Of a DNA stretch of 33,019 nucleotides, positions 1 through 33,019 are shown piece by piece. A program made the translations under genes and the position numbers. This DNA comes from a virus. Positions within the stretch are counted from its first letter, which is position 1. Every line of letters starts with the position of its first letter. Location of the stretch: IMG/VR virus record IMGVR_UViG_3300037541_000425, positions 1 to 33,019 of that record. One strand, written 5' to 3'. Below the pieces are notes generated by a model. It saw only the letters and a program-made list of their open reading frames with translations. It searched no databases and had not been told where the DNA came from.

Positions 1-114
1 AGGCATTAGGTTTTGGATGCCCGTTAATTCTGTAAGCCATAATAAAAAAGGTTCAGAATTGCAAAACCTAACTAAAGTCTTTGCATTATCAGATAGTTTT
101 GATTCGCCAAAAGT
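1..114. repeat. Left copy of 114-bp terminal direct repeat
   Basis: Bases 1-114 recur at 32906-33019 with a single difference: G at 101, A at 33006. Overlapping ends like this are what assemblers give for a circular or circularly permuted molecule. The oxygenase frame stays open through the repeat, which supports joining the ends at unit length 32,905 bp. The mismatch changes one oxygenase residue (Ser here, Leu in the right copy), so it is population variation or a read error. Confidence 0.95.
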
Positions 115-315
115 GACATGCTTCTTTTCGTTATGGTTGTTAAATATCCGATCAGCATTTATAGATAAATCCGGAAACTCTAAAGCAACTTGTCTTAAAA
201 AATTAATGCCAAACACACCATTGAAAACAGCGTGAGCAAATGGTTGAGCTGTTAAATATTTAGTCTTTTCCGGTTTGGGAAAACTGAATATCGAATTGTC
301 GGATAAGTCCATCAT
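1..315 (-). CDS. 2OG-Fe(II) oxygenase, N-terminal part (continues at 32905)
   Basis: This is the first 105 codons of an oxygenase whose remaining codons lie at 32905-32534 once the ends are joined. The joined protein is 228 residues, a usual size for a P4Hc-type 2-oxoglutarate/Fe(II) dioxygenase. The start is inferred: an in-frame stop lies at 325-327, and two consecutive ATGs follow at 315 and 312. The gene then overlaps the end of the upstream glycosyltransferase by about 55 bp in another frame. No catalytic residue lies in this part; it forms the helical N-terminal half. It is the fifth of six genes in a modification cassette running from 2512 through the junction to 31764. The start is less certain than the frame. 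Confidence 0.8.
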   Translation of the reverse strand, partial: MMDLSDNSIFSFPKPEKTKYLTAQPFAHAVFNGVFGINFLRQVALEFPDLSINADRIFNNHNEKKHVTFGESKLSDNAKTLVRFCNSEPFLLWLTELTGIQNLMP

Positions 316-952
316 AAACGGGTTTTAATTTATCTGTAAAGTCCGCAATGTTTTCTATCAAAGCGTGTGATTTACTTTCCAAATGTACGCAATGAGCAGA
401 ACATACAAGACCATGCTTAAATCCATGAGCTTTGATTACGTGAGCATAAAAGTTGTCTTGATACCAAAATGGCAATTCATCGGGAAATAAAATCGTTGAA
501 CTGCAATGCCTTAAAAGTTTATGACTAAACATCAAAGCCCATCCGCAAACTTGATAAGAAGTTCTATATCCAAATACAATCCCGGTTGAATCATTATGAA
601 TTTTTAGCGTTGGATCTTTTGGACTGCAAGAATCTAATCCGGAAGCAACTAAATCATCGATACAATTTCGATCAAGAACAACATCATTATTTAAAACTAT
701 AAATCTTTGATAATAATCAAATGAGGTATACTGTTTAGCCATTAAAATACCATCGCGTAAATTTCGATTGTAGTTAAATGGTGAACTGATAAACATCACT
801 TTAGCATTCTTGTATGCGTAATCGCGATTGGAATCAATTACATAAATGTCGATCTTATGTTTAGCCGAAACGATTGAATCGATAGCGGCTTGAGTCATTT
901 TAATTCGATCTTTATCAACCGAAGCACTTAATATAATTGCAGCTACATTCAT
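260..952 (-). CDS. GT-A-type glycosyltransferase (family 2-like)
   Basis: A 230-residue protein with the layout of a GT-A glycosyltransferase: a hydrophobic first strand (residues 1-10), a segment with aspartates near 35-45, and LNND at 87-90 followed by VVLD, the place of the DxD metal/nucleotide-sugar motif. Cys-Gly-Trp-Ala at 136-139 and a WYQDNFY stretch near 163-169 fit the acceptor side, where family 2 enzymes keep a conserved Trp and acidic residue. It probably transfers a sugar from a nucleotide sugar to a virion protein or a host glycan; donor and acceptor cannot be read. It overlaps the preceding 122-residue gene by ATGA and is followed by the oxygenase. Confidence 0.72.
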   Translation of the reverse strand: MNVAAIILSASVDKDRIKMTQAAIDSIVSAKHKIDIYVIDSNRDYAYKNAKVMFISSPFNYNRNLRDGILMAKQYTSFDYYQRFIVLNNDVVLDRNCIDDLVASGLDSCSPKDPTLKIHNDSTGIVFGYRTSYQVCGWALMFSHKLLRHCSSTILFPDELPFWYQDNFYAHVIKAHGFKHGLVCSAHCVHLESKSHALIENIADFTDKLKPVYDGLIRQFDIQFSQTGKD

Positions 953-1317
953 TTGGTGAATGCTTCGTGTAGGTTTTTAATTGTTTCTTTTGGAACGATA
1001 TCTATTAACAACTCATAGAATTTAGGGCTGTAGTCTTTGAGTTTTTCTTTTGATTGATTCGAGTAAAACCGAGAAAATAAAATCATTAAACCGCTAACCA
1101 AATTAGAATCTGAATAGGTTATAAATAAATTGTTTTGTTTGAGCACATACGCATTATTTGAACACCTCTGAATCTTCCGACCGTAAAGTATGGCAGCTTC
1201 ATGATTTTCAGCAATCGAACAAATAAAACCTACGCGATCTTCCCATTCAGTAAAGCAGTTTAATTGCCGGCAAATGTAATCGTCTATAGTAGTTATTGTC
1301 TTAGCGTCCGATACCAT
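949..1317 (-). CDS. Conserved-looking hypothetical protein, 122 aa
   Basis: I do not recognise this protein. It is mixed alpha/beta, has no signal peptide or membrane segment, and ends in a Lys/Glu-rich helical stretch. It sits between two GT-A glycosyltransferases, overlapping the upstream one by 25 bp and the downstream one by ATGA. It is therefore almost certainly translated in the same cassette and may assist in glycosylation, but its own sequence shows no motif for this. The start could also be a later codon, since the first residues overlap the upstream gene. Confidence 0.55.
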   Translation of the reverse strand: MVSDAKTITTIDDYICRQLNCFTEWEDRVGFICSIAENHEAAILYGRKIQRCSNNAYVLKQNNLFITYSDSNLVSGLMILFSRFYSNQSKEKLKDYSPKFYELLIDIVPKETIKNLHEAFTK

Positions 1318-1934
1318 TGCAAATCATCTTTAATGTGTTTTCTAAGTTCGTTATAATTTGGATCATTTACATACTTGCTGAAAGATTTGTTATGACCTAC
1401 TCCACCGCATAATCCTAGACCATGTTTAATGCCTACAGAATAATACTTATCAGGTTCTACCGTCTTGCCTCCGGGAATCTTCCAAAGGTCAATGTCTAAC
1501 CAAATATGAGTATCTTCAGGATAAGTAAATGATTGAATTGCTGCCGGTGTTACCAGCGTAGACATTAATGATGCTCGATTCTTATGTGGCGAAAACCAAT
1601 ACTTGCCTGCAAAAATGTGAACATATAAAGTGTATCCAATTCCAAACAATGGAGGCTTTCCTTCTCGTTTCCAAGAATCAACCATGAATTCAATGTACCT
1701 TCTATCGTACCAATCATCATCCTCCATGATTAAAATTACATCAGCCCCTTGATCTATTGCCCTTTGAATACCAATGCGAACGCGATAAGTTAAATCAGGT
1801 TTAAATGCAGTTGGTTCATCAACGATTATCCAAAAATCGGGCTGCCTTGTTTGCCGTGCCATGTAAAATTTAAGCCGCTCTAAAAACATTGAACGAGCTT
1901 TATCGTGATGAGGTGTTACTACTGCTACTTTCAT
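1293..1934 (-). CDS. GT-A-type glycosyltransferase (family 2-like)
   Basis: A 213-residue protein beginning with the typical first strand of a GT-A fold (MKVAVVTPHHD) and carrying ILIMEDDDW at about 67-75, whose DDD matches the DxD site that binds Mn2+ and the sugar nucleotide. The C-terminal half has Trp, His and Asp residues suited to an acceptor site (WLDIDLW near 145-151). It is shorter than a full bacterial family 2 enzyme but close to phage single-domain versions. It overlaps its neighbours by ATGA and 25 bp. It probably decorates a virion component; sugar and target are unknown. Confidence 0.75.
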   Translation of the reverse strand: MKVAVVTPHHDKARSMFLERLKFYMARQTRQPDFWIIVDEPTAFKPDLTYRVRIGIQRAIDQGADVILIMEDDDWYDRRYIEFMVDSWKREGKPPLFGIGYTLYVHIFAGKYWFSPHKNRASLMSTLVTPAAIQSFTYPEDTHIWLDIDLWKIPGGKTVEPDKYYSVGIKHGLGLCGGVGHNKSFSKYVNDPNYNELRKHIKDDLQWYRTLRQ

Positions 1935-2512
1935 GCTAATGCTGCTCTTTCGTTTTCAATGTATTGATTCCGTTTGTGAATTGCATAATTATAGCAAGCC
2001 ATAACATCCGAAACTGGAGATTTGAAATATTTGATTGTTCCGGCATAAATAGCAAAAGGAATACCCGCTTGATTGTAAAGTAGGATACCCGGGCAATCAT
2101 TATCTGTTCCGTAATTTATGAAACTATCCTTTTCAAGTTGATGCATTTGAGCAAAGTAATTCTTACCCGAGATTCTTGTGTTTGGTAAAATGATATTAAA
2201 AGCATCAGACATTTCAACATTGCCTTCAGATTGGGTAAAGCCAGTACATTCTATTTTCTCCATCACCAAACGAGTAACCAAACTAAACAATGCCTCAGGA
2301 TCAAAGACAAATACATTTTCAGAAACATTTAAAACTATCGCAGCGGTATCAATGAACTCATTATGCAAGTCCATTATGTATCGATTTGCTTTTTGCTTAT
2401 TAACTTCGATTGCTTGAACTCCCGGAAAGTCTAAAAATGCTTGACAATATAATGGAGTTGTTTGGTCGAATCGATTTGTCGATAAAACCAAGATAGGATT
2501 GCTTTCTTTCAT
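1931..2512 (-). CDS. Hypothetical protein of the glycosylation cassette, 193 aa
   Basis: I do not recognise this 193-residue protein. It starts with a short hydrophobic strand (ILVLSTNRF), has a VFVFDPEALF segment around residues 67-76, and lacks signal peptide and membrane segments. A glycosyltransferase-like Rossmann fold is conceivable, but no clear DxD motif is seen. It overlaps the small HTH gene upstream and the GT-A enzyme downstream by ATGA, so all three are coupled. Position suggests a role in the sugar cassette or as a last tail gene. Confidence 0.5.
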   Translation of the reverse strand: MKESNPILVLSTNRFDQTTPLYCQAFLDFPGVQAIEVNKQKANRYIMDLHNEFIDTAAIVLNVSENVFVFDPEALFSLVTRLVMEKIECTGFTQSEGNVEMSDAFNIILPNTRISGKNYFAQMHQLEKDSFINYGTDNDCPGILLYNQAGIPFAIYAGTIKYFKSPVSDVMACYNYAIHKRNQYIENERAALA

Positions 2513-2742
2513 TTGAAGAATTTAATTGCTCTGTAAACGGTAGCGATATGAACGTTGTATTTATCCGCAACGCATTGAACCGCTACAGACTTTTCTTGTT
2601 TGTAAATTTCGATTTGAGTTTTAAGGTCGTAGAAAATATCGCGATACATCAAAACTTTATAAGACATAAAACCTGCCTTGTAAATTTCGGTAAGTTTACC
2701 AGTTGATGATAGTTCTGATATAAGCTTTTCTTTTTCGGTCAT
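2509..2742 (-). CDS. Small helix-turn-helix protein, 77 aa
   Basis: A 77-residue, mostly helical protein. Its C-terminal third (about 53-74: VAVQCVADKYNVHIATVYRA) reads as a homeodomain-like helix-turn-helix, with Ala at the helix junction and an Arg/Tyr-bearing recognition helix. It probably binds DNA. It overlaps the tape measure gene by ATGA and opens the 3' cassette of sugar enzymes, an unusual place for a regulator; it might control that cassette or late transcription. No N-terminal effector domain is seen, only a helical region. Confidence 0.55.
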   Translation of the reverse strand: MTEKEKLISELSSTGKLTEIYKAGFMSYKVLMYRDIFYDLKTQIEIYKQEKSVAVQCVADKYNVHIATVYRAIKFFK

Positions 2743-5270
2743 ATAGTACCCGATGCTCTAACTTGCACAAAATCAGACTGCCCTTTATTGATATCGGTTA
2801 CTCGAACAATAGGGGCAGGCATGTTTCTTAAGGCATCTAAGATACTAGAATTTCCATCAGTTGAAGCACTAACTGACGGCTGAAAATTAACTACACCATC
2901 CCTGAACTTTGGAGAACCTACAAAACTTTCTAAGAAGCCGGGATACATTCTTTGAATTGCCCGTGTACCCCATGCCGGAATAACTGATTCACCCCTTGAT
3001 AAATATGCAGGTATTGAATCGGATGTTTCTGTACCTGCACCCTCTAATCCAATTACACCCGTGGCGAACTTATTAGGAGCGGGTTTATTGATTGCAGCTT
3101 TAGCGACTCCGAAAGCAGCATTAACACCTGCACTTAATAAAGCACCGGTAGCGATACCCGCAAATCCTTTAGATGCTATTTCTTTAGCAATGATTTGAGC
3201 AATTGAAGCATTAACAGTTTTCTGTAAAGTATCAAGCAATAAAGAAATTACACCCTTGCCAAACTTCTGCAAATCTAAACCAGTCTCAGTTAATGATTCT
3301 TGAAATATACCAGCGACTGTTTGCCCAAATTGAAGTGCTGCAGCTGCTTGCTGTTCGTAGATAGCAGTTTGAGTATCAACTTGTGCTTGTTGTAATTCTA
3401 GAAATTTCTCAAAAGATATATCACCTTGCTCTTCAACAAATTTATAATAGTCCGCTACAATTTGCTCGCGTGCTAATCCTGATGTTGTTTCAAGTTCTAC
3501 TAAAGCTAATGCAGTTTCCTGACTTTTAATTAATATACCTTCACTTTCTAATGCTGCAATATCAATGTTATTTTGTGCAGCGGTAAGGCGTAACAAGGTT
3601 CTTGCATCAAGTTGTTCCTGAGTTACTACAGTTAATTTTGAAAGTTCCGATGTAGCTGCTTCAGCATTTTTTTTACGTTGTTCAGCATCTTTTTCCTGTG
3701 CCTTTTTCTTAGCCTCAAATGCTTGGGTTTCTTCAGTTAATTCAAGATCCCGAATCTTTTTAGCAAAGTCTTGTCGTTTTTTAAATGCTTCTTCTTCTTG
3801 CTTTAATCTTTCTTCCCTAATCTTCTTAGCTTCTTCGGCAGCTTCCCGTGCTGATTCTATTGTTATAGCTTCAATCTCAACATTTCTGTTTGATACTTCA
3901 TCGGTCAATCTTTGGATTTCAGCTTTAGCACCTTCAAACGCTGAAACACTTACCTTTTTAATTAGCCCTAATTGGGATTCGATAAACTTAATTTGTCTTA
4001 ATGCCTGATCTCTAAAAAACTTTTCTTCTTCAATCTGTAATGCTTGGGTGTCTTTCCCAGCTGCTTCAAGTAATCGCTTACGTTGATCGAAGCTCTGTTT
4101 AGCTAATTCCAATCTTCGCTTTTCAGCGTTTATTAACTTTTGTACTTGAGTTTCTTGATTCTTTAAAGCATCAGTTTCATCATCAGTAACACCGATAAAA
4201 CTTAAGAAAGAATCAACAACCTCACCAACAAAATCTGCGACTGCTTTTAAACCAGGTATAAATTTAAAGATAGCTTCTTTAACTGCATCAAAGTTTGTAA
4301 TTAATGCAACTATTCCAAGCACCAACAAACCTATTCCTGTTCCGGCAAGTGCTAACCTAAAAAGTTTTAATGCACCCGTTGAAGTTCCAACAATAAATGA
4401 ATATGCTGCCGTTGCAGCGGAAAGTGCTGTAGTTTTCGCAAGTGTTAAGGTGTCGATAATTGCACCTTTTTCTTTAACTACATTTGCAATGTTTAAAGCA
4501 ACTGATACTCCTTGCGTTGCTTTAGCTAAAGCCTTTTGTGCATCTTCATTACCTTCAAATTGAGCCGATAAAGCAGTAAACGTTGAAGTTAAAACTCCGG
4601 CTGTAACTACTGCATCTTCAAAGTTTTTCTTTACTGGATTCTTTGGTTCACGATTACCGAACTCATCAACCTTACCCGTAGCTTGGTCAATCGAAAGTCT
4701 AAGGTTTGCAGCTTCGTTTGATGCATCTTTGAATTGTTGGGATCCAATATCAGCATTTTGAATAATTGCATCAAGTTCTTTTAACCTATCCCGAAGTCCG
4801 GTAATTGAATTTGCAGCACGACCAACAGCACCTTCGTAATCACCTACGTTTCTACGAAAATCACCAACGCTACCCTCGGTCGATTTTAATGCATCAGATA
4901 TATTCTTAATCGACTTTCCAAGAACCTGCCCGGCTACGCTACCATCACGCTGTTCTTGGCTCAGTGCATTATATTGAGCAGTCAATACTGACAAGGTAGC
5001 TTTCAACTGATTATTTGATCCCGTAGCAGCTTTGTTTGCAGTTGCTTGCTTTACAAGTTGCTGTTCGTTCGATCTATATTCAGTCGTTAGCCTTTTAATT
5101 TCAACAGCGTTCTGAATATACTCTTCGGTCAATTCATTACCGGAAGCTTTTAATTGCTTTTGCTGATCCTTTAAACTTTGGAGCGTTTTGGCTAAATCAA
5201 GACTGTTCTTGGTAGCTTGTTCGGTGTCAAAGTTTATTTCTAATATGATTGTTTCGGTAGTTTCAGCCAT
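2739..5270 (-). CDS. Tail tape measure protein
   Basis: At 843 residues this is the longest gene. The N-terminal 200 residues are coiled-coil rich in Gln, Lys and Glu. A hydrophobic segment at about 308-327 (GTGIGLLVLGIVALITNF) is typical of tape measure proteins. A long charged coiled coil follows (about 370-560), then an Ala/Gly-rich region, and a C-terminus with the 'SIPAYLSRGESVIPA' type motif common in siphovirus tape measures. Length suggests a tail of about 120 nm if 1.5 angstrom per residue holds, so a siphovirus. The protein sets tail length and may help DNA entry through its membrane segment. Confidence 0.88.
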   Translation of the reverse strand: MAETTETIILEINFDTEQATKNSLDLAKTLQSLKDQQKQLKASGNELTEEYIQNAVEIKRLTTEYRSNEQQLVKQATANKAATGSNNQLKATLSVLTAQYNALSQEQRDGSVAGQVLGKSIKNISDALKSTEGSVGDFRRNVGDYEGAVGRAANSITGLRDRLKELDAIIQNADIGSQQFKDASNEAANLRLSIDQATGKVDEFGNREPKNPVKKNFEDAVVTAGVLTSTFTALSAQFEGNEDAQKALAKATQGVSVALNIANVVKEKGAIIDTLTLAKTTALSAATAAYSFIVGTSTGALKLFRLALAGTGIGLLVLGIVALITNFDAVKEAIFKFIPGLKAVADFVGEVVDSFLSFIGVTDDETDALKNQETQVQKLINAEKRRLELAKQSFDQRKRLLEAAGKDTQALQIEEEKFFRDQALRQIKFIESQLGLIKKVSVSAFEGAKAEIQRLTDEVSNRNVEIEAITIESAREAAEEAKKIREERLKQEEEAFKKRQDFAKKIRDLELTEETQAFEAKKKAQEKDAEQRKKNAEAATSELSKLTVVTQEQLDARTLLRLTAAQNNIDIAALESEGILIKSQETALALVELETTSGLAREQIVADYYKFVEEQGDISFEKFLELQQAQVDTQTAIYEQQAAAALQFGQTVAGIFQESLTETGLDLQKFGKGVISLLLDTLQKTVNASIAQIIAKEIASKGFAGIATGALLSAGVNAAFGVAKAAINKPAPNKFATGVIGLEGAGTETSDSIPAYLSRGESVIPAWGTRAIQRMYPGFLESFVGSPKFRDGVVNFQPSVSASTDGNSSILDALRNMPAPIVRVTDINKGQSDFVQVRASGTI

Positions 5271-5277
5271 CGGTCAT

Positions 5278-5439
5278 TTAGTTGCAAAAAAAATACATAT
5301 CAATTTTATCGTAGCCCCGTTGATAACAAAGCAAATCAAAACGCATGAAACCTGCCTTTTTTTTATTCATCAGTTCACGGGCGGTGTATTTCAACGCAGC
5401 CATGTTTGATAAATTCTTATATGTAGGTTTTAAATTCAT
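5278..5439 (-). CDS. Small basic protein upstream of the tape measure, 53 aa
   Basis: A 53-codon frame beginning at ATG 5439 and ending in TAA at 5280-5278. Its start overlaps the stop of the 656-residue gene by ATGA and it ends 7 bp before the tape measure start. The product is rich in Lys, Tyr, Phe and Met with no recognisable motif; a run of eight A residues encodes Lys-Lys-Lys in the middle. Position directly before the tape measure is where tail assembly chaperones sit in siphoviruses, but it is much shorter than those. Real by coupling and spacing; function unknown. Confidence 0.6.
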   Translation of the reverse strand: MNLKPTYKNLSNMAALKYTARELMNKKKAGFMRFDLLCYQRGYDKIDMYFFCN

Positions 5440-7406
5440 ATCCTCACCAAAGTTACAGAAGTAGTTTCGTTAGGTGTTGTAAATTCTTTTACTTCATTAA
5501 TAAAAAAGTAAGCTCCGTACTGATTAAGGTATACCGGTTTAGAAAAGTCCAATGTCTGAATATCTAAAGCGTTTAATAAAAAATTAGCATCCATAACCAA
5601 AATATCCGGAGTTAACTGATCAAGGACGGGTGCAAAATAAACTACATACAAATCTGCCCAGTCTAAAGAATAATTATTAGGATCATCAAAATAAGCCACA
5701 TTATTATTACCGCTTGGAGTTACAGCAGCTTGATTCGGTGAATTGTATCTTGTTCCGGTTGTTGTTCGATTCAATGCGATTCTAACCTTGCCGTCTAATT
5801 CTATTCGATTGTCTTCACTATTCCAAGCATCAAAGAATACAATGTTATTAAGTAGTAATGCATCGCGCTGTTCGCATGGTACAAATGCCGATTCAATGTA
5901 GTCTTGATCTTCAGGTAGTTGCTCGTTGTTTATTGTTAGTATAAAAGAATACAAATTAAAATCCTTGTAGCTGAATTTAGTAATCTTTCCAAATCCATCA
6001 AGTGTAAACGTAAATTGAGGCGGTGATTGAACCGTCAACTTATCGCTCCAATTAAATGGGAAGCTTTTATTATCTGCAATAGTTTTCTGACGAAACATAC
6101 TGATTACTTTAGTGTATTCATCAATTTGAAAACTTGAAGCGTTTAGGTTTGCGACCTCTTTAAAAAACTTTCCGCAATCCCAATCCGGTAGATTTGGAGA
6201 AATTGAAATAGGACGATTATAAAATGTTGTAGGTAGGTTAACCGATACCAACTCAACCGAAAAAGAATAATTGATTTTAACACGTCCGATATCAGGATCT
6301 TCAAAAAAGTTACCACTGAAACCTGCACCGTAAATAAACTCTTTATTATTAATGCTGCTATCAATTATTGTTTCAGTGCTGATAGTTACAAAAGCCTCGC
6401 CCGTATAAGTACCGGGTGAAGTTTGTTGATTTACTAATTGAGCAAAAAGAAAATCGTTATCATTTACAAATAAACAAACCCCTGCAAAATAAGAACTGCC
6501 AACAGCATCATATAAAGTGTAGGTGTAAGATATTTTAAATCGATAAGTTCCCGGGAGTAATAAATCAAAACCACCAACCGGTGAACCTGCCCAATCAAAA
6601 CCTTGATCGGTATTTATTATATCCCATCGGTCAGTAGTTGATGCAGTCAAATTCTCAATCGCACAATTAGCTGCATCCATTCCGGGTATTAAAACTCCAT
6701 CAGCACTATCAATTTCCCATCCAGTTCTAGTTACGGTATTCGATGTAACTAAATAATCGTTTTGAATAATCTGATCATTATTAGTTGCAACTATTGGAAT
6801 GTACAACTGATCCATCATTAAATCGGTGTAGCCATCGCCATCCAAAGTATAACCGAATCGCGCAGCTATTTCTTGCAATAAGAATTTAGCGTAAACAAAT
6901 GGAATCAAGCCTTTGCAGTCTACGTTCTTAAATAGTGTTGATTGATTACTATTCTGAAATAACGGGTAAGTGTAGCAATCAGTCCAAACATTATCTCTTG
7001 CAGCAACAATATTAGATTGATTCCAGCGATGGTCATAATCGCGTAAATCCAATGATCTTAACTTAGTCTTTTTAAGCAAATCAAATAGATTTCCATTATC
7101 AACCTTTAATTCAAGTTCAGCTACATCGGTAACGTTTACAATTTTAACCCTTACATTACTTATTACTTCAATCCCTTCAGTTACTAACTTACCACTTACA
7201 TCTTCGTAAGGAGTTCTGCTTGTAGTATTTATTTGAAGGATTCCAAGTGCTGCACGATTTAATCCAGTTAATGGAACTGTAAATTTATTTGTAAATGAAC
7301 TATTACGATTATTGAAGTTTCCAATGTTAGCAACCCTACGACTTAAAGCCACGGTAGTAGATGGGAATAAATCAAGCTGCACATCGTTTACGTATAAAAG
7401 TATCAT
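5436..7406 (-). CDS. Large beta-rich tail protein, 656 aa
   Basis: A 656-residue soluble protein rich in Asn, Thr, Phe and Tyr with many alternating beta patterns and no signal peptide. The opening (residues 1-60: a short LYVNDVQLDL strand, then basic and Asn-rich sequence) resembles, from memory, proteins found beside tape measure genes in Bacteroidota phages, probably baseplate or tail-tip components. It overlaps its upstream partner by ATGA (7403-7406). A virion role is inferred from position between head-tail joining genes and the tape measure. Confidence 0.55.
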   Translation of the reverse strand: MILLYVNDVQLDLFPSTTVALSRRVANIGNFNNRNSSFTNKFTVPLTGLNRAALGILQINTTSRTPYEDVSGKLVTEGIEVISNVRVKIVNVTDVAELELKVDNGNLFDLLKKTKLRSLDLRDYDHRWNQSNIVAARDNVWTDCYTYPLFQNSNQSTLFKNVDCKGLIPFVYAKFLLQEIAARFGYTLDGDGYTDLMMDQLYIPIVATNNDQIIQNDYLVTSNTVTRTGWEIDSADGVLIPGMDAANCAIENLTASTTDRWDIINTDQGFDWAGSPVGGFDLLLPGTYRFKISYTYTLYDAVGSSYFAGVCLFVNDNDFLFAQLVNQQTSPGTYTGEAFVTISTETIIDSSINNKEFIYGAGFSGNFFEDPDIGRVKINYSFSVELVSVNLPTTFYNRPISISPNLPDWDCGKFFKEVANLNASSFQIDEYTKVISMFRQKTIADNKSFPFNWSDKLTVQSPPQFTFTLDGFGKITKFSYKDFNLYSFILTINNEQLPEDQDYIESAFVPCEQRDALLLNNIVFFDAWNSEDNRIELDGKVRIALNRTTTGTRYNSPNQAAVTPSGNNNVAYFDDPNNYSLDWADLYVVYFAPVLDQLTPDILVMDANFLLNALDIQTLDFSKPVYLNQYGAYFFINEVKEFTTPNETTSVTLVRI

Positions 7407-8851
7407 GCTCCTTGATTAAAGATTTCAGGAAATACAAAACTAAACTCTACATCAAATAAATCCTGCTTCGCTTGCTTGATTGAAAATGTACCCGGTTCAA
7501 TTAATACTTGAACTTCATCATAAAAACCAGTTAAAGCATTTGGTGTTACCATGTAAACCATCGGAGAATATAAAAGCGATTCAATTCCGTCTGCATCGTT
7601 TTTATCTAAGCCGGTCATGCCGATCTGCCTTTTCTTAAATCCAGTCTTTTTTAAATATCTTGAAAAACCTTTAAGATTATCAATTCGATTAAACGCTTTT
7701 GCATACGTTCCGTTCGATTCGACTTGCATCGATTCGCGATAATTGCCTTCGAACAAATAGAATCCGTAAGATCCATCTGTTGCTAGCCATCTTAAAAAAA
7801 CTGAATTGCACAATTGTAAATCAACCGGGCGAACCTTTACCATTCGCTGCTCAGTAACACGAACATTACCTATTGCCTTTTGTAACCATACCCAAACTTT
7901 CCGCCTATTATCAACTGTTGAAATACCACCCAAAGAAAACAAAAATGTATTAAATTCACTTTGTGGTGGTACTGTTAACGCAACTAATCCAGTTGATTTA
8001 GTATTGGGCGGTAACTCATCGATGTTAGTCGTGTAATTGGTAAAAGTTGCAATGTTTACGTTTCCGGTTAAGTAATTGGTGTCCCACAAAAAAGATAAGT
8101 GATATGGGAAGTTTGGGTAAACTGTAGGAATTTGAAACGGGCTTAAGAACTTTCCCGGTGTTGTATCGTCGGAAATAAAGAAATCTCGGTAGTTGCCATT
8201 GTAGTCGTGTCCAATTTGAAATGCACCATTAACAGCATACCAGTCATTACCATTTGCAACTTCTGAATTAGCTGATCCCGTCCAAAACTCTTTAGTCGCA
8301 ACCTTAAATTCAAACATCGAATTGTTGCTAATTTGATTAGGCGTTAAAACTTCCGATTCGATATTGTAATCACTTTCGTTATTAAGCTTTGACTGTAGGA
8401 TGCCTTGAATATTGCACTCAATCAATCCGTTTGTATTAGGTGTGTATTTGATCGTTGCTATATCATTATCCAATAGATCAGAAACCCTGATAGTAATATA
8501 ATAGTTTGGTCGTTCAGTTAATAAATTAACGTAACCATCCAAAACAAACGAACCCGATGATGGTGCGGAAATAACAATTGATGTTGAAGATGGGATGCTT
8601 AGTATTTCAAACACTCCATCAAACTTTCCCTCAACAAATACATAAACGCTGTCCCCAATAGTAACTGTATCGGGTGGAACGGCTGTAAAATTAATCCGTG
8701 CGTTACCTGCAACATCAGCAATAGAAGCAACTAATACATCTTTTCGGGTGTAACTAAATAGCACTGGATTCCAAGCAGCAACCCAGCGACAATAAACCGC
8801 AGGCGAATCGAAATCAAATATCTCTTCCGGGGTATAGTTAGTTACCAACAT
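7403..8851 (-). CDS. Beta-rich tail protein, 482 aa
   Basis: A 482-residue protein with strong beta character, many Tyr/Phe/Asn and a Ser/Val-rich stretch near residues 95-105 that looks like a small beta-sandwich. No signal peptide, coiled coil or enzyme motif is visible. It overlaps the tail-completion gene by 14 bp and the 656-residue protein by ATGA, forming a tight tail operon. Most likely a minor tail or baseplate protein; the exact part cannot be told. Confidence 0.55.
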   Translation of the reverse strand: MLVTNYTPEEIFDFDSPAVYCRWVAAWNPVLFSYTRKDVLVASIADVAGNARINFTAVPPDTVTIGDSVYVFVEGKFDGVFEILSIPSSTSIVISAPSSGSFVLDGYVNLLTERPNYYITIRVSDLLDNDIATIKYTPNTNGLIECNIQGILQSKLNNESDYNIESEVLTPNQISNNSMFEFKVATKEFWTGSANSEVANGNDWYAVNGAFQIGHDYNGNYRDFFISDDTTPGKFLSPFQIPTVYPNFPYHLSFLWDTNYLTGNVNIATFTNYTTNIDELPPNTKSTGLVALTVPPQSEFNTFLFSLGGISTVDNRRKVWVWLQKAIGNVRVTEQRMVKVRPVDLQLCNSVFLRWLATDGSYGFYLFEGNYRESMQVESNGTYAKAFNRIDNLKGFSRYLKKTGFKKRQIGMTGLDKNDADGIESLLYSPMVYMVTPNALTGFYDEVQVLIEPGTFSIKQAKQDLFDVEFSFVFPEIFNQGA

Positions 8852-9344
8852 CTTTTATCTCTTGTTTTATTTGAATTACAAAGGACGATATTAATTGCTT
8901 TTTAAGAGTATCAATCCGTCCGTCATTTATTACACCCATGATTATTCCGGTGGGCTTACTACGACCGTATGAATCGACACCGTTATATAATGCAGTTCCT
9001 TCGCGATGAATCTTACGGCTAATTAGAAACGCTAAAGAATCTTTACTAACCGCCCGACCATTTGCATCAGGCTTGGGTACGATTCCTTTTTCATCTATCC
9101 ATCTTCTAATCTGCTGTTTCAATGCACCGTTTCCACCATTAACAGTTGGCTTTCGTCCAACTTCAGCTGCCCCTGCATAAGCTGCAGCAAATAGTCTTAG
9201 TTTGTTTGGGTTTAATTCATACCGAAACGACTTAGCCAAATTGCCGGATGCAGAAATGCCGGAACTCTTTACTGATGCAGATAAATCATTCTGCAACTTA
9301 GTTGCAAAGTCTTGAACAATCTTAGCATCAATTCCTAGTAGCAT
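8838..9344 (-). CDS. Tail completion / head-tail joining protein (HK97 gp10-like)
   Basis: A 168-residue protein resembling the HK97 gp10-like family: an amphipathic N-terminal helix (DFATKLQNDL), a central 'AAEVGRKPT' stretch with basic residues, a helix with 'WIDEKGI', a segment with paired Arg/His and a Gly-Thr ('KIHREGT', about 110-116), and a C-terminal helical tail. Members of this family sit at the head-tail interface. The gene lies 3 bp after the tail-terminator-like gene and overlaps the next by 14 bp. Family call by pattern and position, not alignment. Confidence 0.6.
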   Translation of the reverse strand: MLLGIDAKIVQDFATKLQNDLSASVKSSGISASGNLAKSFRYELNPNKLRLFAAAYAGAAEVGRKPTVNGGNGALKQQIRRWIDEKGIVPKPDANGRAVSKDSLAFLISRKIHREGTALYNGVDSYGRSKPTGIIMGVINDGRIDTLKKQLISSFVIQIKQEIKDVGN

Positions 9345-9347
9345 GGC

Positions 9348-10304
9348 TTATGGATTAATTATAACATATTGAAAAATCGCTGTAAGGTATTGAAACGCAA
9401 AACCATTTGATGTTGATCCAATATTAAATTGAACTTTATCATTTGATGGATTTGCTAGTATTACTTGACTTGCTAACTCTCCGTTTGCTAATTCAGAATA
9501 AGAAATTATACCAAAGGCATTTTTCTCTGCATCGAAATTAGATGGTATAGGTAAGTCTAATAAAAAACTTGCAGTTTGTTCAGCAGCATCCATTTCTACT
9601 TCAAAAAAAAGCGAGCAAGTTACAACGCTTTCTACACGTGAATAGTTGCCATAAATGATATTAACTATCGGATTCGTTCCACCAATATTAGTCGATGTTG
9701 GATTCCATTGACCGCTTGAAACATTAGCAGAACCGCCTCCGCCACCGATTGCAACTAGTGGATCTTCTATAGTTCCGTTTCCAGTAATTGTAACTCCATC
9801 AACAGCAACTTCAGTTAAGTAACGATTAAAGGCTGGCAAGTCGGATGGATCAAATGTACCGGTTGGGCATACTTGTTCGTCCAGTGGATAAAGAGTTAAT
9901 TCAAAACTAAATTGAACTCCCGTTAAATTTGAATCAAGTGCGTTGATCGGATCAATTCCGCTTATTTGAGTTATAGACCGAACGTAATCTGTAAAACTAT
10001 TTAGGTTAACCAAGAATTGATTAGCCGCTAAATTCATCCGACCTATAATCGGTTCGTGCTCTTCAAATTGATATTCAAGTTCAGACTTATCAAAAAAGAA
10101 AACAGTGCATCTAAAGTTTTCCAATAACAACCCGCCTGATTCAAAACTCTTAAGAATTGTCAATGGTCGGTCTAAAATGCAAATAGGCAGACTAATATTG
10201 TCCGCCTCAATGTTGCTTAAAAACCGTGTACCGGTGATAAAAGTAAACCCGTCTATGTTTTCCGCTGCCGTCTTTATTAGTTCGACTGCTCTTAGTGTAC
10301 TCAT
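9348..10304 (-). CDS. Tail terminator-like protein fused to fibre/adhesin-like domain
   Basis: A 318-residue protein of two halves. Residues 1 to about 155 are alpha/beta and resemble small tail-terminator or minor capsid proteins that precede HK97 gp10-like genes. A linker with ITGNGTIEDPLVAIGGGGG (about 175-195) follows, a type common between fibre modules. The last 120 residues form a beta-rich domain ('SGQWNPT...', then a LPIPSNF stretch) like C-terminal domains of tail fibres and decoration proteins. The fusion suggests that a neck protein carries an exposed binding domain. ATGA overlap at its start links it to the 31-residue frame upstream. Confidence 0.5.
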   Translation of the reverse strand: MSTLRAVELIKTAAENIDGFTFITGTRFLSNIEADNISLPICILDRPLTILKSFESGGLLLENFRCTVFFFDKSELEYQFEEHEPIIGRMNLAANQFLVNLNSFTDYVRSITQISGIDPINALDSNLTGVQFSFELTLYPLDEQVCPTGTFDPSDLPAFNRYLTEVAVDGVTITGNGTIEDPLVAIGGGGGSANVSSGQWNPTSTNIGGTNPIVNIIYGNYSRVESVVTCSLFFEVEMDAAEQTASFLLDLPIPSNFDAEKNAFGIISYSELANGELASQVILANPSNDKVQFNIGSTSNGFAFQYLTAIFQYVIINP

Positions 10305-10396
10305 GTTTTATGTTTTTTAGCAATCAAATCGTGATACTTCTTTTCGGCTTTGTTAAGGTCTGAACGCATCATCAAAGTTAATCGGATTTCATTCAC
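10301..10396 (-). CDS. Possible 31-aa basic peptide between neck genes
   Basis: A short frame from GTG at 10396 to TGA at 10303-10301, overlapping the next gene start as ATGA. It encodes a Lys-rich, helical peptide. Its frame is open well upstream and overlaps the end of the 228-residue gene in the -1 frame, so it might instead be a frameshift extension of that gene. I see no canonical slippery heptamer, only a run of A residues near 10414-10418. Codon pattern and coupling favour translation; the start is uncertain. Confidence 0.4.
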   Translation of the reverse strand: MNEIRLTLMMRSDLNKAEKKYHDLIAKKHKT

Positions 10397-10398
10397 GC

Positions 10399-11085
10399 TC
10401 AAATTGATGTAGTATTTTTCTTTCGTCTTATCCCCATCAGTGAGCGAATGAAGCGTGTGATACCATTTGTATTTCCGGGTGATTTCCGGATAACCTGCTG
10501 CAACTTCTTCAGGTGTTGGCTCACCGCTTCCGGTGCTTGCCGTTCGAGTGTAGTCAGATATGAGTTCAAAAAAAAACCATGAATACTTAAAGCTTCAACA
10601 AAAGGTAAATGCATCACACCTTTTTCTAATTCATCAACAGCCTCTTCACTCCAATCCCCTTTGTGAATGCAGATGGCAATGCACCGAGCGATTCTTTCTT
10701 GGCTAATCTTACCGTCTTTAAGTTCGTTTTGATAAGCTGACATTTGCCCGAACGTGAACTTATTAAAATCGATTGTTGGATTGTAGGTTTTGCCGTTAAC
10801 CGTGAATTGGTAAGGTGCTTTTGATTTAGCAATTCGATCGTAGTCGATTTCGTCAATTGAAACAAACATCAAACAAGCCATAATTTGATCCAAAGATGCA
10901 AGAGTCATTGAATTGACTTGATGCTTAGTTAAGCCGGTAAAGACTGGAATAAAATCTACATCAGTTGCAAGTTCGTTCTTACTGATCTTTAAGCACTGCA
11001 TCCATTCGCCTAAAGTTACATCGCTCCAACTTGATGGGATGGTAATGTTCTGATCGTACTTTTCAATTCTAAATGGTTGCCTCAT
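10399..11085 (-). CDS. Hypothetical protein next to terminase, 228 aa
   Basis: A 228-residue, mainly helical soluble protein. It has a two-Trp stretch near residue 20-28 (SWSDVTLGEW), a central segment with a small beta hairpin ('YQFTVNGKTY', about 92-101), and a strongly basic C-terminus. I cannot assign a function. It starts in an ATGA overlap with the large terminase and precedes neck and tail genes, so an assembly role such as tail assembly chaperone or head completion is plausible. The -1 frame downstream stays open, as often seen in chaperone genes. Confidence 0.5.
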   Translation of the reverse strand: MRQPFRIEKYDQNITIPSSWSDVTLGEWMQCLKISKNELATDVDFIPVFTGLTKHQVNSMTLASLDQIMACLMFVSIDEIDYDRIAKSKAPYQFTVNGKTYNPTIDFNKFTFGQMSAYQNELKDGKISQERIARCIAICIHKGDWSEEAVDELEKGVMHLPFVEALSIHGFFLNSYLTTLERQAPEAVSQHLKKLQQVIRKSPGNTNGITRFIRSLMGIRRKKNTTSI

Positions 11086-12221
11086 TGCGTTTCGTTTGGG
11101 ATTGACATTTTAACACCTTTGATAGTTCCAAAGCCAACTAATCCGACTGTACCATACCTCGCAGCATCCATACCATCATCATTAAGCTTTATTACTTCAT
11201 CAGGCTTGTTTGGGTTATAGCGGTAGGATTTTACTTCGCGCTGTAAATTTACCGAATCTGAACTAATAAACAATGCTCTTGATTTAACTGTGTTGATGCC
11301 TGCCGTTACTGATTTGATTGCATTTTTTGCTAAGTAGCCAGCTCTTTGAAGTTCAACAATTACATCAGGTCTTGCCGAATCAACATGAATCATTACTCGC
11401 TTATTAATAACTCCATCCATCATTCGAAGAAGATCGGATGTTGTAATGTTTGATGAGTATATCTTTTCATGCCATTGGATGCCATCGCGAACTTTACCAA
11501 CTTCAACCAATGCCATTGCGTGCTGATAACCAACATCTAAACCATAACAGAAATCGGTAGGCTGTTCGTATGGTAAAATTAATTGATGGGTGTAAACAGA
11601 ATCCCTTGCTTGTGCCGGCATCCCTTCACCGTAAACTCTCCAAAGATCAGGATCGGTAACTTTTAATCGTTCGATTTCCTCTATGGTCGCTTCGTTTAAA
11701 TGCTTATTGTCTTTGTAAGTTGTAATGCAAACTGCAGCATCATCACGACTTAAATCTTGATAAATCGGGTGCTCGATCAAGGATGGGTTAAAGCAGTAAA
11801 TTATCTTATTGGTAGTTCTGAGTTTTAATTGCTTTACTACTTCCCAGTCCGCTTCGATCGCTTCATCAACTAACAAGATATGCCGCTTTCGTCCTTGAAC
11901 TTTACCCGGTGAATCTAAACCAAAGAAATCTACAACATTCCCATTATGATAGTAGATATGGTCTGTCTTGTTATAGTTCTTTCCGTGATACATACCAACC
12001 GAATTAAGTAATTCGAAAAAGTCCTGCATCGCGGTTGCTTTAAGTGCGTTGTAGGTATCCCGGGTAATTGAAATCTTAAAGCCGGAATGTTTAGAAATCA
12101 GTCTGATAATAAATTGCAAAGCGGAATAAGTCTTAGCCGATCTTGTTCCGCCTTGAAGAGCGATTATTCTTTTATTGGGTACGTTGTCAATTAAGAATTG
12201 TAGATTCTTATTTAGTATCAT
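11082..12221 (-). CDS. Terminase large subunit
   Basis: A 379-residue DNA-packaging motor: ATPase plus nuclease. The Walker A motif is GGTRSAKT at 24-31, Walker B is ILLVDE at 115-120, and the RNase-H-like nuclease domain shows Asp229 (GLDVG), Asp281 (VDSARPD) and an acidic pair near 348-352 (DDGMD). The length is on the short side for the family but both domains are complete. It overlaps the small subunit gene by 14 bp. It is separated from the portal by about 14 kb, which is unusual because the two are normally adjacent. Confidence 0.93.
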   Translation of the reverse strand: MILNKNLQFLIDNVPNKRIIALQGGTRSAKTYSALQFIIRLISKHSGFKISITRDTYNALKATAMQDFFELLNSVGMYHGKNYNKTDHIYYHNGNVVDFFGLDSPGKVQGRKRHILLVDEAIEADWEVVKQLKLRTTNKIIYCFNPSLIEHPIYQDLSRDDAAVCITTYKDNKHLNEATIEEIERLKVTDPDLWRVYGEGMPAQARDSVYTHQLILPYEQPTDFCYGLDVGYQHAMALVEVGKVRDGIQWHEKIYSSNITTSDLLRMMDGVINKRVMIHVDSARPDVIVELQRAGYLAKNAIKSVTAGINTVKSRALFISSDSVNLQREVKSYRYNPNKPDEVIKLNDDGMDAARYGTVGLVGFGTIKGVKMSIPNETQ

Positions 12222-12567
12222 CTTGCATCCAGTCCGGCATATTCTTTACCTCAATATTTTGCTCAAAAAATTGCATTGATAACTTTTTCAATTCTTCAGG
12301 TGTTGCAATCAGTTTCATCAAAGCCATTTGAAGTGCAGGTGCATTTGACTTGTACCATTTAGACCGCAATGAAACTTTCAACTCAGTTCGATTTGTTTCA
12401 AGTAAGTCTTTTAGCTCGTTAAGTTCGTAAGAGTCCGGGGGAAAGAAATCGTAGAAAGTAGGTTTTGAGCACGGCAAAAACGCAACAATATCTTCAATGA
12501 AGAATAGCTTGTTTTTAACTATAACTTCTTTTGCTTGCTCGTATATTTTTACCCTATCGTAAGCCAT
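12208..12567 (-). CDS. Terminase small subunit-like DNA-binding protein
   Basis: A 119-residue protein with an N-terminal helix-turn-helix (about 23-43, including CSKPTFYDFFP) and a helical oligomerisation region (LLETNRTELKVSLRSKW), the pattern of small terminase subunits. An acidic C-terminus ends the protein. It immediately precedes and overlaps the large subunit. It would recognise the packaging site and load the large subunit. The call rests on fold pattern and position. Confidence 0.75.
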   Translation of the reverse strand: MAYDRVKIYEQAKEVIVKNKLFFIEDIVAFLPCSKPTFYDFFPPDSYELNELKDLLETNRTELKVSLRSKWYKSNAPALQMALMKLIATPEELKKLSMQFFEQNIEVKNMPDWMQDDTK

Positions 12568-13748
12568 TATTCAAAGTCTTTTTTAAATTCAATTCCATTC
12601 CTTTTAACGGAGATATTTGGATCAAGTTTAACCATTCTTCTAACAATTACATCGCAGTACTTAGGATCAAATTCGATTACTCTTGCTTTGCGTTTTAATT
12701 GCTCACAAGCAACCATTGTAGTTCCGCTTCCACCAAATGCATCAATTACAATATCACCTTGCTTAGAAGAATTCTCAATTTGATAAGCAAACAATCCAAC
12801 CGGCTTCATCGTAGGATGTTCTCCATTTCTGCTTGGTTTATCAAATTCAATTACTGTGGTTTGTTTTCTGTCTGCATACCATTTATGCGTTCCTCCATCA
12901 AGCCATCCATAAAGACACGGTTCATGTTTCCATTGATAATCTTGCCTTCCCATAACCAGTGAGCTCTTTACCCAAATCAGCTGCTGCTTTAATAGCCATC
13001 CAGCATCAACTAATGCTTTACCAAAGTTTACAATTTCAGATGAAGCGTGCCAAACATAAATTGCAGCTCCTTTTTTTACTGCAGTTGTTAAAGCCGAATA
13101 AAAATCATACAGAAAATTATAAAAGTCATCATTGCCCATTGAATCATTAACTATTGTTAATTTTTCTTTTGTACCACCTTCATAAGCAACATTGTAAGGA
13201 GGATCAGTTAATACCATATCAGCAAGCTCCCCTGCCATTAACTTTTCAAATGTATCTGTTTGGGTGCTATCACCACAAAGTAAACGATGCTCTCCAATTT
13301 CGTAAAGATCACCTAAAACAGTAATTGGATTTTCAGGAGGCTCTTCGTTAAAATCATCCTCAACCGCTTCTAATTGCTCACCACCAAAATCAGGAAGATC
13401 CAAGCCCCAATCATCCAATTGCTGAACATCCCATTCATTTGCTAAAAGTTGCCAGTCCCATTCACCACCGCTTACGTTATCCTTAATCAGGAATTCACGC
13501 TGTTGATCTTCGGTAAGGTTATCAGCTACAATTATAGATACTTCTTTTAGCCCGGCTTCTTTGCATGCTTTAAGTCGCATATTACCACCAAGAACTACCA
13601 TGTCAGCATTTACTACAATTGGTCTGATCTCAAGCATTTCAGGAAAGTCTTTGATTGATTTAACAAGTTTTTGAAACTTATCATCCTTGATCAATCTTGG
13701 GTTGTTCGGGTTAACTTTAACCTGAGTTATTTTAACTTTTTGAATCAT
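12567..13748 (-). CDS. ParB-like / DNA methyltransferase fusion
   Basis: A 393-residue fusion. Residues 1 to about 95 form a ParB/Srx-like domain with LGGNMRLKACKEAG at 53-66, the usual nucleotide-binding box region. The rest is an amino-methyltransferase of beta-type motif order: TDPPY at 181-185 (catalytic motif IV), HPTMKP at 311-316, then FGGSGTT at 338-344 (AdoMet-binding motif I). It should methylate exocyclic amines of adenine or cytosine. No restriction enzyme is adjacent, so it probably protects phage DNA or marks it for replication or packaging. It lies 1 bp from the small terminase. Confidence 0.85.
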   Translation of the reverse strand: MIQKVKITQVKVNPNNPRLIKDDKFQKLVKSIKDFPEMLEIRPIVVNADMVVLGGNMRLKACKEAGLKEVSIIVADNLTEDQQREFLIKDNVSGGEWDWQLLANEWDVQQLDDWGLDLPDFGGEQLEAVEDDFNEEPPENPITVLGDLYEIGEHRLLCGDSTQTDTFEKLMAGELADMVLTDPPYNVAYEGGTKEKLTIVNDSMGNDDFYNFLYDFYSALTTAVKKGAAIYVWHASSEIVNFGKALVDAGWLLKQQLIWVKSSLVMGRQDYQWKHEPCLYGWLDGGTHKWYADRKQTTVIEFDKPSRNGEHPTMKPVGLFAYQIENSSKQGDIVIDAFGGSGTTMVACEQLKRKARVIEFDPKYCDVIVRRMVKLDPNISVKRNGIEFKKDFE

Positions 13749-13749
13749 A

Positions 13750-13845
13750 TCAGTTAATCATTAAATTCACACCGGCACATAAAATAGTAATTAATACTAC
13801 CCATGCGATGATTTCTATTATTGTTAGGTCTTTCGGAATCTTCAC
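13750..13845 (-). CDS. Possible 31-aa membrane peptide
   Basis: A GTG-initiated frame from 13845 to TGA at 13752-13750. The peptide has a charged start and one hydrophobic helix (about 9-26, with Ile, Val, Leu and Ala). It ends 1 bp before the methyltransferase start. Because GTG lies only 4 bp past a perfect TAACTTTG -7 box (13857-13850), the mRNA would be almost leaderless if that promoter is real. Function is unknown; a lysis or superinfection-related micropeptide is one possibility. Confidence 0.35.
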   Translation of the reverse strand: MKIPKDLTIIEIIAWVVLITILCAGVNLMIN

Positions 13846-13849
13846 GTTA

Positions 13850-13857
13850 CAAAGTTA
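13850..13857 (-). promoter_or_regulatory. Possible -7 box (TAACTTTG) before methyltransferase/terminase genes
   Basis: A perfect TAnnTTTG box in a 72-bp gap between two small frames. No good TTG lies 18-21 bp upstream, so only the -7 half is supported. If used, it would drive the methyltransferase, terminase and tail genes. Confidence 0.35.
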
Positions 13858-13917
13858 ATGATTAATTGATTCAATCTTTTTTACTCCCGGTGAATGTTTC
13901 GTTGTGTTTAGAGTTGG

Positions 13918-14034
13918 TTAAAAAATTAGTAGTCTTATTATTATAATCCATTGACCAATTCCAAGTAACCAATGTATAGTTTGATCGGACTGAAACAACA
14001 TACATTCTAAAAAATACGCTTTCAATACTTTCAT
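13918..14034 (-). CDS. 38-aa membrane peptide
   Basis: A complete ATG frame from 14034 to TAA at 13920-13918, starting 4 bp after the previous stop. Its second half is one strongly hydrophobic segment with Trp residues, Ile repeats and one Arg (about 22-38), reaching the C-terminus. It is probably an inner-membrane peptide. It belongs to the early group started by the promoter near 14779. No family recognised. Confidence 0.45.
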   Translation of the reverse strand: MKVLKAYFLECMLFQSDQTIHWLLGIGQWIIIIRLLIF

Positions 14035-14038
14035 GTCA

Positions 14039-14296
14039 TTAGCTTTGTTTCCATTTCTTACTCCAAGTTTCAGCGGATTCGGTTTCGATGCCACCCTCGC
14101 AGAAAGACTGTTTCAGATCGGCAAGTTCGGATGGTTTGAGTTGTTCGATTTCTTCAAGTGCCAAATCAATAGCACCATTCCATCCATTATCAAATGATTC
14201 ATTCTCTTTCGATCTACATTCGATCAGAATCGTCTCCAGTCGCATCATCGCGGTCGGCAGCTTCTCGGTCAGGTCTAAGCTAGTTTGGTCGCTCAT
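14039..14296 (-). CDS. Hypothetical acidic protein, 85 aa
   Basis: An 85-residue, acidic, mainly helical protein with no motif I recognise. It follows a 55-residue basic protein whose 3' end overlaps it by 17 bp, and precedes a membrane peptide. Part of the small-gene run behind the promoter near 14779; early phage genes of this kind often act on host proteins, but nothing in the sequence shows a target. Confidence 0.55.
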   Translation of the reverse strand: MSDQTSLDLTEKLPTAMMRLETILIECRSKENESFDNGWNGAIDLALEEIEQLKPSELADLKQSFCEGGIETESAETWSKKWKQS

Positions 14297-14447
14297 TGTT
14301 TAGAGGTTTTTTAATTGGTTTTGCTTTCCGGGATTCAAATGGAACTAAGTACTGATCAATTATCTCATGGCATTTTTGTAATTGACTTTCAGGAACTCGC
14401 TTACTTAGGTGCTTGGTTGCTTCAATATATTTTTTAAGTCGTGCCAT
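14280..14447 (-). CDS. Small basic protein, 55 aa
   Basis: A complete frame from ATG 14447 to TAG 14282-14280. The start overlaps the stop of the preceding gene as TAATG, and the end overlaps the next gene by 17 bp. The product is Lys-rich with an N-terminal amphipathic helix and a proline/lysine-rich tail (KAKPIKKPL). It could bind nucleic acid. No family recognised. Confidence 0.6.
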   Translation of the reverse strand: MARLKKYIEATKHLSKRVPESQLQKCHEIIDQYLVPFESRKAKPIKKPLNNERPN

Positions 14448-14755
14448 TATGATATTTTTTTAAGTGCTAATTCAAATTTACTTTTAAGACTTGCATCAGT
14501 TCTTAAAATATTTATCGCAATATTTAAAACCATTGATTTTGATCTTTCAAAATTGATCCTATGTTCTTTTGAATCAATCATTACAAGTTCATTGTCGTTT
14601 GCCATTACATTTGAAATCAAATCTACATTACCTTCAAGCCCCATCATAAGATCGCCATCTTTAGTATTGTATGCTATAAAAAATAACGCATCATCTTCGG
14701 TCATTTGCTTTTGATAGGCATCAATCGCATTAAATAAATCAAGTCTGTAATCCAT
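14447..14755 (-). CDS. Hypothetical protein, 102 aa, behind repeated promoter
   Basis: I chose the ATG at 14755 rather than an earlier in-frame codon at 14782, because the earlier one lies inside a promoter core (GTGTACGTTTGT) shared with two other genes. The 102-residue protein is alpha/beta, with a central strand set (ALFFIAYNTKDGDLMMGLEG) and a C-terminal helix. Function is unknown. It is the first gene of a small early group (14755 to about 13918). Confidence 0.65.
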   Translation of the reverse strand: MDYRLDLFNAIDAYQKQMTEDDALFFIAYNTKDGDLMMGLEGNVDLISNVMANDNELVMIDSKEHRINFERSKSMVLNIAINILRTDASLKSKFELALKKIS

Positions 14756-14770
14756 TAGTATTATCTTTCC

Positions 14771-14802
14771 ACAAACGTACACAATTTTATCACTCTTAAA
14801 AC
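14771..14802 (-). promoter_or_regulatory. Promoter P3, Bacteroidota type, shared 12-mer core
   Basis: On the minus strand, TACGTTTG (14779-14772) matches TAnnTTTG exactly, and the 12-mer GTGTACGTTTGT (14782-14771) is identical to those at 19653-19642 and 20888-20877. A T-rich stretch about 18 bp upstream could be the -33 element. It lies 16 bp before the chosen ATG at 14755. Confidence 0.7.
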
Positions 14803-14803
14803 A

Positions 14804-15574
14804 TTAGGGTTTATTATTTATGATACAATCCCAAACAAGCAAACGAGCATAGATACCTTTTCGTTTTGAAAGAGCATCGGTACTGGCAATGCCATTCATA
14901 ATTGATTGAACCGCAAGATTCATTTGTTTAAATGTTGGAAAGTCTTTTTCAGCACCTGCCTTATCTCTTTGGTTTTCAAATTGCTTAATTGTTAATTCAG
15001 CAGAATCCTTCCATAGGTCTTTCCGGTTACCTTTAATAACTTTTGAATCAATTAACTCTTGGCAAACACCTAAAGACAAATCGCTCCAATGTTTTGCGGT
15101 TCGGTTGAGTAGTTCTTTTGTAAGCCAATCTTTACAGTATTGAGTAAATTGTTCTTTTTTACGATTCAATTCGGCTGCTTCAATTTCAGGTTGTTTGGCT
15201 TCGGCTGCTTTGATTGCTGCTATTATCTTGGAGCGTTTTTGCTTCCAAACATGCATGACCTCAGTGAATATGTTTGCAGTATAAATGCCTCCAAATGCTT
15301 TAACAGAAAATTTATCAGTTCCTTTCGCGGCTTCAGCGTGAGCTTCTCGCACTTCTTCTAAACTGATGTTACTATAATCTTTGATCATCCGGCTAAAGCA
15401 CTCCGCATAGACTAAATCGGGGGTGTTTTTATCTGCTCCAAAGTAAGCAGTAACAATACTAATCATCATTGCATTAAATTGAACCCGGGCTTTTGATTCA
15501 GGGATTGACTTAATAGGGAATTGACTATGGTACATCACCAAGCTAACTTGATGGGGTAAAGTATCCGAACCCAT
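14804..15574 (-). CDS. Putative replication protein, 256 aa
   Basis: A mostly helical protein that begins after the DUF6291-type gene. Its N-terminal third ('NAMMISIVTAYFG', then 'SLEEVREAHAEAA') and a following 'FGGIYTANIFTEV' stretch resemble proteins encoded after replication initiators in Bacteroidota phages, which may load host helicase; this is a recollection of pattern, not an alignment. The frame is open up to 15757, but that start would overlap the upstream gene by 215 bp with a low-complexity Asn/Thr/Gln/Ser sequence, so I prefer ATG 15574 (32-bp overlap). ATG 15535 is a third option. Confidence 0.5.
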   Translation of the reverse strand: MGSDTLPHQVSLVMYHSQFPIKSIPESKARVQFNAMMISIVTAYFGADKNTPDLVYAECFSRMIKDYSNISLEEVREAHAEAAKGTDKFSVKAFGGIYTANIFTEVMHVWKQKRSKIIAAIKAAEAKQPEIEAAELNRKKEQFTQYCKDWLTKELLNRTAKHWSDLSLGVCQELIDSKVIKGNRKDLWKDSAELTIKQFENQRDKAGAEKDFPTFKQMNLAVQSIMNGIASTDALSKRKGIYARLLVWDCIINNKP

Positions 15575-16361
15575 CCGGGTTGCCGTTGCTGCTATTTCTG
15601 TTAAGTCGTTCGAGGGTTTCTGCCATTCTTTGCTCAACTGGATGGAGTTGTTGACCTGACTGAGTAATATGGAGTCGTTTGTATTCTTCGGGGTTTCTTC
15701 TAACCCAGTTGATTGCTGCGGATAACCAGTTGGAGTATTTGTATTTGGCGTTTGCATCTGAGGCGGTTTTTAGTGTTTCAAATATTCTGATGGGATCTGC
15801 ATTTGGAAAAGTTACAGCCCCGTTTGAGTTATTCCAATCTGAAATGAAAAGTTCGTGGTTATTGGCGTATTTAGAATTAGCAAAAGAGTGATTGTTGCTT
15901 TCTTTTTTTACCGCAACTTTTTTTATTAAAGAAGGAGTTGTTTCTAAAGTTATAATGTTTTGCAATTGGTCAGGGTTCGATTCTTTAGAATCGGGTATAA
16001 CATTTTCATTACCATTAGCATTTACATTATCATTATCATTATCATTAGAGGGTTTCGAGGGGGTTTCTTGCGGGTTATCGAGGGGGTTTTTTGTGGGTTT
16101 TTCTTTTAGTGGTCTGCCTCCAAGTTTACCGTATTCAGCTCCTAGATGTCCGTTTGCTTTACCGGCTGCAGCCCTGCGATTATTTGCATCAATTTGCGGT
16201 TTGATAAGTGTGAAAATTGTTTTCGATAGTCCACTTAATTGGATCTCGATGCCGTTTAATCCAAGCTCGCATATTGCATCCCAAACCTGCAATCTTTTTG
16301 TTTCGGGTAAGTCTTTTAGTGCTTCGTAAAAAGACCTATAAATAACCATTGATTCCTTCAT
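15543..16361 (-). CDS. DUF6291-type replication initiator-like protein
   Basis: A 272-residue protein. Its N-terminal 85 residues (YRSFYEALKDLP, then a FTLIKPQIDANN stretch and a GGRP turn) have the DUF6291 pattern seen in phage replication proteins. A low-complexity Asn/Asp linker (about 104-120) is encoded by an ATTATC-type DNA repeat. The C-terminal part contains 'WLSAAINWVRRNPEEY', a helical module similar to replisome organisers. The start codon is 10 bp past the U-run of a strong terminator-like hairpin, so expression must pass this structure. Probably binds the phage origin and recruits host replication proteins. Confidence 0.6.
   Translation of the reverse strand: MKESMVIYRSFYEALKDLPETKRLQVWDAICELGLNGIEIQLSGLSKTIFTLIKPQIDANNRRAAAGKANGHLGAEYGKLGGRPLKEKPTKNPLDNPQETPSKPSNDNDNDNVNANGNENVIPDSKESNPDQLQNIITLETTPSLIKKVAVKKESNNHSFANSKYANNHELFISDWNNSNGAVTFPNADPIRIFETLKTASDANAKYKYSNWLSAAINWVRRNPEEYKRLHITQSGQQLHPVEQRMAETLERLNRNSSNGNPDGFGYFTPSS
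16001..16047. repeat. Short tandem repeat (ATTATC and related) inside replication gene
   Basis: Three perfect ATTATC units at 16026-16043 followed by ATTA, with degenerate CATT-spaced units before them (16001-16025). It encodes the Asn/Asp linker of the DUF6291-type protein. AT-rich repeats in a replication gene can act as origin iterons, as in lambda O, but six-base units are shorter than usual. Confidence 0.7.
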
Positions 16362-16370
16362 CTAAAAATC

Positions 16371-16476
16371 AAAAAACCCAATACAAGCTGCGGTCGAAGC
16401 GGATCAGCAGAATCAACTGCCTTTCCTCGCAGCCCGTATTGGGCGTTAAATTTCTTTTTCGTTTCAGGCTTCGACC
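16371..16476 (-). promoter_or_regulatory. Pseudoknotted leader RNA with terminator before replication gene
   Basis: Read on the minus strand: GGTCGAAGC (476-468) comes first. Then a hairpin follows whose outer stem is CCCAATAC/GTATTGGG (443-436 with 384-377) and inner stem GCTGCG/CGCAGC (433-428 with 392-387), and then T6 (376-371). Inside the hairpin loop, GCTTCGACC (400-392) is a perfect complement of the first segment, giving a 8-9 bp pseudoknot or an alternative antiterminator pairing. A small GCAG/CTGC hairpin lies within the loop. The T-run ends 10 bp before the ATG at 16361, leaving no room for another promoter, so the next gene is expressed by read-through. Attenuator, riboswitch-like leader or stand-alone small RNA are all possible. 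Confidence 0.65.
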
Positions 16477-16489
16477 TCTGAACGAGTTG

Positions 16490-16521
16490 CAAAGTTAAAA
16501 AAAATGACAAGAGCAAAACAA
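16490..16521 (-). promoter_or_regulatory. Promoter of the structured leader
   Basis: TAACTTTG (16497-16490) matches the TAnnTTTG box exactly and TTG (16521-16519) lies 21 bp upstream. Transcription would begin around 16482, a few bases before the GGTCGAAGC segment, so the leader structure starts almost at the 5' end of the RNA. Confidence 0.6.
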
Positions 16522-16522
16522 T

Positions 16523-17149
16523 TTAGTTATTAAAATTACTGTCTTGCAATTCAATCGCGGTGTTCATCATCAACTCATGTTCAAATACTCGCTTCATCAT
16601 TGAGTAAGTTGAATCGTTTGTGGTGACTAGTTGCTCGTCCATTAACTGGGCATGATAAACTGAAGCATGATTAAATGGTTTTGATCTTCCGATTGCCTCC
16701 GCTACTGCCCGACCAATGATCTGATAGCTAAAACGATCACCACGGATAGAAAGAAGATAGTTAAAAATCAAATACCTCTTAAAACATTCTTCGGTTTCCC
16801 GGTTAAGTTTAACCTCACCAAACATTCTAACTATTGTCGACATAGCCATTTTTGATTCGTTTAAGCAATCGTTATAACGACTGTTAAAGCTGTATGTCTT
16901 TGTCTTAGTTTGAGGCTGGATGAATTCAGGTAATGTTTTTCTGATTCCTTTAGACCAAAGGTAGATATGTTCCCAAAATGCATAACCCTCATCTGTTCCG
17001 GATGGATGCCAAGGTATCAACTTTAAAATCGCATCCGGAAGATCTCTGACAATCTTATTTTGAGTTGTGTATTTATGAGCAAGTGATAAATACGGTTCAG
17101 GTAGTTCTTCTTTGATTACCTGATGAATTGTTTTTAAAGTGAAGTTCAT
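16523..17149 (-). CDS. DnaA domain IV-like replication initiator
   Basis: A 208-residue protein without an ATPase core. Its C-terminal half carries a helical segment ending in YLIFNYLLSI, then IIGRAVAEAIG and FNHASVYHA, which follows the DnaA domain IV plan (helix, then IG, then a D/N-H-x-S/T-V-x-H-A signature that reads the DnaA box). The N-terminal part (IPWHPSGTDEGYAFWEHI) is not recognised. It could bind the phage origin and attract host replication proteins. It overlaps the upstream 83-residue gene by ATGA. The resemblance is limited to about 50 residues. Confidence 0.5.
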   Translation of the reverse strand: MNFTLKTIHQVIKEELPEPYLSLAHKYTTQNKIVRDLPDAILKLIPWHPSGTDEGYAFWEHIYLWSKGIRKTLPEFIQPQTKTKTYSFNSRYNDCLNESKMAMSTIVRMFGEVKLNRETEECFKRYLIFNYLLSIRGDRFSYQIIGRAVAEAIGRSKPFNHASVYHAQLMDEQLVTTNDSTYSMMKRVFEHELMMNTAIELQDSNFNN

Positions 17150-17397
17150 GTTCGTTCTATTTCTTTAATGCAATCATTAACCAGTTCATCGTGGTTAAGT
17201 GCTTGGTCAATAATATCAAGTAATGTTCCTTTGATTAAGGTTACCATTTCTATTTCAAATTCTGATGCACAACCCGGATAATCTCTTTCGGATTTTTCTC
17301 CTTCCATGTAATAGCCTTTAACTAGTAAAGCAAAATCAAAATATTCAACTACGACTTCTTCTTTTACTCCGGTTCTGCCTGATCTTTGTCTGCTCAT
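17146..17397 (-). CDS. Hypothetical protein, 83 aa
   Basis: An 83-residue protein: a basic, Arg-rich N-terminus (SRQRSGRTG), then an alpha/beta acidic part. No recognised motif. It overlaps both neighbours by ATGA in the recombination/replication operon. Similar tiny genes between exonuclease and initiator in Bacteroidota phages are mostly uncharacterised. Confidence 0.55.
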   Translation of the reverse strand: MSRQRSGRTGVKEEVVVEYFDFALLVKGYYMEGEKSERDYPGCASEFEIEMVTLIKGTLLDIIDQALNHDELVNDCIKEIERT

Positions 17398-17957
17398 AAT
17401 GCTCCAAGTTTAACAAGTCCGATAAGATTGGCAAAATGCATAAGCGATTCTTTGCTCATTGAATCTTTATGTTCAGAAACGTATTGAACAAGTGCTTTAA
17501 CCGTTTGATTGTCACGGTTCGGTTCGATGAGTTTAAATGTATCAAGCTTTTTTAGTTTGTCATCGATTTGTTGAGCTTTGACTTGAATTGGATCGGTTTC
17601 GATGGCTACGAGTTTATGAAGTCCAGTAGAATTTGAAATACAAGTAAATCCGTCCTCATCAACTCTATAAAAATATCCACTAAGATGAATTCCATTTGAT
17701 GTTAATCCGCTTACAATTCGTTTAGGTTCGGCTTTGCTATCAACGATCAAATCAAAGTTTTCAGCCAACCAATCGTGCTTAGAAGATACGAAGCGAATCA
17801 CCCATTGATTAATTGCGTTCTTTCTTAGTTCGGTAACGGTGTATGTTGATGATGTCTTAAATCCGTTTTGTGGTTTTAACGGGTTTCTTCTAACCTTAAA
17901 CGGTTTGAAGTTCTGTGCAAGTTCAGCACATAAAGAATCTTTCAGTTGCTTTCTCAT
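17394..17957 (-). CDS. Hypothetical protein, 187 aa
   Basis: I do not recognise this 187-residue protein. It has a basic N-terminal third (NPLKPQNGFKTSSTYTV), a beta-rich middle with aromatic residues (WVIRFVSSKHDWLAENF; HLSGYFYRV), and a helical C-terminus. No membrane segment or enzyme motif is visible. It is coupled by ATGA to the exonuclease upstream, so a role in recombination or replication is likely by position only. Confidence 0.5.
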   Translation of the reverse strand: MRKQLKDSLCAELAQNFKPFKVRRNPLKPQNGFKTSSTYTVTELRKNAINQWVIRFVSSKHDWLAENFDLIVDSKAEPKRIVSGLTSNGIHLSGYFYRVDEDGFTCISNSTGLHKLVAIETDPIQVKAQQIDDKLKKLDTFKLIEPNRDNQTVKALVQYVSEHKDSMSKESLMHFANLIGLVKLGAL

Positions 17958-18568
17958 TGTTCAATTAGGGTTTTAACGGTTTGTACTTGTCTGAAGAATT
18001 TAGTAAGTGATTGTTCGGCTTGTTCGATTTCGATTTGCATTTCATCGCGTGTGATTCTTTTCTGCCAGTATGGGTACTGTTGAAGATCGGGGCAGTAAGA
18101 AACAAAGTCAACATGCCTGATTGAATCGCAAACTACAAAATAGCATAGAATCTGATCGTAGTAATTTGCCGGTATTTTATCATGGCGAATGTATCGGATA
18201 TGCGTTGCTACGTTTGGTGATTTTATTTCAACTCCAAATGAAACTTCTAAACCAACAGCATCCGGGCTTAATCCTAAATACTCAAATTTTGATGATTGAA
18301 TAAAGCCGTATAAATCAAGTTGAATATTATTGCGTTGTTCATATTCGGAAGCGGCTAATGGTTCTAAATCAATTCCGCGTTGCATGTCATAACTTACGAA
18401 TCCATCTTCATCGTCAAGGCTTGATCCGGTTAATTGTTCGGCTGCGATCTTATCAGCGTAGTCCATCCAATTCTTTGACATTACTTTTTTGAATTCTGAT
18501 CCCGTTACCTTACCGATTCGTATCTGATACCATTCGGCAGATCTTTGTTCGATGTTGTGCAGTATCAT
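17954..18568 (-). CDS. YqaJ / lambda exonuclease-type recombinase nuclease
   Basis: A 204-residue PD-(D/E)xK nuclease of the YqaJ/lambda-exo family. Visible are the N-terminal 'QRSAEWYQIRIGKVTGS' signature (8-24), 'GIDLEPLAASEYE' (65-77), the catalytic Asp103 in LSPD, Glu114 and Lys116 in VEIK, and Gln139 in the YYDQI helix. It would resect double-stranded DNA ends 5' to 3' to start recombination. The upstream coupled protein is a likely partner in the role of a single-strand annealing or binding protein. Confidence 0.85.
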   Translation of the reverse strand: MILHNIEQRSAEWYQIRIGKVTGSEFKKVMSKNWMDYADKIAAEQLTGSSLDDEDGFVSYDMQRGIDLEPLAASEYEQRNNIQLDLYGFIQSSKFEYLGLSPDAVGLEVSFGVEIKSPNVATHIRYIRHDKIPANYYDQILCYFVVCDSIRHVDFVSYCPDLQQYPYWQKRITRDEMQIEIEQAEQSLTKFFRQVQTVKTLIEQ

Positions 18569-19107
18569 TGTTCAGTCGCTTTAATCATATCCTTAACCAT
18601 TTTTGCCTCCTTAATAATCGATTCGATCTTTTGCATTTGGGGAGTGAATGATCTAAACATTGCGGTTAATCCTTCCTCGGTAGTGCATCCGCTTAATTTC
18701 TCGATCGATTCCTTAATTGCCAGTTCGTCAATTACCGGATCGGGTGTAGGTGCTGCAGTTGGTTTCGGTGCAAATGTTCTGATACGTAAAGCATCATGTT
18801 CTTCTCCGAAAGCTTTAATCTTAGCGGTGTAAATTTGAACTTGTAAACCTTGCCACTTTTCGATGAATGGTGATTTAGCAATTTTCGATATAGTCTTGCT
18901 GTTGGTTGCGTTCAGGATCATCGGTTTCCAGTTATTCTCCATCCAATGAACAACGGTGCAATCTGTTTTTTTGCCATCAGGATTTGATACTGATTCGACA
19001 CGCACGAATTTAATCGTTAGGATAATTTCGCCTCCATCGGTAGGCATGCAGTACGCTCCCATGTAGTCCGGGTTGCGAAGTTTTTTGTAGTGAGTTAGTA
19101 TTTCCAT
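18565..19107 (-). CDS. Putative recombination partner of the exonuclease, 180 aa
   Basis: A 180-residue protein with a beta-rich N-terminal half (residues 20-115; 'MILNATNSKTISKIA' then 'WQGLQVQIYTAKIKAFG') and a helical C-terminus after a Pro/Ala linker (about 114-122). The beta part could be an OB-like fold, and such genes often precede YqaJ nucleases in Bacteroidota phages, so single-strand DNA binding is a guess. ATGA couples it to the nuclease. Its ATG is preceded by TAACCCCA, a leader shared with three upstream genes. Confidence 0.5.
   Translation of the reverse strand: MEILTHYKKLRNPDYMGAYCMPTDGGEIILTIKFVRVESVSNPDGKKTDCTVVHWMENNWKPMILNATNSKTISKIAKSPFIEKWQGLQVQIYTAKIKAFGEEHDALRIRTFAPKPTAAPTPDPVIDELAIKESIEKLSGCTTEEGLTAMFRSFTPQMQKIESIIKEAKMVKDMIKATEQ
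18996..19006. repeat. CGACACGCACG 11-mer, copy 1
   Basis: One of three copies in the window (also 19661-19671 and, inverted, 31399-31409). This copy lies inside the 180-residue gene's coding sequence, with CGACACGCACGA in common with copy 2. Confidence 0.6.
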
Positions 19108-19112
19108 TGGGG

Positions 19113-19373
19113 TTAGTTTTTGATTATTGAAAGTGATAGTTGAAGTTGAATTTCTTCTTGAATGGCTGCGTTTGCTTCTTTTAGTATGTAGCTAAATCTT
19201 TCTGCTCCGATCGCTTCGTAATCTTCTGAACCTGCTGAGAAGATTTGGTAGTCATCCGATTGCGAGCGTGGAAAAACTGTAATGGAATGTGGATTCAATT
19301 TGATCCGGATCGTTCGTCCGTTACAGTAGCCAAAATAAACTGGCTTGCCATTGAGTTTAAAATAGTGTGTCAT
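19113..19373 (-). CDS. Hypothetical protein, 86 aa
   Basis: I place the start at ATG 19373, which lies 10 bp after the previous stop and directly behind TAACCCC, the leader seen before three other genes. An earlier in-frame start at 19427 would overlap the upstream gene by 44 bp. The product has a short beta-hairpin opening (FKLNGKPVYFGY), a strand pair and a C-terminal helix with Glu/Gln. No family recognised. Confidence 0.55.
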   Translation of the reverse strand: MTHYFKLNGKPVYFGYCNGRTIRIKLNPHSITVFPRSQSDDYQIFSAGSEDYEAIGAERFSYILKEANAAIQEEIQLQLSLSIIKN

Positions 19374-19383
19374 GGGGTTAGAA

Positions 19384-19620
19384 TTATTGGTGAATAGAAA
19401 AGTCTGAAAATTTAATTTCGTGCTCATTGTACAAGTCGATAGCTAAATCGTCAATTAAGTTTACCATTTCATGAAATGATACTTCGTTAACTTTTATTAT
19501 CAACTCATTCCCTTTAGCTTTAAAGTTGAAGTTGTATCTAAAATCAAGATCATCGTAATTTATTCCGGTGATTGCTTGCTCTACTTGAAAAGAATCTAAA
19601 AAAAATAAGGTTGCGGTCAT
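19384..19620 (-). CDS. Hypothetical protein, 78 aa, behind repeated promoter
   Basis: The start is set at ATG 19620 because an in-frame GTG at 19653 lies inside the promoter core. The leader is AACCCC-ATG. The 78-residue protein is acidic alpha/beta (ATLFFLDSF, YNFNFKAKGNELIIKVNEV) with no recognised family. It heads the recombination/replication operon that runs down to the initiator genes. Confidence 0.6.
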   Translation of the reverse strand: MTATLFFLDSFQVEQAITGINYDDLDFRYNFNFKAKGNELIIKVNEVSFHEMVNLIDDLAIDLYNEHEIKFSDFSIHQ

Positions 19621-19642
19621 GGGGTTATGTATTTTGGTATTA

Positions 19643-19671
19643 CAAACGTACACAATTAATCGACACGCACG
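19643..19671 (-). promoter_or_regulatory. Promoter P2 with overlapping 11-mer (possible operator)
   Basis: TACGTTTG (19650-19643) is an exact -7 box, in the same 12-mer GTGTACGTTTGT as P1 and P3. No good TTG is present at -33; instead CGACACGCACG (19661-19671) covers the spacer and -33 region. That 11-mer occurs twice more in the window, so a regulator bound here could block or activate the recombination/replication operon. Confidence 0.65.
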
Positions 19672-19738
19672 ACATTAGATGGCATTTTTATGTTGGTATC
19701 TTTGTTAATTGCCTGATAATCAGCAAGTTAAAATTAAT

Positions 19739-19764
19739 AAAAAAGCCGACTTATTAGGTCGGCT
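19739..19764 (-). terminator. Intrinsic terminator after the spanin-like gene
   Basis: Minus strand: AGCCGAC (19764-19758), 7-base loop, GTCGGCT (19750-19744), followed by a T-run. It ends the group 20858-19791 and isolates promoter P2. Confidence 0.85.
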
Positions 19765-19790
19765 CAAGTTGTTGTTGGTTGGTAATGTAA

Positions 19791-20273
19791 TTATTCCTTT
19801 CGATCCCGTTTGATCCAAACGAACCAAGCTCCAAAGATTCCGCAGCCAAGCAAACTTAAAACGGTAGCGGTAATCATATCCTTCCAGTCGTAGCAATTCA
19901 CCGGGGGCGGTAATACTTTTTCAGTCTTGATGGTTCGATGCGTTTCGTTCCAAGATAAAACAACCGCAGCCGAATCGATTATACAATCTGCTTTGATAGT
20001 ATTTGGATCGATCATTTTAGTTTCAAGCTTTCCACTTTTGCCCGATTTGGATTTTGTCTTTACCATTGGCTTACCACCATCAGGGCATTCAATCCGGATA
20101 AATTCGGTTATAGTTTCACCTGGCAAAATTATGATCGAATCTTTCTGAACGATACTATCGCGTACAATCGTTTCAATTTTGGTCGGGCAGTTCTCGCATA
20201 TTTTTAACCGTTTGCGTTCAGTTACGCATGAAGTTAGTATGCATAAAGTTAAGATCGTTGCAATTATTTTCAT
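19791..20273 (-). CDS. Candidate u-spanin: lipoprotein with C-terminal membrane segment
   Basis: A 160-residue protein with a short signal peptide and a lipobox LTSC (13-16), so Cys16 should be lipidated and placed in the outer membrane. A Lys/Ser-rich periplasmic region follows (CENC at 26-29, PPP at 122-124). One membrane segment (about 132-154) and a positively charged tail (KRDRKE) end it. This topology, lipid anchor in one membrane and helix in the other, defines unimolecular spanins such as T1 gp11, which fuse inner and outer membranes at lysis. It is about 3 kb from the endolysin. A non-lysis lipoprotein cannot be excluded. Confidence 0.6.
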   Translation of the reverse strand: MKIIATILTLCILTSCVTERKRLKICENCPTKIETIVRDSIVQKDSIIILPGETITEFIRIECPDGGKPMVKTKSKSGKSGKLETKMIDPNTIKADCIIDSAAVVLSWNETHRTIKTEKVLPPPVNCYDWKDMITATVLSLLGCGIFGAWFVWIKRDRKE

Positions 20274-20506
20274 TTGATTTTTTTGTAGATGGTTTGGTAT
20301 GCTTCGTTTGATCTTATTAGTTTTCGATGCTCTTGTTTCAATCGATCAACATCGACTTGTTTTTTTAAGCCCATAGCAAATGCGATTTCATGCCACTTAA
20401 GATCGTAGCGTTCAAATAGCAATTGGCAGATTGCACATTTAGGAATACAATCCCACCGCATTTGATGGACGATCTCCTTAAGTTCTTTAGGTTCAGGGAC
20501 GGTCAT
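20270..20506 (-). CDS. Hypothetical protein with paired cysteines, 78 aa
   Basis: A helical 78-residue protein with three cysteines in CIPKCAIC (20-27) and a Lys-rich C-terminal half with 'HEIAFAMGL'-like helix content. A metal or DNA-binding role is possible but not shown. It overlaps the spanin-like gene and the 43-residue membrane peptide by ATGA, so the three are one translational unit. Confidence 0.5.
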   Translation of the reverse strand: MTVPEPKELKEIVHQMRWDCIPKCAICQLLFERYDLKWHEIAFAMGLKKQVDVDRLKQEHRKLIRSNEAYQTIYKKIK

Positions 20507-20634
20507 AAATTATCGTTCTTAGGGTTCTTCAATTCGTTTCGAGTGATTTGATAAATAAACACTCCAATTGAAGTTAGTATAGATATGGCTATTAAGCTCA
20601 TTAATACTATGACGGTTTGATTTGATAGTTTCAT
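20503..20634 (-). CDS. 43-aa single-span membrane protein
   Basis: A complete ATG frame (20634) ending in TGA at 20505-20503. Both ends overlap neighbours as ATGA, strong evidence that it is translated. A six-residue polar start is followed by a helix of about 22 hydrophobic residues (VIVLMSLIAISIL core) and a charged tail with Arg, Glu, Lys and Asn. It lies two genes upstream of the spanin-like lipoprotein and could be a lysis accessory protein (pinholin-like or antiholin) or an unrelated membrane effector. Confidence 0.65.
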   Translation of the reverse strand: MKLSNQTVIVLMSLIAISILTSIGVFIYQITRNELKNPKNDNL

Positions 20635-20858
20635 CTTAGTTGGTTGTCATTAATGATTTGATCGTAGATAATTTCATAGGCATCCTGCAGAGTTAAAATT
20701 CCGGAGCATTTACCTTGCTGGATTACTTTTACTGGATGTCGTTTATTTGTTACGGTGCTGAATGTTGCTTTCTTAAATTCAACGGAAACTTTAAACTTAT
20801 CACCGTTTATCGGTTCAACTTTAATCGGTCGCGTTTTTTGAGTTAGTCGGTTGGTCAT
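20631..20858 (-). CDS. Hypothetical basic protein, 75 aa
   Basis: A 75-residue protein, Lys/Thr-rich, with beta-type N-terminal two thirds (KVEPINGDKFKVSVEFKKA) and a helical end. No recognised family. It is the first gene behind promoter P1, with the leader AACCCC directly before its ATG. It overlaps the 43-residue membrane peptide by ATGA. Confidence 0.6.
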   Translation of the reverse strand: MTNRLTQKTRPIKVEPINGDKFKVSVEFKKATFSTVTNKRHPVKVIQQGKCSGILTLQDAYEIIYDQIINDNQLR

Positions 20859-20876
20859 GGGGTTGTTTTTATATTA

Positions 20877-20907
20877 ACAAACGTACACTAATAACTAACA
20901 TCCGCAA
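20877..20907 (-). promoter_or_regulatory. Promoter P1, complete Bacteroidota-type promoter
   Basis: TACGTTTG (20885-20878) and TTG (20907-20905) are separated by 19 bp, a full match to the TTG / TAnnTTTG pattern. It shares GTGTACGTTTGT with P2 and P3 and would start transcription near 20870, about 12 nt before the ATG at 20858. Confidence 0.8.
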
Positions 20908-20954
20908 CAATTAACTGTTAAAATAAATATAAAACGCTGATAATTAAATATATA

Positions 20955-20989
20955 AAAACACAAAACGGGCGTCTAATGACTAACCCGTT
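20955..20989 (-). terminator. Intrinsic terminator after the 61-aa gene
   Basis: Minus strand: AACGGG (20989-20984), 14-base loop that can hold a small GTC/GAC hairpin, CCCGTT (20969-20964), then TTGTGTTTTTATA. It separates the PAS-DHp group from promoter P1. Confidence 0.7.
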
Positions 20990-21029
20990 CTGCTTTTCCG
21001 TAACCCCTACGAACATGACAAAGATATAA

Positions 21030-21215
21030 CTATTCCAATTGTAAAGACCTTAAAAATTCATGCTTTCCAATTTGCTCGAAATATTCCCGATCCGATACAA
21101 CAGATCTCAAAACCCGGATACACCCATTTATGCTTAATAACTTATTTTCGAATCGATACCTAACAACATCATATAACCGCTTATCAGTTTCGTTAATCGT
21201 TAAAGTGTTCTGCAT
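21030..21215 (-). CDS. Hypothetical protein, 61 aa
   Basis: A 61-residue helical protein with many charged residues (NETDKRLYDVVRYRFENKLL) and no recognised motif. It follows the PAS-DHp gene by 30 bp and is followed by a terminator, so the two form a short transcript. It is tempting to link it to that signalling protein, for example as a partner, but only position supports this. Confidence 0.5.
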   Translation of the reverse strand: MQNTLTINETDKRLYDVVRYRFENKLLSINGCIRVLRSVVSDREYFEQIGKHEFLRSLQLE

Positions 21216-21245
21216 GGGTAAATATAATCATTTAGGGTAATTGCA

Positions 21246-21824
21246 TTAATGAGTATTAAACCCTATTTCTCCACGTTCAATCGCCCGCTTAAAAACATCA
21301 TCAAGTTGCTGAGTTGATTCATTAAGCATTCTTAAAAGATTAGCGTATTCCCAAGGGTCGGTTTTTTTATCTACTTGTTGAAGCAATGAATTAAGACCAA
21401 CAATGGATCTTAACGGCTGTCTTAAATCATGAGCAATTATTGATTTTACATCTTCCAATTGCTTCTTTAACTTTTCGTATTGATGAGATGTTGAACTTAC
21501 AACATCATAAAGCATCACACCCAATAGATGATATTCGCCCATAATATAACAAACCTCCCAAACGATCCACTGGTGTACTCCGTTACGTTTTAAAGTTCGA
21601 CAATTAAAAACTCTAGGATTGTTCGGGGTTTTCTTTGCCCGATCGAATGCTAATTGGATCTCGTCCGTATCTTCCTCATCAGAAACAAGATGATCAAATT
21701 TAACCGGTTTTATATGAGCAAAATTAGACTTAAATAAATCGTTCCGGTATGTGAAAACTTTATCAACACCCATCTTAGCATAGAGGCATGAAGCTGAATT
21801 TTCAAGTAAAAACAATGCTGACAC
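21246..21824 (-). CDS. PAS plus DHp (HisKA-like) protein lacking a kinase domain
   Basis: A 192-residue protein in two parts. Residues about 20-108 fit a PAS domain (an acidic 'SDEEDTDEI' helix, then 'RNGVHQWIVWEV' and 'YHLLGVMLYDVV' strands). A linking helix leads to a dimerisation/phosphoacceptor module with H-box AHDLRQPLRSI (131-141, His132) and a second helix (158-185). The protein then ends: the HATPase catalytic domain is absent, and no remnant is seen in the 30-bp gap or next gene. It could accept phosphate from, dimerise with or poison a host histidine kinase. The start could be GTG 21824 or ATG 21773. Confidence 0.72.
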   Translation of the reverse strand: MSALFLLENSASCLYAKMGVDKVFTYRNDLFKSNFAHIKPVKFDHLVSDEEDTDEIQLAFDRAKKTPNNPRVFNCRTLKRNGVHQWIVWEVCYIMGEYHLLGVMLYDVVSSTSHQYEKLKKQLEDVKSIIAHDLRQPLRSIVGLNSLLQQVDKKTDPWEYANLLRMLNESTQQLDDVFKRAIERGEIGFNTH

Positions 21825-21865
21825 TATCCGGTAGAAATTAGTTGCTAATATAATTGATATTAAGC

Positions 21866-21893
21866 AAAAAAAAGCCCCGAAACAATCGAGGCT
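21866..21893 (-). terminator. Strong intrinsic terminator after the lysis module
   Basis: Minus strand: AGCCTCG (21893-21887), 7-base loop, CGGGGCT (21879-21873) with one T.G pair, then seven or eight T residues. It sits directly behind the stop of the 165-residue gene and ends the head/lysis transcript. Confidence 0.88.
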
Positions 21894-21894
21894 A

Positions 21895-22392
21895 TTAATA
21901 ACATGCGATTAGTATTCTTCGAAACTTTACTGCAAACTCATTCCAACAAGCTGCAGAACGAACTATGTAAATTGAAGTAGCTAAGATTGACACAAATATT
22001 AATGCTCCAGTACATTCAACGCTATGATCGTGCTTAACATTTAAAATAACCGGTTGAGGTAATTCAATGAACTCCGAAGTTAGCCGAGTATCACCAATCG
22101 GTGAGATTGTTGCCGGTTTAATTGTATCGTGAGCATCCATAGACCTTTGAGCGTTATGCAATTTAACATTAAAGGTAAGGGATTCAATCGAAGGAGAATA
22201 ATCATAATAATAGAAAGTGTCCCCTTTTTCAGTTACATAAACTTTTGTTACCATTCCATAATTAACGGTGTAATATGAATGATAATCTTTTCCAACAGCA
22301 ACAACTCGGTAAAATGAAATGGTATCAGTATCCGATGGAATCCGATGGAGTAAAGTATCGTATGTTATTCCGTTATCCTTCATTAGTTTCAT
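21895..22392 (-). CDS. Hypothetical protein with C-terminal membrane segment, 165 aa
   Basis: A 165-residue protein with no N-terminal signal but one hydrophobic segment near the C-terminus (about 128-147, GALIFVSILATSIYIV) followed by a short basic tail. Much of the rest is beta-like with many Tyr (YSYYTV, FYYYDYS). It overlaps the holin candidate by 20 bp; an alternative ATG at 22383 would reduce this to 11 bp. Last gene of the transcript, before a strong terminator. Place and topology suggest a lysis or envelope role, but no family is recognised. Confidence 0.5.
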   Translation of the reverse strand: MKLMKDNGITYDTLLHRIPSDTDTISFYRVVAVGKDYHSYYTVNYGMVTKVYVTEKGDTFYYYDYSPSIESLTFNVKLHNAQRSMDAHDTIKPATISPIGDTRLTSEFIELPQPVILNVKHDHSVECTGALIFVSILATSIYIVRSAACWNEFAVKFRRILIACY

Positions 22393-22579
22393 TTTTTTTT
22401 GATGTTTTCGGTATCACTCCAATTGCTACCATTGCACCTATGAACTTATAAAATGTCGGTTCGTCTATTTGATTAAAAAGATAAAGCAACAAGGCAATTA
22501 AACCCAGTGCTGCTCCGATCGTACGAGTCCAATAGTCCAAGATCAAGTCTAAGATTTGCCGAAATTTATTAATGCTCAT
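22373..22579 (-). CDS. Putative holin, two membrane segments, 68 aa
   Basis: A 68-residue protein with two likely membrane helices: about 20-36 (TIGAALGLIALLLYLF) and 43-57 (FYKFIGAMVAIGVIP), joined by a short charged turn, plus a hydrophilic, Lys-bearing C-terminus (KTSKKNETNEG). Small size, two helices and a charged tail describe a class II holin, and the endolysin lies about 0.8 kb upstream in the same transcript. It overlaps the secreted protein gene by ATGA. Confidence 0.6.
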   Translation of the reverse strand: MSINKFRQILDLILDYWTRTIGAALGLIALLLYLFNQIDEPTFYKFIGAMVAIGVIPKTSKKNETNEG

Positions 22580-23340
22580 CGGGTAGGTTTTACTATGTAA
22601 AGATAATTTGAATTGCTCACTGATCGACCGAGAATATCAAAGCCGAGTTGATTGCTTACTATTTGCGGAACTATCAAGACCGCAATATCAGAAACGGTCG
22701 ACCTTCCTTCGTAGTCAATTTCTCGGACTGCGATATATTGAAGCCCTCCGATGTTATACGGAATTGTAAGGTTATAATCAGTTAAATCGCTCGAATTGAC
22801 TTGATCGGGTTGTAAAGTATAAATCGTTTTCCAATTCATTAAATCGCTTGAAATTACAACATCGTATCTTAGCGTTCCGGTATTTGAGCAAGTCGCAAAG
22901 TGCAGCCGGATAAAGTTCTGTTCAAATTCGGCTTCGATTCCGCAAAACTGAACACTTAACCCGGGTGAAAGAATCGCATACGGGCAAAAGTTATCGATCA
23001 AAACTGCATCAATGGTATAGCAAACGATTGTCGTATCAGTGGATGGATAGATTAGTGGCGATTGTTCAAGTAGTTCGCAGTTGGTTCGGTATTGATTGAC
23101 TGCCGTAACAAATGCAGGTTGACCGCTTGGCGATGAATAACTAAATCCAGCTACTTGACCAACCGATTGAGGTGGAAACTTTACGCAAATAGTCGTATCG
23201 CCCATGTTACGCTCAATGCATTGCCCGGAAAAATACAAACTAAAAAAACTAGGCAATCCTAAATAAGCCCTTCCCGTTCGATCCGTTTCGCATTGGGCGG
23301 ATAGGTTAGTTGTTAATAAAAGCAAAAGTAAAAAGCGCAT
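22576..23340 (-). CDS. Secreted protein with T9SS-like C-terminus
   Basis: A 254-residue protein with a clear Sec signal peptide (MRFLLLLLLTTNLSAQ, probable cleavage A15|Q16; Gln at +1 is common in Bacteroidota). About ten cysteines lie in the first 150 residues. Residues 140-225 resemble the Ig/FN3-like repeat before T9SS signals (ISSDLMNWKTIYTL, then YIAVREIDYEGRSTVSD). The C-terminus ends FDILGRSVSNSNYLYIV-KPTR, like the last strands of a type A sorting domain (DxxGR then YIV) but short. It could be an adhesin, exclusion factor or wall protein exported by host machinery. Confidence 0.6.
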   Translation of the reverse strand: MRFLLLLLLTTNLSAQCETDRTGRAYLGLPSFFSLYFSGQCIERNMGDTTICVKFPPQSVGQVAGFSYSSPSGQPAFVTAVNQYRTNCELLEQSPLIYPSTDTTIVCYTIDAVLIDNFCPYAILSPGLSVQFCGIEAEFEQNFIRLHFATCSNTGTLRYDVVISSDLMNWKTIYTLQPDQVNSSDLTDYNLTIPYNIGGLQYIAVREIDYEGRSTVSDIAVLIVPQIVSNQLGFDILGRSVSNSNYLYIVKPTR

Positions 23341-23423
23341 AATCGTAGGTTTTAGTCTACAATTATACGCTCAGATAATTGTTTGGTTTTGATAAAGTCA
23401 ATAGCGTTTTATTCAGTGTAAGT

Positions 23424-23834
23424 TTAAATGTCTTTGTATTCAGTCTTAGCAAAAAACGATGGGCAAGCTTTAGAAACTTTTGGAAAATCTCGATGACCTT
23501 GAATAATTGCATTAGGGTATTTTTGTTTCCAGTCAGTAATAATTTTAAGCATTGTTTCTTTTTGCTTTGCCGTTCTATTATCCATTGGGCTTCCTTTAGA
23601 ATCCACCCCACCAATATAAGATAGGTGTAAACTTATAGAATTGTAACCTGCTACACCATTGCAAACAGTTTCATCCGGTGCAAGTCGAACAGCAATGCCA
23701 TCGGCTTTAACTATAACATGGTAGCCGGGTGATTTCCATTTAAGATTATCTTTCCAATACCTTTCAATAGCTGCTACAGTTACATTTTGTTGGGTTGCCG
23801 TACAATGAACTACGATGTATTTGATTGGTCGCAT
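23424..23834 (-). CDS. N-acetylmuramoyl-L-alanine amidase endolysin (T7 lysozyme type)
   Basis: A 136-residue amidase_2/PGRP-fold enzyme that cuts the bond between MurNAc and L-Ala. Zn ligands fit His10 (IVVHCTAT), His114 (GHRDFP) and Cys124 (KACPSF). A Tyr-His pair (GYHVIVKADG, 37-46) matches the substrate/catalytic region, and SLHLSYIGG (69-76) is the central strand. No signal peptide, so release needs a holin. It follows a 48-residue zinc-ribbon peptide by 2 bp. Confidence 0.92.
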   Translation of the reverse strand: MRPIKYIVVHCTATQQNVTVAAIERYWKDNLKWKSPGYHVIVKADGIAVRLAPDETVCNGVAGYNSISLHLSYIGGVDSKGSPMDNRTAKQKETMLKIITDWKQKYPNAIIQGHRDFPKVSKACPSFFAKTEYKDI

Positions 23835-23836
23835 AC

Positions 23837-23983
23837 TTATTCAATTAAATCAATTTCAGATTGAATACAATTATCGCAAATCAATGAACATTTTTCATCG
23901 CCTGGGTAAACTTCATCTTCCAAAAGTTTTATAAAACCCATTTCAGTAATATGACAAACAGCACATTTTATTGGATGATTCAT
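23837..23983 (-). CDS. Zinc-ribbon-like miniprotein, 48 aa
   Basis: A complete frame from ATG 23983 to TAA at 23839-23837. The start overlaps the fibre stop as TAATG and the stop lies 2 bp before the amidase start, so it is very likely translated. Cys7-x2-Cys10 and Cys36-x2-Cys39, with Cys32 nearby, form a zinc-ribbon pattern, embedded in an acidic protein. Such miniproteins are common in phage lysis and late operons; the partner is unknown. Confidence 0.75.
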   Translation of the reverse strand: MNHPIKCAVCHITEMGFIKLLEDEVYPGDEKCSLICDNCIQSEIDLIE

Positions 23984-25806
23984 TATGTTTGAGTTAGTGT
24001 TCCAAGCGTTGTGTTAATTTGAATTAGAGTTCCTGCACTTCCATTGGCTCCATTTGCTCCTGCTCCACCCGTTCCATTTCCAGCTGTACCCGTCCCAGCT
24101 GTACCACCAGCAACACTAATTGTTCCTGTATTATTTATTGATCCATAAATTAAATACATATAACCGCCACCGCCACCACCACCGCCTCCGCCACCACCAG
24201 CGTTTGTACCCGTAGCAGCTGAACCGTTACCACCATTACCACCAATTGCTCTAATTGTACCTGAATTAATTAAAGAAAGTGCGTGAATATTTACTCCACG
24301 AACTCCGCTTCCACCGCCTCCACCTGATCCACCACCCGTACCAGCACCACCACCAGCACCAGCACCACCGCCCGTACCTGAAATTGAACTAAAAGGGAAA
24401 TACATACCAAGCCAAAACGATTCTGTTATAGCATTTATGTAACGCTTCCCATCAATACCATTATAAACTGAAGTAACTGTTCCACTTGCACCTGGCGTTC
24501 CACTTGGTCCCGTTCCACCCGTTCCACCACGACCGCCAAGACCGCCCAAATAAATAGATGCAGAAGCAACATTAGTTGAAGCAGCACCGTTGGTTGTACT
24601 TCCAGCACCACCAGCTGTACCCGCTGGACCACCGTTTATAAATATTTCACCGTTGGTTGTATTAATTGCAGCTGCTATAGCAGTTGTTACACCACCAGCA
24701 CCAACAACGCTAAATGAAGTTCCATTAGTACCATTATTTCCAATTGTACCAATAGTTCCGCTGTTGGTCAGTGTTGCTTTTACATAAACTTTGAATCCGT
24801 TAGTATTTAGAGTAACACCAACATTAACTGTTAGATTGTTATAATACATATCCCTTGCCAATGTAGTATTAACAGAAATTGTAACATCACCATCAATACC
24901 AGCACCATAAAGAGTTACCAAAGCAGCATTTACAGGATCACTTTTAAATCCTTTAACCCCCGATGCATCCGTACCATAAACTTTATTATTACCAGGACTT
25001 GCAGCATCGCCATCAAGTTCAACATTATCAGTTACAATTTTAACTGACTTTGTTGTGGTTAAAGAATTTTGCTTCCCATTGATCTGCGTTTGAATTGCAG
25101 AAGTTACACCCTTTACATAACTAAACTCTGTTAGGCTTGGATAGGTAGCAACGGGCAAAGATGCTAATACCCTTGCAGCGGTAAAATATGCGATTTCGTT
25201 AGCCGTTCCCGATCCGGTCAAGGCATCAACGGGAGTGCCGTCTAAGTTAAGCACCCAAGCTGTATAAGTTCCGCTACCCGTGTGATGCTTAATGTCAACC
25301 ACCAAAGCACCAGTTGAAGAATTGTAACTTGTTACTTCACCGTGCATATGATTTGAAGTATCATACACAATCAATATTTCTTGCAGCGGAATGTAAGAAA
25401 GATTTGTACCGATAGTAAAAGACTTAGATCCGTTGCTTACGCTGTTTGATGTTGTTGAGGTTGTTTTGTACCTATCAGATAAAGAGTTGATAATTGGATC
25501 TGTTGCCGTTCCAGTTACAGAAATATTTATTCCGGCATTAACAGAATTTACACTACCACCTCCACCACCACCCGGTGAAGTAACTAAAAATACAATTATA
25601 GCATCGCGTAAATCTGCAGCACTTGCCTCCGAAGGTGAAGTACAATCACTAAAAAGAAATTCGTAAATAGCACCACTAAAATCTGTAAGTCTAACAACAT
25701 CGCCAAAAGCCTGAACCCTTAAGTTATCTTTTCGCAGTACCGTTGAAACAGCATCAACAATTAATGTAATTGTGATCGTTTGATTTGTTATGCTAATTGA
25801 AGGCAT
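23983..25806 (-). CDS. Glycine-rich tail fibre / receptor-binding adhesin
   Basis: A 607-residue protein. The N-terminal 80 residues are a compact beta/alpha part that may attach to the virion. A G6 linker (near 80-85) and a 'GINISVTGTATDP' motif common in fibres follow, then beta-repeats rich in Ser, Thr and Asn. The C-terminal 230 residues are crowded with Gly runs (up to 12 Gly), including collagen-like GPSGTPGAS. This resembles polyglycine-helix adhesins (T4-like gp38 type), where loops between Gly helices bind receptors. It lies after the head connector and before the lysis genes. Confidence 0.65.
   Translation of the reverse strand: MPSISITNQTITITLIVDAVSTVLRKDNLRVQAFGDVVRLTDFSGAIYEFLFSDCTSPSEASAADLRDAIIVFLVTSPGGGGGGSVNSVNAGINISVTGTATDPIINSLSDRYKTTSTTSNSVSNGSKSFTIGTNLSYIPLQEILIVYDTSNHMHGEVTSYNSSTGALVVDIKHHTGSGTYTAWVLNLDGTPVDALTGSGTANEIAYFTAARVLASLPVATYPSLTEFSYVKGVTSAIQTQINGKQNSLTTTKSVKIVTDNVELDGDAASPGNNKVYGTDASGVKGFKSDPVNAALVTLYGAGIDGDVTISVNTTLARDMYYNNLTVNVGVTLNTNGFKVYVKATLTNSGTIGTIGNNGTNGTSFSVVGAGGVTTAIAAAINTTNGEIFINGGPAGTAGGAGSTTNGAASTNVASASIYLGGLGGRGGTGGTGPSGTPGASGTVTSVYNGIDGKRYINAITESFWLGMYFPFSSISGTGGGAGAGGGAGTGGGSGGGGGSGVRGVNIHALSLINSGTIRAIGGNGGNGSAATGTNAGGGGGGGGGGGGYMYLIYGSINNTGTISVAGGTAGTGTAGNGTGGAGANGANGSAGTLIQINTTLGTLTQT
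24140..24400. repeat. Low-complexity Gly-codon repeats in the fibre gene
   Basis: Dense CCACCA/CCGCCA-type triplets on the plus strand encode Gly runs on the minus strand. The stretch is GC-rich compared with the surrounding DNA, and repeats of this kind are places where the gene can lengthen or shorten by slippage. Confidence 0.8.
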
Positions 25807-25843
25807 TACTTATAATTAGTTAGTTAAATAAAAAATTGATTTA

Positions 25844-26398
25844 CTAACGAATTCTATTACCATTGTTGCCGTATAAAGATTGTCGATTTACCTCATCTTT
25901 TACAGCATCGTTATAGTCTTGCTTATCACCAACTGAACTTATCTTAATCGAACCTTTTACATTTGGTCTATGACATGATGCACCCCATTCAGGATAGTCA
26001 ACACTATTATCATTAAGAAAATCAATCAATCGATTTGCATAAGCTGCAGCCGCTTCTTTAGCATCAGTAATTAAAAAAGTTACTGATTGATCATTTCCTT
26101 GTACGCTCCCATCGACATTTTTTTGAACTACCCCGTTAGAAGTAACTGTTGCACGATTGTTTCTAACAATTCGAGCATAAGCCCAATAACATAAGCAAGG
26201 AATAATGTATGAGTCTAATTCCGGGTAATACAATGGTGAAATATCATCAATGACTTTTTCGTATAAAGCTTTGCCTAATACGTTTCGAAGATCGATATCT
26301 TGGGCTTCATTAATAAACGGCACAATACGCTTGCTCGGAACATTTGTAGTAATATCGCGGTAATTCGCTATATTCTCAACTGTGATGATTTGCCTCAT
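25844..26398 (-). CDS. Head-tail connector-like protein (DUF6712-like)
   Basis: A 184-residue helical protein. Residues about 25-95 ('RIVPFINEAQDIDLRNVLG' followed by an aromatic helix with 'YYPELDSYIIPCLCYWAYARIV') match the plan of connector/adaptor proteins next to portals in Bacteroidota phages. The middle has a beta hairpin, and the C-terminus is basic and Asn-rich. It overlaps the portal gene by ATGA. It should join the portal to the neck. Confidence 0.62.
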   Translation of the reverse strand: MRQIITVENIANYRDITTNVPSKRIVPFINEAQDIDLRNVLGKALYEKVIDDISPLYYPELDSYIIPCLCYWAYARIVRNNRATVTSNGVVQKNVDGSVQGNDQSVTFLITDAKEAAAAYANRLIDFLNDNSVDYPEWGASCHRPNVKGSIKISSVGDKQDYNDAVKDEVNRQSLYGNNGNRIR

Positions 26399-27495
26399 TG
26401 AGTTGGTGCGTTAAAGATTAATGATTTCGGTTTCAATACAACTGCTTGATTCATCAATCGGGTGAATTCTTCTTCAAAAATCAAACGATCAGAAGCCGTA
26501 TGCGAATTATAGAATTGTTGAGCATCGTTGATTTCATTAGCCGTTCCCATTTTACCGGCTTGTAAAATACCAATCATTACCGGAGGTATAAGGTAGTTCT
26601 GAACGATATTATTTACAGTTGAACTTTCTGTAAATTCCCACAGCTTATCATTATTCTGAATAGTAAAAGGTTGAAGCGTTGGTACTTGCTCATTCGTATC
26701 GGCTTCGATAAGCATTATATTACCAGCCATTTCTGCACCTTGAAAACGCTCCAATGATTTAATCATTTCCTCTCGATCGGTTTCACTTTCAAACGATCCT
26801 TTATGCACAAACATATGCGATGCCATAAAGTTAGTCCGGATGTTTTTATTCTTAAAAAGTTTTATTTGATAAGTAGTTTGTACATCTTCAATTACCGGAT
26901 CAGAAGGAGCAAGTGGATATTCATTACCTAAACGAGAATAATAAAAAACCTGACCTTTGTAGTTTTTCATTTTCTCTTCAATCGATTCTCCTTCGCACGC
27001 ATTAATTTCACTAACCACTGTTGCAGGATTAAACGGATAAATAAATTCAATTCTGCTTGTATTATATGGGATGTTCATATCTCGTTTATCCCAGTTATCA
27101 TAAACTGCAATGAGCCCTTCTTTTTTTATTATTCCTTTACGGATAAACTCAAAAGGTAGATGATAGTATCCGATCGGTTCACCAAATGCATTATACCTAA
27201 CGTGAACAGCAAATCCATACCAATAAGCATAATCATCCACGCACTTACGAATTAATTTATCTAATGTTGTTCCTTTTCGATCTACAACTTTTTTAGATAG
27301 CAATTCATCCGATAAACCATCCCCGAAAATATAACGGGCAAAAATCTCAGTACATGCCTTTGCGACTCCCGAGGCATTTACAGCATCCCTGATTCGTTGG
27401 GGGTAGCTATTATCGGCATCGTATGCCTCTATTTGCTCCTTCTTAAAGTCAGGTAATACAACTCGCTGACGAGTTTTGCCCGTTGTAACTTTCAT
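26395..27495 (-). CDS. Portal protein
   Basis: A 366-residue protein with portal features: a central beta/alpha region with 'EFIYPFNPATVV', a long helical stem ('FKNKNIRTNFMASHMFVHKG', then 'MIKSLERFQGAEMAGNIMLIE'), a Gly-rich crown turn ('MIGILQAGKMGTANEI') and an aromatic N-terminal motif (KACTEIFARYIFGDGL). It would form the dodecamer at the capsid vertex through which DNA enters and leaves. It is shorter than most portals (400-500), but complete. Neighbours are connector (ATGA) and a small protein (TAATG). Confidence 0.8.
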   Translation of the reverse strand: MKVTTGKTRQRVVLPDFKKEQIEAYDADNSYPQRIRDAVNASGVAKACTEIFARYIFGDGLSDELLSKKVVDRKGTTLDKLIRKCVDDYAYWYGFAVHVRYNAFGEPIGYYHLPFEFIRKGIIKKEGLIAVYDNWDKRDMNIPYNTSRIEFIYPFNPATVVSEINACEGESIEEKMKNYKGQVFYYSRLGNEYPLAPSDPVIEDVQTTYQIKLFKNKNIRTNFMASHMFVHKGSFESETDREEMIKSLERFQGAEMAGNIMLIEADTNEQVPTLQPFTIQNNDKLWEFTESSTVNNIVQNYLIPPVMIGILQAGKMGTANEINDAQQFYNSHTASDRLIFEEEFTRLMNQAVVLKPKSLIFNAPTQ

Positions 27496-27953
27496 TATTC
27501 AGTTTCTTTAGGTTCTTCTTTTTTAACGACTGTTTTTTTATTCTTTACAAACTCAAAAGGCGAGCCGTCTGCCATAGTAACATAAAGCGTATGTTGAGGT
27601 GCTAACTTTAAAAATCTTTCGATTTCTTCATCAGTAGTATTAAAGTTTGCATAAAGCTTACTTTCTCCAAATGGTCTGAATGGTCTTGGAATATCATACT
27701 TAATTAGTGTAACTGATCCAAGTTTGTTCGGTTTGATAATTGATTTCATAGGGATTTCCTCGTTTAGGTATTGCTTTGCCAGCATCGTTAAACGTGCAAG
27801 GCATTCAGTAGCGCAATTTACACAATTTCTCTTTGTCTTGTTTGCAAAGTGTTTATCATTCAAATCAAAGATGCGTCCAAGAACACCCTTATCGGAAGTC
27901 TTGAACGCATCGCGTAATGATTTGACTTGACTTAATAAGTCTTGCCCGGTCAT
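27495..27953 (-). CDS. Hypothetical protein upstream of the portal, 152 aa
   Basis: A 152-residue protein with two parts: a helical N-terminal half with a Cys cluster (NCVNCATEC, 43-51), and a C-terminal half with beta strands ('HTLYVTMADGSPFEFV') and a Lys/Glu-rich tail. The Cys residues might hold zinc or an intervirion disulphide. No family recognised. Position between capsid and portal genes suggests a virion or assembly protein. Confidence 0.5.
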   Translation of the reverse strand: MTGQDLLSQVKSLRDAFKTSDKGVLGRIFDLNDKHFANKTKRNCVNCATECLARLTMLAKQYLNEEIPMKSIIKPNKLGSVTLIKYDIPRPFRPFGESKLYANFNTTDEEIERFLKLAPQHTLYVTMADGSPFEFVKNKKTVVKKEEPKETE

Positions 27954-27955
27954 AT

Positions 27956-28534
27956 TTACACAGTCAACGCTTCAACTAATGCTTTTGTAATCGCATAAGA
28001 AGTATCAAATAATGTAGCCGGTAGATTCGGTTCTTTTTCAAATTCTGAACTTACTAATACTACGTTCCAAGCTCCCTGCGTATCTGCATCGGCAGTTGTA
28101 CGCTCTAAAGTATTAGCCTGAAGTCCAGCAGTAATACCGTAGATTTCAAATGCTGCATCACCTTCAGAACCTTTGAAACGGTTTTCAACGATTGCTACAA
28201 CTTTTTTAGTTACTGCACCTTGCAAGTTCTTTTTTACATCTGCTCCGTTGTCAAATACCTTGAATGTTACTTCATGATCATAAACTTCAGAATAACGCTG
28301 ACGAACTAAAGCTGCCCGTGGTTCAATTGAGCTGTTCTTGCCTTCAAATACATAAGCAACTGCACCACTAACTAAAGTAATTCCAGTGATCAAGTTAGGA
28401 TTGTCAATATTAGCTGTAGTTGATGCAATATCATCATAGTTAATTAAGTACAATCTATCTTGAACACCTGCTGAAATTGGTGTATTACAATTCAGCAATA
28501 TCGATTCGAATAATCCTTCACATCCCGTAGGCAT
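27956..28534 (-). CDS. Virion structural protein, possible tail tube, 192 aa
   Basis: A 192-residue beta-rich protein following the major capsid gene. The central 'VVAIVENRFKGSEGDAAFEIYG' segment and the C-terminal 'LPATLFDTSYAITKALVEA' helix recall abundant structural proteins in Bacteroidota prophages that I believe are tail-tube or related proteins. Two Cys near the N-terminus (5 and 16) are conserved-looking. Tube versus head-decoration cannot be decided here; no other major tail protein is recognisable in the tail module. Confidence 0.45.
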   Translation of the reverse strand: MPTGCEGLFESILLNCNTPISAGVQDRLYLINYDDIASTTANIDNPNLITGITLVSGAVAYVFEGKNSSIEPRAALVRQRYSEVYDHEVTFKVFDNGADVKKNLQGAVTKKVVAIVENRFKGSEGDAAFEIYGITAGLQANTLERTTADADTQGAWNVVLVSSEFEKEPNLPATLFDTSYAITKALVEALTV

Positions 28535-28552
28535 ATTTCTTAGTTTTAAAGG

Positions 28553-29617
28553 TTAAGATGCGTATTGAACGAGGTAATCTTCGAGAATCTTTGCATCGAT
28601 TTTGTAATGACCTCTCATATTAGTGGTCTTGTCTTTCTTTTCGTACCATACCTCAAATTCAGAAATAGCAGAAGCAGCATCAACACCTACCATGATATTT
28701 GATTTTGTAGTATAAAGAGCACGGTGTGGCTTATCGTATTTTGTGCCGTTGTTAAAGTCTGCACGAATTGTACGATCCCAAAAGTTAAAACCGTAGATAG
28801 TCATCCCGCGATATTTAACCTGAGAAATTCCATTAATGGTTTCAACCAAGCTAAATACTTGAGATTTGCTTTCCAAGAAATCAACATAATTATCAACCAG
28901 TGATTGAGTTGAAATAATAATTTGATCCGGCTGCGTGCGTAGACGATAATCTGCTTTATTTAACAATGCACGATAAACTAAGAAAGCGCGATCAGTTGCA
29001 AGTGCATCTTGAAGAGCGTAAGTGCTTAATAAGTTTTCAGCGATTGAAACACCGCGATCAGCATCCGCAGCAACAATTACATCAAGTTGTTGGAATAAAC
29101 CATCAATGATATTGTAATCTGTAACTGAAACACCATTTGTGATTTTACCAGCAGGGCTGTCATCATAGTTCGCAGCATCTTTGTCGTTAAACCATACGAT
29201 ACGGAAAACATCTTCAGCCATCGCATCAGTTAAACGATCCGATAAAAATTGAGCCCAAGTTGTCCCGGTTAAATCAGGAGATTCAATACCAAGTTTTTTA
29301 GCGTAAACCATAAAGTTACCTTCTAGATTCGAGTAACATTCTGATTGCCAAATTTCAATTTGTTCAGGATCCCAAAATTTCTGAGAAGTGCTGATTGTTC
29401 CGTTTGTTGGTGAAGAAGAACAACCTGCATCTTTTTTAGAAACCTTTGAAAGCAATCCTAAAAAGATGATTTGTTTCTTTGCTACAATTCCTTCTTCAAT
29501 AGTATGAAATTCCGTTACTTCCGGCTTTTCGAATACCTTTTCAATGGTCGCTTCTGCAAACGATTTTACTTCTTCACCGTTCCAAGTGATCGAAGCTAAG
29601 TTGATAATTGATGCCAT
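28553..29617 (-). CDS. Major capsid protein (probable)
   Basis: A 354-residue soluble protein directly after the protease/scaffold gene and before other virion genes. It has the expected size for an HK97-fold capsid protein, with a mixed alpha/beta composition, a long acidic helix ('LSDRLTDAMAEDVFRIVWF'), and a beta-rich C-terminal half ('KYRGMTIYGFNFWD'). No motif proves the fold. The gap to the protease is 5 bp and the family call rests mainly on position, size and absence of other features. Confidence 0.75.
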   Translation of the reverse strand: MASIINLASITWNGEEVKSFAEATIEKVFEKPEVTEFHTIEEGIVAKKQIIFLGLLSKVSKKDAGCSSSPTNGTISTSQKFWDPEQIEIWQSECYSNLEGNFMVYAKKLGIESPDLTGTTWAQFLSDRLTDAMAEDVFRIVWFNDKDAANYDDSPAGKITNGVSVTDYNIIDGLFQQLDVIVAADADRGVSIAENLLSTYALQDALATDRAFLVYRALLNKADYRLRTQPDQIIISTQSLVDNYVDFLESKSQVFSLVETINGISQVKYRGMTIYGFNFWDRTIRADFNNGTKYDKPHRALYTTKSNIMVGVDAASAISEFEVWYEKKDKTTNMRGHYKIDAKILEDYLVQYAS

Positions 29618-29622
29618 TTCGT

Positions 29623-30690
29623 TTATTTGGTTTTAGTGGTTTTTAAATCGTCTTTGCTGAACATTGCTTTTTCGCCAGTTTCAACAGTTTTACGAATCGT
29701 AGTTTTTCGAATCGGTGCGGTGTAATTTTGCTCTAACTTAGCATTGATTTGCTCAACAGTTGAAGCATAAGTATCAATCTTTGATTGAAGTTCAGCATTT
29801 GTAGAACGCAATGATTGAAGTTCAGCTTTCAAAGCTTTTAATTCTTCATCTTTATCACTCATGCTTTCAACTTCTGTAATAGAGGAAATCATCCCGGCAA
29901 TAACACTTATAACAGTGCCATCAGCCATCGTATAATCTCCATCTGTTGCAGGAGTTCCATCTTCAAACTGAACTTCATTTCCTACTTCAGGAAATTCACT
30001 TTCAGTAATTACATTGATTCTTGTTGTGCCATCGGCAAGGGTTACCAAAAGAGCTTTGAAATCTTCTGAAAACTCATTTTTGATTCCGAGTTTGCTGCTA
30101 ATTTTAGCAAGCATTGATTCGAGTTTGTTCATGTTTATTGGTTGTTGGTTATTATTTGGTTTGTCTTGAATTTCAAATTTTGCAACGGCTTTCATTGGTT
30201 CTAAAACAGTTGAAATAAATCCTAGCTCTTTGTATTGATCCAAAGTGATAAAATCATTAACCTCCATTACTTTACGCAATTGATCAGGAGTTGCTCCAGT
30301 TTCCATTGAGTAAATACCGACAAGCTCATCTTCGGTATCTTTAAGTGCTTGTGCTGATTGAAGCAATGTTTTAGAATCGCCTGCGATCTCTGCCCACGGA
30401 TTATGAATTAGTGGAGTTGCATTTGGTTCGGCTTGCCGGTTTTCTTTTTTAGCAGCTAACTGGATAAGTGTAGCGATGGATGCAATAGTACCTTTTGCGA
30501 CTGTATATAAATTACAGTTCAGCGATTTTAAATAGTTATAGATGTCCTTTCCAGCAAAGTAACTTCCACCCTCCGAAATAATATTAACGTAAATATTATC
30601 ATCGGGTGAAACCGTACCAACTTGAGCGTGTACCGATTCTAGAGTTTTACCTTGAGTAATTTCTCCGACTATCCAAATGGTTTTGTCCAT
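29623..30690 (-). CDS. ClpP-like prohead protease fused to scaffold-like region
   Basis: A 355-residue protein. Residues 1 to about 165 are a ClpP-like (S14) serine protease: GGSYFAGKD (41-49), catalytic Ser71 in GTIAS, His96 in LIHNPWAE and Asp146 in VNDFITL. The rest is scaffold-like: an Asn/Gln-rich linker (about 178-186), an acidic region and a coiled coil (about 280-325). An ATG at 30132 (Met187) directly after the linker could start a separate 169-residue scaffold, as with lambda Nu3. It would process the prohead during maturation. A TAATTTTG box just before the ATG may be a promoter but would leave almost no leader. Confidence 0.85.
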   Translation of the reverse strand: MDKTIWIVGEITQGKTLESVHAQVGTVSPDDNIYVNIISEGGSYFAGKDIYNYLKSLNCNLYTVAKGTIASIATLIQLAAKKENRQAEPNATPLIHNPWAEIAGDSKTLLQSAQALKDTEDELVGIYSMETGATPDQLRKVMEVNDFITLDQYKELGFISTVLEPMKAVAKFEIQDKPNNNQQPINMNKLESMLAKISSKLGIKNEFSEDFKALLVTLADGTTRINVITESEFPEVGNEVQFEDGTPATDGDYTMADGTVISVIAGMISSITEVESMSDKDEELKALKAELQSLRSTNAELQSKIDTYASTVEQINAKLEQNYTAPIRKTTIRKTVETGEKAMFSKDDLKTTKTK

Positions 30691-30739
30691 GCTTCAAAAT
30701 TACCCTCGCATATTGTACCTTCGTTCGCACAATTCTGAA

Positions 30740-31273
30740 ATGAAAATACTTGTTATTGGTTTAGGTAGTTCAGCTGCTAAGTTGGAAGGTTATGATTATT
30801 ACATTGGGGTGAATGACTGCCCATTTGAAGTCAATGCATTAATTTGCGTTGATCCCCCTCGCGTTTTTAGAGATTATCGTAAATGGGGTATCATAAATCA
30901 CAAAGCGATTCTTTATACCGATTGCTTAGAATGGCATGCTTACCGGAACAATGTTATAAGTATTGAGCGGTGTCGTTATCGGTCGGATGTTTCAGGATTA
31001 GGTAATAAAGAAAAGTACCCATTCTCAATTTGTTCGCCTTTTGTTGCTGTAGCCCATGCTTATTTTATGGGAGCAACTGAAATTCATTTAAACGGGGTTG
31101 ATTTAATCGGGCATCATTCATTAGGGCATCCGGATAAAATTGAAAGGTGTAGAAAAGACTTTGCAGCTTTACGCGATGAACTTAAAAGATTGGGAGTTGA
31201 TTTACGTTTAGCAACCGATCAAAAAGGTGCTTTAACGGATATTATTAAAAAAGTTTCAATAGATGTTGTTTAA
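30740..31273 (+). CDS. Rossmann-like glycosylation-type protein (DUF115-like), only plus-strand gene
   Basis: A 177-residue protein beginning at ATG 30740; an earlier ATG at 30677 lies inside the divergent protease gene and adds 21 unlikely residues. The opening MKILVIGLGSSAAKL is a nucleotide-binding-type first strand and loop. 'CSPFVAVAHAYFMGATEIHLNGVDL' (about 118-142) matches a pattern in DUF115/MAF-type and sialyltransferase-like proteins, where the last strand ends LxGVD. It may use a nucleotide sugar, in line with the sugar cassette nearby, but a catalytic site is not proven. Its transcription is divergent from the head genes. Confidence 0.55.
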   Translation: MKILVIGLGSSAAKLEGYDYYIGVNDCPFEVNALICVDPPRVFRDYRKWGIINHKAILYTDCLEWHAYRNNVISIERCRYRSDVSGLGNKEKYPFSICSPFVAVAHAYFMGATEIHLNGVDLIGHHSLGHPDKIERCRKDFAALRDELKRLGVDLRLATDQKGALTDIIKKVSIDVV

Positions 31274-31294
31274 TCAAAAATGTTTGTATGTTTG
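31266..31294 (+). promoter_or_regulatory. Promoter for the candidate small RNA
   Basis: TATGTTTG (31287-31294) matches the -7 box exactly and TTG (31266-31268) lies 18 bp upstream, inside the 3' end of the plus-strand gene. Transcription would begin near 31300, exactly where the hairpin structures start. Confidence 0.6.
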
Positions 31295-31299
31295 TCATC

Positions 31300-31384
31300 G
31301 AAACAGTTGGACGTTTCTTAAGACTTATCTACTTGGGTAGATTTACACAAAAGCCTGATCGCGTCCAACCGACTCAGGCTTTTT
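31300..31384 (+). ncRNA. Candidate small RNA with kissing loops and its own terminator
   Basis: Three hairpins in 85 bases. P1: GAAAC/GTTTC (31300-31304 with 31313-31317) with loop AGTTGGAC. P2: ATCTAC-TTGG-GTAGAT (31327-31342). P3: AAAAGCCTGA/TCAGGCTTTT (31349-31358 with 31374-31384), a terminator with T-tract at 31380-31384. The P3 loop contains CGTCCAAC (31362-31369), perfectly complementary to GTTGGACG (31306-31313), so loops P1 and P3 can kiss over 7 bp (8 if the stem opens). A matching promoter is directly upstream. P3 is symmetric enough to end minus-strand transcripts too. Function is unknown. Confidence 0.6.
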
Positions 31385-31398
31385 CGTTCTTTATATCC

Positions 31399-31409
31399 CG
31401 TGCGTGTCG
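31399..31409. repeat. CGTGCGTGTCG 11-mer, inverted copy 3
   Basis: Same 11-mer as at 18996 and 19661, here inverted. It forms the left arm of an inverted repeat (31397-31406 with 31446-31455). Confidence 0.6.
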
Positions 31410-31670
31410 TTTCATACCTTTTAGGAAGACAATTGATACACTGCAGCACGCACGGGGAAGAATGACAAACTAAAATCAATCGATGAAAAACCTTAAAACA
31501 TAGCCGTTATTTACATTCTTGCGAAGTCAAATCGTGCAAGATGAAAACGACTTAAAGGTTAAGCCCGAAGCAATTAGATTGCACAACAAGCTGTTAAATG
31601 TAATGTCAGGACGAAACACTATCCGGTTACAGCCGAACTATAAACGACCGATTCTCAGGAAGGAAATAAG

Positions 31671-31728
31671 GGTTAGCAAATATGTTTATCTCTTATTAAG
31701 GGGTAAGGGGTAAACACTTTTGCTGACC
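31671..31728 (+). other. Long hairpin with two T.G pairs
   Basis: GGTTAGCAAA pairs with TTTGCTGACC, then after a 2 by 2 loop TGTTTATC pairs with GGTAAACA, then CTTA with TAAG around an 8-base loop. Two T.G pairs fit RNA on the plus strand only; on the minus strand they would be A-C mismatches. Confidence 0.6.
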
Positions 31729-31763
31729 AACCATTGCACTCCCTCAAACTCGTCAGGAACTAA

Positions 31764-32537
31764 CTATACAAATTCAGGTAATGGAATATTAAGAGTTTCA
31801 ACATCAACAAGTGGAGTTAACCCGTGAACTGTTAATCCAAGATTGCCACCGTCCCAATTTTCATAAGCCTCAACGATTTCATTAACTCGTTCTTGGTAGT
31901 TGCACAAAGCACTTGAATTAATAAGCTTCATCCTTATATCATCCCGAACATAGGAATAGTGATGCATTTGAATTGTTGACCTCGGAAAAACTAAAACTTT
32001 ATTTGATGGCAGTTTTCGCGTTGGATCAGCAAGTACTGGAAACTGTACAAACTCCTTAAACTTTCTTATATCTTTTGTATCAGTCTTAAAAAATAGTGTT
32101 ACGTAGTATGTTTCAGGTTCGGCATAAACCATTCGATTGTTACCGTAGTAAGTTTGCATCATACATGCCGAGGCATCACAACCGGATCTTTCAAATTCAT
32201 TCTTAGCCCGTTTCAGTTCTGCAATAGAATACATCTCATCGCAGTCCATAGTCATAAACATTTCACATCCGTTTTGCCGGGCTATTTCAAGACCTATGTT
32301 ACGTTTTGCAATTTCATTAAAATGTGGAGTTTTTGTAAGATCAGGGATGTACTCAATTATGTAATGAAACCCAAGCCGATTAAGTAACGCTGGTATATTC
32401 TTTTCAATTATATTACCGTAGTTTGAAATAGTTTGATAAACACCAATTAAAATATCTGTAACCGGTTGAATATTTAATACTGAATTTTCGAGGTTTTCAA
32501 CTCCATCAAAAATGTTGTAGGCTACTGCTAACTTCAT
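31764..32537 (-). CDS. GT-A-like glycosyltransferase, 257 aa
   Basis: A 257-residue protein with a GT-A plan: first strand MKLAVAYNIFDG, a helix and strand ending 'EYIPDLT', and MFMTMDCDEMY (93-103), where DCDE is the DxD metal/sugar-nucleotide site. Downstream the motif 'MHHYSYVRDD' (about 190-200) may supply acceptor-side His and Asp. It overlaps the oxygenase by ATGA and is the last gene of the cassette. No membrane segment, so it acts in the cytoplasm, probably on virion proteins. Its stop faces the plus-strand gene across the 490-bp region. Confidence 0.7.
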   Translation of the reverse strand: MKLAVAYNIFDGVENLENSVLNIQPVTDILIGVYQTISNYGNIIEKNIPALLNRLGFHYIIEYIPDLTKTPHFNEIAKRNIGLEIARQNGCEMFMTMDCDEMYSIAELKRAKNEFERSGCDASACMMQTYYGNNRMVYAEPETYYVTLFFKTDTKDIRKFKEFVQFPVLADPTRKLPSNKVLVFPRSTIQMHHYSYVRDDIRMKLINSSALCNYQERVNEIVEAYENWDGGNLGLTVHGLTPLVDVETLNIPLPEFV

Positions 32538-33019
32538 GATCTAAATATTGTATCGTTTGCTTTCCAATCCATTTCAGGTGCAGTGTAATAGTACAAAGCT
32601 ATTGACTTACGGCTTTTATCTTTTGGGCAAGTTAATGGTTCGGGATGACCATGCCAAGATTGATCAGTTGTGCTAAATATTACCATGTTCCCAAGTTCAG
32701 GAACTACACAAACTTTTTCATTTAGATCGGTATCGTACAATTTGATCCCACCGCCCCATTCAGGTTTCCAAGATTCGTTGAGATAGATTAATACGTTTAT
32801 CCTACGATTTGCTCCCCATAAACCATGCTTATCAAAATCTACATGAATTCCTAATTTACCACCAGTCTTAATTTCGTGATATCCACCACCAATTAAATAA
32901 GGATCAGGCATTAGGTTTTGGATGCCCGTTAATTCTGTAAGCCATAATAAAAAAGGTTCAGAATTGCAAAACCTAACTAAAGTCTTTGCATTATCAGATA
33001 GTTTTAATTCGCCAAAAGT
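32534..33019 (-). CDS. 2OG-Fe(II) oxygenase, catalytic part (joins 1-315)
   Basis: Residues 68-228 of the joined oxygenase, cut by the window end (full gene 315 to 1, then 32905 to 32534). Fe(II) ligands are His126 and Asp128 in IHVDFD and His190 in SWHGHP; Arg204 in SRKS would bind 2-oxoglutarate. 'RRINVLIYLNESW' and the GGGIKLY turn between them are typical of prolyl 4-hydroxylase-type (P4Hc) enzymes. It would hydroxylate a protein side chain, a sugar or another small target. It overlaps the following glycosyltransferase by ATGA. Its position among three glycosyltransferases suggests that hydroxylation creates a site for sugar attachment. Confidence 0.85.
   Translation of the reverse strand, partial: TFGELKLSDNAKTLVRFCNSEPFLLWLTELTGIQNLMPDPYLIGGGYHEIKTGGKLGIHVDFDKHGLWGANRRINVLIYLNESWKPEWGGGIKLYDTDLNEKVCVVPELGNMVIFSTTDQSWHGHPEPLTCPKDKSRKSIALYYYTAPEMDWKANDTIFRS
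32906..33019. repeat. Right copy of 114-bp terminal direct repeat
   Basis: Same as bases 1-114 except A at 33006 (G at 101). It lies wholly inside the oxygenase gene. Confidence 0.95.

Follow-up and report, generated by a model that had tools for sequence, protein, structure and literature searches.

A probable new small RNA whose first loop is complementary to its own terminator loop, from a probable Bacteroidota phage

The intergenic DNA that follows the gene P0001 in a viral genome probably encodes a new small RNA, in which the loop of the first hairpin (P1) is complementary to the loop of the RNA's own terminator hairpin (P3). The sequence comes from an IMG/VR virus record, and the whole stretch that was analysed, referred to here as the window, is 33,019 nucleotides long. 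The host is probably a member of the Bacteroidota, as indicated by the type of promoter and by weak homology of structural proteins to those of Bacteroides and Cellulophaga phages. The window and 12 further viral-contig loci with the same architecture have been compared (n=13), and two more loci carry an identical copy. Across this set a kissing helix covaries, P3 is retained, promoter and U-tract patterns recur, reading frames are lost, the distribution is sporadic and inserts are exchanged at a hot spot. The reading that we favour, with moderate confidence, is that of an accessory ("moron"-type) non-coding RNA gene whose product would be self-terminating, with the P1 loop docked on the terminator loop and with occasional read-through. 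An initial annotation of this DNA had proposed a small RNA gene with promoter, kissing loops and terminator, and the comparative evidence over 13 loci supports it. The conserved stretch is larger than the 31266-31384 first reported and extends to ~31768 in window-type members.

The proposed gene, module 1, runs from a promoter to a terminator on the plus strand. The Bacteroidota-type promoter (31266-31294) consists of TTG at 31266-31268, an 18-nt spacer and TATGTTTG at 31287-31294, and its TTG overlaps the end of P0001, which has its stop at 31273. This TTG-N18-TATGTTTG arrangement had been pointed out in the initial annotation, and its spacing is kept across the homologues. TAnnTTTG is present in 13 of 13 homologues, partly through selection by the scan, and a TTG lies 17-19 nt upstream of it in 12 of the 13 loci, despite flanks that differ between groups. 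The Bacteroidota housekeeping promoter is quoted in PMC7366714 as 'TAnnTTTG' at -7 and 'TTTG' near -33, and the predicted module 1 promoter matches the consensus as quoted there. P1 (31300-31317) is a 5-bp stem of GAAAC (31300-31304) and GTTTC (31313-31317) that closes the loop AGTTGGAC. P2 (31327-31342) pairs ATCTAC (31327-31332) with GTAGAT (31337-31342) around a TTGG loop, and P3 (31351-31384) pairs AAGCCTGA (31351-31358) with TCAGGCTT (31374-31381) and has TTTTT at 31380-31384. All three hairpins are where they had been placed, and they are perfect as described. The kissing helix would join GTTGGACG (31306-31313) to CGTCCAAC (31362-31369), which lies within the P3 loop; the loop-loop complementarity noticed earlier is exact over 8 bp. 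The claim of a terminator, made from the P3 hairpin and its T-tract, also holds beyond the window: at each of the 13 loci P3 is succeeded by 5-7 U, 84-98 nt past the -7 element. The predicted mature RNA, as deduced from promoter and terminator, would span 31298-31386 and measure ~88 nt.

The homologues were reached by several routes. A search with the P0001 protein led to one contig, L002, which is a close relative, and in its alignment with the window the region past P0001 is conserved at least as well as P0001 itself. The kissing helix of L002 is GTAGGACG/CGTCCTAC in place of the window's GTTGGACG/CGTCCAAC. The structural genes are encoded on the other strand from P0001 (30740-31273, plus strand, 177 aa), which is conserved in L002 and L106 and has no match in Pfam or PHROGs. 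Exact patterns from conserved blocks retrieved L004, L005 and L006, and later L106, L107, L108, L109 and L113; L111 duplicates L108 and L112 duplicates L107. L017 was obtained when contigs retrieved by means of the L004 and L006 capsid protein were searched with a profile. L023 and L024 were found by a structural scan and then by reading of the neighbouring contig, and they have the architecture alone in common with the other members. The loci form group A (the window, L002, L004-L006 and L106), group B (L017, L107-L109 and L113) and group C (L023 and L024). Two further contigs, L027 and L036, have a module 1 identical to that of L017 and a different downstream region. A search with the HNH protein discussed below reached only one contig. 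A DNA search of plasmids and named phages gave no match and thereby no cultured phage, and the homologues come from metagenomic contigs. A covariance model, R1, found no match in 395 Bacteroidota genomes; the underlying sequence alignment had left the hairpin arms out of register, so that the model contained just 7 pairs, and this null result is therefore weak evidence. Matches to GTAAACAC..TTTTGCT..ACC in bacterial genomes were judged to be chance.

The kissing helix has 10 different sequences in the 13 loci, and all 90 of its 90 pairs are Watson-Crick. The five closest comparisons (window/L002, window/L006, L017/L108, L107/L109 and L023/L024) contain seven double changes and no single-sided change. 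Cognate loops are complementary over 6-8 nt and non-cognate loops mostly over 2-5 nt, and 200,000 permutations never gave the observed cognate total. Among single shuffled loop pairs, ~5% have at least 6 nt of complementarity, so one copy could be luck but the whole set could not. For these counts the helices were registered by hand, which favours pairing; as kissing segments, however, the longest stretches over which the P1 and P3 loops are complementary were simply taken. The P3 stem has 97 Watson-Crick and 9 GU pairs, that is 106 standard pairs of 107, in 8 helix sequences over the 13 homologues. The P1 stem is kept in 13 of 13 with at most one mismatch, which occurs in three members, and it is mostly invariant, so it shows little covariation. 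A hairpin of other sequence can be drawn at the P2 position in most relatives, and P2 is less certain than P1 and P3. Conservation of the terminator helix alone, with no compensation elsewhere, was looked for as the outcome that would speak against the RNA; compensation in the kissing helix was seen instead.

The initial annotation also held that such nested pairings are rare in random DNA, and two results agree with this. The fold of the 91-nt RNA has z = -2.9 and is beaten by 1 of 200 shuffles, and a scan of ~1.2 Mb of related phage sequence for TAnnTTTG, a T-tailed terminator and a loop-complementary 7-mer returned only the homologues. The same 7-mer scan gave zero matches in a first-order Markov control, and a 6-mer version added group C plus a few chance matches, mostly inside genes. 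That the element is a product of chance, or a simple terminator of P0001 in which only the terminator helix has meaning, is a reading to which we give almost no credence. The element does lie behind P0001, in the same orientation, and has a terminator at its end. However, the cassette stands without P0001 in L004-L006, L017 and others, and the covariation and the permutation result contradict this explanation.

Homology extends beyond the terminator. Over window 31286-31768, identity is 95% with L004 and 93% with L005, with both flanks unrelated, and the homology of this cassette extends to L006, again in unrelated flanks. Module 2 (31385-31464, plus strand) is a long hairpin, CGTTCTT...CCCGTGCGTG / CACGCACGGG...AAGAATG; its main stem is unchanged in L002, L004, L005 and L106 and is cleanly missing from L006 and group B. 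Module 3 (31483-31768, plus strand) is a second conserved structured non-coding domain, as indicated by cassette homology, by its fold and by frames that are not kept, and it has distant homology to L017 (E 1e-14). A 457-nt RNA covering 31274-31730 folds with z -5.2. Within module 3 a pseudoknot (31518-31553) is formed by the stem CTTGC (31518-31522) / GCAAG (31536-31540) and by pairing of the loop AAGTC (31524-31528) with GACTT (31549-31553). In groups A and B the stem covaries as CTTGC/GCAAG, CCTGC/GCAGG, CTCCGA/TCGGAG and CCCGT/ACGGG, with 54 Watson-Crick pairs and one GU pair of 55, and the loop partners GTC/GAC become GCC/GGC in L106. A long G-rich hairpin of 10 + 15 bp follows at the 3' end (31671-31728), and from group to group its two arms vary in concert, apart from a single C-A mismatch in L108. 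The 3' edge of the cassette, ACTAACTAT(A) at 31759-31768, has as its L106 counterpart ACTAACTATG, the start codon of an HNH gene. It had been stated that no protein is encoded here. ORFs do exist at 31288-31473 and 31519-31713, but indels break both frames in relatives, which rules out a protein reading. A weak match to a model of the 3' domain at window 18580-18664 (minus strand, E 0.06) is probably chance. Inspection by eye revealed neither a second promoter for module 3 nor an alternative antiterminator that would pair with the arms of P3. Such strong conservation of module 3 past a terminator exceeds what a short sRNA alone explains.

The cassette occurs in unrelated flanks in two phage types and has a sporadic distribution. 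In window-type phages it lies behind P0001, close to the genes for head protease and capsid, and in the other type it adjoins the major capsid gene. A group B module 3 pattern, with up to 2 mismatches allowed, matched only five group B records among 46 searched. The cassette is missing from ~40 close relatives, an absence read from this one group-B-biased pattern and supported by the structural scans, which covered the retrieved parts of those contigs. A replication origin or packaging element was judged unlikely because of this absence. The cassette sits at a hot spot of insertion that adjoins the capsid operon. At the capsid-side site, flanks that are 94-100% identical surround unrelated inserts in L017, L024, L027 and L036. 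The insert in L017 is a group B element in minus orientation, and that in L023 and L024 is a group C element in plus orientation. The group C elements (L023 725-1207 and L024 1630-2093, plus strand) have an unrelated downstream RNA of 300 nt, with long-range stems GTGCAAGGG/CCCTTGCAC and CGAGGGG/CCCCTCG (CAGGGG/CCCCTG in L023), and may represent a separate large RNA.

The genes carried with the cassette vary, and their proteins are mutually unrelated. Behind module 1 there is a GIY-YIG endonuclease gene in L027 (100-474, minus strand; PF01541, E 2e-9) and a Mom-family DNA modification gene in L036 (1361-1924, minus strand; PF25680, E 6e-25). L106 has an HNH endonuclease gene (8753-9286, minus strand; 177 aa; PF01844, E 2e-10) and a 98-aa gene (8460-8756, minus strand) between the cassette and a converging gene. 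The window lacks these two genes, and its cassette abuts the converging gene; at this edge the last codons of that gene read PEFV* in the window and PEFQ* in L106, with 87% identity overall. This suggests that the window has lost its cargo. A gene for a small predicted lipoprotein lies directly downstream of the cassette in L004 (674-928), L005 (67-321) and L006 (1623-1880), on the minus strand in each, and a small lipoprotein gene is a common form of phage moron. No same-strand gene lies directly downstream in the window, L107, L108, L109 or L113. A gene for a 2OG-Fe(II) oxygenase (PF13640) at window 32534-33019, on the minus strand, runs off the window end. Compensatory changes persist between L107 and L109 and between L108 and L113; as these members carry no cargo, selection seems to act on the RNA itself.

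A mechanism can be proposed from these features. Transcription by the host's RNA polymerase, carrying the housekeeping Bacteroidota sigma factor, would start near 31298, and the nascent RNA would fold in order into the P1 hairpin, P2 and the terminator hairpin P3. The P1 loop would then dock on the P3 loop by 6-8 base pairs, giving an intramolecular kissing pseudoknot. Most polymerases would halt at the U-tract and leave a compact RNA of 90-100 nt that acts through its fold. A minority would read through into a 430-490-nt RNA with a second pseudoknotted domain, which in some phages would include a cargo gene, for example that of a homing-type endonuclease. From the patterns described, we infer transcription, read-through, docking in cis rather than in trans and a benefit to the phage. 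The initial annotation suggested that the RNA may regulate a phage or host target. The conserved P1 loop already has a pairing partner in cis, and no convincing antisense target of this loop was found in the window; one 8-nt site beyond its own partner lies at 9154, on the strand that does not carry the genes of that region.

Other readings give the weight to the downstream sequence or to the DNA. Module 1 might be an attenuator leader, a conditional terminator gating a long transcript, with the downstream RNA or cargo gene as the product that matters. The cargo ORF that starts at the cassette edge in L106 would fit this, as would the same-strand cargo downstream in L004-L006 (lipoprotein), L027 (GIY-YIG) and L036 (Mom) and the conservation of module 3, for which no separate promoter was seen. 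The arrangement is similar to that of type III toxin-antitoxin loci, in which a leaky terminator lies between the RNA and the protein gene. However, the window, L107, L108, L109 and L113 keep compensatory changes although they lack a same-strand gene directly downstream, an antiterminator able to pair with the P3 arms was not seen, and the cargo proteins are unrelated to each other; we regard an attenuator as unlikely. We consider it improbable that the whole 430-490 nt forms one large ornate RNA of the GOLLD/ROOL kind, with a loop-loop contact that is possibly intermolecular and with the U-tract as a minor 3' end. ROOL and GOLLD multimerise by kissing loops (PMC12286853), and the element has several pseudoknots, a phage location, no constant protein partner and, in group C, a downstream domain whose long-range stems differ compatibly between L023 and L024. 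Yet every copy has a good terminator with 5-7 U inside it, module 1 occurs with unrelated downstream sequence in L027 and L036, module 2 is dispensable in L006, and no ROOL or GOLLD match was obtained with Rfam.

The exchange of different inserts at one intergenic site, in both orientations, together with the attached HNH and GIY-YIG genes and the sporadic distribution, would also fit a mobile cassette at the DNA level. Its hairpins would be recombination or homing features, and selection would act on endonuclease-driven movement, in cis or in trans, and not on the RNA. DNA mobility does not predict distant loops that covary in an RNA-like manner or the retention of a spaced promoter and a U-tract, and this explanation is very doubtful. 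It is a long shot that the loci represent a new class of mobile element, in which a promoter-driven pseudoknotted RNA moves among phages together with interchangeable HNH or GIY-YIG endonucleases and has a role in mobility, re-entry immunity or nuclease control; the fast-changing kissing helix would then be a type-specific tag and the long domain would be swappable. The ten natural compensated kissing helices, formed by two loops, offer an experimentally simple feature with ready-made mismatched controls. To our knowledge, RNAs encoded by Bacteroidota phages are little charted. Because a structured RNA is linked here to a capsid-side hot spot and to interchangeable endonuclease or modification genes, the parts played by phage moron RNAs become open to direct test.

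Comparison with known systems places the element near several of them. Rfam at gathering thresholds assigned no family in the window, relaxed searches (E 10) of the window, L106, L113, L017 and L024 gave only chance-level scores, and no tRNA was found in the window. ROOL and GOLLD (PMC12286853) are likewise phage-borne and structured, with several pseudoknots and kissing loops and no fixed protein partner; however, the element described here is shorter (430-490 nt at most), is modular, has an internal intrinsic terminator and has no Rfam match. HEARO, the omega RNA associated with IscB, likewise lies directly upstream of an HNH gene, as the RNA does in L106. The L106 protein has 177 aa and only an HNH domain in Pfam, whereas the IscB type has RuvC plus HNH; other members here carry a GIY-YIG gene, a Mom-like gene or none, and the Rfam model of HEARO gave no match. 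A structured RNA combined with an optional homing-type endonuclease gene and apparent mobility is also seen in phage group I introns that carry HNH or GIY-YIG genes, but the present element is intergenic and has its own promoter and terminator, and in the window and four relatives the models of group I and group II introns, including Intron_gpI, found nothing even at E 10. The order of promoter, pseudoknotted RNA, terminator and optional nuclease gene is shared with type III toxin-antitoxin loci (ToxIN). In contrast, the nuclease here is of DNase type and often absent, and ~300 nt of conserved RNA lie in between. No tandem repeats are visible in module 1, and the cargo found is HNH, GIY-YIG, Mom or none, with no ToxN-like RNase.

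AgvB and AsxR (RF02702 and RF02703) are moron-encoded sRNAs of enterohaemorrhagic E. coli prophages, and were found as Hfq-bound anti-sRNAs that act on host sRNAs (PMC4104026). Like the present element, their genes are short, accessory to the phage and located outside coding regions. L017 scores 17.5 bits with the AsxR model against a gathering threshold of 63, and 14.4 with AgvB against 56, so the element is not a member of either family; it differs from both in its fold, a P1-P3 kissing pseudoknot, and in that an antisense target was not found in the window. The promoter spacing, the distance to the G+C-rich hairpin P3 and its U-tract, and a compensated structure with no conserved frame are those of an intrinsically terminated bacterial sRNA gene. 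While the features tested that define ROOL and GOLLD, HEARO and the introns are lacking, the kind to which the element would belong is that of the phage moron sRNAs.
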